Shown here in pieces: positions 1 to 36,627 of a stretch of 36,627 nucleotides of DNA (position 1 is its first letter; each line of letters starts with the position of its first letter). This DNA comes from Kutzneria sp. 744. Its GTDB lineage: Bacteria > Actinomycetota > Actinomycetes > Mycobacteriales > Pseudonocardiaceae. Where the stretch lies: contig NZ_KK037166.1 of NCBI RefSeq assembly GCF_000568255.1, positions 6,685,792 through 6,722,418 of the forward strand, written 5' to 3'. Position numbers and translations under genes: made by a program. The notes beneath the pieces were generated by a model that had not been told where the DNA came from, did no database searches, and saw only the letters and a list, made by a program, of their open reading frames with translations.

Positions 1-161
1 TTCCAAGACCCTCCCGGGGCTCCACCCTGACGCGGAATTCCGAGCTGGACCGCTCCAGTGGGCTTCACCCGTCAGAAGACCTCAGGGTAGGGCGTGAAAC
101 CGCGGCCGGGGCCGCCGATGCCACTGCCGGGCCGGGTTACACCCGGTCGAGTGAGAGCCGG

Positions 162-470
162 CTACGGGTTGCTGCCGCTGTTCAACTGCTTGCGCGCGTC
201 CTGCAGCCCACGCAGCGCCGTGCCGCCCGCGCCCACCGCGACGATGATCGCGATGATCTCGAAGAACACGTTGCCGCTGGCCATCAGCAGCGCCAGCAGC
301 GCCGCCACGGTGGTGATGCCGGCCTGCGGCCAGCGCGACCGCACCCACTGGGCAATCGTCTCGCCGCCCGCCCTGCGGCTGGCGGCCGACCCGAGCACGA
401 ACAGGTATCCGTCGTAGCCGACCGCGGCCACGAGACCGGCCAGGGCGATGATGACGGCGATGAACTCCAT
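162..470 (-). CDS. Small membrane protein of unknown function
   Basis: This is a 102-residue protein I do not recognise. It opens with a hydrophobic segment (about residues 3-28, rich in Ile, Ala, Val, Leu), has a basic polar middle (Arg-Arg, Arg-Ser-Arg-Trp) and then two further hydrophobic stretches (about 50-65 and 68-85), so it should sit in the cytoplasmic membrane with two or three spanning helices. The ATG start is preceded by a G-rich Shine-Dalgarno-like run. It follows the chorismate mutase gene on the same strand after a gap of about 70 bases, so it could be read on the same transcript, but nothing ties it to aromatic metabolism. I see no motif that points to an activity. Confidence 0.7.
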   Translation of the reverse strand: MEFIAVIIALAGLVAAVGYDGYLFVLGSAASRRAGGETIAQWVRSRWPQAGITTVAALLALLMASGNVFFEIIAIIVAVGAGGTALRGLQDARKQLNSGSNP

Positions 471-539
471 GCCCCCAGTGTGCTCGGAGAACGCCGCCGA
501 AGCATCGGTGACATCCCCGAGAACCCCCTGGGTGTTTCG

Positions 540-812
540 TCACCTTCCGAGCGGGCCGCGACCCATCCTGAGCAGGATCAGCGCGATGTCCTTGCCCTCC
601 GGGCCGAGGCCCTCGCGGTAGCGGGCCAGGATGTCGATCTCCCGGTTGTGCACGATCTTCGTGCCGCCGTTGGCCATCCGCGTCTTGCCGACGATGCCGG
701 ACACCTCGGCCCGCCGCCCGATCAGCCGGATGATCTCGGCGTCGAGGTGGTCGATCTCCTCACGCAGCGAGGGGATGTCCGGGGTGGGCTGGTCGCTGAC
801 TGGCGTGCTCAC
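540..812 (-). CDS. aroQ: Chorismate mutase, AroQ type
   Basis: The 90-residue protein has the all-helical AroQ pattern. A first helix reads LREEIDHLDAEIIRLIGRRAE, with the Arg of the LREEID segment and the LIGRR arginines in the places where the family binds chorismate. A second segment includes KTRMANGGTKIVHNREIDIL, and a short C-terminal helix follows. Known role: rearranging chorismate to prephenate, the branch toward phenylalanine and tyrosine, in the cytoplasm. The size fits the short monofunctional actinobacterial enzymes, which often need DAHP synthase as a partner for full activity (family knowledge). The GTG start has GGAGGA about 8 bases upstream. About 50 bases upstream of the start lies a terminator-like hairpin, preceded by an aromatic-rich leader peptide, so control by attenuation is likely. 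Confidence 0.9.
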   Translation of the reverse strand: MSTPVSDQPTPDIPSLREEIDHLDAEIIRLIGRRAEVSGIVGKTRMANGGTKIVHNREIDILARYREGLGPEGKDIALILLRMGRGPLGR

Positions 813-860
813 TGATCTGTCCTCCGTGCTCGGGTCGGAGATCCGGTGGCCCCGGCAGCA

Positions 861-895
861 CAGAAGCCCCGGGTCCGAGGACTCCGGGGCTTCTG
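861..895 (-). terminator. Attenuator terminator hairpin before chorismate mutase
   Basis: A perfect 12-bp stem (861-872 with 884-895) closes an 11-base loop. It lies between the leader peptide stop and the chorismate mutase start, so it is inside the mutase transcript rather than at its end. There is no long U tract, which is common for actinobacterial terminators. Bases 879-887 (loop plus four bases of the 5' arm in the transcript) are exactly complementary to 929-937 in the leader peptide coding region. Confidence 0.7.
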
Positions 896-911
896 CGGTG
901 GTCGTCTGGCG

Positions 912-974
912 CTACGCGACCACGGGAGCCGGAGTCCGGATCCCGTAGAAAAACTCGTAGTGGCGCGCGCACAT
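912..974 (-). CDS. Leader peptide rich in Tyr and Phe, upstream of chorismate mutase
   Basis: This 20-codon frame has ATG at 974-972 and a TAG stop at 914-912. Residues 5-10 are His-Tyr-Glu-Phe-Phe-Tyr, so four of six codons are for the end products of the chorismate mutase branch. No Shine-Dalgarno is seen, but a -35-like TCGACT (1005-1010) and a -10-like GAGACT (981-986), 18 bases apart, would start the transcript at or next to the ATG, which would make it leaderless. A terminator hairpin and then chorismate mutase follow. I infer that the ribosome on these codons senses charged Tyr and Phe tRNA. The frame is short, so codon statistics give no support; the argument rests on its composition and the RNA pairings around it. 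Confidence 0.65.
   Translation of the reverse strand: MCARHYEFFYGIRTPAPVVA
922..946 (-). promoter_or_regulatory. Protector/pause hairpin of the attenuator
   Basis: On the minus strand ACGGGA (946-941) pairs with TCCCGT (927-922), and CCGG pairs with CCGG inside it around a 3-base loop. It locks up the antiterminator strand 929-937. Its 5' arm begins within the second Tyr codon of the leader peptide (945-947), so a ribosome paused on the aromatic codons would open it. Confidence 0.55.
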
Positions 975-980
975 GCCGGG

Positions 981-1010
981 AGTCTCGCACAGCCGGCGGA
1001 GTCCAGTCGA
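981..1010 (-). promoter_or_regulatory. Putative promoter of the leader peptide and chorismate mutase
   Basis: TCGACT (as -35) and GAGACT (as -10) are spaced by 18 bases, and the predicted start falls six to seven bases later, at the leader ATG at 974. The hexamers are only partial matches to consensus; the leaderless geometry is the main support. Confidence 0.4.
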
Positions 1011-1073
1011 GCCCAGGGCTCCGTCGACCCGGCGTGACGGAACTGTCGGTGCCGCCGGGTAGCGTGGTGGGCG

Positions 1074-3398
1074 ATGAGCGCTCTGTTCGATCTGCCCACG
1101 AATCCCCCGGCGCGGGCGACCGGTCCCGACGCGTTGCTGGAGGGCCTCAACCCGCAGCAGCGCGACGCGGTCGTGCACGCGGGGTCCCCCCTGTTGGTCG
1201 TGGCCGGCGCCGGCTCCGGCAAGACCAAGGTGCTGACCAGCCGCATCGCCTATCTCCTGGCGGCGCGCGGCGTGCACCCCGGCGAGATCATGGCCATCAC
1301 CTTCACCAACAAGGCCGCGGCCGAGATGAAGGAGCGGGTCTCCGGGCTGGTCGGGCGGCGCGCCAACGCGATGTGGGTGTCGACCTTCCACTCCATGTGC
1401 GTGCGGCTGCTGCGCCGTGAGGCCAAGACCCTGGGCATGTCGTCCAACTTCACCATCTACGACAGCGACGACTCGCGTCGGCTGATCACGTTGGTGGCGC
1501 GGGATCTCGACCTCGACCCCAAGCGCTATCCGGCGCGCACGCTGGCCGTGCACATCTCCAACCTCAAGAACGAGTTGGTGGACGCGGAGACGGCCAAGGA
1601 CCGTGCGACCAACGACCTGGAGCGCCGGGTCGCCGAGGTCTACGAGTCCTACCAGCAGCGGCTGGGGCTGGCCAACGCCATGGACTTCGACGACCTGATC
1701 ATGCGCACGGTCGAGCTGCTCCAGGTGTTCCCGGCGGTGGCCGAGCACTACCGGCGGCGGTTCCGGCACGTGATGGTGGACGAGTACCAGGACACCAACC
1801 ACGCCCAGTACACCCTGGTGCGCGAGCTGGTCGGCACCGGCGAGGACGGCGTCGCCCCGGGCGAGCTGTGCGTGGTCGGCGACGCGGACCAGTCCATCTA
1901 CGCCTTCCGCGGCGCGACGATCCGCAACATCGTCGAGTTCGAGCGGGACTACCCGCAGGCGCGCACCATTCTGCTGGAGCAGAACTACCGCTCCACCCAG
2001 ACCATTCTCAGCGCCGCCAACGCCGTCATCGCGCGCAACCCCGACCGCCGGGACAAGCGGCTGTGGACCGACTCCGGCGAGGGCGAGAAGATCGTCGGCT
2101 ACGTCGGCGACAACGAGCACGACGAGGCCGGCTTCGTGGCCGGCGAGATCGACCGGCTGGTCGACGCCGGCACGTTCACCAACGGCGACATCGCGGTGTT
2201 CTACCGCACCAACAACCAGTCCCGGGTGTTCGAGGAGATCTTCATCCGGCTCGGGCTGCCGTACAAGGTCGTCGGCGGCGTGCGGTTCTACGAGCGCCGC
2301 GAGGTCCGGGATGCCTTGGCGTACCTGCGGGTGCTGGCCAATCCCGACGACGCCGTGAGCCTGCGACGGATCCTCAACGTGCCCAAGCGCGGCATCGGCG
2401 ACCGGGCCGAGGCCTGCGTGTCGGCCCATGCCGAGCAGCAGCGCATCGGCTTCGCCACCGCGCTGCGCGACGCCGCCGCCGGCAAGGTCGCGCTGCTCAA
2501 TCCGCGCTCCCGCAACGCCATCTCCGGTTTTGTCATCATGTTGGACGAGCTGCACAAGGCCGTCGAGCGCGGCGACGACGTCGGCGACATCCTGGACCAG
2601 GTGCTCGACGTCACCGGCTATCGCGGCGAGCTCGAGGCCAGCGACGACCCGCAGGACGCCTCCCGGCTGGACAACCTGACCGAGCTCATCACCGTGGCTC
2701 GGGAGTTCACCCAGTTCAACCTGCCCGAGCAGGAAGAGGACGACCCGGTCCCGGTCAACAGCCTCGACGCCTTCCTGGAGCGCGTCTCCCTGGTCGCCGA
2801 CTCCGACTCCGTGCCCGAGTCCGACGACGGCGTGGTCACCCTGATGACCTTGCACACTGCCAAGGGCCTCGAGTTCCCCGTCGTGTTCTCCACCGGCTGG
2901 GAGGACGGCGTCTTCCCGCACTCCCGGGCCCTCGGCGATCCCGCCGAGCTGGCCGAGGAGCGCCGGCTGGCCTACGTCGGCATCACCCGTGCCCGGGAGC
3001 GCCTGTACCTGTCGCGGGCCCTCATCCGGTCCGCGTGGGGACAGCCCGCCGCCAACCCCGAATCCCGCTTCCTCGGCGAGATCCCCTCCGACCTCGTCGA
3101 GTGGCGCCGCGTCGAGCCCGAGCGGGCCGCCCCCACCGTCACCACCACCTGGGGCCGCCGCTCCTCCTCCTTCGGCGAGGGCTCCTCCCGTGGCACCCCC
3201 GCCTTCGCCAAGGGCTGGCAGAACGCCCCCGCCCTTGAGCTCGAGGTCGGCGACCGCGTCACCCACGACAAGTACGGCCTCGGCACCGTCGTCGCCGCTG
3301 ACGGCTCCGGCCCCCGCGCCACCGCCACCATCGACTTCGGCTCCGCCGGCACCGTCCGCCTCATGCTCATCGGCGGCGTCCCCCTGACCAAGCTCTGA
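1074..3398 (+). CDS. pcrA: ATP-dependent DNA helicase PcrA (UvrD/Rep family)
   Basis: The 774-residue protein is a complete superfamily 1A helicase moving 3' to 5' on single-stranded DNA; the family acts in nucleotide excision repair and in clearing recombination and replication blocks. Motifs appear in order: LNPQQRDAV (Q motif), AGAGSGKT (Walker A, about residue 45), TFTNKAAAEMKER (Ia), DFDDL, VDEYQDTN (Walker B/II), GDADQSIYAFRGA (III), LEQNYRST (IV), TLHTAKGLEFPVVF (V) and EERRLAYVGITRAR (VI). The C-terminus has the VGDRVTHDKYGLGTVV segment typical of the PcrA tail, which in this family contacts RNA polymerase. The ATG at 1074 lies close to a possible -10 (TAGCGT), so the message may have a very short leader. 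It is transcribed away from the chorismate mutase leader. Confidence 0.95.
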   Translation: MSALFDLPTNPPARATGPDALLEGLNPQQRDAVVHAGSPLLVVAGAGSGKTKVLTSRIAYLLAARGVHPGEIMAITFTNKAAAEMKERVSGLVGRRANAMWVSTFHSMCVRLLRREAKTLGMSSNFTIYDSDDSRRLITLVARDLDLDPKRYPARTLAVHISNLKNELVDAETAKDRATNDLERRVAEVYESYQQRLGLANAMDFDDLIMRTVELLQVFPAVAEHYRRRFRHVMVDEYQDTNHAQYTLVRELVGTGEDGVAPGELCVVGDADQSIYAFRGATIRNIVEFERDYPQARTILLEQNYRSTQTILSAANAVIARNPDRRDKRLWTDSGEGEKIVGYVGDNEHDEAGFVAGEIDRLVDAGTFTNGDIAVFYRTNNQSRVFEEIFIRLGLPYKVVGGVRFYERREVRDALAYLRVLANPDDAVSLRRILNVPKRGIGDRAEACVSAHAEQQRIGFATALRDAAAGKVALLNPRSRNAISGFVIMLDELHKAVERGDDVGDILDQVLDVTGYRGELEASDDPQDASRLDNLTELITVAREFTQFNLPEQEEDDPVPVNSLDAFLERVSLVADSDSVPESDDGVVTLMTLHTAKGLEFPVVFSTGWEDGVFPHSRALGDPAELAEERRLAYVGITRARERLYLSRALIRSAWGQPAANPESRFLGEIPSDLVEWRRVEPERAAPTVTTTWGRRSSSFGEGSSRGTPAFAKGWQNAPALELEVGDRVTHDKYGLGTVVAADGSGPRATATIDFGSAGTVRLMLIGGVPLTKL

Positions 3399-3406
3399 CC
3401 CGCCTG

Positions 3407-3499
3407 ATACTGAAGGCCGGTTAGGTATCACTCGCTCGATCTGGTGCTACTGAGGTATCACTAGATCGAGCGATGCGCTACCTAACTTGCCTTCAGTAT
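3407..3499. repeat. 93-bp imperfect palindrome between pcrA and fic
   Basis: Three paired blocks are nested: 3407-3417 with 3489-3499, 3420-3427 with 3479-3486, and 3432-3442 with 3463-3473, about 30 bp in all, around a 20-base loop. AGGTATCACT is also repeated directly at 3423 and 3453, exactly 30 bases apart. It starts 9 bases after the pcrA stop and ends about 30 bases before the likely fic start. It could be a terminator, a multi-site operator for the fic gene or a miniature inverted-repeat element. No clear target-site duplication flanks it. Confidence 0.8.
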
Positions 3500-3530
3500 T
3501 GTAATGGTATGGATCGGGGGTTTGGTAGCG

Positions 3531-4730
3531 ATGCTCGCTGACGTGTTCGGCGCCGACCAGCGGCGACATGTGGTGCGCAGCGAGCGCGGTTACCTGGCCT
3601 TTGTGCCGCCGAAGCTGCCGCCCGACATCGCCTTCGACACCGCGCTGGTGCGCCGACTGTCCATTGCCGACCGCGCGCTGGGCCAGCTCGCCGGCGTCGG
3701 CCGCACGCTGCCCAATCCGTACCTGCTGGCCCAGGCCATGGTGCGACGCGAGGCCGTGCTGTCCAGCCGGATCGAGGGCACCGTGGCCACGCTGTCCGAC
3801 CTGGTGCGTTACGAGGTCGAACCGGCGGCGGCCCGGACCGACGACGTCGGCGAGGTCTACAACTACGTGTCCGCCGTCGAGCACGTGCTCAAGCCGGACC
3901 GGCGGCTGCCGCTGAGCCTGTCGCTGCTGCGGGAGGCCCACGAGATCCTGTTGTCCGGCGTGCGCGGCGGCTATGCCACGCCCGGCGAGTTCCGGCGTTC
4001 CCAGAACTGGATCGGCCCGCCCGGCTGCGTGCTGGACACCGCCACCTACGTGCCGCCGCCTCCGGACCGGATGTGGGAGTGCCTCGACGCGTTCGAGAAG
4101 CACATGCACGTCGAGCACGACCTGCCGCCGCTGATCACCATCGCCTGCCTGCACTACCAGTTCGAGGCCATCCACCCGTTCATCGACGGCAACGGCCGCG
4201 TCGGCCGCCTGCTCGTCGCGCTCCTGCTCGTCGAGTGGGGGCTCCTGCCCGCGCCGCTGCTGGACCTGTCCGCCTACCTGGAGCCGCGGCGCGACGAGTA
4301 CTACGCGCGGCTGCTCGCCGTGAGCATCGACGGCGACTGGTCCGGCTGGCTCTCCTTCTTCCTCGACGTCGTCGCCAACCAGGCCGCCGACGCCCTGCGC
4401 CGCGCCCAGGCCTTGCAGACCCTGCGCGAGGAACTCCGGGGCCGCGTCACCAACGTCCGGTCCTCCAGCCTCGCCCCGCGCCTTGTCGACGCCCTTTTCG
4501 AGTCGCCGGCGATGACCATCAACCGTGCCGCCGCCATGCTCGGCGTGACCCACCGCGGCGCCACTCTCAACGTCGATCGGCTCGTCGACGTCCGGTGTGC
4601 TGACCGAGGTCGCCAGCACCGGCCGGTCTCGTCGCAGCTGTTGACATCGGTTGCCGGGTGTTGGCTGAACGTACTGCGTTCGGTTTCCGCTCACTCACCC
4701 GAAGCAAGGTCTCAGATACCCCGCGCGTGA
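3531..4730 (+). CDS. Fic-domain protein (AMP transferase family), 3' end frameshifted
   Basis: The protein carries the full Fic signature HPFIDGNGRVGRLL, with the catalytic His and the phosphate-binding loop, and an N-terminal SSRIEGT. The latter matches the inhibitory (S/T)xxxE(G/N) helix that lies ahead of the Fic core in self-inhibited members of the family. These enzymes usually transfer AMP to a target protein. After the core comes a winged-helix-like region (MTINRAAAMLGVTHRGATLNVDRLVD). From there the frame looks wrong: one extra base near 4591 would restore GVLTEVASTGRSR, the expected end of the wing, and that frame then stops at 4642-4644. I chose the ATG at 3531 because it has a G-rich ribosome site; 3504 is also possible. 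The Fic core looks functional, but the DNA-binding tail is probably damaged. Confidence 0.8.
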   Translation: MLADVFGADQRRHVVRSERGYLAFVPPKLPPDIAFDTALVRRLSIADRALGQLAGVGRTLPNPYLLAQAMVRREAVLSSRIEGTVATLSDLVRYEVEPAAARTDDVGEVYNYVSAVEHVLKPDRRLPLSLSLLREAHEILLSGVRGGYATPGEFRRSQNWIGPPGCVLDTATYVPPPPDRMWECLDAFEKHMHVEHDLPPLITIACLHYQFEAIHPFIDGNGRVGRLLVALLLVEWGLLPAPLLDLSAYLEPRRDEYYARLLAVSIDGDWSGWLSFFLDVVANQAADALRRAQALQTLREELRGRVTNVRSSSLAPRLVDALFESPAMTINRAAAMLGVTHRGATLNVDRLVDVRCADRGRQHRPVSSQLLTSVAGCWLNVLRSVSAHSPEARSQIPRA

Positions 4731-4739
4731 AAAATCATT

Positions 4740-7379
4740 TTAGAACCACGCGTATGCCCACCACCTGGTCCGGTGGATGCGATCAGTCAACCCGTTCCCA
4801 TGGCCCTGAGTGGTAGCTTCACTCTGAACGGTGGGGCTACAGCGGTGGGCCTCGCGGACCTGCCAGGCGGGGTCGGCCAGGGCGTCGGCGGCGAGGTGGT
4901 GGAGGGTGTCGGCGCCGGAGGCGAGGGCGGCGGCGCGGACGAGGGGTTCGGGGTCGGTGGCCAGCGGCAGCAGGGCGGCCCTGGCGGCCACGTCGGCAAT
5001 CGACCCCAGGCCCTGGGCCAGCGCCACCCGGACCTCACGCGACGGGTCGGCGGCGGCGGAGGCCAAGGGGGCGGAGGCGTCGAGGGAGACCAGGCCGTGG
5101 ACGGCCTCGATGCGGACCTCGGGCTCGGCGTCGGCCAATGCGCCGGAGAAGGCGGCCGAGGAGCCGAGGCGCAGGGAACGCAGGAGGTAGAGGGCGGCGG
5201 AGCGGACGGCGGGCTCGGCGTTGTGGACGGCACGGAGAAGACGTGCGGTGAAGGGGTCGGTCGCCGACGTGGCCTGGGCCGGCGGCCGACCGGACGGGGC
5301 GGCGTTGTCGGCGGAGCCGTGCGCGGGAGTTGATTCGGCGAGGTCCCGCCGATCGGTGCCTGGCACGTCGATTACTTCCACCAATTCCCGCAGACCGGCC
5401 GCGGCGGTCTGGCGGACGGCGGGGGCGGGGTCGTCGAAGGACTCGGCGAGGGCCGAGGCGAAGCCGGTGGGGGTGGTCTCGGTGAGCGTGGTGACGGCGG
5501 TGAGGCGGACGGCCTCGACGGGGCTCGCGAGGTAGGGGCGGAGGTCGTCGAGGGAGGGGGAAGCCTCGGCCAGGGCCAACAACGCCACTAGGTCGGGGGA
5601 GCCGTCGATGGAGGGGGAAGCCTTGGGTGACAACGACACAGTCTCGGCAGCGGTGGGGAAGTAGCGGGCGATGACGGTAGCGGGGCCGCCGGTGGGGGCG
5701 GGGAACTCGGGGACGGGGACGAGGTACGGCGCTACGGGGCGGCGGACGAACTCCATGGCGCCGTCGGGGGCGCGGCGGAGGTTGAGGTGGGCGAACCAGG
5801 CGGAGTCGTCGCGGGCAGGATGGTCCATGCGGTCGTGGTAGAGGCCCCAACGGGACTCGGTGCGCACAAGAGAGGACCGGGCGGCCATCTCGGCGCAGTC
5901 GCGGATGAAGGAGACCTCTGCGCAGCGCATGAGCTCGTGCGGGGTCCGAGCGCCCATGCCGGCGATCTCGGAGCGCATGCGTTCGAAGTGCTCGACGGCG
6001 ATCTCGAGACGGTTGGAGCTCTTGGGCGGCGCCACGTAGTCGTTGACGAGGCGGCGGAGCTTGTACTCGACCTGGGGCTGGGGAGGACCGTCCGGATTGG
6101 ACAGTGGACGGTAGATGAGCTCGTGGGCGGCGGAGATCTGGTCCTCGGGCAGGGAAACCAGAGGCGCGTCCACGGAAGCGGCATGGGTGCCGGCGAGGTC
6201 GCCGAAGACGAAGGCGCCGATCATGTAGTTGTGGGGCACGCAGGCGAGGTCGCCGGCGGCGTAGAGGCCGGGGACGGTGGTCTGGCCGTGCTCGTCTACC
6301 CAGACGCCGGAGGCGGAATGCCCGCCGCACAGGCCGATCTCGGAGATGTGCATCTCGACGTCATGGGTGCGGTAGTCGTGCCCACGCCCGGCATGGAAGG
6401 TGCCACGGGTGGGCCGCTCGGTGGTGTGCAGAATGCCCTCCAAGGCCCGCACGGACTCCTCGGGCAGGTGGGAAAGCCGGAGGTAGATGGGGCCCCGCTC
6501 GGAATGGATCTCCCGAGCGACCTCGGCCATCATCTGACCGGACCAGTAGTCGCAGTCGACGAAACGATCGCCGGCGGCGTTGGACTGGTAGCCGCCGAAG
6601 GGATTGGCGACGTAGGCGCAGGCGGGTCCGTTGTAGTCCTTGATGAGCGGGTTGATCTGGAAGCACTCGATGCCGGACAGCTCGGCCCCGGCGTGGTAGG
6701 CCATGGCGTAGCCGTCGCCGGCGTTGGTGGGATTCTCGTACGTGCCATAGAGATAACCGCTGGCCGGCAGGCCCAACCGTCCACAAGGGCCGGTGGCCAG
6801 AACAACCGCTTTCGCCGACACGGTGACGAGGTCGCCGCTGCGGGTGTCGAAGCCGACGGCCCCGACGGCCCGGCCGTCAGAAGTGAGAACCCGCACGGGC
6901 ATGACCCGGTTGGTGATGGTGACCAGGGACCGCATGCGCTTCTCTCGCAACACCCGGTAGAGGACCTTCTTGACGTCCTTGCCCTCGGGCATCGGCAACA
7001 CGTAGCTGCCGGACCGGTGCACCCGCCGCACCGCGTACTCGCCGTAGGAGTCCTTCTCGAACTTGACGCCGTAACCCTCCAACCGCCGCACCATGTCGTA
7101 ACCACGGGTGGCGGTCTGCATGATGGTGCGCTGGTCGACGATCCCGTCGTTGGCCCGGGTGATCTCGGCGACGTAGTCCTCGGGGGTGGCCTTGCCCGGG
7201 ATCACGGCGTTGTTGACGCCGTCCATGCCCATGGCCAACGCCCCGGAGTGCCGTACATGAGCCTTTTCCAGCAGCAGCACGGAGGCGCCGCGCTCGGCGG
7301 CGGAGATCGCGGCCATGGTGCCGGCGGTGCCGCCGCCGATCACCAGCACGTCACAGCTCAGCTCACGGCGTTCGGTCAC
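4740..7379 (-). CDS. AprA/fumarate-reductase-like flavoprotein fused to HEAT repeats
   Basis: This is an 879-residue fusion. Residues 1 to about 560 are a FAD flavoprotein of the fumarate reductase / adenylylsulfate reductase alpha group: GGGTAG dinucleotide fold at 15-20, LLLEK for the ribose, GGHSASG near 350 in the place of the substrate-loop histidine, and GLYAAGDLA for the second FAD contact. From about 600 onward there are roughly seven HEAT-like units (D-x-x-x-x-V-R-x-x-A pattern), a scaffold for protein contacts. The GTG start overlaps the ATPase stop by 4 bp, so translation is coupled. The partner ferredoxin is the first structural gene of the operon. The substrate is unknown; a sulfur compound is a guess from the AprAB-like pairing. 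The last 40 residues after WQVREAH no longer look like a HEAT unit, so the 3' end may be truncated or rearranged. Confidence 0.8.
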   Translation of the reverse strand: MTERRELSCDVLVIGGGTAGTMAAISAAERGASVLLLEKAHVRHSGALAMGMDGVNNAVIPGKATPEDYVAEITRANDGIVDQRTIMQTATRGYDMVRRLEGYGVKFEKDSYGEYAVRRVHRSGSYVLPMPEGKDVKKVLYRVLREKRMRSLVTITNRVMPVRVLTSDGRAVGAVGFDTRSGDLVTVSAKAVVLATGPCGRLGLPASGYLYGTYENPTNAGDGYAMAYHAGAELSGIECFQINPLIKDYNGPACAYVANPFGGYQSNAAGDRFVDCDYWSGQMMAEVAREIHSERGPIYLRLSHLPEESVRALEGILHTTERPTRGTFHAGRGHDYRTHDVEMHISEIGLCGGHSASGVWVDEHGQTTVPGLYAAGDLACVPHNYMIGAFVFGDLAGTHAASVDAPLVSLPEDQISAAHELIYRPLSNPDGPPQPQVEYKLRRLVNDYVAPPKSSNRLEIAVEHFERMRSEIAGMGARTPHELMRCAEVSFIRDCAEMAARSSLVRTESRWGLYHDRMDHPARDDSAWFAHLNLRRAPDGAMEFVRRPVAPYLVPVPEFPAPTGGPATVIARYFPTAAETVSLSPKASPSIDGSPDLVALLALAEASPSLDDLRPYLASPVEAVRLTAVTTLTETTPTGFASALAESFDDPAPAVRQTAAAGLRELVEVIDVPGTDRRDLAESTPAHGSADNAAPSGRPPAQATSATDPFTARLLRAVHNAEPAVRSAALYLLRSLRLGSSAAFSGALADAEPEVRIEAVHGLVSLDASAPLASAAADPSREVRVALAQGLGSIADVAARAALLPLATDPEPLVRAAALASGADTLHHLAADALADPAWQVREAHRCSPTVQSEATTQGHGNGLTDRIHRTRWWAYAWF

Positions 7380-8095
7380 TGCGTGCTCCCCAGTGCGGCA
7401 AGGATCTCGGCGCGGGCGGCGGAGTTGTCGCCGCCGCCGCGCGGGAACGGGACGTCCACAATGGACCTGATCGAGGTCGGGCGGCCGCCGAGCACGGCGA
7501 CCCGGTCGCCGAGGAAGACGGCCTCGTCGACGTCGTGGGTGACAAAAACGATGGTGGTCGGCTGCTGGGACCAGACGTCGACCAACAGCAGCTGCATGGC
7601 CCGTCGGGTCTGGGCGTCCAAGGCGCCGAAGGGCTCGTCGGCCAGGATCACCCGCGGTCCGGAAGCCAGGGTCCGGGCCAGCTGAACCCGCTGCCGCATG
7701 CCACCGGACAGCTCACGCGGCAGGTGGTCGGCGTAGCCGTCGAGGCCGACACGCTCGATCCACGACAGGGCCTGGGAACGGCGGGAAATCCTTGGCACGC
7801 CGCGAATCGCCAGCGGCAGCTCGACATTGCGGCGGACGCTGCGCCACGGCAGCAGGCCGTCCTCCTGGAACACCAGGGCCCGCTCGGCCGAGGTTCGCAC
7901 GATCGGTCGGCCGTCCAGGGTGATGGCGCCGCCGGACGGTCGGTGCAGACCGGCCAGAGTGCGCAGCACGGTCGACTTGCCGCAGCCGGAACCGCCGACC
8001 AGCACCAGGATCTCGCCGGCCTCGATCTTGAGGTCGATCCCGTGCAGCACAGAGGTTTCCCGGTAACCAACGCTGAGGTCCTCGATGAGCATCAT
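7376..8095 (-). CDS. ABC transporter ATP-binding protein, nitrate/sulfonate/taurine type
   Basis: This 239-residue ATPase has Walker A GGSGCGKST, the Q-loop in VFQEDGLLPW, signature LSGGMRQRV, Walker B VILADEPFGALD and the switch His in FVTHDVDEAVFLGDRV. The layout and the QEDGLLPW loop match the SsuB/TauB/NrtD group that energises uptake of nitrate, sulfonates or taurine. It should work on the cytoplasmic side of the permease encoded just upstream. The ATG at 8095 overlaps the permease stop (ATGA), and its own stop overlaps the GTG of the flavoprotein gene. A second in-frame ATG follows at once at 8092. Confidence 0.9.
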   Translation of the reverse strand: MMLIEDLSVGYRETSVLHGIDLKIEAGEILVLVGGSGCGKSTVLRTLAGLHRPSGGAITLDGRPIVRTSAERALVFQEDGLLPWRSVRRNVELPLAIRGVPRISRRSQALSWIERVGLDGYADHLPRELSGGMRQRVQLARTLASGPRVILADEPFGALDAQTRRAMQLLLVDVWSQQPTTIVFVTHDVDEAVFLGDRVAVLGGRPTSIRSIVDVPFPRGGGDNSAARAEILAALGSTQ

Positions 8096-8865
8096 CGCGC
8101 GATCTCCGCTTCGCGAGGCAGCCAACGGGTCACGCGGCGGCCGACCAGTTCCACCGCGGCGGCGCTGCCGAAGCCCAGCAGGCCGATGCTGAGCATGCCG
8201 ACGATCACGCCCGGGTAGTCGACCACCGTGTAGGCCTGCCAGGTCCGGTAGCCGACGCCGTACTGGCCGGAGATCATCTCGGCCGAGATCACGCAGATCC
8301 ACGCCACGCCCATGCCCACCGACAGCCCGGAGAACACGCCCGGCAGCGCGCCGGGAAGCACGACGCTCCACAGCACCCGCCGCCGGTTGCCGCCCATGGT
8401 CAGCACGGCTTCCTCCCAGACCACCGGCAGCGCGGCCACGGCGTGCCGGGTGGACACCATGATCGGGAAGAACGCGGCCAGGAACGTGATGAACACGATT
8501 CCCTGCTCGTTGCTGGGAAACAGCAGGATGGCGATCGGCACCATCGCGATGGCCGGGATCGGCCGCAGCACCTCCAGCGGCGGCGACACGATGTCGCCGG
8601 TCAGCGCCGACCGGCCCACGGCCACGCCGATCGCCACGCCGGCCAGCGCCGCCAGCGCGAAGCCCATCAGGATCCGGCCCAGGCTGTCGCCCAGATCCCG
8701 GTAGTACAAAGGAGTCTGTAGCTGGTAGCCCAGATCACGGGCCACGTCGACGACCGTCGGCAGCCGGTCGAAGTGCAGCCAGAAGTCCACGTGCAGGCTC
8801 GTCAGCAGTTGCCATAACAGCAGAGCGGCGACCAGGGAACCGCCGCGCAGCAGGTGTTTTCTCAT
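8092..8865 (-). CDS. ABC transporter permease, SsuC/TauC type
   Basis: This 257-residue integral membrane protein has about six hydrophobic segments and the binding-protein-dependent permease (EAA) loop, seen as WEEAVLTMGGNRRRVLWSVVLPGALPGVFSGL. That loop couples to the ATPase. The segment PPLEVLRPIPAIAMVPIAILLF is typical of nitrate/sulfonate/taurine permeases. The ATG at 8865 overlaps the stop of the substrate-binding gene by 4 bp, and its stop overlaps the ATPase start in the same way. It probably acts as a homodimer in the membrane. Confidence 0.9.
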   Translation of the reverse strand: MRKHLLRGGSLVAALLLWQLLTSLHVDFWLHFDRLPTVVDVARDLGYQLQTPLYYRDLGDSLGRILMGFALAALAGVAIGVAVGRSALTGDIVSPPLEVLRPIPAIAMVPIAILLFPSNEQGIVFITFLAAFFPIMVSTRHAVAALPVVWEEAVLTMGGNRRRVLWSVVLPGALPGVFSGLSVGMGVAWICVISAEMISGQYGVGYRTWQAYTVVDYPGVIVGMLSIGLLGFGSAAAVELVGRRVTRWLPREAEIAR

Positions 8866-10175
8866 GCCAGCCTCACTGCGGTGGGATAGTCGACGATTCG
8901 GGAGCCGGGATGGGAGTTCACGTACGACCGCGCCTCGGTCTCGACGTCGAACGGGCGCAGTCCCTTGTCGTGCACCCAGTACGACTTGTCGGCGAACCAA
9001 CGGGTGCCGGTGACGGTGTCGTCGACGTACGCGGCGCGGACCTTCTTACCGCTGTCACGGATCAGTCGCAGCAAGGCATCCGGCGACGCGGCGGGAGTAG
9101 TCGAAGCATCACCGGCGAACCACACCTCGCCGGCGTTCACCGGCCGCTGAACCGAAGACACCTTGAGCGAAGCGAGCCGAGATCCGTCCACGAAGGAGGA
9201 AAGATCCAGCCCCTTGATGCCGCCGATCGACCGGAGAAACGGAATGTCCTTCTGCAAGGCGGAAATCAGGTCCGGTCGCAGCGTCGGATCGAAGGTGACC
9301 AGGCCGTTGGGCCCGTTGTAGAGGTACACCACCTCCGGCGCCAGCCCGGTGGCGGCGGCGACCTTCGACGCCGCCTCCATGGGATGGGCGTTGAGAAAGG
9401 ACGTGGCGTCCAGCTGGGCCTGGAGAAACGCCTGCACCACATCGGGATTGGCCGCCGCGTACTTCTGACGCACGACAACTCCGTGCCAGGTTGGCAGATT
9501 CAGCGCGGCCCCGTCGTACAGCAGCCGCGCCTGCCCGGCGAACACCAGCTGCCCCGGCCACGCCACGAACTGCCCCAACGCGTCCACGGCCCCGGCCCGC
9601 AGCGCCGATGCCCCGACCGACGGGTCCTGGTTGACCATCTGCACGTCGTTGTCGGGATCGATGCCCAGGCCGGACAGGGCCCGCACGGTGGTGCCGTTGC
9701 CGGCCGACCCGATGCTCGACGAGATGCGCTTGCCCCGCAGGTCGCTCAGGGAATGAGCCGGCGACGACGGCGGCACGACCACCATGTTCAGGGCCCCGCG
9801 CAGGTTGTAGCCGGTGGCCGAGATCAGCGAGGTGCGCCCGTCGCCGAACTCCTGCGTGCGGGATCCGTTGATGAGCATGGGAAAGTCGCCCATCGACCCG
9901 ATGTCGATCTTCCCGGCCACCATCTGCGCGGTGATCGGCGCGCCGGTGGAGTAGTCCTGCCACTCCACCCGATACGTCCGACCGGTCCGCCGGCCCAGGG
10001 TCGAGAGCCGCTGCTCCAGGTAGCCCTGGGCGCGCAGCAGCGTGCCGGCGGTGACGGTGTTGATGGTCTTGGACTGGTAGCCGACGACGAGGGTCACCAC
10101 GGTGGACGTCGCTCCGGACGCCACCGAGCAGCCGGTCAGAAGGGCCAGCAGCAGCGCCGGCCACGCCCGTCTCAT
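8862..10175 (-). CDS. ABC transporter substrate-binding lipoprotein with NosL-like C-terminal domain
   Basis: The protein is 437 residues long. It begins MRRAWPALLLALLTGC, a lipoprotein signal with a Leu-Leu-Thr-Gly-Cys lipobox, so it should be anchored on the outside of the membrane. Residues of about 30-330 follow the nitrate/sulfonate/taurine periplasmic-binding fold (VVGYQSKTINTVTAG opening, DIGSMGDFPML, LRGKRISSSIGSAGNGT, QDPSVGASALRAGAVDALGQF). About residues 351-437 are extra and resemble NosL, the lipoprotein tied to copper delivery for nitrous oxide reductase: YVDD...RWFADKSYWVHDKGLRPFDVETEARSYVN. The NosL likeness is by eye and needs a profile search. The ATG at 10175 overlaps the ferredoxin stop (ATGA). 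Confidence 0.8.
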   Translation of the reverse strand: MRRAWPALLLALLTGCSVASGATSTVVTLVVGYQSKTINTVTAGTLLRAQGYLEQRLSTLGRRTGRTYRVEWQDYSTGAPITAQMVAGKIDIGSMGDFPMLINGSRTQEFGDGRTSLISATGYNLRGALNMVVVPPSSPAHSLSDLRGKRISSSIGSAGNGTTVRALSGLGIDPDNDVQMVNQDPSVGASALRAGAVDALGQFVAWPGQLVFAGQARLLYDGAALNLPTWHGVVVRQKYAAANPDVVQAFLQAQLDATSFLNAHPMEAASKVAAATGLAPEVVYLYNGPNGLVTFDPTLRPDLISALQKDIPFLRSIGGIKGLDLSSFVDGSRLASLKVSSVQRPVNAGEVWFAGDASTTPAASPDALLRLIRDSGKKVRAAYVDDTVTGTRWFADKSYWVHDKGLRPFDVETEARSYVNSHPGSRIVDYPTAVRLA

Positions 10176-10399
10176 CGGATCAGGAAGGGCATGTTGACGG
10201 TGACCGCGCCGGTGGGGCAGCGCGCGGCGCACGGCCCGCAGTACCAGCACTCGTCCACGTGCATGTAGGCCACGTCGGTCTCGGGGTTGATGGCCAGCGA
10301 GTCCAGCGGGCACACGTCGACGCAGAGCCGGCAGCCCTTCACGCACAACGACTCGTCGATCACGACCGGGACGTCCACCCGGTTGGGCACCAAAGCCAT
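10172..10399 (-). CDS. Two-cluster [4Fe-4S] ferredoxin, AprB-like
   Basis: This 75-residue ferredoxin has two cluster motifs: CVKGCRLCVDVCP and CWYCGPCAARCP. Both follow C-x2-C/GC-x2-C-x3-CP, so two [4Fe-4S] clusters are expected. It most likely passes electrons to or from the flavoprotein at the other end of the operon, as AprB does for AprA (inference from pairing). The ATG has GAGGGG about 7 bases upstream. It starts 13 bases after the GntR gene stop and overlaps the next gene by 4 bp, so all six genes probably form one transcript. Confidence 0.88.
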   Translation of the reverse strand: MALVPNRVDVPVVIDESLCVKGCRLCVDVCPLDSLAINPETDVAYMHVDECWYCGPCAARCPTGAVTVNMPFLIR

Positions 10400-10412
10400 G
10401 GGAACAGCCCCT

Positions 10413-11138
10413 CTATCGGTCCAGTACGGCGCGCATGGTGAGCCGGTCCCCGCGGAACCGGATGAACTCCAGGTCGACCGGGCGGCCGTCGGCCAGGTGG
10501 GTGAGCCGCTCCACGAGCAGCAGCGCCCCGCCGCGCGGCAGGTCGAGCACCGAGGCCACGTGCGGGTCGGCGTTGACGGCCTCCATGCCGACCTCGGCCC
10601 GCCCCAGCGGCTGCCCGCAGATGCGCTCCAGCAGCGTGAAGACGTCGTTGTTGACGAGGTCCTCGGCCAGCAGCGGCTCGCCGATGTCGGCCGGCAGGTA
10701 GGTCAGGTCCAGCGACAGCGGCAGGCCGTTCAGCCGGCGCAGCCGCTCGACGCACACGATTGCCGCGCCGACCTCGACACCGAGCCGCTCGGCCAGCACC
10801 CCGGAAGCCGTGACGACTCCCGAGGTCCGCACCTCGTTGCTGACCACGCCGTGCTCGTGCAGCGTCTCGGCCAGCCCCATCAGCCGATTCAGCCCGTGCG
10901 GGTACTTCCGCGCCACGACCACCGTGCCGATGCCCGGCGATCGCTCGATCAGCCCGTCGGCCCGCAGCAGCTCCAGCGCCTCCCGCACGGCGTTGCGGGT
11001 GGCGGCGAACTCACGGCCGAGAAGTCGCTCGTCCGGCAGCACGCCGTCCGTGAAGTCGCCGTCGAGCACCTGCCGGCGCAGCGCGTCGGCGATCTGCCTC
11101 GCCCGGTCCGCCCGGGGCCGTCGCGGTTGCGGGTCCAT
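10413..11138 (-). CDS. GntR-family transcription regulator with UTRA domain
   Basis: The protein is 241 residues long from the ATG at 11138, chosen because the upstream in-frame stretch is not protein-like. The N-terminus is a GntR winged helix: ADRARQIADALRRQVLDGDF, LPDERLLGREFAATRNAVREALELLRADGLIERSPGIGTVV. The C-terminal part (from about residue 90) fits a UTRA small-molecule-binding domain (VCVERLRRLNGLPLSLDLTYLP, GALLLVERLTHLADGRPVDLEFIRFRGDRLTM), as in HutC-type regulators. Being first in the operon, it likely represses the transporter and flavoprotein genes until its ligand binds. An inverted repeat at 11234-11269 upstream is a candidate operator. Confidence 0.9.
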   Translation of the reverse strand: MDPQPRRPRADRARQIADALRRQVLDGDFTDGVLPDERLLGREFAATRNAVREALELLRADGLIERSPGIGTVVVARKYPHGLNRLMGLAETLHEHGVVSNEVRTSGVVTASGVLAERLGVEVGAAIVCVERLRRLNGLPLSLDLTYLPADIGEPLLAEDLVNNDVFTLLERICGQPLGRAEVGMEAVNADPHVASVLDLPRGGALLLVERLTHLADGRPVDLEFIRFRGDRLTMRAVLDR

Positions 11139-11233
11139 GACGCCGAACGGTCCGGAGAAGCCATTTCCGGTGGATGACAGCCGTGTTTCGCCGGCGTTAC
11201 GCCACCCGGTCAGGGCCCCTGACCGGCGGCCGG

Positions 11234-11269
11234 CCGGGGTTTTCGCCACTGCGGGCCGTGTAACCCCGG
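11234..11269. promoter_or_regulatory. Inverted repeat in the GntR/RR1 intergenic region
   Basis: CCGGGGTT at 11234-11241 is repeated in inverse as AACCCCGG at 11262-11269. It lies about 95 bases upstream of the GntR start and directly ahead of a TATACT (11274-11279) that could be the -10 of RR1. It is a candidate operator for either gene. Confidence 0.4.
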
Positions 11270-11273
11270 TTCA

Positions 11274-11279
11274 TATACT
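11274..11279 (+). promoter_or_regulatory. Possible -10 box for RR1
   Basis: TATACT stands out in GC-rich surroundings. A transcript starting just after it would have a leader of about 180 bases before the RR1 start, holding the two hairpins below. No good -35 is visible at 16-18 bases. Confidence 0.35.
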
Positions 11280-11336
11280 GGGATGTTTCTGTCGGAGTTC
11301 GACGTATGTTCCACCCCCGTCGCTACACGCTGATTG

Positions 11337-11354
11337 GCCCCCTGACAAGGGGGC
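11337..11354 (+). promoter_or_regulatory. Hairpin in the RR1 leader
   Basis: GCCCCC at 11337-11342 and GGGGGC at 11349-11354 form a 6-bp stem with a 6-base loop. It sits in the untranslated leader and lacks a following T tract. Confidence 0.4.
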
Positions 11355-11365
11355 ATCGGGCAGCA

Positions 11366-11391
11366 CTTCACGGCATGGAGTCACCGTGAAG
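11366..11391 (+). promoter_or_regulatory. Conserved leader hairpin with tiny uORF, RR1
   Basis: CTTCACGG and CCGTGAAG form an 8-bp stem around a loop holding ATGGAG. A five-codon frame, ATG GAG TCA CCG TGA, runs from 11375 to 11389. The same 26-base block occurs upstream of RR2 (20 of 26 identical) with a G-C to A-U change that keeps the stem. Confidence 0.55.
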
Positions 11392-11465
11392 AGTTCGAGA
11401 AGTGGGGCCCGACACACTCAGCGACAGGAGGGATCACGGGGGTCATCCCAGTAGGAGGAGCAACG

Positions 11466-12089
11466 GTGGAGCGAGTTCGGGTAGGGGTTCACGCGGGAGA
11501 CCCGATCACCCTGGCGGGAGTGGCCAGCCACCTGCGCGCACGTCCGGAGTTCCAGCTGGTGGGGGAGCGCCAGTTCGGTGAGGCGGCCGTGCTCGTGGTG
11601 TGTGCCGACGTGGTCACGTCGGACGTCATGTCGGCGCTGCGCCGGTTCACCGAGAACTCCTCGGCGCGCTGTGTGCTGGTGACCAACGAGCTGCGCCAGG
11701 CGGACCTGCTCGCCGCCGTGGAGTGCCGGGTGGTGAGTGTGTTGCCCAGGGCGGACGCGACCGGTGACCGGCTGGCCGGCGCGGTGGTCGCCGCGGCGAG
11801 GGGCCGCGGCGACCTGCCGCCGGATCTGCTGGGCGAGCTGCTGTCGCAGGTGGAGCGGTTGCAGCGGGACGTGCTGGGCCCTCGCGGCCTGACCACGTCG
11901 GGGCTGGCCCCGCGCGAGGTGGACGTGCTGCGGCTGATGGCCGAGGGCTGGGACACCGCGGAGATCGCGGAGAAGCTGTCCTATTCGGAGCGGACTGTGA
12001 AGAATGTCGTGTATGCCGTGATGAGTCGGCTCGGCTTGCGCAACCGTCCGCACGCGGTCGCCTACGCCTTGCGAGCAGGCGTTATCTGA
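11466..12089 (+). CDS. Orphan LuxR-type response-regulator-like protein (RR1)
   Basis: The protein is 207 residues with a GTG start and AGGAGGAG 6-7 bases upstream. The C-terminal 65 residues are a LuxR/NarL helix-turn-helix: LAPREVDVLRLMAEGWDTAEIAEKLSYSERTVKNVVYAVMSRLGLRNRPHAVAYAL. The N-terminal part has a receiver-like shape (VRVGVHAGDPITLAGVASHLRA, VLVVCADVV, CVLVTNELRQADLLAAVECRVVSVLPR), but the Asp expected to take phosphate at the end of strand 3 is not clearly present: the strand reads VVCADVV and is followed by no normal acceptor loop. No histidine kinase is nearby. It may be a phosphate-independent regulator. SARP1 begins 78 bases downstream, in the same direction. RR2 at 26469-27092 is a close paralogue. 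Confidence 0.88.
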   Translation: MERVRVGVHAGDPITLAGVASHLRARPEFQLVGERQFGEAAVLVVCADVVTSDVMSALRRFTENSSARCVLVTNELRQADLLAAVECRVVSVLPRADATGDRLAGAVVAAARGRGDLPPDLLGELLSQVERLQRDVLGPRGLTTSGLAPREVDVLRLMAEGWDTAEIAEKLSYSERTVKNVVYAVMSRLGLRNRPHAVAYALRAGVI

Positions 12090-12166
12090 GCGGTTGCTTG
12101 GGCCGATCGGTGGTCACCTGATCACGATGTTTGGCCCTGGGGGTGTCAGGCGGCCACAATCGCTGC

Positions 12167-15142
12167 GTGCCGAGTACCTCGACCACGAGCGAGCCCCTGC
12201 GGTTCACGCTGCTCGGACCGGTCCGGGTGTGGCGTGGCGACCGTGAGCTGACGCTGGGTCCGCCGCAGCGCAAGGCCATCCTCGCGACCCTGCTGCTGCG
12301 GGCTGACCAGGTGGTTTCCGCATCCGAGCTCGTCGACGCCGTCTGGGGTGAGTCGGCGCCGGCGAGCGTGCATGGGGTCGTGCAGACGCACGTGTCGATG
12401 CTCAGGAGCGTGCTGGAGCCGGAGCGGCCCCGCCGCGGCCAGGCCAGCGTGCTCCGTTCGGTCGGCAACGGCTACTCGGTGGCCGTCGGCGCCGCGACCT
12501 ACGACCTGCGCGAGTTCGAGAAGACCCTGGAACTGGCCCGCCAGCAGCGGGAAGAGGGCAACGCCCGCGACGCCGTGGAGTGGTACGCCAAGGCGCTGGC
12601 CATGTGGCAGGGCGAGCCGCTGTCGGCCATCCCGGGCCCGGGCGCGGTGATCGAACGGGCCCGGCTCAACGAGATCGTGCTCGGCGTCCAGGAGGAACGC
12701 CTGGAGCTGATGGTCGCGCTCGGCCGGCACACGGCCGCCGTCACGGAGCTGTCCGCCCTGACCTCGGCCCATCCCGTCCGCGAACGTTTGCGGGCCCTGC
12801 ACATGAAGGCCCTGTCCCGCTCCGGCCGGCGGGCCGACGCGCTGCAGGTCTACACCGACACCCGCCGGGTGATGGTGGACGAGCTGGGCATCGAGCCCGG
12901 CTCCGAGCTGCGGGAACTGCATCACCGCCTGCTGGCCGTGGACGAGCCGCGGCCCACACAGCCGCAGCCGCCGGCGCAGCCCAGCCGCCGGCCGGTCGTG
13001 CCCTTCATGGACGAGCCGCTGCCGGCCCCCGTCTCGCCCGCACAGCTCCCCGCCGACGTCGCCGACTTCACGGGGCGCACGGCGCTCGTGAAGAAGCTCA
13101 CGGCCATGCTGACGCCTCGTACGCACCGAACCGCGCCGCCGCGGGCGCTGGTCGCCGGCATCGGTGGCGTGGGCAAGACGGCGTTAGCGGTGCACGCGGC
13201 GCACCAGGTGCGCCAGGACTACCCCGACGGCCAGCTCTACGTGAACCTCCGTGGCGCCGGCCCGGACGCCGCGGACCCGCTCAACGTGCTCAGCGCCTTC
13301 CTGCGGGCCTTCGGCGTCTCACCGAACTCGACGCCGGCCGACCTGGACGAGCGGGCCGCCATGTACCGCTCGGTCCTCGCCCAGCGGCGGGTCCTGGTGG
13401 TGCTGGACGATGCCGCCGACGCGCGCCAGATCCAGCACCTGCTGCCCGGCTCCGCCACCTGCGCCGTGCTGGTGACCAGCCGTCGCCGTCTGCCCGAGAT
13501 GCAGTGGGACGAGCAGGCCGAGCTGGAGGGCATGTCCCGCGAGGAAGCCCTGACCCTGTTCAGCCGCACGATCGGCGCGGAGCGGGCCGGCAAGGAGCCC
13601 GAGGCCGTGGCCGAGGTGGTGGACGCCTGCGGGCGGCTGCCGCTGGCGCTGCGCATCACGGCGGCCAAGCTGGTCGACCGGCCGCAGTGGACGGTCCGCT
13701 CGCTGGCCGACAAGCTCGCACGGGAAAGGGGCAGGCTGTCGGAGTTACGGGTGGGGAGCCTTGAGGTCGAGGCCACCTTTCACCTGGGCTACGGGCAGCT
13801 CGACGCCACCTCCGCCCGCGCCTTCAGGCTGATGTCGCTGCCGGAGGGGCCGGGCCTGTCGCTGCCGGCCGCCGCCGCGGTCGTCGGGGAGCCGGAGCCC
13901 AGCGCGGAACCGGTGGTGGAGCGGCTGGTCGACCTGAACATGGTGGCCAGCCCAGCGCCGGATCACTACGCGTACCACGACCTGCTGCGTCTTTTCGCAC
14001 GCCAGCGGGCCGTGCAGACCGACTCCACGCAGGACAGGATCGCCGCCATGGTCCGCCTCGGCGACCACTACCTCGGCACGGCGGCGACCGCCGGCTGGCT
14101 GATCCAGGCCCCGGCCCAGCCGCGCGAGAAGTTCTGCGTGAAGCCGTACGCGGGGGGCGTTCACCTCGCCGACCTGAAGTCGGCCTTCACGTGGTTCGAG
14201 GACCAGCAGCCGGCGCTGCTGGCGTCGGCGCGGCAGTTCCTCACCGACCCCGACCTGCCCTCGGAGTACGTGGTCGACCTGATCACGTTCCTTGAGCTGT
14301 ATCTGGCCAACGGCACGCACTTCGGCGAGATCGGGCAGATCGGCGAGCTGGCCGTGCGAGACGCCGAGCGCACCGGGGACCTCAGGGTGGAGGCGTGGGG
14401 ACGGCGCAAGGTGGGCGAGGCGCACCTGCGGCGGTTCCAGCTGCCCGAGGCCCAGGAGCAGCTGAGCCGGTCCATCGCCGCCGCCGAGAAGGCCGGCGAC
14501 GCCGTGGCGTTGGCCACAGCGATGGATCTGCTGGGCAGTGTGGAGTTCCGGCTGGGCAACGCCGAGCAGTCGCTGGCGCACCTGGATCAGGCGCTCGCCG
14601 TGGCCCACGACGCCGGCGACGTCGTGCGCGAGGCCTACGTGCTGGGCACGATCGGCCGCACCCAGTCCGAGCGCGGCGAGTTCGAGCTGGCCATGATCGC
14701 CTGCGAGCGCAGCCGTGACCTGCACGAACAGCTGGGCAACGAGACCGGGCTGGCCCGCACCCTGTTCATGATGGGCCTGGTCTACCAGCGCTTCCGCCGT
14801 CTCGTGGAGTCGATCGACCCGCTGGAGGAGTCGCTGGCCGTCTGCCTCGGCATCGAGCAGACCTTCGGCGAGGGCCACAACCTGGTCATGCTGTCGAGGG
14901 GCTATCTGGCTGACGGCCGGGCCGAGCAGGCCGCGGCCGCCGCGTCACGGGCCCGGGAGCTGGGCGAGGCCATCGGCGACGCCCACATGCACGCCATGGC
15001 CGTGGCCGAACTGGGCAAGGCCCTGCACGCCCTGGGCAAGCACGAACTGGGCGACGAGCACCTGCAGAGCGCCCAGACCCTCTTGACAGAGCTGAACTCG
15101 CCCCAGGCGGCGGCGGTTTCTGCCCTCTTGAACAAGAAGTGA
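12167..15142 (+). CDS. AfsR/SARP-family regulator with NB-ARC and TPR domains (SARP1)
   Basis: The protein is about 991 residues from the GTG at 12167; a TTG at 12131 is also in frame but less likely. The order is the AfsR one. First comes an OmpR-like winged helix (LRFTLLGPVRVWRGDRELTLGPPQRKAILATLLLRA), then the bacterial transcriptional activation domain (MWQGEPLSAIPGPG, VRERLRALHMKALSRSGRRADALQVY, VDELGIEPGSELRELH). A STAND/NB-ARC ATPase follows (Walker A GIGGVGKTALAVHAA, RRVLVVLDDAAD, LVTSRRRL, GRLPLAL), and then TPR-like repeats to the end. Members switch on secondary-metabolite genes, with the ATPase and TPR parts tuning activity. It sits between RR1 and an unknown protein, probably co-transcribed with both. 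No biosynthetic gene cluster lies beside it, so the target is unknown. Confidence 0.92.
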   Translation: MPSTSTTSEPLRFTLLGPVRVWRGDRELTLGPPQRKAILATLLLRADQVVSASELVDAVWGESAPASVHGVVQTHVSMLRSVLEPERPRRGQASVLRSVGNGYSVAVGAATYDLREFEKTLELARQQREEGNARDAVEWYAKALAMWQGEPLSAIPGPGAVIERARLNEIVLGVQEERLELMVALGRHTAAVTELSALTSAHPVRERLRALHMKALSRSGRRADALQVYTDTRRVMVDELGIEPGSELRELHHRLLAVDEPRPTQPQPPAQPSRRPVVPFMDEPLPAPVSPAQLPADVADFTGRTALVKKLTAMLTPRTHRTAPPRALVAGIGGVGKTALAVHAAHQVRQDYPDGQLYVNLRGAGPDAADPLNVLSAFLRAFGVSPNSTPADLDERAAMYRSVLAQRRVLVVLDDAADARQIQHLLPGSATCAVLVTSRRRLPEMQWDEQAELEGMSREEALTLFSRTIGAERAGKEPEAVAEVVDACGRLPLALRITAAKLVDRPQWTVRSLADKLARERGRLSELRVGSLEVEATFHLGYGQLDATSARAFRLMSLPEGPGLSLPAAAAVVGEPEPSAEPVVERLVDLNMVASPAPDHYAYHDLLRLFARQRAVQTDSTQDRIAAMVRLGDHYLGTAATAGWLIQAPAQPREKFCVKPYAGGVHLADLKSAFTWFEDQQPALLASARQFLTDPDLPSEYVVDLITFLELYLANGTHFGEIGQIGELAVRDAERTGDLRVEAWGRRKVGEAHLRRFQLPEAQEQLSRSIAAAEKAGDAVALATAMDLLGSVEFRLGNAEQSLAHLDQALAVAHDAGDVVREAYVLGTIGRTQSERGEFELAMIACERSRDLHEQLGNETGLARTLFMMGLVYQRFRRLVESIDPLEESLAVCLGIEQTFGEGHNLVMLSRGYLADGRAEQAAAAASRARELGEAIGDAHMHAMAVAELGKALHALGKHELGDEHLQSAQTLLTELNSPQAAAVSALLNKK

Positions 15143-15182
15143 CGTACCGCAAGCCACCCAATGGGGTGCCAGATTCCCTCGG

Positions 15183-17513
15183 ATGCGGCAGTGTGACGGT
15201 GTGCCGATCAGCGACGGGCCCGATGCGGGGGGCGAAGTCATCGAGTTCGACTGCCGTCAGGTGGGATCCGCGCTCGTCGTGTGCTCCCCCAACGGCGCGA
15301 GCAAGGCGGCCCGGGTGCTGGCCAACGCCCTGCCCGGGGACCCCGACCGCACGGTCGTGGTGGCCGACTTCCCGCCCGACTCCGGCCCCGAGGTGTGGAC
15401 CGCGCTGGTGGCCGCGTTGCGCAAACGCGGGCCGATCCGGCTGGCGGTCTCCCGTGCCGGCAGCGGGGAGCTGGGCTCGCCCGCGCAGTGGCTTTCCGAC
15501 CAGCTGAAGGTCGAGGTCGTCGCGCCGGACGGGGTGCTGCTGCCGGTGCCCGGCGGCTCCGCCTTCGTGATCGACTCGCACGGCGCCGGCTGCTGGTACC
15601 GATTCCGGCCCGGACATCCGCCGGACCCGATGGGCAGCCGGTTCCCGGCCCCCGAGTGGGAGCCGATGACGCCGGGCAAACCGTGGGCCTCCGGCCGGGC
15701 CGGCGTCGCCGAGCCCATCCCGGCCGGCCTGTGGATGCATGCCATGCCGTCGGTGACCGAGGGCCCGAGCCGTGAGCACGCCCGTCCGGTGTTCGCGCTG
15801 CCGTGCCGGCCCGATGTGCTGACGATCGTGCTCGGCGGGCCGGAGGAGCGGCCGGTGCCGCCGGAGGAGATCCGCGCGCTGCTGACCGCCCTGCCGATGC
15901 CGGCCCGCACCAAGGTGCGCATCGCGCCGTACGGGGTCGCGCCGCTGGGCACCGCCTACGCCGGCGAGCCGATCGGGCAGATCATCGCCGACCTGGTCGG
16001 GGAGCGGATCGCCGTCTACTCGGGGCTGCCGGTGCTGGGCGCGGACGGCATCGACGTCGTGGCCTACGACTCGGCCGGGCAGCCGTCCTGGCGGCCGTTC
16101 ACCACCGAGCTGGGCTACTGGCCGCGGACCACGCCGAACGCCATGCCGCCCAGCGTGATCGAGCACCGGCCGCCGGTCGGCGGCCTGGTGGCGTTGCGCC
16201 CGGGCGTCTACGAGCTGGCCGAGGGCGCGGTCGTGGAGCTGGTCAACAGCGGTCTGTGGATTCGGGATCCGGCGGAGCCGCCGCAGAACAGCCCCGTCCG
16301 CACGCTGCCGATGGACCCGCTGTGGGCGCGGATCACGGTGGGAGTGCCGGGCATGCCGACCTCGCCGGAGCTGTTCGCCGCCGCCACCGAGCTGTACTCG
16401 CGGCTGGACCCGGACACCCAGCGGGCCGTGCGCTTCGTCTTCAGCGACGCCTCGCAGCTGGTCGAGGACAAGCCGGCCGAGCCGGCGCCCGCGCCGCGGC
16501 CGCTGGCCGTGGTGGCGTCGGCCAAGACCGTGCCGCCGACGATCGAGGACACCGACGTCGAGATGGCGCCGGTCATCGACGACGAGGACCTCGAATACGA
16601 CGACGAGTACGACGACGAACACGGCAAGCACTCCGACGACGGGCCGACGGCGATCGTGCCGCAGCACCTGGTCGCGATGGCCACGCCGCGGGAGGAACCC
16701 GAGACAGAGGTGGAGATCACCGCCGTCATCGAGGAGCACTTCGACACAGCGCATAATCCTTCTGGCGCGCCCTTCGACGAGGTCGACCCGGCCGTGGACC
16801 TGGGCGCGCCCGAGCCGGTGGCCGAGCCCGAACCGGAGCCGGAACCCGAGCCGATCTGGCACCTGCGCAGCACCCAGGCCGAACGGGACTGGGTGCGGCA
16901 CACGCTGGGCGCGAACTACGAGGGGCACGCGGCCGCGGTGCTCCGCCTGATCGCCAAGCAGCCTGGCCTGCGCACCGCCGAGGACGCGACGCTGGAGGCG
17001 GTGGTCACCGATCTCGTTGCGGCGCAGATGTATCTGGTCGCCTCCGACCAGATGCTCAACTCGGCGCTGCGCTCCGGCGAGCTGGGCCAGCTCATGCCGT
17101 TCGTGCGCTGCGTGGTCTCCGGGCTGCGCCGGATGCCGCCGTTCGAGGGCGCGGTTCTCTGCTACGGCAAGGAAACCCTGGACATCGGGGACATCTTCAC
17201 CGAGAAGTCGTTCCTCAACACGGCGTCCAAACTGGACGCCGAGCTGCCCGGCCCGGTGGAGTATGTGGTGTGGTCGGTCAACGGCCGCAAGGTCGACGGC
17301 ATCGGCGATGCCGTCGACCGCGTGGTCTTCCTGCCGGACACCAGGTTCCGGGTGGTGTACGCCAGCAAGACCCGGCTGCTGCTGGTCGAGGACGACGTGG
17401 CCGAGCAGTCGCTCGGTCGGCTGGAGCGGGCGGTCGCCGACCGGGAAAGCATGTCCACGGTGGACTATCCCGGCGTCGAGTCGCTGGAATGGCCGCTAGG
17501 CTTCGGCGCGTAG
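15183..17513 (+). CDS. Unknown protein with acidic linker and degenerate ADP-ribosyltransferase-like C-terminus
   Basis: This is a soluble protein of 776 residues with no signal or membrane segment. Residues 1 to about 430 form a Pro/Gly-rich globular region I do not recognise. Residues of about 440-560 are low complexity: an acidic run (DDEDLEYDDEYDDEHG) and a Pro-Glu repeat (PEPEPEPEPEP). The last 215 residues resemble the bacterial ADP-ribosyltransferase fold: PPFEGAVLCYG (usual YRG strand), GDIFTEKSFLNTAS (usual F-x-STS), VEYVVWSVNGRKVD and DRVVFLPDTRFRVV (usual ExE then LPxxxxF-V). The Arg, STS and ExE residues are not preserved, so it may bind rather than modify. It begins 40 bases after SARP1; GTG 15201 is an alternative start. 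Its last 18 bases overlap the convergent monooxygenase gene. Confidence 0.7.
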   Translation: MRQCDGVPISDGPDAGGEVIEFDCRQVGSALVVCSPNGASKAARVLANALPGDPDRTVVVADFPPDSGPEVWTALVAALRKRGPIRLAVSRAGSGELGSPAQWLSDQLKVEVVAPDGVLLPVPGGSAFVIDSHGAGCWYRFRPGHPPDPMGSRFPAPEWEPMTPGKPWASGRAGVAEPIPAGLWMHAMPSVTEGPSREHARPVFALPCRPDVLTIVLGGPEERPVPPEEIRALLTALPMPARTKVRIAPYGVAPLGTAYAGEPIGQIIADLVGERIAVYSGLPVLGADGIDVVAYDSAGQPSWRPFTTELGYWPRTTPNAMPPSVIEHRPPVGGLVALRPGVYELAEGAVVELVNSGLWIRDPAEPPQNSPVRTLPMDPLWARITVGVPGMPTSPELFAAATELYSRLDPDTQRAVRFVFSDASQLVEDKPAEPAPAPRPLAVVASAKTVPPTIEDTDVEMAPVIDDEDLEYDDEYDDEHGKHSDDGPTAIVPQHLVAMATPREEPETEVEITAVIEEHFDTAHNPSGAPFDEVDPAVDLGAPEPVAEPEPEPEPEPIWHLRSTQAERDWVRHTLGANYEGHAAAVLRLIAKQPGLRTAEDATLEAVVTDLVAAQMYLVASDQMLNSALRSGELGQLMPFVRCVVSGLRRMPPFEGAVLCYGKETLDIGDIFTEKSFLNTASKLDAELPGPVEYVVWSVNGRKVDGIGDAVDRVVFLPDTRFRVVYASKTRLLLVEDDVAEQSLGRLERAVADRESMSTVDYPGVESLEWPLGFGA

Positions 17514-18614
17514 CTTGGCGAAGTCCTTGAACACCTGCGCGGCGCTCTCCCGGCCGATCCGGCCGTTCTCGCAGCTCTGCCGCTCGTAGCCGGCGAGCGC
17601 GCCGAGCTTGTCCTCGTGGCCGTCGCGCACGGCGATCAGCTTGTCCGCCAACAGTTCCGCGTCGATCATGGCCAGGTTGGCGCCGAGGCCGCCGGGCGGC
17701 GCGGGGTGCGCGGAGTCGCCGAGCAGCGTGACGGCCCGGGTCGGCCACGGCTCGATCGGATCACCCTCCTTGATCGGCGAGACGCCGCTGTTGTTGACGT
17801 CGGCGTGGGCGATCAGGGCCTTGAGATCCGGGTGCCAGTCCGCCATCAGGTCGAGAACCGGTTGCAGGTCAAGGGTTTTCGGCGTGCCCGGCAGCAGCAG
17901 CACCCAGCGGATGTAGCTGGGCGTGTCCGGGAGCTTCACGTCCGGCGCCAGCTCGGCCGCCGCTTCCACCGGCGGCCGCTGGAACTTCATCTTGCCCAGC
18001 ATCAGCTGCACGTTCCTGGCGCTGACCATCGTGCTCCAGCCCGGGATCAGATGCTCGAAGCCGTTGATCGGGGTGCGGCCGATCGCGCCGTACATCGGGA
18101 GATCGTGGATGCCGACGTGCGGCAGCAGCTGCCGGCGGACCGTCGAGCCCGCGCCGTCCGCCCCGACCAGCACGTCGGCGTCGTCCGTGGTGCCGTCGGC
18201 GAAGTGGGCCCGGACCCGGCCGTCGGGCAGTTCCTCGTAGCGGTCCAGCTTCATGTCGTACCGCAGGTGCTCTTCGAGGCCGGCGATCAGCAGGTGCCGC
18301 AGTACGTTCCGGTCGTACATGCGGCCCTCGTCGTCGTCCCGCTCCTTCTCGCCGAGCACGTTGAGCTGGGAGTCGACCGCACGGCCGGTGTTCTCCACCA
18401 GGCCGCTGACCGCCTCCAGCAGCGGGTAGAGCCGGGGCTGGACCGCGCCGTAGAGGGCCTTGAGTCCCTCGGCGCCGAAGCCGATCCGGTAGCCCTGGAA
18501 GCGGGCCTCGATCGCGCTGTCCCGCTCGTAGACCCGCACGTCGATGTCCGCGTCGAGCAGCCGCTGGGCCAGCGCCAGGCCGCCGAGTCCGGCGCCGATG
18601 ACCACAACCTTCAT
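17496..18614 (-). CDS. FAD-dependent monooxygenase (aromatic hydroxylase-like)
   Basis: The 372-residue protein starts MKVVVIGAGLGGLALAQRLLDADIDVRVYER, the GxGxxG FAD fold with the acidic end of strand 2. The middle DADVLVGADGAGSTVRRQLLP is the DG motif that binds both FAD and NAD(P)H. The late TLLGDSAHPAPPGGLGANLAMIDAELLADKL is the GD motif that contacts the FAD ribose. This is the class A flavin monooxygenase pattern, close to tetracycline-modifying (TetX) and salicylate hydroxylase-like enzymes. The substrate is unknown. It is divergent from a TetR gene and shares with it a palindromic operator that starts 23 bases upstream of its ATG, so it is probably induced by a compound the regulator senses. 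Confidence 0.92.
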   Translation of the reverse strand: MKVVVIGAGLGGLALAQRLLDADIDVRVYERDSAIEARFQGYRIGFGAEGLKALYGAVQPRLYPLLEAVSGLVENTGRAVDSQLNVLGEKERDDDEGRMYDRNVLRHLLIAGLEEHLRYDMKLDRYEELPDGRVRAHFADGTTDDADVLVGADGAGSTVRRQLLPHVGIHDLPMYGAIGRTPINGFEHLIPGWSTMVSARNVQLMLGKMKFQRPPVEAAAELAPDVKLPDTPSYIRWVLLLPGTPKTLDLQPVLDLMADWHPDLKALIAHADVNNSGVSPIKEGDPIEPWPTRAVTLLGDSAHPAPPGGLGANLAMIDAELLADKLIAVRDGHEDKLGALAGYERQSCENGRIGRESAAQVFKDFAKLRAEA

Positions 18615-18636
18615 GACCGCTCCCCCTCCGAGCCAT

Positions 18637-18666
18637 GTGAACTAAGTTCACGTGAACTTAGTTCAC
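18637..18666. promoter_or_regulatory. Perfect 30-bp palindromic operator, monooxygenase/TetR
   Basis: GTGAACTAAGTTCAC (18637-18651) is followed directly by its exact reverse complement (18652-18666). Each half is itself a dyad, GTGAAC-N3-GTTCAC, giving two tandem sites 15 bp apart, center to center. It lies between divergent starts at 18614 and 18694, 22 and 27 bases away, where TetR binding would block both promoters. Confidence 0.85.
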
Positions 18667-18693
18667 GTCGACCGGGATGGCAAGCTGTTCCGC

Positions 18694-19251
18694 GTGACAT
18701 CGCGACGGGACGAGGTGCTGGCGGCCGCGCTTGACCTGCTGGACGAGGTGGGTCTGGACGCGCTGACCACGCGCAAGCTGGCCGAGAAGCTCGGCGTGCA
18801 GCCCGGTGCGCTGTACCGGCACTTCGACAGCAAGCGCTCGCTGCTGCACGCCATGGTGGCCCGGCTGACGCTCGACGCCGACACCGGCATCGAGGGGGAT
18901 GTGCCCGAGGACTGGGCCGGCATGCTCCGATACGCGGCCATCGGCGCACGGGCCACCGTGCTGACCCGCCGCGACGGGGCCCGGCTGATGGCCACCTACC
19001 TGGTGCCGGCCGACGAGACCGCGCAGATGTTCTGGCGCCGCCTCGTCGGCGCGCTGTCCGCCGCCGGGTTCGCGGAGTCCGACGCCCTGGTCGCCGTGGA
19101 CACGACCTTCGCCTATGTCAACGGCTTCGCCATCGAGGAGCAGTCACGCGACGGCCACCCGGCCGAGCCGGGTCAGCGGGCGTTGCGGGACAAGGCGTTC
19201 GAGGCCGGCCTCGACCTGATCATCGCCGGGATCACAGCCAGCCGGAGCTGA
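18694..19251 (+). CDS. TetR-family transcriptional regulator
   Basis: The protein is 185 residues from the GTG at 18694; an earlier frame would run through the operator, so I reject it. The N-terminal helix-turn-helix is VLAAALDLLDEVGLDALTTRKLAEKLGVQPGALYRHFDSKRSLLHAMV, a canonical TetR domain, and the C-terminal part (about 75-185) fits the tetracycline-repressor C-terminal class. It probably represses itself and the divergent FAD monooxygenase through the tandem operator between them. The last 20 bases overlap the convergent small gene at 19232-19621. Confidence 0.92.
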   Translation: MTSRRDEVLAAALDLLDEVGLDALTTRKLAEKLGVQPGALYRHFDSKRSLLHAMVARLTLDADTGIEGDVPEDWAGMLRYAAIGARATVLTRRDGARLMATYLVPADETAQMFWRRLVGALSAAGFAESDALVAVDTTFAYVNGFAIEEQSRDGHPAEPGQRALRDKAFEAGLDLIIAGITASRS

Positions 19252-19621
19252 CCGAACAGGTGCGGCGCACCGCCGCCACCACCGCCTGCCACGGCGGCAG
19301 CGGCCTGTGCGGCACCGGCCGGTTGATCCAGCGCGCCGTGCCGAGATTGTCGTTGCACGGCAAGGCAATCAGCGACCCCATCGGGAACAGCCCGACCCCC
19401 AGCCGGACCAGGTCGGCCAGCACCGTGTTCGAGGTCGAGGTGGCCGACGCCGTCAGGAAGACCCAGCGCTCCGGCGTGCCCGCGTAGGCCACGACCGGCC
19501 CGGACAGCATCGCCATCGACAGCATCGAGTTGACCTCCGCGCCCAACCCGGCCCGCATCCCGATCGCCTCGACCGGATCTCCCACGGTCAACACGGATAC
19601 CGACCAGTCGAGCACAGTCAT
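19232..19621 (-). CDS. Small conserved-looking protein, possibly degenerate primase/polymerase-like
   Basis: This 129-residue protein starts at an ATG with GGAAGGA about 8 bases upstream. It reads as a compact folded protein: GPVVAYAGTPERWVFLTAS, LGVGLFPMGSLIALP, ARWINRPVPHRPLPPWQAVVAAVRRT. The pattern of Trp-Val-Phe-Leu, then Gly-Ser-Leu-Ile-Ala-Leu-Pro, then Arg-Trp and a Pro-Pro helix reminds me of short actinobacterial proteins related to the bifunctional primase/polymerase N-terminal domain, without catalytic acids. That resemblance is weak and I would not name it so. It overlaps the tail of the tetR gene by 20 bases. Confidence 0.65.
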   Translation of the reverse strand: MTVLDWSVSVLTVGDPVEAIGMRAGLGAEVNSMLSMAMLSGPVVAYAGTPERWVFLTASATSTSNTVLADLVRLGVGLFPMGSLIALPCNDNLGTARWINRPVPHRPLPPWQAVVAAVRRTCSVSSGWL

Positions 19622-19909
19622 GGGGTGCGTCCTTCCGCCGAGACGGTACGAGGGCCGGGCAGCACGGTGGGGGGCGTGGAGGAGTCGCACCACCCGGCCG
19701 TCGTACCGGCGGTGGATTACCACCGCCCGACCACCACGACGCGTTCGGGAACCGTGTGGTTCAGCGTCTTTCGGCGCCGCCTTCGGCGTCGCGGGCTCGG
19801 TTTCATTCCGTTCTCTTAATCTAACCCCGGTGCTTGGGTTAGGGGTCCTCACCACGCGTAATGGGCAATTTTCCCTAGATAAACCGTGATGCGATACTAA
19901 GTATACTAA
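19622..19909. other. AT-rich spacer with inverted repeat, no gene seen
   Basis: The part from about 19815 to 19920 is clearly AT-richer than its surroundings. It holds CTAACCC (19821-19827) repeated in inverse as GGGTTAG (19836-19842), and a run of TA-rich steps near 19895-19912 that could hold the promoter for the minus-strand gene ending at 19232. I see no coding frame. Confidence 0.5.
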
Positions 19910-20123
19910 TTAAACCGATGTGTGGAGCCGGGGTCGCCGGGAGCCGTCGGCGGCGCGCTTGAACTCGCCCATGAAGCCGATGCCGTCGATGCGCACGGTC
20001 AGGTCCGGCGGCACGATGATCCGGATCGCGCCCATGATCGCCGTGGCGGTGATGGTGCACTCGGCGGCCTCGAAGCCGGCGTCCCGCAGGTCCCCCCTTC
20101 ACCTCGCCCATGAACGCCCGCAT
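19910..20123 (-). pseudogene. Remnant of a LiaF/DUF1707-like protein (C-terminal domain)
   Basis: Read on the minus strand, this stretch gives MRAFMGEVKG and then, after a frame change at a G run near 20095, DLRDAGFEAAECTITATAIM, GAIRIIVPPDLTVRIDGIGF and MGEFKRAADG, with a stop at 19912-19910. The doubled Met-Gly-Glu motif and the strand pattern V-x-V-P-P-x-L-x-V match the C-terminal beta domain of LiaF-like and DUF1707 proteins. In those the same units occur as LGxVxxxVPxxVxV. The N-terminal part and the middle are missing. There is no usable start with a full domain, so this looks like a decayed gene. Confidence 0.6.
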
Positions 20124-20285
20124 GAGCCCGGAGCCAACCGAAGGCGACTGGGGTCCAGGTCTGGGCGCGCCCGGGATTGTCGGGGGCACGGCAGAAAACC
20201 GGGTTTCGGTGTGACGCTGGGCGGGACTCGCGGGGGTGGGCCTGAAACCGACATTCGGTGGGTCTGAGGGCGTGACTCGCGGGGG

Positions 20286-23114
20286 TTAGGCGGCGAGGAG
20301 GGCGGCTATCTCGGTGGCGCGGGGGTCGCCGAGCTGGGCGAAGATGGCGGCGGCGGCCAGGTAGGTCTCGCGGGCCGCGGGCAGCTCGCCCCTGGCCTGT
20401 AGGGCGGTGCCGCAGGCGTGCAGGGCGCAGGCCTCGCCGTGCCGGTCGCCGAGCTCACGGAACACGCTGCACGCCCAGCGGGCGTTGCTGAGGGTCTCGC
20501 CGTAGTTGCCCAGATCGAAGTGGATGCGGGCCAGTTCCAGCCGCCCGAACGCCTCGCAGCGCCGGTCGCCGAGCTCGTGCACGATCTCCAGCGACTGGCG
20601 CAGGTGTTCCAGCGCCTGCTCGACCTCGCCGCGGTTGCGGTGGGTGCGGGCCAGCTTGACCAGGGTCATGCCCTCGTAGCGCCGGTCCCCGAGGCCGCTG
20701 AAGATCTCCAGCGCCTGTCTGAGGTGCCGCAGCGACTCGTCGCCGAGCCGGGAAGCGGCGCCGATGTCGTACAGCAGGGTCGCGGTGCCCTGCTGGTCGC
20801 CGAGCCGCCGGGTGATGCCCAGGCCCTCCTGGAAGCAGCCGATGGCCTCGTCGTACCGGTTGCGCCGCCAGTACGCGTTGCCCAGGCTGCGCAGTGCCAA
20901 CGCCTCGATCTCGGCGACGTCGAGCGAGCGGGCGGCGGCCACGGCGACCTGCTGGGTGGCGATCCAGTCCTCCCAGTACGAGCGCAGCTCCAGGAAGTAC
21001 ACCAGCGCGGTGGGCAGCTTCCAGCCCGTCTCGTGATCACCGATGCGGCCGGCCTCCAGGCAGGCGGCGACGAGATTGACCCGTTCCTGCTCCAGCCAGG
21101 CCAAAGCGTGGTGGTACGCCTCGAAGGCCAGCGGCTCGCAGTGCTCCAGCACCGGCTCCAGCGGAATCGGCCGGTTCTGTGGCATCAGCACGCGATCGGC
21201 GGCGGCCGAAGTGTGCAGGTACCAGGACATCAGCCGCCCGGTCGCCGCCGCGCGCTCGGCCGCCGGCTCCTCGGTCAGCGCCCGCTCGGTGGCGTACACG
21301 CGCAGCAGGTCGTGCAGCCGGTAGCGGTCGCGGCCGATGGCCTCGACGAGGTGACAGCTGCTCAGGCCGTCCAGCATCCGCCGGGTGGCCACCAGCGGGG
21401 CCTCGCTCAGGGCGGCCACGGCCGCGGTGCCGATCTCCGGCCCGGGATGCAGGCCCAGCAGCCGGAACGTGCGCGCCGCCTCGGGCTTCAAGGCGTGGTA
21501 CGACCACGAGAACACCGCTCGCACCGCGGTCGTCTCGTCGTCGGGGGAGGACAGCACGTCGAGCCGGTCCTGCTCGTGACACAGGGCCTCAGCCAGGTCG
21601 TTCACGGTCATGTGCGGCCGGGCCGCGAGGTTGGCGGCGATGATCCGCAGCGCCAGCGGCAGGTGCCCGCAGCGGTCGGCCAGGGTGGCCAGCGCGTCGG
21701 GGCAGCCGGTCAGCCGCTCCTCGCCGACGCTGCGCACCAGCAGCTCCCGGGACTCGCCGGCGGACAGCACGTCCAGCGTGATCCGGTACGCGCCGTCCCG
21801 CGCCACCAGGCCGCCCAACCGGTTGCGGCTGGTGACCAGCACCATGCACGTCTGCGAGCCGGGCAGCAGCGAGCGCAGCTGATCGGTGCTGGCCGCATTG
21901 TCCAGAACGACCAGAATGCGCTTTCCGGCTATCAGGCTGCGATACATGCTGGCCTGTTCCTCGGCCGCCGACGGCACCTGGTGCGCCTCGACGCCGAGGC
22001 CGCGCAGCAGCTGGCCCAGCGCGTCGATGGCCGACAGCGGCGGCTGGTTGGGGTCGAAGCCGCGCAGGTTCACGTACAGCTGGCCGTCGGGGAAACGTCC
22101 GGCGATGGTGTGCGCGAAATGCACCGCCAGCGCGGTCTTGCCGATGCCCGCGATGCCGTCGATGGCCGCGATCAACACGCCGCGCTCGGTGGTGTCCAGA
22201 TGCCGGCGCAGCAGCGCGAGTTCCGTGTCGCGGCCGGTGAAGGTGTTGATGTCGTGCGGCAGCTGCGCCGGCACGACAGGCCCGCCGAGCGGCGCCGCCG
22301 GGGCGGCGGCCGGGCGGGGCGCGCGGTCGGCGAGATCGGGGTCGTTGGCCAGGATTCGCGCGTGCAGACGGCGAAGCTCCGGCCCGGGCTGGACGCCGAG
22401 CTCGTCGGCCAGCGTCCGGCGCGTCTCCGCGTACACCTCAAGGGCCTCGGCCTGCCGCCCGCAGCGGTACAGGCCGCTCATCAGCAGCCCGCGCAGCTTC
22501 TCCCGCAACGGATGCTCGTGCACCACCCGCGACAGCTCGGCCACCACGTCGGTGGCCCGGCCGGTGTGCAACATGAGCGAGGCTCGGTGCTCCACGGCGG
22601 TCAGGTACAGCTCGGCCAGCCGCGTCCGCTCCAGCTCCGAGAACGGGCCGGGAATGCCCGACAGCGGCGCGCCCCGCCACAGCGAGATGGCGCTTTCCAC
22701 GTGGGACAGCGCGCATTGCGTGTCGGCCCCGGCCTGGCGCATGGCCGCGATGTGCGTCTCGAACGCCGTCAGGTCGACCTGGTCCTCGGGCAGCCGCAGC
22801 AGGTAGCCGGAGCCGGCGCTGGCCAACACCTGGGACGGCGCCCGGTTGGTGCGGTCCGGCTCAAGGGCCCGCCGCAGTCCCGCGATGTAGGTGTGGACGC
22901 TGCCCTCGGCGCTGGCCGGCGGGTGCTCGCCCCAGACGGAGTCGATCAGCTCGGTGCGGGACACCGCGCGGCCGGCGTTGCTGGCCAATACCGCGAGCAC
23001 TGCTCTCTGCCGGGGCGCGCCGAGCTCGATCTCCACGTCCCCGCGCCAGGCGCGCACCGGTCCCAGCACCTCGACCCTGATGGTCGAGCCGGGATCGGTC
23101 TCGGGGACGGGCAT
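20286..23114 (-). CDS. AfsR/SARP-family regulator with NB-ARC and TPR domains (SARP2)
   Basis: The protein is 942 residues with ATG at 23114 and a strong AGGAGG 5 bases upstream. It has an OmpR-like winged helix (IRVEVLGPVRAWRGDVEIEL), a BTAD (SVHTYIAGLRRALEP, LWRGAPLSGIPGPF, KLRGLLMSGLYRCGRQAEAL) and an NB-ARC ATPase with Walker A GIAGIGKTALAVHFAH, RILVVLDNAAS and VTSRNRL. TPR-like units run from about residue 690 to the end. It is very close to SARP3: GSVHTYIAGLRRALEPDRT here against GSVHTYVAGLRRALEPNRT there, and FSWSYHALKPEAARTFRLLG against the same with D and V changes. No LuxR-type gene stands beside it, unlike SARP1 and SARP3. Confidence 0.93.
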   Translation of the reverse strand: MPVPETDPGSTIRVEVLGPVRAWRGDVEIELGAPRQRAVLAVLASNAGRAVSRTELIDSVWGEHPPASAEGSVHTYIAGLRRALEPDRTNRAPSQVLASAGSGYLLRLPEDQVDLTAFETHIAAMRQAGADTQCALSHVESAISLWRGAPLSGIPGPFSELERTRLAELYLTAVEHRASLMLHTGRATDVVAELSRVVHEHPLREKLRGLLMSGLYRCGRQAEALEVYAETRRTLADELGVQPGPELRRLHARILANDPDLADRAPRPAAAPAAPLGGPVVPAQLPHDINTFTGRDTELALLRRHLDTTERGVLIAAIDGIAGIGKTALAVHFAHTIAGRFPDGQLYVNLRGFDPNQPPLSAIDALGQLLRGLGVEAHQVPSAAEEQASMYRSLIAGKRILVVLDNAASTDQLRSLLPGSQTCMVLVTSRNRLGGLVARDGAYRITLDVLSAGESRELLVRSVGEERLTGCPDALATLADRCGHLPLALRIIAANLAARPHMTVNDLAEALCHEQDRLDVLSSPDDETTAVRAVFSWSYHALKPEAARTFRLLGLHPGPEIGTAAVAALSEAPLVATRRMLDGLSSCHLVEAIGRDRYRLHDLLRVYATERALTEEPAAERAAATGRLMSWYLHTSAAADRVLMPQNRPIPLEPVLEHCEPLAFEAYHHALAWLEQERVNLVAACLEAGRIGDHETGWKLPTALVYFLELRSYWEDWIATQQVAVAAARSLDVAEIEALALRSLGNAYWRRNRYDEAIGCFQEGLGITRRLGDQQGTATLLYDIGAASRLGDESLRHLRQALEIFSGLGDRRYEGMTLVKLARTHRNRGEVEQALEHLRQSLEIVHELGDRRCEAFGRLELARIHFDLGNYGETLSNARWACSVFRELGDRHGEACALHACGTALQARGELPAARETYLAAAAIFAQLGDPRATEIAALLAA

Positions 23115-23352
23115 CTGACCTCCTGTTCGCGCAACCAGTGTGGGCTCGGCCGCTCCGCTCTGCCAGTTCCGGGGCGGTCAACGCGACGGACGGGGTGTCT
23201 TGTTCCCACTTACCGCGGCGTTTCCCCGCTCGTCGTATCACACCGTGCCCCACGGGGGGAACGGGTCGATCGTAGCGACAACGGGATCACCACAACCAGA
23301 ACCGTTGGCGGGTCAGGAAAAGGTGAAAGAGATTCGTACCAGTGGGAATGGC

Positions 23353-23393
23353 GAAGGGGGCTTTTCTCCACGCTGTGGAGAAAAGCCCCCTTC
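23353..23393 (-). terminator. Strong terminator after glyA
   Basis: A perfect 19-bp stem (23353-23371 with 23375-23393) closes a 3-base loop, 19 bases past the glyA stop. There is no U tract after it. The remaining 23115-23352 is the upstream region of SARP2, with no gene seen. Confidence 0.9.
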
Positions 23394-23412
23394 AAAGGAA
23401 ACTCTGAGACAG

Positions 23413-24684
23413 TCAGGCGGGGATGGTGGGGTACAACGGGAAGCGCTCGGTCAACGCCACCACCCGGGCCCGCAGCGCCGCCGCGTCGAAGTCCGGCGTG
23501 AGCGCACGCGCGACGATGTCGGCGACCTCGCGGAAGGCCTCGTCGTCGAAGCCGCGCGCGGCCAGCGCCGGGGTCCCGATCCGCAGGCCCGATGTCACCA
23601 TCGGTGGCCGCGGGTCGAACGGCACCGCGTTGCGGTTGACCGTGATCCCGATGTCGTGCAGGCGGTCCTCGGCCTGCTGCCCGTCCAGTTCGGACTTGCG
23701 CAGATCGACCAGCACCAGGTGCACCTGCGTGCCGCCGGTGAGCACGGTCGCGCCCGCCGCCACCACATCGTCACCGAGCAACCGCTCGGCCAGGATGCGA
23801 GCGCCGGTCAGGGTGCGCAGCTGCCGCTCCCGGAACGACTCGGACGCCGCCACCTTGAACGCGACCGCTTTCGCGGCGATCACATGCTCAAGCGGACCGC
23901 CCTGCTGGCCGGGAAACACCGCGGAGTTGATCTTCTTGGCCAGCGCCTGTTCGCAGAAGATCACGCCGCCGCGCGGGCCGCCCAGCGTCTTGTGCGTGGT
24001 CGTGGTGACCACGTGCGCGTGCGGCACGGGGCTCGGGTGCAACCCGGCGGCCACCAGGCCGGCGAAGTGCGCCATGTCCACCATCAGGTACGCGCCCACG
24101 GAGTCGGCGATCCGCCGGAACTCGGCGAAGTCCAGCTGCCGCGGGTACGCCGACCAGCCGGCGATGATGAGCTTGGGCCGGTGCTCCTGCGCCAGGCGCT
24201 CCACCTCGGCCATGTCCACGTGGTAGTCGGACTCGCTCACGTGATAGGCCACGACGTTGTACAGCTTGCCGGAGAAGTTCAGCCGCATGCCGTGCGTCAG
24301 GTGCCCGCCGTGGGCCAGGTCCAGGCCCAGGATGGTGTCGCCCGGGCTCAGCAGCGCCATCATGGCCGCCGCGTTGGCCTGCGCGCCCGAGTGCGGCTGC
24401 ACGTTGGCGTGCTCGGCCCCGAACAGCGCCTTCACGCGGTCGATGGCCAGCTGCTCGATGACGTCCACGTGCTCGCAGCCGCCGTAGTAGCGCCGGCCCG
24501 GGTAGCCCTCGGCGTACTTGTTGGTCAGCACGGAGCCCTGCGCCTCCAGCACCGCGAGCGGCGCGAAGTTCTCGGAGGCGATCATCTCCAGCGTGCCGCG
24601 CTGCCGGCCCAGCTCCGCGTCGACCGCCGCCGCGACCTCCGGGTCGAGCTCGTGCAGCGACGCCGTCAGCTCGACCGGCGTCAC
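23413..24684 (-). CDS. glyA: Serine hydroxymethyltransferase
   Basis: The 423-residue PLP enzyme converts serine and tetrahydrofolate to glycine and 5,10-methylene-tetrahydrofolate in the cytoplasm. Visible hallmarks are [63 protein letters not shown], and [16 protein letters not shown], whose Lys carries [23 protein letters not shown] and [15 protein letters not shown] follow. Length is normal. The GTG start overlaps the gcvH stop (GTGA), so it is translated together with gcvT and gcvH. The pairing of glyA with glycine-cleavage genes under one glycine riboswitch lets the cell turn excess glycine into serine and one-carbon units. Confidence 0.96.
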
Positions 24685-25064
24685 TCGCCCTCCTTGATCA
24701 GGGCGGCGTAGGCGTCGGAGTCCAACAGGTCGTCGGGGTCGCCGTCGACGCGCACGGAGAACAGCCAGCCGTCGCCGTACGGGTCCGAGTTGACCGTCTC
24801 CGGGCTTTCCTTGACCGCGTCGTTGACCGCCACGACCTCGCCGCTGACCGGCGAGAACAGGTCGCTGACCGACTTGGTGGACTCCAGCTCGCCGCACGGC
24901 TCGCCCGCCGTCACGGCGTCACCCTCGTTGGGCAGCTCCGCGTAGACGATGTCGCCGAGCTGCTCGGCGGCGTACTCGGTGATGCCGATGCGGGCGACGC
25001 CGTCGGAGACCGCCACCCACTCGTGCTCGGCGCTGTACCGAAGGTGGTCGGGGATGGTGCTCAT
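24681..25064 (-). CDS. gcvH: Glycine cleavage system H protein
   Basis: The 127-residue lipoyl carrier shuttles the aminomethyl group between the P and T proteins and is reoxidised by L protein. It starts [38 protein letters not shown]. The lipoylated Lys lies in [20 protein letters not shown] (ESTK, about residue 64), and it ends with the [12 protein letters not shown] segment. All parts of the family are present at normal length. The ATG at 25064 follows the gcvT stop after 11 bases. GcvP and lpd are not in this window. Confidence 0.97.
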
Positions 25065-25075
25065 GTCGAAGCCTT

Positions 25076-26176
25076 TCAGGATGAACGACGGTAGAAGGGC
25101 AGCTCGACGACGTCGACCGGGGTGATCGTGCCCCGGATGTCGACGGCGAGCGCGGAACCGGGAACGGCCCGGTCGGCGTCGACGTAGGCCATCGCGATCG
25201 CGTGGCCCAGCGTCGGCGACGGCGCGCCGCTGGTGACCTCGCCGATCCTCGCACCGTCGGCCGGATCCACCACCGGGTACCCATGCCTCGGCCCGCGCCG
25301 GCCGTCGGTGACCAGGCCGACCAGCTTGCGGGCCGGCGTCTCGGCCGAGGCCTTGGCCAGGGCGGCGCGGCCGACGAAGTCGCTGGGCTTGTCCAGCTTC
25401 ACCACGCGGCCGAGGCCCGCGGCGTACGGCGTGAGTTCGGTGGTCAGCTCGTTGCCGTAGAGCGGCATGCCGGCCTCCAGGCGCAGCGTGTCGCGGCACG
25501 ACAGTCCACACGGGAGGATCTCGCCCGAGTCGGCGACCGCGGACCACACGGCCTCGGCGTCCGCCGGCGCCACGAACAGCTCGAAGCCGTCCTCGCCGGT
25601 GTAGCCGGTGCGGGCCAGCAGCGCGGGCCGGCCGGCGACGGTGGTGGGGTAGGAGGCGTAGTACTTCACGGTCGACAGGTCGGTCGGCGTGAGCGGGGCC
25701 AGCAGCGACACCGCGCGCGGGCCCTGCACGGCGATCAGCGCGTACTCGGTGGAGGCGTCGCGGACCTCGGTCTCGAAGTCCTCGGCCCGGTCGAGCAGCT
25801 CGCCGGCCACCAGGGCGGCGTTGCTGGCGTTGGCGACGACCATGTAGTCCTGCTCGCCGGTGCGGTAGACGATCAGGTCGTCCAGGATGCCGCCGTCGTC
25901 GCCGCAGATCATGGTGTACCGGGCGCGGCCGACGCCGATCGCGGAGGCGTTGCCGACCAGGGCGTAGTCGAGGGCCTGGCCCGCCTGCGGGCCGGAGAGC
26001 ACGATCTCGCCCATGTGTGTGAGATCGAAGAGGCCGGCGCCGGTGCGCACGGCGTTGTGCTCGGCGACGTCACCGGTGTAGCGCAGGGGCATCTGCCAGC
26101 CCGCGAAGTCGGTGAACTTGGCGCCGAGGCGCTCGTGCACGTCGTGCAGCGGCGTGCGGCGTGGATCGGTGCCCAT
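25076..26176 (-). CDS. gcvT: Glycine cleavage system T protein (aminomethyltransferase)
   Basis: The 366-residue enzyme takes the aminomethyl group from the H protein, releases ammonia and makes 5,10-methylene-tetrahydrofolate. Family marks are [35 protein letters not shown] (with the Asp that acts near folate in this family), [34 protein letters not shown] and [22 protein letters not shown]. The start ATG at 26176 follows the glycine riboswitch by about 30 bases. It is first in gcvT-gcvH-glyA and should be made when glycine is high. Confidence 0.97.
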
Positions 26177-26206
26177 CAGGAGACCCCTCGTGTGGTGGAG
26201 TGAGCC

Positions 26207-26388
26207 TCCCCCTCTGTCATGGGCCTGAGAGTTTCACCGGCGAACCGGCTTTCCCCTTGGGCGAGGCGCGATGGGCACGCCTGCTTTTCAGAGTCGCCTG
26301 TCCCGAGCGGTAGGGGTGCCTGAGAGATTCCGGGGAGGATTTGCTCCTTCGGCGCCTGCCCGACCTCGACAGGACTCTCCCGCTCGGT
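26207..26388 (-). promoter_or_regulatory. Tandem glycine riboswitch upstream of gcvT
   Basis: Two aptamers are seen on the minus strand. The first (about 26388-26304) is closed by a stem formed by the CGAGCGG-type ends and has GGGAGAGTCC, GGCGCCGAAGGAGCAA and AATCTCTCAGGCACCC. The second (about 26303-26207) has GACTCTGAAAAGCAGG, GGGGAAAGCC and GAAACTCTCAGGCCCATGA. These are the conserved glycine-riboswitch blocks, present twice as in cooperative tandem forms. The class usually turns gcv genes on when glycine binds. Confidence 0.95.
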
Positions 26389-26409
26389 GTGAGCAGCGAA
26401 GATGTACTT

Positions 26410-26442
26410 GTGCCGGCCACCGTATTTGGAGGTGGCCGGCAC
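26410..26442 (-). terminator. Terminator after RR2
   Basis: A perfect 12-bp stem (26410-26421 with 26431-26442) with a 9-base loop lies 27 bases past the RR2 stop and just ahead of the riboswitch. It separates the two transcripts. Confidence 0.8.
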
Positions 26443-26468
26443 GGTCAAGATTCAAGCGTCGTACCCCT

Positions 26469-27092
26469 TCAGATCACACCCGAGCGCATGGCGTACGCGA
26501 CGGCGTGCGGACGGTTGCGCAGGCCGAGACGGTTCATCACGGCGTAGACGACGTTCTTCACGGTGCGCTCCGAGTAGGAGAGCTTGGTGGCGATCTGGGC
26601 GGTGTCCCAGCCCTCGGCCATCAGCCGCAGCACGTCGATCTCCCGCGGGGCGAGCCCGGAGGCGGTGAGGCCGTTGGGCCGCAGCACCTCCTTGTGCAGG
26701 CGCTCCACCTGCGCGAGCAGCGAGCCGAGCAGCGTGGGAGGCATGTCCCCCATGCCCCGCTTGGCCGCCAGCACCGCGTGCACGAGACGCTCGCCGCTGG
26801 CCGCCGCCTTCGGCAGCACCGCGACCACCCCGCACTCCACGGCCGCCAGCAGATCGGCGTCGTGGAACCGGTCGGTGACGAGCACGATCTTCACGGGCGT
26901 GGACTCGGCGGTCCGCCGCAGCAACCCCATCACATCGGCGTTGACCGCGTCGGCGCACACCACGAACACCTGAGCCTCGGACAGTCTGCGCTCCGGCACA
27001 ACCTGGAGCTCGGCCCGCGCCCGCAGGCAGCTGATCGCGCCGGCCAGGGTGATCGGATCGCCCGCGTGGACGGCTACCCACACTCTGTCCAT
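26469..27092 (-). CDS. Orphan LuxR-type response-regulator-like protein (RR2)
   Basis: The protein is 207 residues, the same length as RR1 and closely similar throughout. The DNA-binding domain differs at only a few positions (LAPREIDVLRLMAEGWDTAQIATKLSYSERTVKNVVYAVMNRLGLRNRPHAVAYAM). The receiver-like part again opens VWVAVHAGDPITLAGAISCLRA and lacks a clear phosphate-accepting Asp. ATG at 27092 has GAGGAGG 5-6 bases upstream; the open frame further upstream is not protein-like. Near-identical recognition helices suggest that RR1 and RR2 bind the same or very similar DNA. It is followed by a terminator. SARP3 lies about 1 kb away in the other direction, after one unknown gene. Confidence 0.9.
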   Translation of the reverse strand: MDRVWVAVHAGDPITLAGAISCLRARAELQVVPERRLSEAQVFVVCADAVNADVMGLLRRTAESTPVKIVLVTDRFHDADLLAAVECGVVAVLPKAAASGERLVHAVLAAKRGMGDMPPTLLGSLLAQVERLHKEVLRPNGLTASGLAPREIDVLRLMAEGWDTAQIATKLSYSERTVKNVVYAVMNRLGLRNRPHAVAYAMRSGVI

Positions 27093-27154
27093 GGTGTGTC
27101 CTCCTCGCTGTGTACCCCCAGGAACACACTGTGCAACGACCTTCTTCAGAGGAT

Positions 27155-27180
27155 CTTCACGACGCCTCCATGTCGTAGAG
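27155..27180 (-). promoter_or_regulatory. Conserved leader hairpin with tiny uORF, RR2
   Basis: This is the counterpart of 11366-11391. ACGAC and GTCGT pair around a loop reading ATGGAGGC, and the outer pairs are partly kept (a G-U wobble, one mismatch). ATG GAG GCG TCG TGA runs from 27171 down to 27157. The block lies about 80 bases before the RR2 start, against 91 in RR1. Confidence 0.5.
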
Positions 27181-27363
27181 AAAGTCTTGACCAGCGGTTT
27201 TGGCGAAGTCCACTCGATCGGGCGATCGCGACAAGGTAAAAAAGGGCACCGGAACGTCGTGTTCGGGCACACTCTCGGGCCGATGGCCTGGGAAGTTCCT
27301 GGTTGGCCTGGGATCGTCTCCAGTAGGCTGACCGCAGTCCCCCGCGCGAGCAGGAGGAGCCTG

Positions 27364-28032
27364 TTGGTCGTCGAGGATGCCGCCGCCACGCTGTCCCGGA
27401 CCACCGCCGAACGGGCGCGATTGCCCGAACTCGCCGAGGTCCTCGCCGCCTGCGCCGGCCATCTCTCCGATGAGCTGCTCACCGCCGCCCGGTTCTGGCT
27501 GGCCGAGGGCCGCTGTCTGGACGTGGCCCGAGCAGTCGCCTTCGCCGTTGTCCATCTACACGTTCCGGTGACAGCGCACCATCACCGGACCTTGGTCGAC
27601 GCCTTGGTGACGGGCGGTCATGATCCTGTCGCAGTCCGTGCCGTGGAGCCGGCCCGGTGGCCGGCCGCGCTGCCCTTCACGTTCGTGGACGGCGGCTGGT
27701 CCGGCGACGACCGCATGGACGAGGCCGCCGTCGCCGCCGTGGCCGACTATCCCGGCGGGCACGGCGTCTGGCGGGCGTGGCGGATGCCGCTCGACGGCTC
27801 GCCGTGGCCGGCGCCCAAGCGCGTCTATCTCATCCAGGCCGGCGAGCAGGTCGACGTGGTCGCGCTGACCGCCCGGACCCAGCAGTCGCTGGCCGCCGCC
27901 GGTGAGCCCGCGCCTCAGGTCGAGGCCTACACGGTCGGGTCGCGGCTGGCCGCATATCAGCTGACGGTGCGGCGCAACGGCACGCTGCTGTGGACCTGTC
28001 AGTCGCCAAATGTGGACCAAATCACACCTTGA
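27364..28032 (+). CDS. Protein of unknown function
   Basis: The protein is 222 residues from the TTG at 27364, chosen because AGGAGGAG lies just upstream; a CTG precedes it directly and the frame further upstream is not protein-like. The first 90 residues look helical (AERARLPELAEVLAACAGHLSDELLTAARFWLAEGRCLDVARAVAFAVVHL). The second half is mixed strand and helix with several Trp (GGWSGDDRMDEAA, GVWRAWRMPLDGSPWPAPKRVYLIQAG). No signal or membrane segment and no motif I recognise. It is divergent from RR2 and stands 101 bases upstream of SARP3 in the same direction, so it may share regulation with either. Confidence 0.6.
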   Translation: MVVEDAAATLSRTTAERARLPELAEVLAACAGHLSDELLTAARFWLAEGRCLDVARAVAFAVVHLHVPVTAHHHRTLVDALVTGGHDPVAVRAVEPARWPAALPFTFVDGGWSGDDRMDEAAVAAVADYPGGHGVWRAWRMPLDGSPWPAPKRVYLIQAGEQVDVVALTARTQQSLAAAGEPAPQVEAYTVGSRLAAYQLTVRRNGTLLWTCQSPNVDQITP

Positions 28033-28133
28033 CGCGCTGCGTCTGTTCCTTCTCGTGCGTGTACCAGGAAGAATGACGCCGGGGGTACGACCCCGGCCGG
28101 ACAACCGCCTGGCCGGGCTGGGGAGGAAGCTGG

Positions 28134-30866
28134 ATGTCCGACAACGATGTCCTTGGTTCTGCCCTCCGGGTCGCCCTCCTGGGCCCGGTGCGGGGCTGGG
28201 CCGGGGATCGCGAGTTGGAGTTGGGCGCGCCGATGCAGCGCGCGCTGTTCGGCCTGCTCGCACTCAGCCCGAACCGGATGGTCGGTCGGTCGGAGCTCAT
28301 CACGGCGCTGTGGGGCGAGGCCGCCCCGGCCAGCGCCGAGGGCAGCGTGCACACCTACGTGGCCGGTCTGCGCCGCGCCCTGGAGCCGAACCGGACGCAT
28401 CGGGCGCCGTCCACGGTGCTCGTCAACGCCGGCCCCGGCTATCTGCTGCGGATGGAACCCGACAATCTGGATGTCACCGCCCTCAACGGACATCGTGAGC
28501 GGGCTCGACTGCTGCGCGGCGAAGGACATCCCGAACAGGCCGCGGCCGAGCTGGACTCGGCGCTGGCGCTGTTCCGCGGCACCCCGTTCGACGGCCTGTC
28601 CTGTCCTTACGTGGAGCAGGAACGGCCGCGGCTGAACGAGCTGCGGCTGCTGGTGATCGAGGAGCGGGCCAGCCTGATGCTGGACCTCGGCCGGCACAAC
28701 GACCTCGCCGCCGAGCTGCCCGCCCTGGTCCGCGAGCATCCGCTGTGGGAGCGGTTGCGTGGACTGCTCATGATCACCCTCTACCGGTGCGGCCGGCAGG
28801 CGGACGCGCTGGAGGCGTACCAGGACGCCCGCCGGGTGCTGGCCGAGGAGCTGGCCATCGAGCCGTCGCCCGAGCTGCGCCGGCTGCACGGCAAGATCCT
28901 GCGCAACGACCCGGAGCTGGCTGCGCCTCAGCCCGTCCGCACGGTCGCCGAGCCGCCCGCCGGTCCCGTACCAGCGCAGCTGCCGCACGACGTGCCCGGC
29001 TTCACCGGCCGGGCCGCCGAGATCGCCGAGCTGGACCGGTTCCTCGACGAGACCTGCAACTCCGTGCTGATCTCCGCCATCGACGGCGCCGGCGGCATCG
29101 GCAAGACCGCGCTGGCCGTGCACTACGCGCACCGCATCACTGACCGTTTCCCCGACGGACAGCTGTACGTCAACCTGCGTGGCTTCGACCCCAAGCTGCC
29201 GCCGCTGATGCCCGTGGACGCACTGGGTTACCTGCTCCGTGGCCTCGGCGTGCCGGCCCGGCAGGTGCCCGCCGACCTTGACGACCAGGCCGGCATGTAC
29301 CGCAGCCTCGTTGCGGGAAAGCGCATTCTGGTCGTGCTGGACAACGCCGCGAGCACCGATCAGGTTCGGCCGCTGCTGCCCGGATCCCCGTCCTGCGCCG
29401 TGATCGTCACCAGCCGCAACCGGCTGTCCGGTTTGGTCGCCCGGGACGGTGCCCGCCGGATCACCCTGGATGTGTTGAGCACCGACGACGCCGTGCGGCT
29501 CATGGTCGGCATGCTCGGGCGTCCGCGCGTCGACGCCGAGCCCCAGGCCGTGCAGGACCTCGTCCGGCTGTGCGGCAACCTGCCGCTGGCCCTGCGCATC
29601 GCCGGCGACCGCGCCGCCACCCATCCGCACCTGATGATGTCCGACCTGGCCGGCGACCTGTCCAACGAGCGCGACCGGTTGGACGTCCTCGCCCCCGACG
29701 ACGACGAGTCCACCGCGGTTCGGGCCGTGTTCTCGTGGTCGTACCACGCCTTGAAGCCCGACGCCGCCCGTGTCTTCCGCCTCCTCGGCCTGCACCCCGG
29801 CCCCGAGTTCAGCACCCCGGCTGCCGCTGCCCTCACCGGCCTGCCGGTGCCCATGACCCGGCGGCTGCTCACCGACCTGACCGATCGTCACCTCCTCGGC
29901 GAGGTCGACCGCGACCGCTACCGTCTGCACGACCTGCTGCGCGTGTACGCCGCCGAGGAGGTCGAGCAGGGTGAGGACGAGCGGGACCGGTCGTTGGCCA
30001 TGGAGCGCATGACCGACTGGTACCTCTACACCGCCAGCAACGCCGACAACGGTTTGCGGGGGCAGGCCAACGACATGCCCATCGGCACCCCGCCCCGGGA
30101 ATGCGCCCCCCTGCCCTTCGCCGGCTACCTCCAGGCTCTGCAGTGGTTCGACACCGAGAACGAGAACCTCGGCGCCCTCGACCGCGTCGCCGGCGAGAAC
30201 GGCCGCCACCTCACCGCCTGGCGCCTCGGCGTCGTCGTGTGGGAGTTCCACCGCCTGCGCCGCGACTTCGACCAGCTCATCGCCTTCTCCCGTGTCTCCG
30301 CCCGTGCCGCCCGAGCCATGGCCGACCCCATCGGCGAGGCCCTGTCGCTGAGCTGCATCGCCGCCGCCAGCGCGCATCTGGGCCGCCAGGCCGATGCCGT
30401 GGTGGCGTTGCGTCAGATGCCTTCCGTCGAATACGGGCCCGGGGACACTCATCGGGAGATGAGCACCCTGTCCAATCTGGCCGAGGCGTATCGGGGCAGC
30501 GGGATGATCGGGGACGCCCTGGCGCACTACCGGCGTGCGTTGGGGTTGGCGCGTATCGCCGGGAGTCGTTGGCACGAAGGCGATCTGCTTCGCGGGCTTG
30601 GGGAGACGTACCTGGAGTTGGGGGAGCTCCAGCATGCGTTGGACTGCTGCCGCTCGGCGCTGACGATTTTCCGTCAGCTCGGGGATCTGTACGCGCAGAA
30701 CACCGTGTTGCAGGACCTCGGTGGGACGCTCTTGGCCATGGGGCGGCAGGACGAGTCCGTCGCCGCCTTTGCCGATGCTGTGGCGATTGCTCGGCGCATC
30801 GGGCATCGGCATGCCGTCGACCAGGGACTGCAGGGGTTGGCTGCCGCGAAGGCCGTCGCGTCCTGA
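28134..30866 (+). CDS. AfsR/SARP-family regulator with NB-ARC and TPR domains (SARP3)
   Basis: The protein is 910 residues; ATG at 28134 has GGGGAGGA 8-9 bases upstream. It has a winged helix (RVALLGPVRGWAGDRELEL), BTAD (SVHTYVAGLRRALEPNRT, LFRGTPFDGLSCPY, RLRGLLMITLYRCGRQADAL), NB-ARC with Walker A GAGGIGKTALAVHYAH, RILVVLDNAAS and VTSRNRLSG, then TPR-like units (ALSLSCIAAASAHLGRQADAV, LSNLAEAYRGSGMIGDALAHY, LRGLGETYLELGELQHALDCC). It is closely related to SARP2, suggesting duplication. The last 400 bases shift to G- and T-rich codon use (many TTG and GGG), a trend that continues past the stop. Confidence 0.92.
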   Translation: MSDNDVLGSALRVALLGPVRGWAGDRELELGAPMQRALFGLLALSPNRMVGRSELITALWGEAAPASAEGSVHTYVAGLRRALEPNRTHRAPSTVLVNAGPGYLLRMEPDNLDVTALNGHRERARLLRGEGHPEQAAAELDSALALFRGTPFDGLSCPYVEQERPRLNELRLLVIEERASLMLDLGRHNDLAAELPALVREHPLWERLRGLLMITLYRCGRQADALEAYQDARRVLAEELAIEPSPELRRLHGKILRNDPELAAPQPVRTVAEPPAGPVPAQLPHDVPGFTGRAAEIAELDRFLDETCNSVLISAIDGAGGIGKTALAVHYAHRITDRFPDGQLYVNLRGFDPKLPPLMPVDALGYLLRGLGVPARQVPADLDDQAGMYRSLVAGKRILVVLDNAASTDQVRPLLPGSPSCAVIVTSRNRLSGLVARDGARRITLDVLSTDDAVRLMVGMLGRPRVDAEPQAVQDLVRLCGNLPLALRIAGDRAATHPHLMMSDLAGDLSNERDRLDVLAPDDDESTAVRAVFSWSYHALKPDAARVFRLLGLHPGPEFSTPAAAALTGLPVPMTRRLLTDLTDRHLLGEVDRDRYRLHDLLRVYAAEEVEQGEDERDRSLAMERMTDWYLYTASNADNGLRGQANDMPIGTPPRECAPLPFAGYLQALQWFDTENENLGALDRVAGENGRHLTAWRLGVVVWEFHRLRRDFDQLIAFSRVSARAARAMADPIGEALSLSCIAAASAHLGRQADAVVALRQMPSVEYGPGDTHREMSTLSNLAEAYRGSGMIGDALAHYRRALGLARIAGSRWHEGDLLRGLGETYLELGELQHALDCCRSALTIFRQLGDLYAQNTVLQDLGGTLLAMGRQDESVAAFADAVAIARRIGHRHAVDQGLQGLAAAKAVAS

Positions 30867-31262
30867 GTGGATGTGTGCGGGTGGTGGTTGGCTGGCTTTA
30901 TCGGGTGGGCGCTTTGTTGGTGTCGGTTCTTGGATTCTGGTGGTGCGTGGGGTGTCCGCACCGCGCGGTTGCCGGCCTCTGTCTGCACAACAGGGATTCT
31001 CTCTTCGGCATGCGGTGTTGGGGTGGAGGGTCGCGAGGTGGGTGGGGCGGGCGGGGGTGCGTTGCGCGGCAACGGTTGGGTGGGTGCGTGCGTTTACAGA
31101 AGGGTTGGGACGGGTCGGAGGGTAGAGGTTCGACCATGGCAAGGGAGGTGTTGCAAGGGGAAGCGGAAAGCGCTTTCCTGCGAAGGGACTGAAGGTCGCC
31201 ACGATCGTGTATTTGTTGGTGTGTAACGGAAATTGATCACAAAGGGGGAGTATTATTGAGGC
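30867..31262. other. G+T-rich intergenic region, no gene seen
   Basis: The plus strand is rich in G and T through about 31130. It contains a G-quadruplex motif (31040-31057), a 14-bp perfect palindrome GGAAAGCGCTTTCC (31165-31178) and then an AT-richer stretch leading to the HNH gene start. I see no convincing coding frame. Confidence 0.6.
31040..31057 (+). other. G-quadruplex motif with one-base loops
   Basis: GGG-T-GGGG-C-GGG-C-GGGGG: four runs of three or more G joined by single bases, the most stable layout for a parallel quadruplex. It lies about 205 bases upstream of the HNH gene. Confidence 0.7.
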
Positions 31263-32409
31263 ATGTCAGCGAATCCTGAATTCCCTGCCGACACCGAAGG
31301 GTGGCAGCACGGCGAACTGGAGCTGTGGCAAGCGGGCAAGGAAGCCGAAGCCCTGTATCGGGCGATCTACATCCAGCAGCTGGATGTGGGTGTGGGAGGT
31401 GTGGGACCGGTCGTGCAGGTCGAAGGAGGACCGGACCTCGATCGTGTCGTCGATGGTGCTCCACTGGCGGCTCACCATCAGGGAAGCGCGTGAGCGGCTT
31501 CGGTACGCGGAACTGTTCCACAGCGAGGCGCTCCGCGAAGCAGGCCGCGCTGGGGAGTTGGACCGGCAGCACCTGAAGATCATCCACGAGACGCTGAGGA
31601 CAGCGCCGGCGGTTGAGCGGGACCGGGTTGAGGCATCACTGTTGGAGAATGTCCAGTTCGACGAGGGCGAGTTCAAGAACATCGCGCAGCGGATCCTGTT
31701 CCACCTCAACCAGGACGGCAAAGCGCCCGATGACCGGGAGCTGCGGGCACCGAAGCGGGAGTTCCGCTTCGAACGCAAGCTGGACGGCAGCATGGTGTTC
31801 TGGGGAATGCTCGATCAGGAGTATGGGGCGAAGATCGCGGCGATGGTGAGCGCGCTGGCCAAGCCCACCTCGGGCAAAGATCCGCGCACGACCGCTGAGC
31901 GGCAGGGGGATGCGTTCGCGGAGATCATCGAGCTGGCCTCCCGTAGTGAGGGCTTGCCTGAGCAGGGTGGAGAGCGGCCGCATCTGACGTTGTCGATGTC
32001 CTTCAAGGACTTTATGGACAACACGGGTGTGGCGAAGGTCGAGGGCGGCGGTGTGATGAGCGCGGCGGAGGCCCGGCGGATCGCCTGTGACAGCACGGTC
32101 ATGCGAATGGTGCTCGGGGCCAACGAAGAGATCCTGAACGTGGGACGGCAGCAGCGGACGGCACCGAAGGGAATCCGCAAGGCACTGATCGAGCGGGACG
32201 GCACCTGCGCGTTCCCCGGTTGCGCGACGGAACCGGCGCGGTGTCACGCCCACCACGTGGTCGAGTGGGCGAACGGAGGACCTACCAGCCTGGACAATAT
32301 GGTGCTGCTGTGCGGATCCCACCACCGATTGATTCACCACAGTCGGTGGACGGTGACGATGGTGGACCAGCGGCCGGTGTTCTCGGACGGGCTGGGGGAA
32401 ACGGGGTAG
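31263..32409 (+). pseudogene. 13E12-family (DUF222) HNH endonuclease-like gene, frameshifted
   Basis: An N-terminal piece starts at ATG 31263 (MSANPEFPADTEGWQHGELELW). The rest is in another frame from about 31384 and runs to 32409: EDRTSIVSSMVLHWRLTIRE, LRYAELFHSEALREAGRAGE and so on. Together they make the DUF222 helical region and a C-terminal HNH domain with CAFPGCATEPARCHAHHVVEW, then NGGPTSLDNMVLLCGSHHRL and IHH, whose Cys and His residues for zinc and metal are intact. The change of frame falls between 31380 and 31400 in a GT-rich stretch. Either one base is extra here, or the gene starts later (ATG 31453) with a short N-terminus. These genes are multicopy in actinobacteria and are often thought to be selfish elements; the biological role is unclear. 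Confidence 0.7.
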
Positions 32410-32454
32410 AGAAGGCCGCGAGCTGAGCGGGACGGAACGACAATCGCCGTGGTC

Positions 32455-33219
32455 CTAACCGGACCGCTCGGCGTTGGCGACGATTGCGTCGTGGACGTAC
32501 TGGGACAAGCCCGGGACCATGGCGTCGTAGTTCTGGCCACTGCGCTCGTTGTTGCGGTAGTGCACGGCCAGCTCGCGGTGGGTGGCATGGTCGCAGTCGT
32601 GGAACCAGCGGGCGGTGTGCTCGCGGTGCCGCTCGGCGAGGTCCATGGCGAGCGGGGACGTCGGCGGGGTGCCGGAGAGCATGGCCTCGGCCAAAGCGCG
32701 GTTGATGGCGGCCAGCTCCTCGCGGAGTTTTGCCCAATCCTGCTGGGAATAGCGGGCGGTGCGCTGCTGGCGCTGGACGAACTCCTTACTGTCGCCCCAC
32801 TTCTGGGCGGCGGACGTGGCGTGGGCGACGAAGTCCTGGCCGAAGACGGCGCGGCGCTGCTGGGGTGTCAGGCCGATGCCGGCGGCGCGGGCGGACAGCT
32901 CGTGGTCGATGACGGAGACCATGGCGGTGAAATGCGAGATGCGCTCGGTCAGGAGTTCTCGTTGGCGCTGAAGGTGGTGCTCGTCGGTGATGTCCCTGTC
33001 GGCCAACAGCGAGGCGATCTCGCCGAGTTCGAGGCCGAGCTCGCGGTAGAAGGCGACCCGGGTCAAAGCCTGCACGTCGGTGTCGGAATAGAGGCGGTAG
33101 CCGGCGGTGCTGCGCCTACTGGGCTGAACCAAGCCGATCTCGTCGTAGTGGTGCAGGGTGCGGATGGACACTCCGGCCAACTCGGCGGCCGTGCCCACGG
33201 TGTACTCGTCGTCTGCCAT
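32455..33219 (-). CDS. MerR-family regulator of the TipAL type (drug-binding)
   Basis: The protein is 254 residues. The N-terminus is a MerR helix-turn-helix (YTVGTAAELAGVSIRTLHHYDEIGLVQPSRRSTAGYRLYSDTDV), followed by a coiled-coil dimer helix (about 75-115). The C-terminal half is a TipAS-type antibiotic-binding domain (WGDSKEFVQRQQRTARYSQQDWAKL, HREHTARWFHDCDHATHREL, AVHYRNNERSGQNYDAMVPG). The Cys in HDCDHATHREL stands where TipAL from Streptomyces links covalently to thiostrepton-like thiopeptides (family knowledge). It probably turns on its own promoter, and perhaps the divergent exporter, when it meets such a drug. ATG at 33219 appears leaderless. Confidence 0.93.
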   Translation of the reverse strand: MADDEYTVGTAAELAGVSIRTLHHYDEIGLVQPSRRSTAGYRLYSDTDVQALTRVAFYRELGLELGEIASLLADRDITDEHHLQRQRELLTERISHFTAMVSVIDHELSARAAGIGLTPQQRRAVFGQDFVAHATSAAQKWGDSKEFVQRQQRTARYSQQDWAKLREELAAINRALAEAMLSGTPPTSPLAMDLAERHREHTARWFHDCDHATHRELAVHYRNNERSGQNYDAMVPGLSQYVHDAIVANAERSG

Positions 33220-33225
33220 GAGATC

Positions 33226-33256
33226 ACTGTGGGCCCTGACGTCGCGTGAGGGTCAA
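33226..33256 (-). promoter_or_regulatory. MerR-type promoter and operator of the TipAL-like gene
   Basis: On the minus strand TTGACC (33256-33251) and CACAGT (33231-33226) are exactly 19 bases apart, the stretched spacer that MerR proteins act on. Within it is a dyad, CCCTCACG and CGTCAGGG (33252-33234), with a single mismatch. The predicted start is at the ATG (33219). Confidence 0.75.
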
Positions 33257-33287
33257 ATCGTTTGCCACGGGTGCTGACAATGGGCCC

Positions 33288-33389
33288 ATGACCACGCTGA
33301 CGAAGCCGACGCTGTGCCCCTCCGCTGACGCGGGGCGGGGCCAGCAGCAGCGGCGCGGTCGGGGAGGGTCGACGCCGCCCCGCACGTGA
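33288..33389 (+). CDS. Possible 33-codon upstream frame before the LysE-type gene
   Basis: ATG at 33288 opens a 33-residue frame (MTTLTKPTLCPSADAGRGQQ and on) whose TGA overlaps the GTG of the exporter gene by 4 bp. The overlap would couple translation. The C-terminal half is low complexity (Gln, Arg, Gly), so it may instead be a remnant of another gene's start. Evidence is thin. Confidence 0.25.
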   Translation: MTTLTKPTLCPSADAGRGQQQRRGRGGSTPPRT

Positions 33390-33988
33390 GCGGGGCCCTG
33401 GTCGCGGGGCTCGTCGCCGGCTATGGCATTGCCATACCGGTGGGAGCGGTCGGGACCTACCTCATGGCCCTCACGGCCCGGACCTCGCTGCGCACGGGCG
33501 CAGCGGCGGCCCTGGGAGTGGCGACGGCGGACGGCCTGTACGCACTGATCTCCACCCTCGGCGGCGCGGTGCTGGTGCCGGTGATCCAACCGATCACGGA
33601 GCCGCTGCGCTGGACCTCGGCGGCGGTGCTGACGGCGCTGGCGCTGCGGGGAGCGGTCAAGGCGGTCCGGGACCACAGAAGGCCGCAAGAAGCCAGCACG
33701 AGGGAACTGACGGGGCCGGGCCGGGCCTACGTGGCCCTACTGGGCATCACGCTGGTGAACCCGATGACCCTGATCTACTTCACCGCGCTGGTGCTCGGCG
33801 GCCCGACGGCCACGGGCGGACCGGTGTTCGTCCTGGCGGCCTTCGCCGCCTCGGCCAGCTGGCAACTGCTGCTGGCCGGCGGCGGCGCGCTGCTGGGCCG
33901 GGCGCTGTCGGGGCCGCGAGGGCGGCTGGCGACGGCGCTGGTGTCCAGCGCGGTGATCGTAGGCCTGGCGGTGGGACTGGTCGCTTAG
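33386..33988 (+). CDS. LysE-family exporter
   Basis: This 200-residue membrane protein has about five or six hydrophobic segments: VAGLVAGYGIAIPVGAVGTYLM at the start (the LysE/RhtB P-x-G pattern), AAALGVATADGLYALISTLGG, WTSAAVLTALALRGAVKAV, a polar loop, ALLGITLVNPMTLIYFTALVLGG (the typical NP), and two final helices. The family exports amino acids or similar small solutes; the substrate here is unknown. The GTG at 33386 is used. It is divergent from the TipAL-like regulator, which makes it a plausible target of that regulator. Confidence 0.85.
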   Translation: MSGALVAGLVAGYGIAIPVGAVGTYLMALTARTSLRTGAAAALGVATADGLYALISTLGGAVLVPVIQPITEPLRWTSAAVLTALALRGAVKAVRDHRRPQEASTRELTGPGRAYVALLGITLVNPMTLIYFTALVLGGPTATGGPVFVLAAFAASASWQLLLAGGGALLGRALSGPRGRLATALVSSAVIVGLAVGLVA

Positions 33989-34016
33989 CCGAACGGATCG
34001 CGAGGCATGGGCACCG

Positions 34017-34524
34017 CTACAGGGTGATGCCCCGAGCGTTGAGCCACGGCAGGGGGTTGATCTTCTTGCCGGACGGGTCCCACACCTCGAAGTGCAGGTG
34101 CACGCCGGTGGACTCGCCGCGGTCGCCCATCCTGGCGATCTGCTCGCCGGCCTGGACGTGCTGGCCGACGTGGACGGAGAAGGTGTCCATGTGGCCGTAG
34201 ACGTTGATGCTGCCGTCGGCCAGGCGGACGCGGACCCACAGGCCGAAGCCGGAGGCGGGGCCGGCGTCGATGACGACGCCGTCGGCGGCGGCCACGATGG
34301 GGGGTGTCCATGACGTTGGCGATGTCGATGCCGTAGTGGAACGCGCCCCAACGGCCGCCGAAGCCGGAGCTCAACACGCCCTGGGCCGGCTTGACGAACA
34401 GCGGCCGGTGGTCGGCCTGCCACTTTGGCGGCGGCCTGGGCGGCGAGGTCGGCGGTGACCTTCTCGGTCGCGGTGAGCTTCTGCGCCTCGGCGGCGGCGT
34501 CGCCACCGCGCTGGACGGCACCAT
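34017..34524 (-). pseudogene. M23 metallopeptidase (LytM-like), frameshifted and 5'-truncated
   Basis: Three frames must be joined to read the protein. The first, from the upstream edge, gives GAVQRGGDAAAEAQKLTATE, a helical linker. After a shift near 34430 comes WQADHRPLFVKPAQGVLSSG, then FGGRWGAFHYGIDIANVMDT. After a second shift in a G6 tract near 34300 comes AAADGVVIDAGPASGFGLWV and on to GVHLHFEVWDPSGKKINPLP. The zinc and catalytic residues (H-x3-D in HYGID, the H-x-H of HLH) are present. The signal peptide and N-terminus are missing: the gene stops abruptly at the AT-rich segment at about 34525. Two shifts plus truncation argue for a dead gene, though homopolymer base-calling errors could explain the shifts. 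Confidence 0.75.
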
Positions 34525-34990
34525 AATAGGAGCAGCATGGTGATAAAGGGGATTTATGACACTGCCTCAGTAATTATTGGCCGCACCTACCAGAGTGGAG
34601 ATGATCAGCGAGTGTTAATAGAAAATAGCACCATCTCCCGTGATAAGAACAGCCTGATACTCGTCTGGAAATGAGGACTCGTTAAGGACGCCATACGTTG
34701 TTGCTATACGCAGAAGTGTAAACAAGCGCACATTCTTATCTACCACTTTGATTCATTCCAGGACCCACGTGCTTGAACTTATGTCGGAATCGGCTTTAAC
34801 TGGTCATCCGACGTATCGTCGATAGTTCTAGGGACAAACCTGTCCTAGGTAAATAGGTTCTCAGCCGCGTGCCCGGCGCTCCTCATTTGGAGTAAAGGCA
34901 CACTCTCGCGCGTAAATTTGGTACAAGGGTGTTTGCGATTGCCGCCGCCCTTATAATGGCGAACTTGCTGACTGTATCCAGATTTATGGG
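34525..34990. other. AT-rich, foreign-looking segment
   Basis: Base composition drops sharply between about 34525 and 34990, against strongly GC-rich sequence on both sides. The left edge cuts the M23 gene. It holds a small frame at 34537-34674, a hairpin with one bulge near 34828-34847 (CTAGGGACA and TGTCCTAG) and a TATAAT near 34952. No transposase or integrase is seen. To its right, 34991-35188 has no gene I can support, only a 10-bp palindrome CCCCTAGGGG at 35145-35154. Confidence 0.7.
34537..34674 (+). CDS. Possible 45-residue low-GC small protein
   Basis: ATG at 34537 has AGGAG 5 bases upstream. The frame reads MVIKGIYDTASVIIGRTYQS, then polar and charged residues, ending SLILVWK before TGA. 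Codons are AT-rich, unlike the host genes. The same frame continues open after the TGA for about 34 more codons (KDAIRCCYTQKCKQAHILIY), so it might be a broken longer gene. I do not recognise it. Confidence 0.3.
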   Translation: MVIKGIYDTASVIIGRTYQSGDDQRVLIENSTISRDKNSLILVWK

Positions 34991-35188
34991 TAGAGGTATG
35001 GATCGTGAAGCCTGCCCTTCCGCCTCGGGAGCCGGACCACTGCGAGCCGGACGGGTTCCCGGGCCGCCGCATTCGGGTGGCGGCAGCGTGTCGCGTACGT
35101 GATCAGACCGTGACAACGGACCGCGAGAAGGTAACGAAGTCGATCCCCTAGGGGCAAGCCCTGGCAGGGGGCCTCCCTCGAACGGGTT

Positions 35189-36085
35189 TCAGCTGGAAAG
35201 CTCGGACGAGGCGCTATGACCGTGCGTGATCGGTGATGTGCGCAGGGGGTCGTACTGGCTGGTAGCCCGTTCGGACGGACGGTCGTGCCCGCGAACGAGG
35301 CAGCCCGCGACGAGCCGTGATGCACGTGAATCCACGGGCAGTGCCCAGTGACCGACATCACGCAGGCAGTGCTCCTCGATGTCCAGGTCCGGGTGGCTCA
35401 GCCGGGCGTTGGACTGCGGCAGCACGATCTGGTCGGCGGGCGTCCACACCGACACGAACCGGGTGCGGCAACCCGGCGCGGGCTCATCCAGCTCGGCCAG
35501 TAGCTGCGACCCCGGCCGCAGCTGACGCGCGAGCCCGGTGGGCATCAGATACGCGGCAACGGTGCCCCGGTGCGGCGTGCCCAACGTGACCAGCGTGTCG
35601 ATCCGCTCGTCGCCGCCGCGGCGCTGCACGTAGTAGCGCGCGATCAGGCCCCCGAGCGAGTGCCCGACCACGTGCACGCGGTCGGCCCCGGTCAGCTCGC
35701 AGACCTGTTCGACCTGCTCCCCGAACATCGACGCGGCCGTCCGCACGTCCCCGGTCACGGCGGTCAGCACGCTGTAGTTCACCGCGTGCACCACCCCGAA
35801 TCCCCGTCGGCGCAGCGCGGCTCCCACACCGCGAAACGGACGGATGTCCCCTATTCCGTGCAGCAGCAGGATCGGGGTGCCCGCCGCGTCCATGGCCGAA
35901 ACCAACAGTCCGCGGGCTCTTGGGGACATGGCGTCGGTCCGGTAGTGGGCGTACGGCCCGTCCGGGTGGAGGCGTTCCGCCGTTGCCCCCCACGGGTAGA
36001 GTGCGGCGTGCGCGGCCAGCCATGCCGATTCGACGGCAACACCCCGGAGGGTGCTGGCCAGTCGACCGAGCACGCCGTTACCCAT
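35189..36085 (-). CDS. Alpha/beta-hydrolase, esterase/lipase
   Basis: The protein is 298 residues. The oxyanion/strand region is TPILLLHGIGD (about 70), the nucleophile elbow VHVVGHSLGGLIARYYV has the G-x-S-x-G serine, TLVTLGTPHRGT follows, the acid is likely the Asp in VWTPADQIVLP, and the His is in RDVGHWALPVD. The pattern fits the triacylglycerol lipase / PGAP1-like group with a short cap. There is a weak hydrophobic N-terminal stretch (VESAWLAAHAALYPWG) but no clear signal peptide. The last 35 residues are Ser/Arg-rich and unlike the family, so the 3' end may be extended into foreign sequence. A GATACGTATC palindrome (36120-36129) lies upstream. Confidence 0.85.
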   Translation of the reverse strand: MGNGVLGRLASTLRGVAVESAWLAAHAALYPWGATAERLHPDGPYAHYRTDAMSPRARGLLVSAMDAAGTPILLLHGIGDIRPFRGVGAALRRRGFGVVHAVNYSVLTAVTGDVRTAASMFGEQVEQVCELTGADRVHVVGHSLGGLIARYYVQRRGGDERIDTLVTLGTPHRGTVAAYLMPTGLARQLRPGSQLLAELDEPAPGCRTRFVSVWTPADQIVLPQSNARLSHPDLDIEEHCLRDVGHWALPVDSRASRLVAGCLVRGHDRPSERATSQYDPLRTSPITHGHSASSELSS

Positions 36086-36194
36086 ACGAGTGACGGTAAA
36101 TTAACTGTGCAACTTTTGCGATACGTATCAGTTCACGATTAGTCATCTCCTCGCTACAGCGTGCCCTTCCGTGTCGCGTTGTAGGGTCGCCCCC

Positions 36195-36627
36195 GTGAGT
36201 GAGCGGCCGAGGTCAACACACCCCCGTCTCGCCGATCGGCGGGCCGCCCGGAGCGGCGAGCCCGAAGTCGATCCAGAACCGCTGGACACGAGCCTGCGAC
36301 CGGCCATCGCCGTCGCGGCGGCCGGCGCCGTGCTGCAGATCGTGGGGCTGGTCGTCGGCGTGGTCGACGCCCCCGCGGGCTACACGTCCTGGCCGCTGGC
36401 CGCCGTGCTGGCCCTGCTGCCGCCGATCGCCGCCGCGATCTTCGTCGGTAACCGCCGCCCGGCCGCCGCCGGCGCGCTGCTGATGGTGTTCGCCGCCGTG
36501 TCGGTGGGCCGCGCCATCGCCGCCGTGCAGCTGGCCGTCGACGCCAGCCGCGTGTCGCGGCCGGATCTGGTCGCCGTGGACGGCACGGTCCCGCCCAACG
36601 CCTCCTTCGGGTTGTGGCTGCTCATCG
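36195..36627 (+). CDS. Membrane protein, N-terminal part (cut by window end)
   Basis: An open frame from the GTG at 36195 runs to the end of the window (144 codons). It starts with a polar, Arg-rich tail (SERPRSTHPRLADRRAARSG), then membrane segments LRPAIAVAAAGAVLQIVGLVVGVV, WPLAAVLALLPPIAAAIFVG and AAGALLMVFAAVSVGRAIAAVQLAV, and ends in a polar loop before a fourth. TAGGGT ends 8 bases before the GTG, so the message may be leaderless. The function is unknown. Confidence 0.7.
   Translation, partial: MSERPRSTHPRLADRRAARSGEPEVDPEPLDTSLRPAIAVAAAGAVLQIVGLVVGVVDAPAGYTSWPLAAVLALLPPIAAAIFVGNRRPAAAGALLMVFAAVSVGRAIAAVQLAVDASRVSRPDLVAVDGTVPPNASFGLWLLI

Follow-up and report, generated by a model that had tools for sequence, protein, structure and literature searches.

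The window, by which we mean the whole stretch of 36,627 nucleotides analysed here, encodes on its minus strand a chorismate mutase preceded by a short reading frame with a cluster of aromatic codons and by a set of overlapping RNA hairpins. These can be described by four segments, following the scheme common to the E. coli pheA attenuator. The features are as follows, in the order in which they would be transcribed.

981..986, minus strand: -10-like hexamer GAGACT, 6 nt 5' of the leader start codon, with a putative leaderless transcript start near 974
974-912, minus strand: leader frame of 20 codons, MCARHYEFFYGIRTPAPVVA, ATG to TAG, with the stop codon TAG at 914-912
953-945, minus strand: control codons UUU UUC UAC, within the leader frame
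936..948, minus strand: segment 1, the 5' arm of the protector, beginning one base before the last Tyr codon
917..937, minus strand: segment 2, the 3' arm of the protector (932-920) together with the 5' side of the antiterminator (937-929 and 923-917)
879..904, minus strand: segment 3, the 3' side of the antiterminator (904-898 and 887-879), which includes the 5' arm of the terminator (895-884)
861..895, minus strand: segments 3:4, intrinsic-terminator-like hairpin with a 12-bp stem and a 3-bp inner stem
825-821, minus strand: GGAGG, a Shine-Dalgarno-like site for the mutase that none of the three attenuator hairpins includes
812-540, minus strand: chorismate mutase of 90 amino acids, GTG start, homologue of the M. 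tuberculosis intracellular mutase Rv0948c

The gene product matches Pfam family PF01817 (CM_2) with 37.2 bits and the NCBIfam models NF005894 and TIGR01808 with 115 and 96 bits respectively, both over the cut-off, and comparison with PDB entry 2qbv (Rv0948c) gives 108 bits (E 1.6e-30). Chorismate mutase commits chorismate to phenylalanine and tyrosine only; DAHP synthase feeds tryptophan, phenylalanine, and tyrosine. The 20-codon leader frame, and a mutase after it with a ribosome site of its own, are as a preliminary description of this DNA had proposed. The aromatic residues Tyr, Phe, Phe, and Tyr fall at leader codons 6-10, and thus in five codons rather than the six given there; in 20,000 mononucleotide shuffles of positions 812-1074, at least four Phe or Tyr codons within five, in any minus-strand frame, arose three times. 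The leader peptides have no matching family in NCBIfam or Pfam.

The protector (948-920) is a hairpin of 12 bp with a predicted energy of -19.1 kcal/mol that takes in the last Tyr codon (947-945); it was previously drawn at 922-946, and while the overlap with the aromatic codons stands, the hairpin is longer. The antiterminator (937-879, -27.9 kcal/mol) had been recognized from a 9-base pairing of 937-929 with 887-879, which is exact, but it too is longer, and a second helix that pairs 923-917 with 904-898 had been missed. The 5' arm of the terminator is caught between the two antiterminator helices, and this second helix eases a weak point raised in the preliminary description, namely that the antiterminator competes with only four of the 12 terminator pairs. 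The 12-bp stem assigned to the terminator (895-861, -30.2 kcal/mol) is strong and needs no revision. Since protector, antiterminator, and terminator overlap, they are mutually exclusive. The leader RNA (973-855) folds with -66.4 kcal/mol, compared with -46.1 +/- 3.9 kcal/mol for 200 dinucleotide shuffles (z -5.3), none of which was as low. A search of the whole window with Rfam at gathering score returned two glycine riboswitch matches only and none to an amino-acid leader family, these families being the trp, Phe, his, and leu leaders and so on. An ordinary tandem glycine riboswitch occupies 26207-26392 on the minus strand, directly before the glycine cleavage T-protein gene (25076-26176).

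In 85 aligned loci, the 12 nt 3' of the terminator stem contain 29% U as against 8% in the next 30 nt, with no unbroken U tract. Such a U tract is weak or modest, though the enrichment starts directly after the stem, and it counts against reading the leader as a transcription attenuator. It would suit control of translation, in which the mutase ribosome site is masked by the last hairpin or by some alternative fold, or in which the leader feeds ribosomes to the mutase; a small separate hairpin is predicted locally over the GGAGG in the window (801-862, minus strand), and mycobacterial cysteine attenuators act on translation, according to excerpts of PMC13236596. However, the GGAGG at 825-821 lies about 36 nt past the terminator hairpin and is not part of any of the competing helices, the leader stop is about 100 nt from the mutase start, and the U enrichment follows the stem without a gap. 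We reject the idea that the attenuator hairpins themselves hide the mutase ribosome site, since the site is outside them, and for this reason we favor transcriptional control and regard control at the level of translation as very unlikely.

Conservation of the leader and covariation of its helices

A protein scan of named genomes provided 22 relatives of the mutase, and 21 of these have the leader frame, namely members of Kutzneria, Lentzea, Solihabitans, Saccharothrix, Saccharopolyspora, and Crossiella, and one labelled Nocardia; it is absent from Antrihabitans, the one exception among the 22. A covariance model, R1, was built from 10 sequences, and others were realigned to it because MAFFT misplaced the terminator end. 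R1 matches 383 of the 390 genomes of the window's family and all 46 of its genera (E <= 0.01), and the mutase protein was found in 386 of the 390. Three of the seven family genomes with no R1 match (G036, G192, and G199) are also without a mutase match, and in G277 the mutase is kept but its start closely follows a -10-like box with no leader between, such that the leader has likely been lost. The expectation that related genomes keep both the leader frame and the paired bases is borne out by these counts, and by covariation of the three helices across families as described below.

A second model, R2 (72 sequences), matches 333 of 397 genomes in a sample of the order, and 71 of 86 genera (E <= 0.01), a count which includes weak matches and 79 genomes of the window's own family, and which may be too high because some weak matches are probably to the terminator only, among them many with E of about 0.001-0.005 in those genera of the Mycobacterium family other than g53. 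Thirty genomes of other families, chosen because they matched, all scored E <= 1e-6 when rescored, and their sequences were read. Genus labels beyond the named relatives are inferred, with the term Mycobacterium-like resting on mutases of which that of L196, with 139 bits against Rv0948c, is an example. Elsewhere in the Mycobacterium family, seven mutase loci from genera that we take to be Rhodococcus-, Gordonia-, or Corynebacterium-like (L235, L236, L237, L241, L242, L243, and L245) show no such leader. In some genomes the leader has probably been lost and the mutase kept, which counts against the attenuator model. Two Mycobacterium-like mutase leaders seem to be decaying: as judged by eye, the frame survives in L221 but the terminator stem there seems to be gone, and L222 no longer has the usual stop or one of its Phe codons.

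For comparison across families we used an alignment, A7, from 86 sources: one locus per genus for 45 of the 46 family genera (g41 was left out), the 30 other-family loci, and 11 others, with false class-level matches, L221, and L222 left out. L211 has no match in A7, and L174 has a second, reverse-strand match that was kept in the pair counts (86 rows) and dropped for permutation, folding, and codon counts (85 loci); omission of L220, in which no start codon was found, leaves 84 leaders for leader counts. The mutase follows the leader in 86 of 87 chosen loci (the 85 alignment loci plus L209 and L211, with nine false class-level matches excluded), and the exception has DAHP synthase.

The three control codons are strongly conserved. 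Position 1 encodes Phe in 81 of the 84 leaders, position 2 encodes Phe or Tyr in 74, and position 3 encodes Tyr in 81; all but one leader (83 of 84) have Phe or Tyr at two or more of the three positions, and there is no Trp at any of them or at the codon before in the 84 mutase leaders. Conservation is lower at the first Tyr (codon 6), a position that holds Phe or Tyr in 37 of 84. Leaders begin with GTG in 68 cases and with ATG in 16, and in 80 of the 84 a -10-like hexamer, [TCG]ANNNT, lies 6 or 7 nt before the start codon, which is true of 1392 of 23203 ATG or GTG triplets (6%) in all fetched loci. A distance of 6-7 nt from the -10 hexamer to the start codon is the spacing expected for leaderless transcripts, and the leader frame is therefore probably leaderless.

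We also note a preference for rare codons at this place (956-951 in the window, and the aligned leaders). Of the 84 leaders, 77 use the rare UUU as first Phe control codon, and the codon before it, where it encodes Arg, is the rare CGA in 31 of 34 cases; in the window's pcrA, which is adjoined by a gene for a Fic/DOC-family protein (3504-4730, plus strand), UUU codes for one of 27 Phe residues and CGA for one of 74 Arg residues. This preference may reflect slow codons or the need for an unpaired A/U-rich stretch.

All three helices covary between families, and control pairings do not. In A7, 14 of the 25 pairs of the protector and terminator show double changes, with 149 double-changed cells compared with 40 in shuffled alignments and a covariation score of 0.234 compared with 0.104 when shuffled and no more than 0.051 on slid structures; A7 was fitted to these two helices, and leans to them, but not to the antiterminator. 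For the antiterminator, each locus's own segments pair with -23.6 kcal/mol on average as against -19.3 kcal/mol when permuted (z -12.3, with none of 3000 and none of 5000 permutations as low), and for three control pairings z is +0.5 to +2.9; the permutation ignores relatedness, so these z values serve for guidance and should not be read as probabilities. The lower antiterminator helix gives z -6.4 among 40 other-family loci but z +0.4 among the 45 family genera, within which it is nearly invariant and has no covariation signal, a point that counts against the attenuator model; the upper helix has a signal in both sets (z -3.0 and -3.1). Column counts for the antiterminator agree, giving 25 double-changed cells in A7 compared with 7.6 when shuffled, and one such cell within the family. 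A chance origin for the arrangement was rejected on the basis of the shuffled folding, the shuffles of the Phe/Tyr cluster, and the conservation.

The conservation extends to the peptide, EFFYGxRTPAPV, including its Pro-rich tail, which is unusual for an attenuator leader and raises the alternative that the nascent chain, rather than uncharged tRNA, stalls the ribosome. Leaders that are frameshifted after the Tyr-Gly codons (L091, L098, L099, L144, and L255) nonetheless keep the RNA and lose the peptide tail, an argument for RNA pairing, and against an arrest peptide, as the reason for the conserved RTPAPV; the sequence of the protector and antiterminator arms lies in the codons of this tail, so that pairing accounts for its conservation, and codon content tracks the downstream enzyme as discussed below. 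On this indirect test, in which natural frameshifts drop the tail and keep the RNA helices, we reject an arrest-peptide leader as highly improbable. A constitutive terminator or Rho-linked early stop, accompanied by an incidental short frame, would be in keeping with a M. tuberculosis transcriptome that the title of PMC10937400 describes as dominated by incomplete transcripts, but it seems hardly credible here, as it leaves unexplained the Phe-Phe-Tyr conservation, the covariation of the antiterminator, and the match of the codons to pathway position.

Ribosome stalling modelled by masked folding

The RNA of each of the 84 leaders was folded up to segment 3 under a ribosome-sized mask, using three wider footprints and a 26-nt mask as given in excerpts of PMC13236596. 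With no ribosome, the protector forms in a fraction of 0.66 and the antiterminator in 0.14 on average. With the A site at control codons 1, 2, and 3, the antiterminator fraction is 0.70-0.71, 0.59-0.71, and 0.45-0.58 respectively for the three wider footprints, falling to 0.00-0.02 once the A site has moved to codons +4 to +9 and standing at 0.13-0.21 at the stop codon. The 26-nt mask gives 0.71, 0.54, and 0.35 at the control codons but still 0.45 at the stop codon, and the off state therefore depends on the width of the footprint or on the protector re-forming after release. Stalls 5' of the Phe-Phe-Tyr trio give 0.43-0.53, so that the model is selective rather than exclusive. Single leaders, such as L135 and L206, deviate in that the antiterminator is favored even without a ribosome.

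In this model the best stall sites are at and just before the Phe-Phe-Tyr trio, and with the three wider footprints the control codons are placed such that a stalled ribosome is predicted to free segment 2 and a finishing one to cover it. The preliminary description had suggested that stalling on the aromatic codons frees the antiterminator, and the masked folding agrees, although the first Tyr that it counted among them is the less conserved and the best sites are at and just before Phe-Phe-Tyr. Its further suggestion, that full translation leads to termination, is favored by the wider masks and less so by the 26-nt mask, as the stop-codon fractions given above show.

We consider it very probable that the leader is a ribosome-mediated transcription attenuator that sets chorismate mutase expression by the supply of Phe and Tyr. 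The grounds are the anatomy, the conservation, and the covariation, which are observed, and the stall positions, which are modelled; the 5' end, termination in vivo, and the response to the amino acids are what we infer from them. RNA polymerase would begin at the leader start codon or close to it, and a ribosome would load onto the 5' end directly. With charged tRNA-Phe or tRNA-Tyr in short supply, the ribosome would stall at UUU-UUC-UAC and cover segment 1; segment 2 would then pair with segment 3 as the antiterminator, and transcription would enter the mutase gene. If both charged tRNAs were plentiful, the ribosome would move on towards the stop codon and cover segment 2, leaving the terminator 3:4 to form. 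In the absence of translation, the protector 1:2 would form, and the terminator next. Judged by its sequence features, the leader appears to be a new family of ribosome-mediated attenuators of the trp/phe type.

Codon content, pathway position, and known systems

The element spans one family, much of its order, and Streptomyces-like genomes, and includes genomes whose mutase is close to Rv0948c. In a sample of the class that includes the window's order, 117 of 345 genomes match at E <= 0.01, a level at which the model over-calls, with nine of 20 fetched loci (L208, L212-L217, L223, and L224) having no leader. Streptomyces-like genomes have genuine leaders, for example MQQLTFVFTYGTGPSGCHGRAA, with the mutase downstream, and a leader with Phe-Thr-Tyr-Gly precedes the best mutase match in 15 of 15 such genomes (13 found by script and two by reading); these 15, and 18 genomes of family f31, were chosen for a listed model match, so that fractions among them are biased rates. 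A sample of the phylum gives 8 matches among 296 genomes at E <= 1e-5, at which the model under-calls, as Streptomyces-like genomes such as G761 and G802 are missed though the leader is present. Two further families with aromatic leaders before the mutase (L233 and L238; L239) are also missed by the model. At L233, L238, and L239 the leaders are built differently (TGFFYG, TGFFYR, and RFVFAYAYAF), and their hairpins differ as well.

Short aromatic leaders also occur before DAHP synthase (Pfam PF00793) in one family, inferred to be Streptosporangiaceae-like, with for example FWFWYG, WSFWYG, and FWRFYG, and the sole phylum match outside the class is likewise an aromatic leader before DAHP synthase. 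These are as follows.

L266-L276 and L278-L283: leaders that lie 143-217 nt upstream of the start of DAHP synthase, for example MRTAFWFWYGDGPVRWTVRPQMLR, then a hairpin
L292: MNGYFGFWFFYGGDSPA, likewise upstream of DAHP synthase, from a genome that does not belong to the class

Trp, Phe, and Tyr are all present in 17 of 17 readable DAHP synthase leaders, a fraction that comes from 18 genomes chosen for a listed match, with L277 left out of the reading because the contig ends there. At two DAHP synthase loci of another family (L284 and L285) there is no clear leader, and at L286-L288 the match begins inside the protein and the stretch read is too short for a leader to be judged. By eye, the sequence at locus L209 can be drawn as a protector and an antiterminator in two parts.

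These leaders suggest a simple codon logic: since DAHP synthase feeds Trp as well, and the mutase only Phe and Tyr, the leader codons differ accordingly. We think it rather more probable than the contrary that the Actinomycetota have an old, vertically inherited set of aromatic attenuators whose codons match their place in the pathway, with Phe and Tyr codons before the mutase in Mycobacterium-like, Micromonospora-like, and on to Streptomyces-like genomes, and Phe, Trp, and Tyr codons before DAHP synthase elsewhere. If so, ribosomes would sense all three amino acids at the first step of the pathway, and Phe and Tyr at the branch point. The mutase and DAHP synthase leaders form a natural comparison, in which codon content tracks pathway position, and the element offers a defined RNA for testing and likely a control point for producers of aromatic-derived compounds.

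We found no description of a Phe/Tyr leader before chorismate mutase in the literature searched. A 2005 survey of Actinobacteria reports no conserved RNA structure upstream of phenylalanine and tyrosine operons, among others, in the excerpts cited (PMC1262725); eight S. lividans leaders are named in the text of PMC8079986, as excerpted, and none of them is for Phe or Tyr; and in term searches of the main text of papers dealing with translation and termination in M. tuberculosis, Rv0948c is unmentioned in PMC13236596, PMC4633059, PMC9094748, and PMC10937400. The authors of the preliminary description were not aware of such a leader being described, and the literature searched agrees with them on this point, but C. 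glutamicum does have a known attenuator with Phe-Tyr-Phe, which precedes a DAHP synthase.

That attenuator, aroR, which precedes the DAHP synthase gene aroF, is the closest described system in the excerpts cited (PMC11802643, PMC4046766). Both are actinobacterial leaders, with a Phe-Tyr-Phe peptide in the case of aroR, that precede a gene of the aromatic pathway, and aroR is described as ribosome-mediated attenuation (excerpts of PMC11802643 and PMC4046766); they differ in that aroR controls DAHP synthase and is said, in the same sources, to respond to Phe and not to Tyr. The locus L241, which we take to be Corynebacterium-like, has a mutase without a leader. A short frame (leaderless in S. 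lividans), hairpins, and a terminator are shared with S. lividans trpL, ilvL, and leuL (PMC8079986, excerpts), and a short frame, hairpins, and a terminator with the M. tuberculosis ilvB1 attenuator (PMC13236596, excerpts), although as described there these serve other amino acids and operons. E. coli pheL likewise combines a Phe-coding leader with attenuation before a chorismate mutase, in that case one that is bifunctional with prephenate dehydratase (PMC11802643, excerpts). Compared with the pheA system, the element described here is without an Rfam match, precedes a monofunctional mutase of the Rv0948c type, carries codons for both Phe and Tyr, and is probably leaderless.
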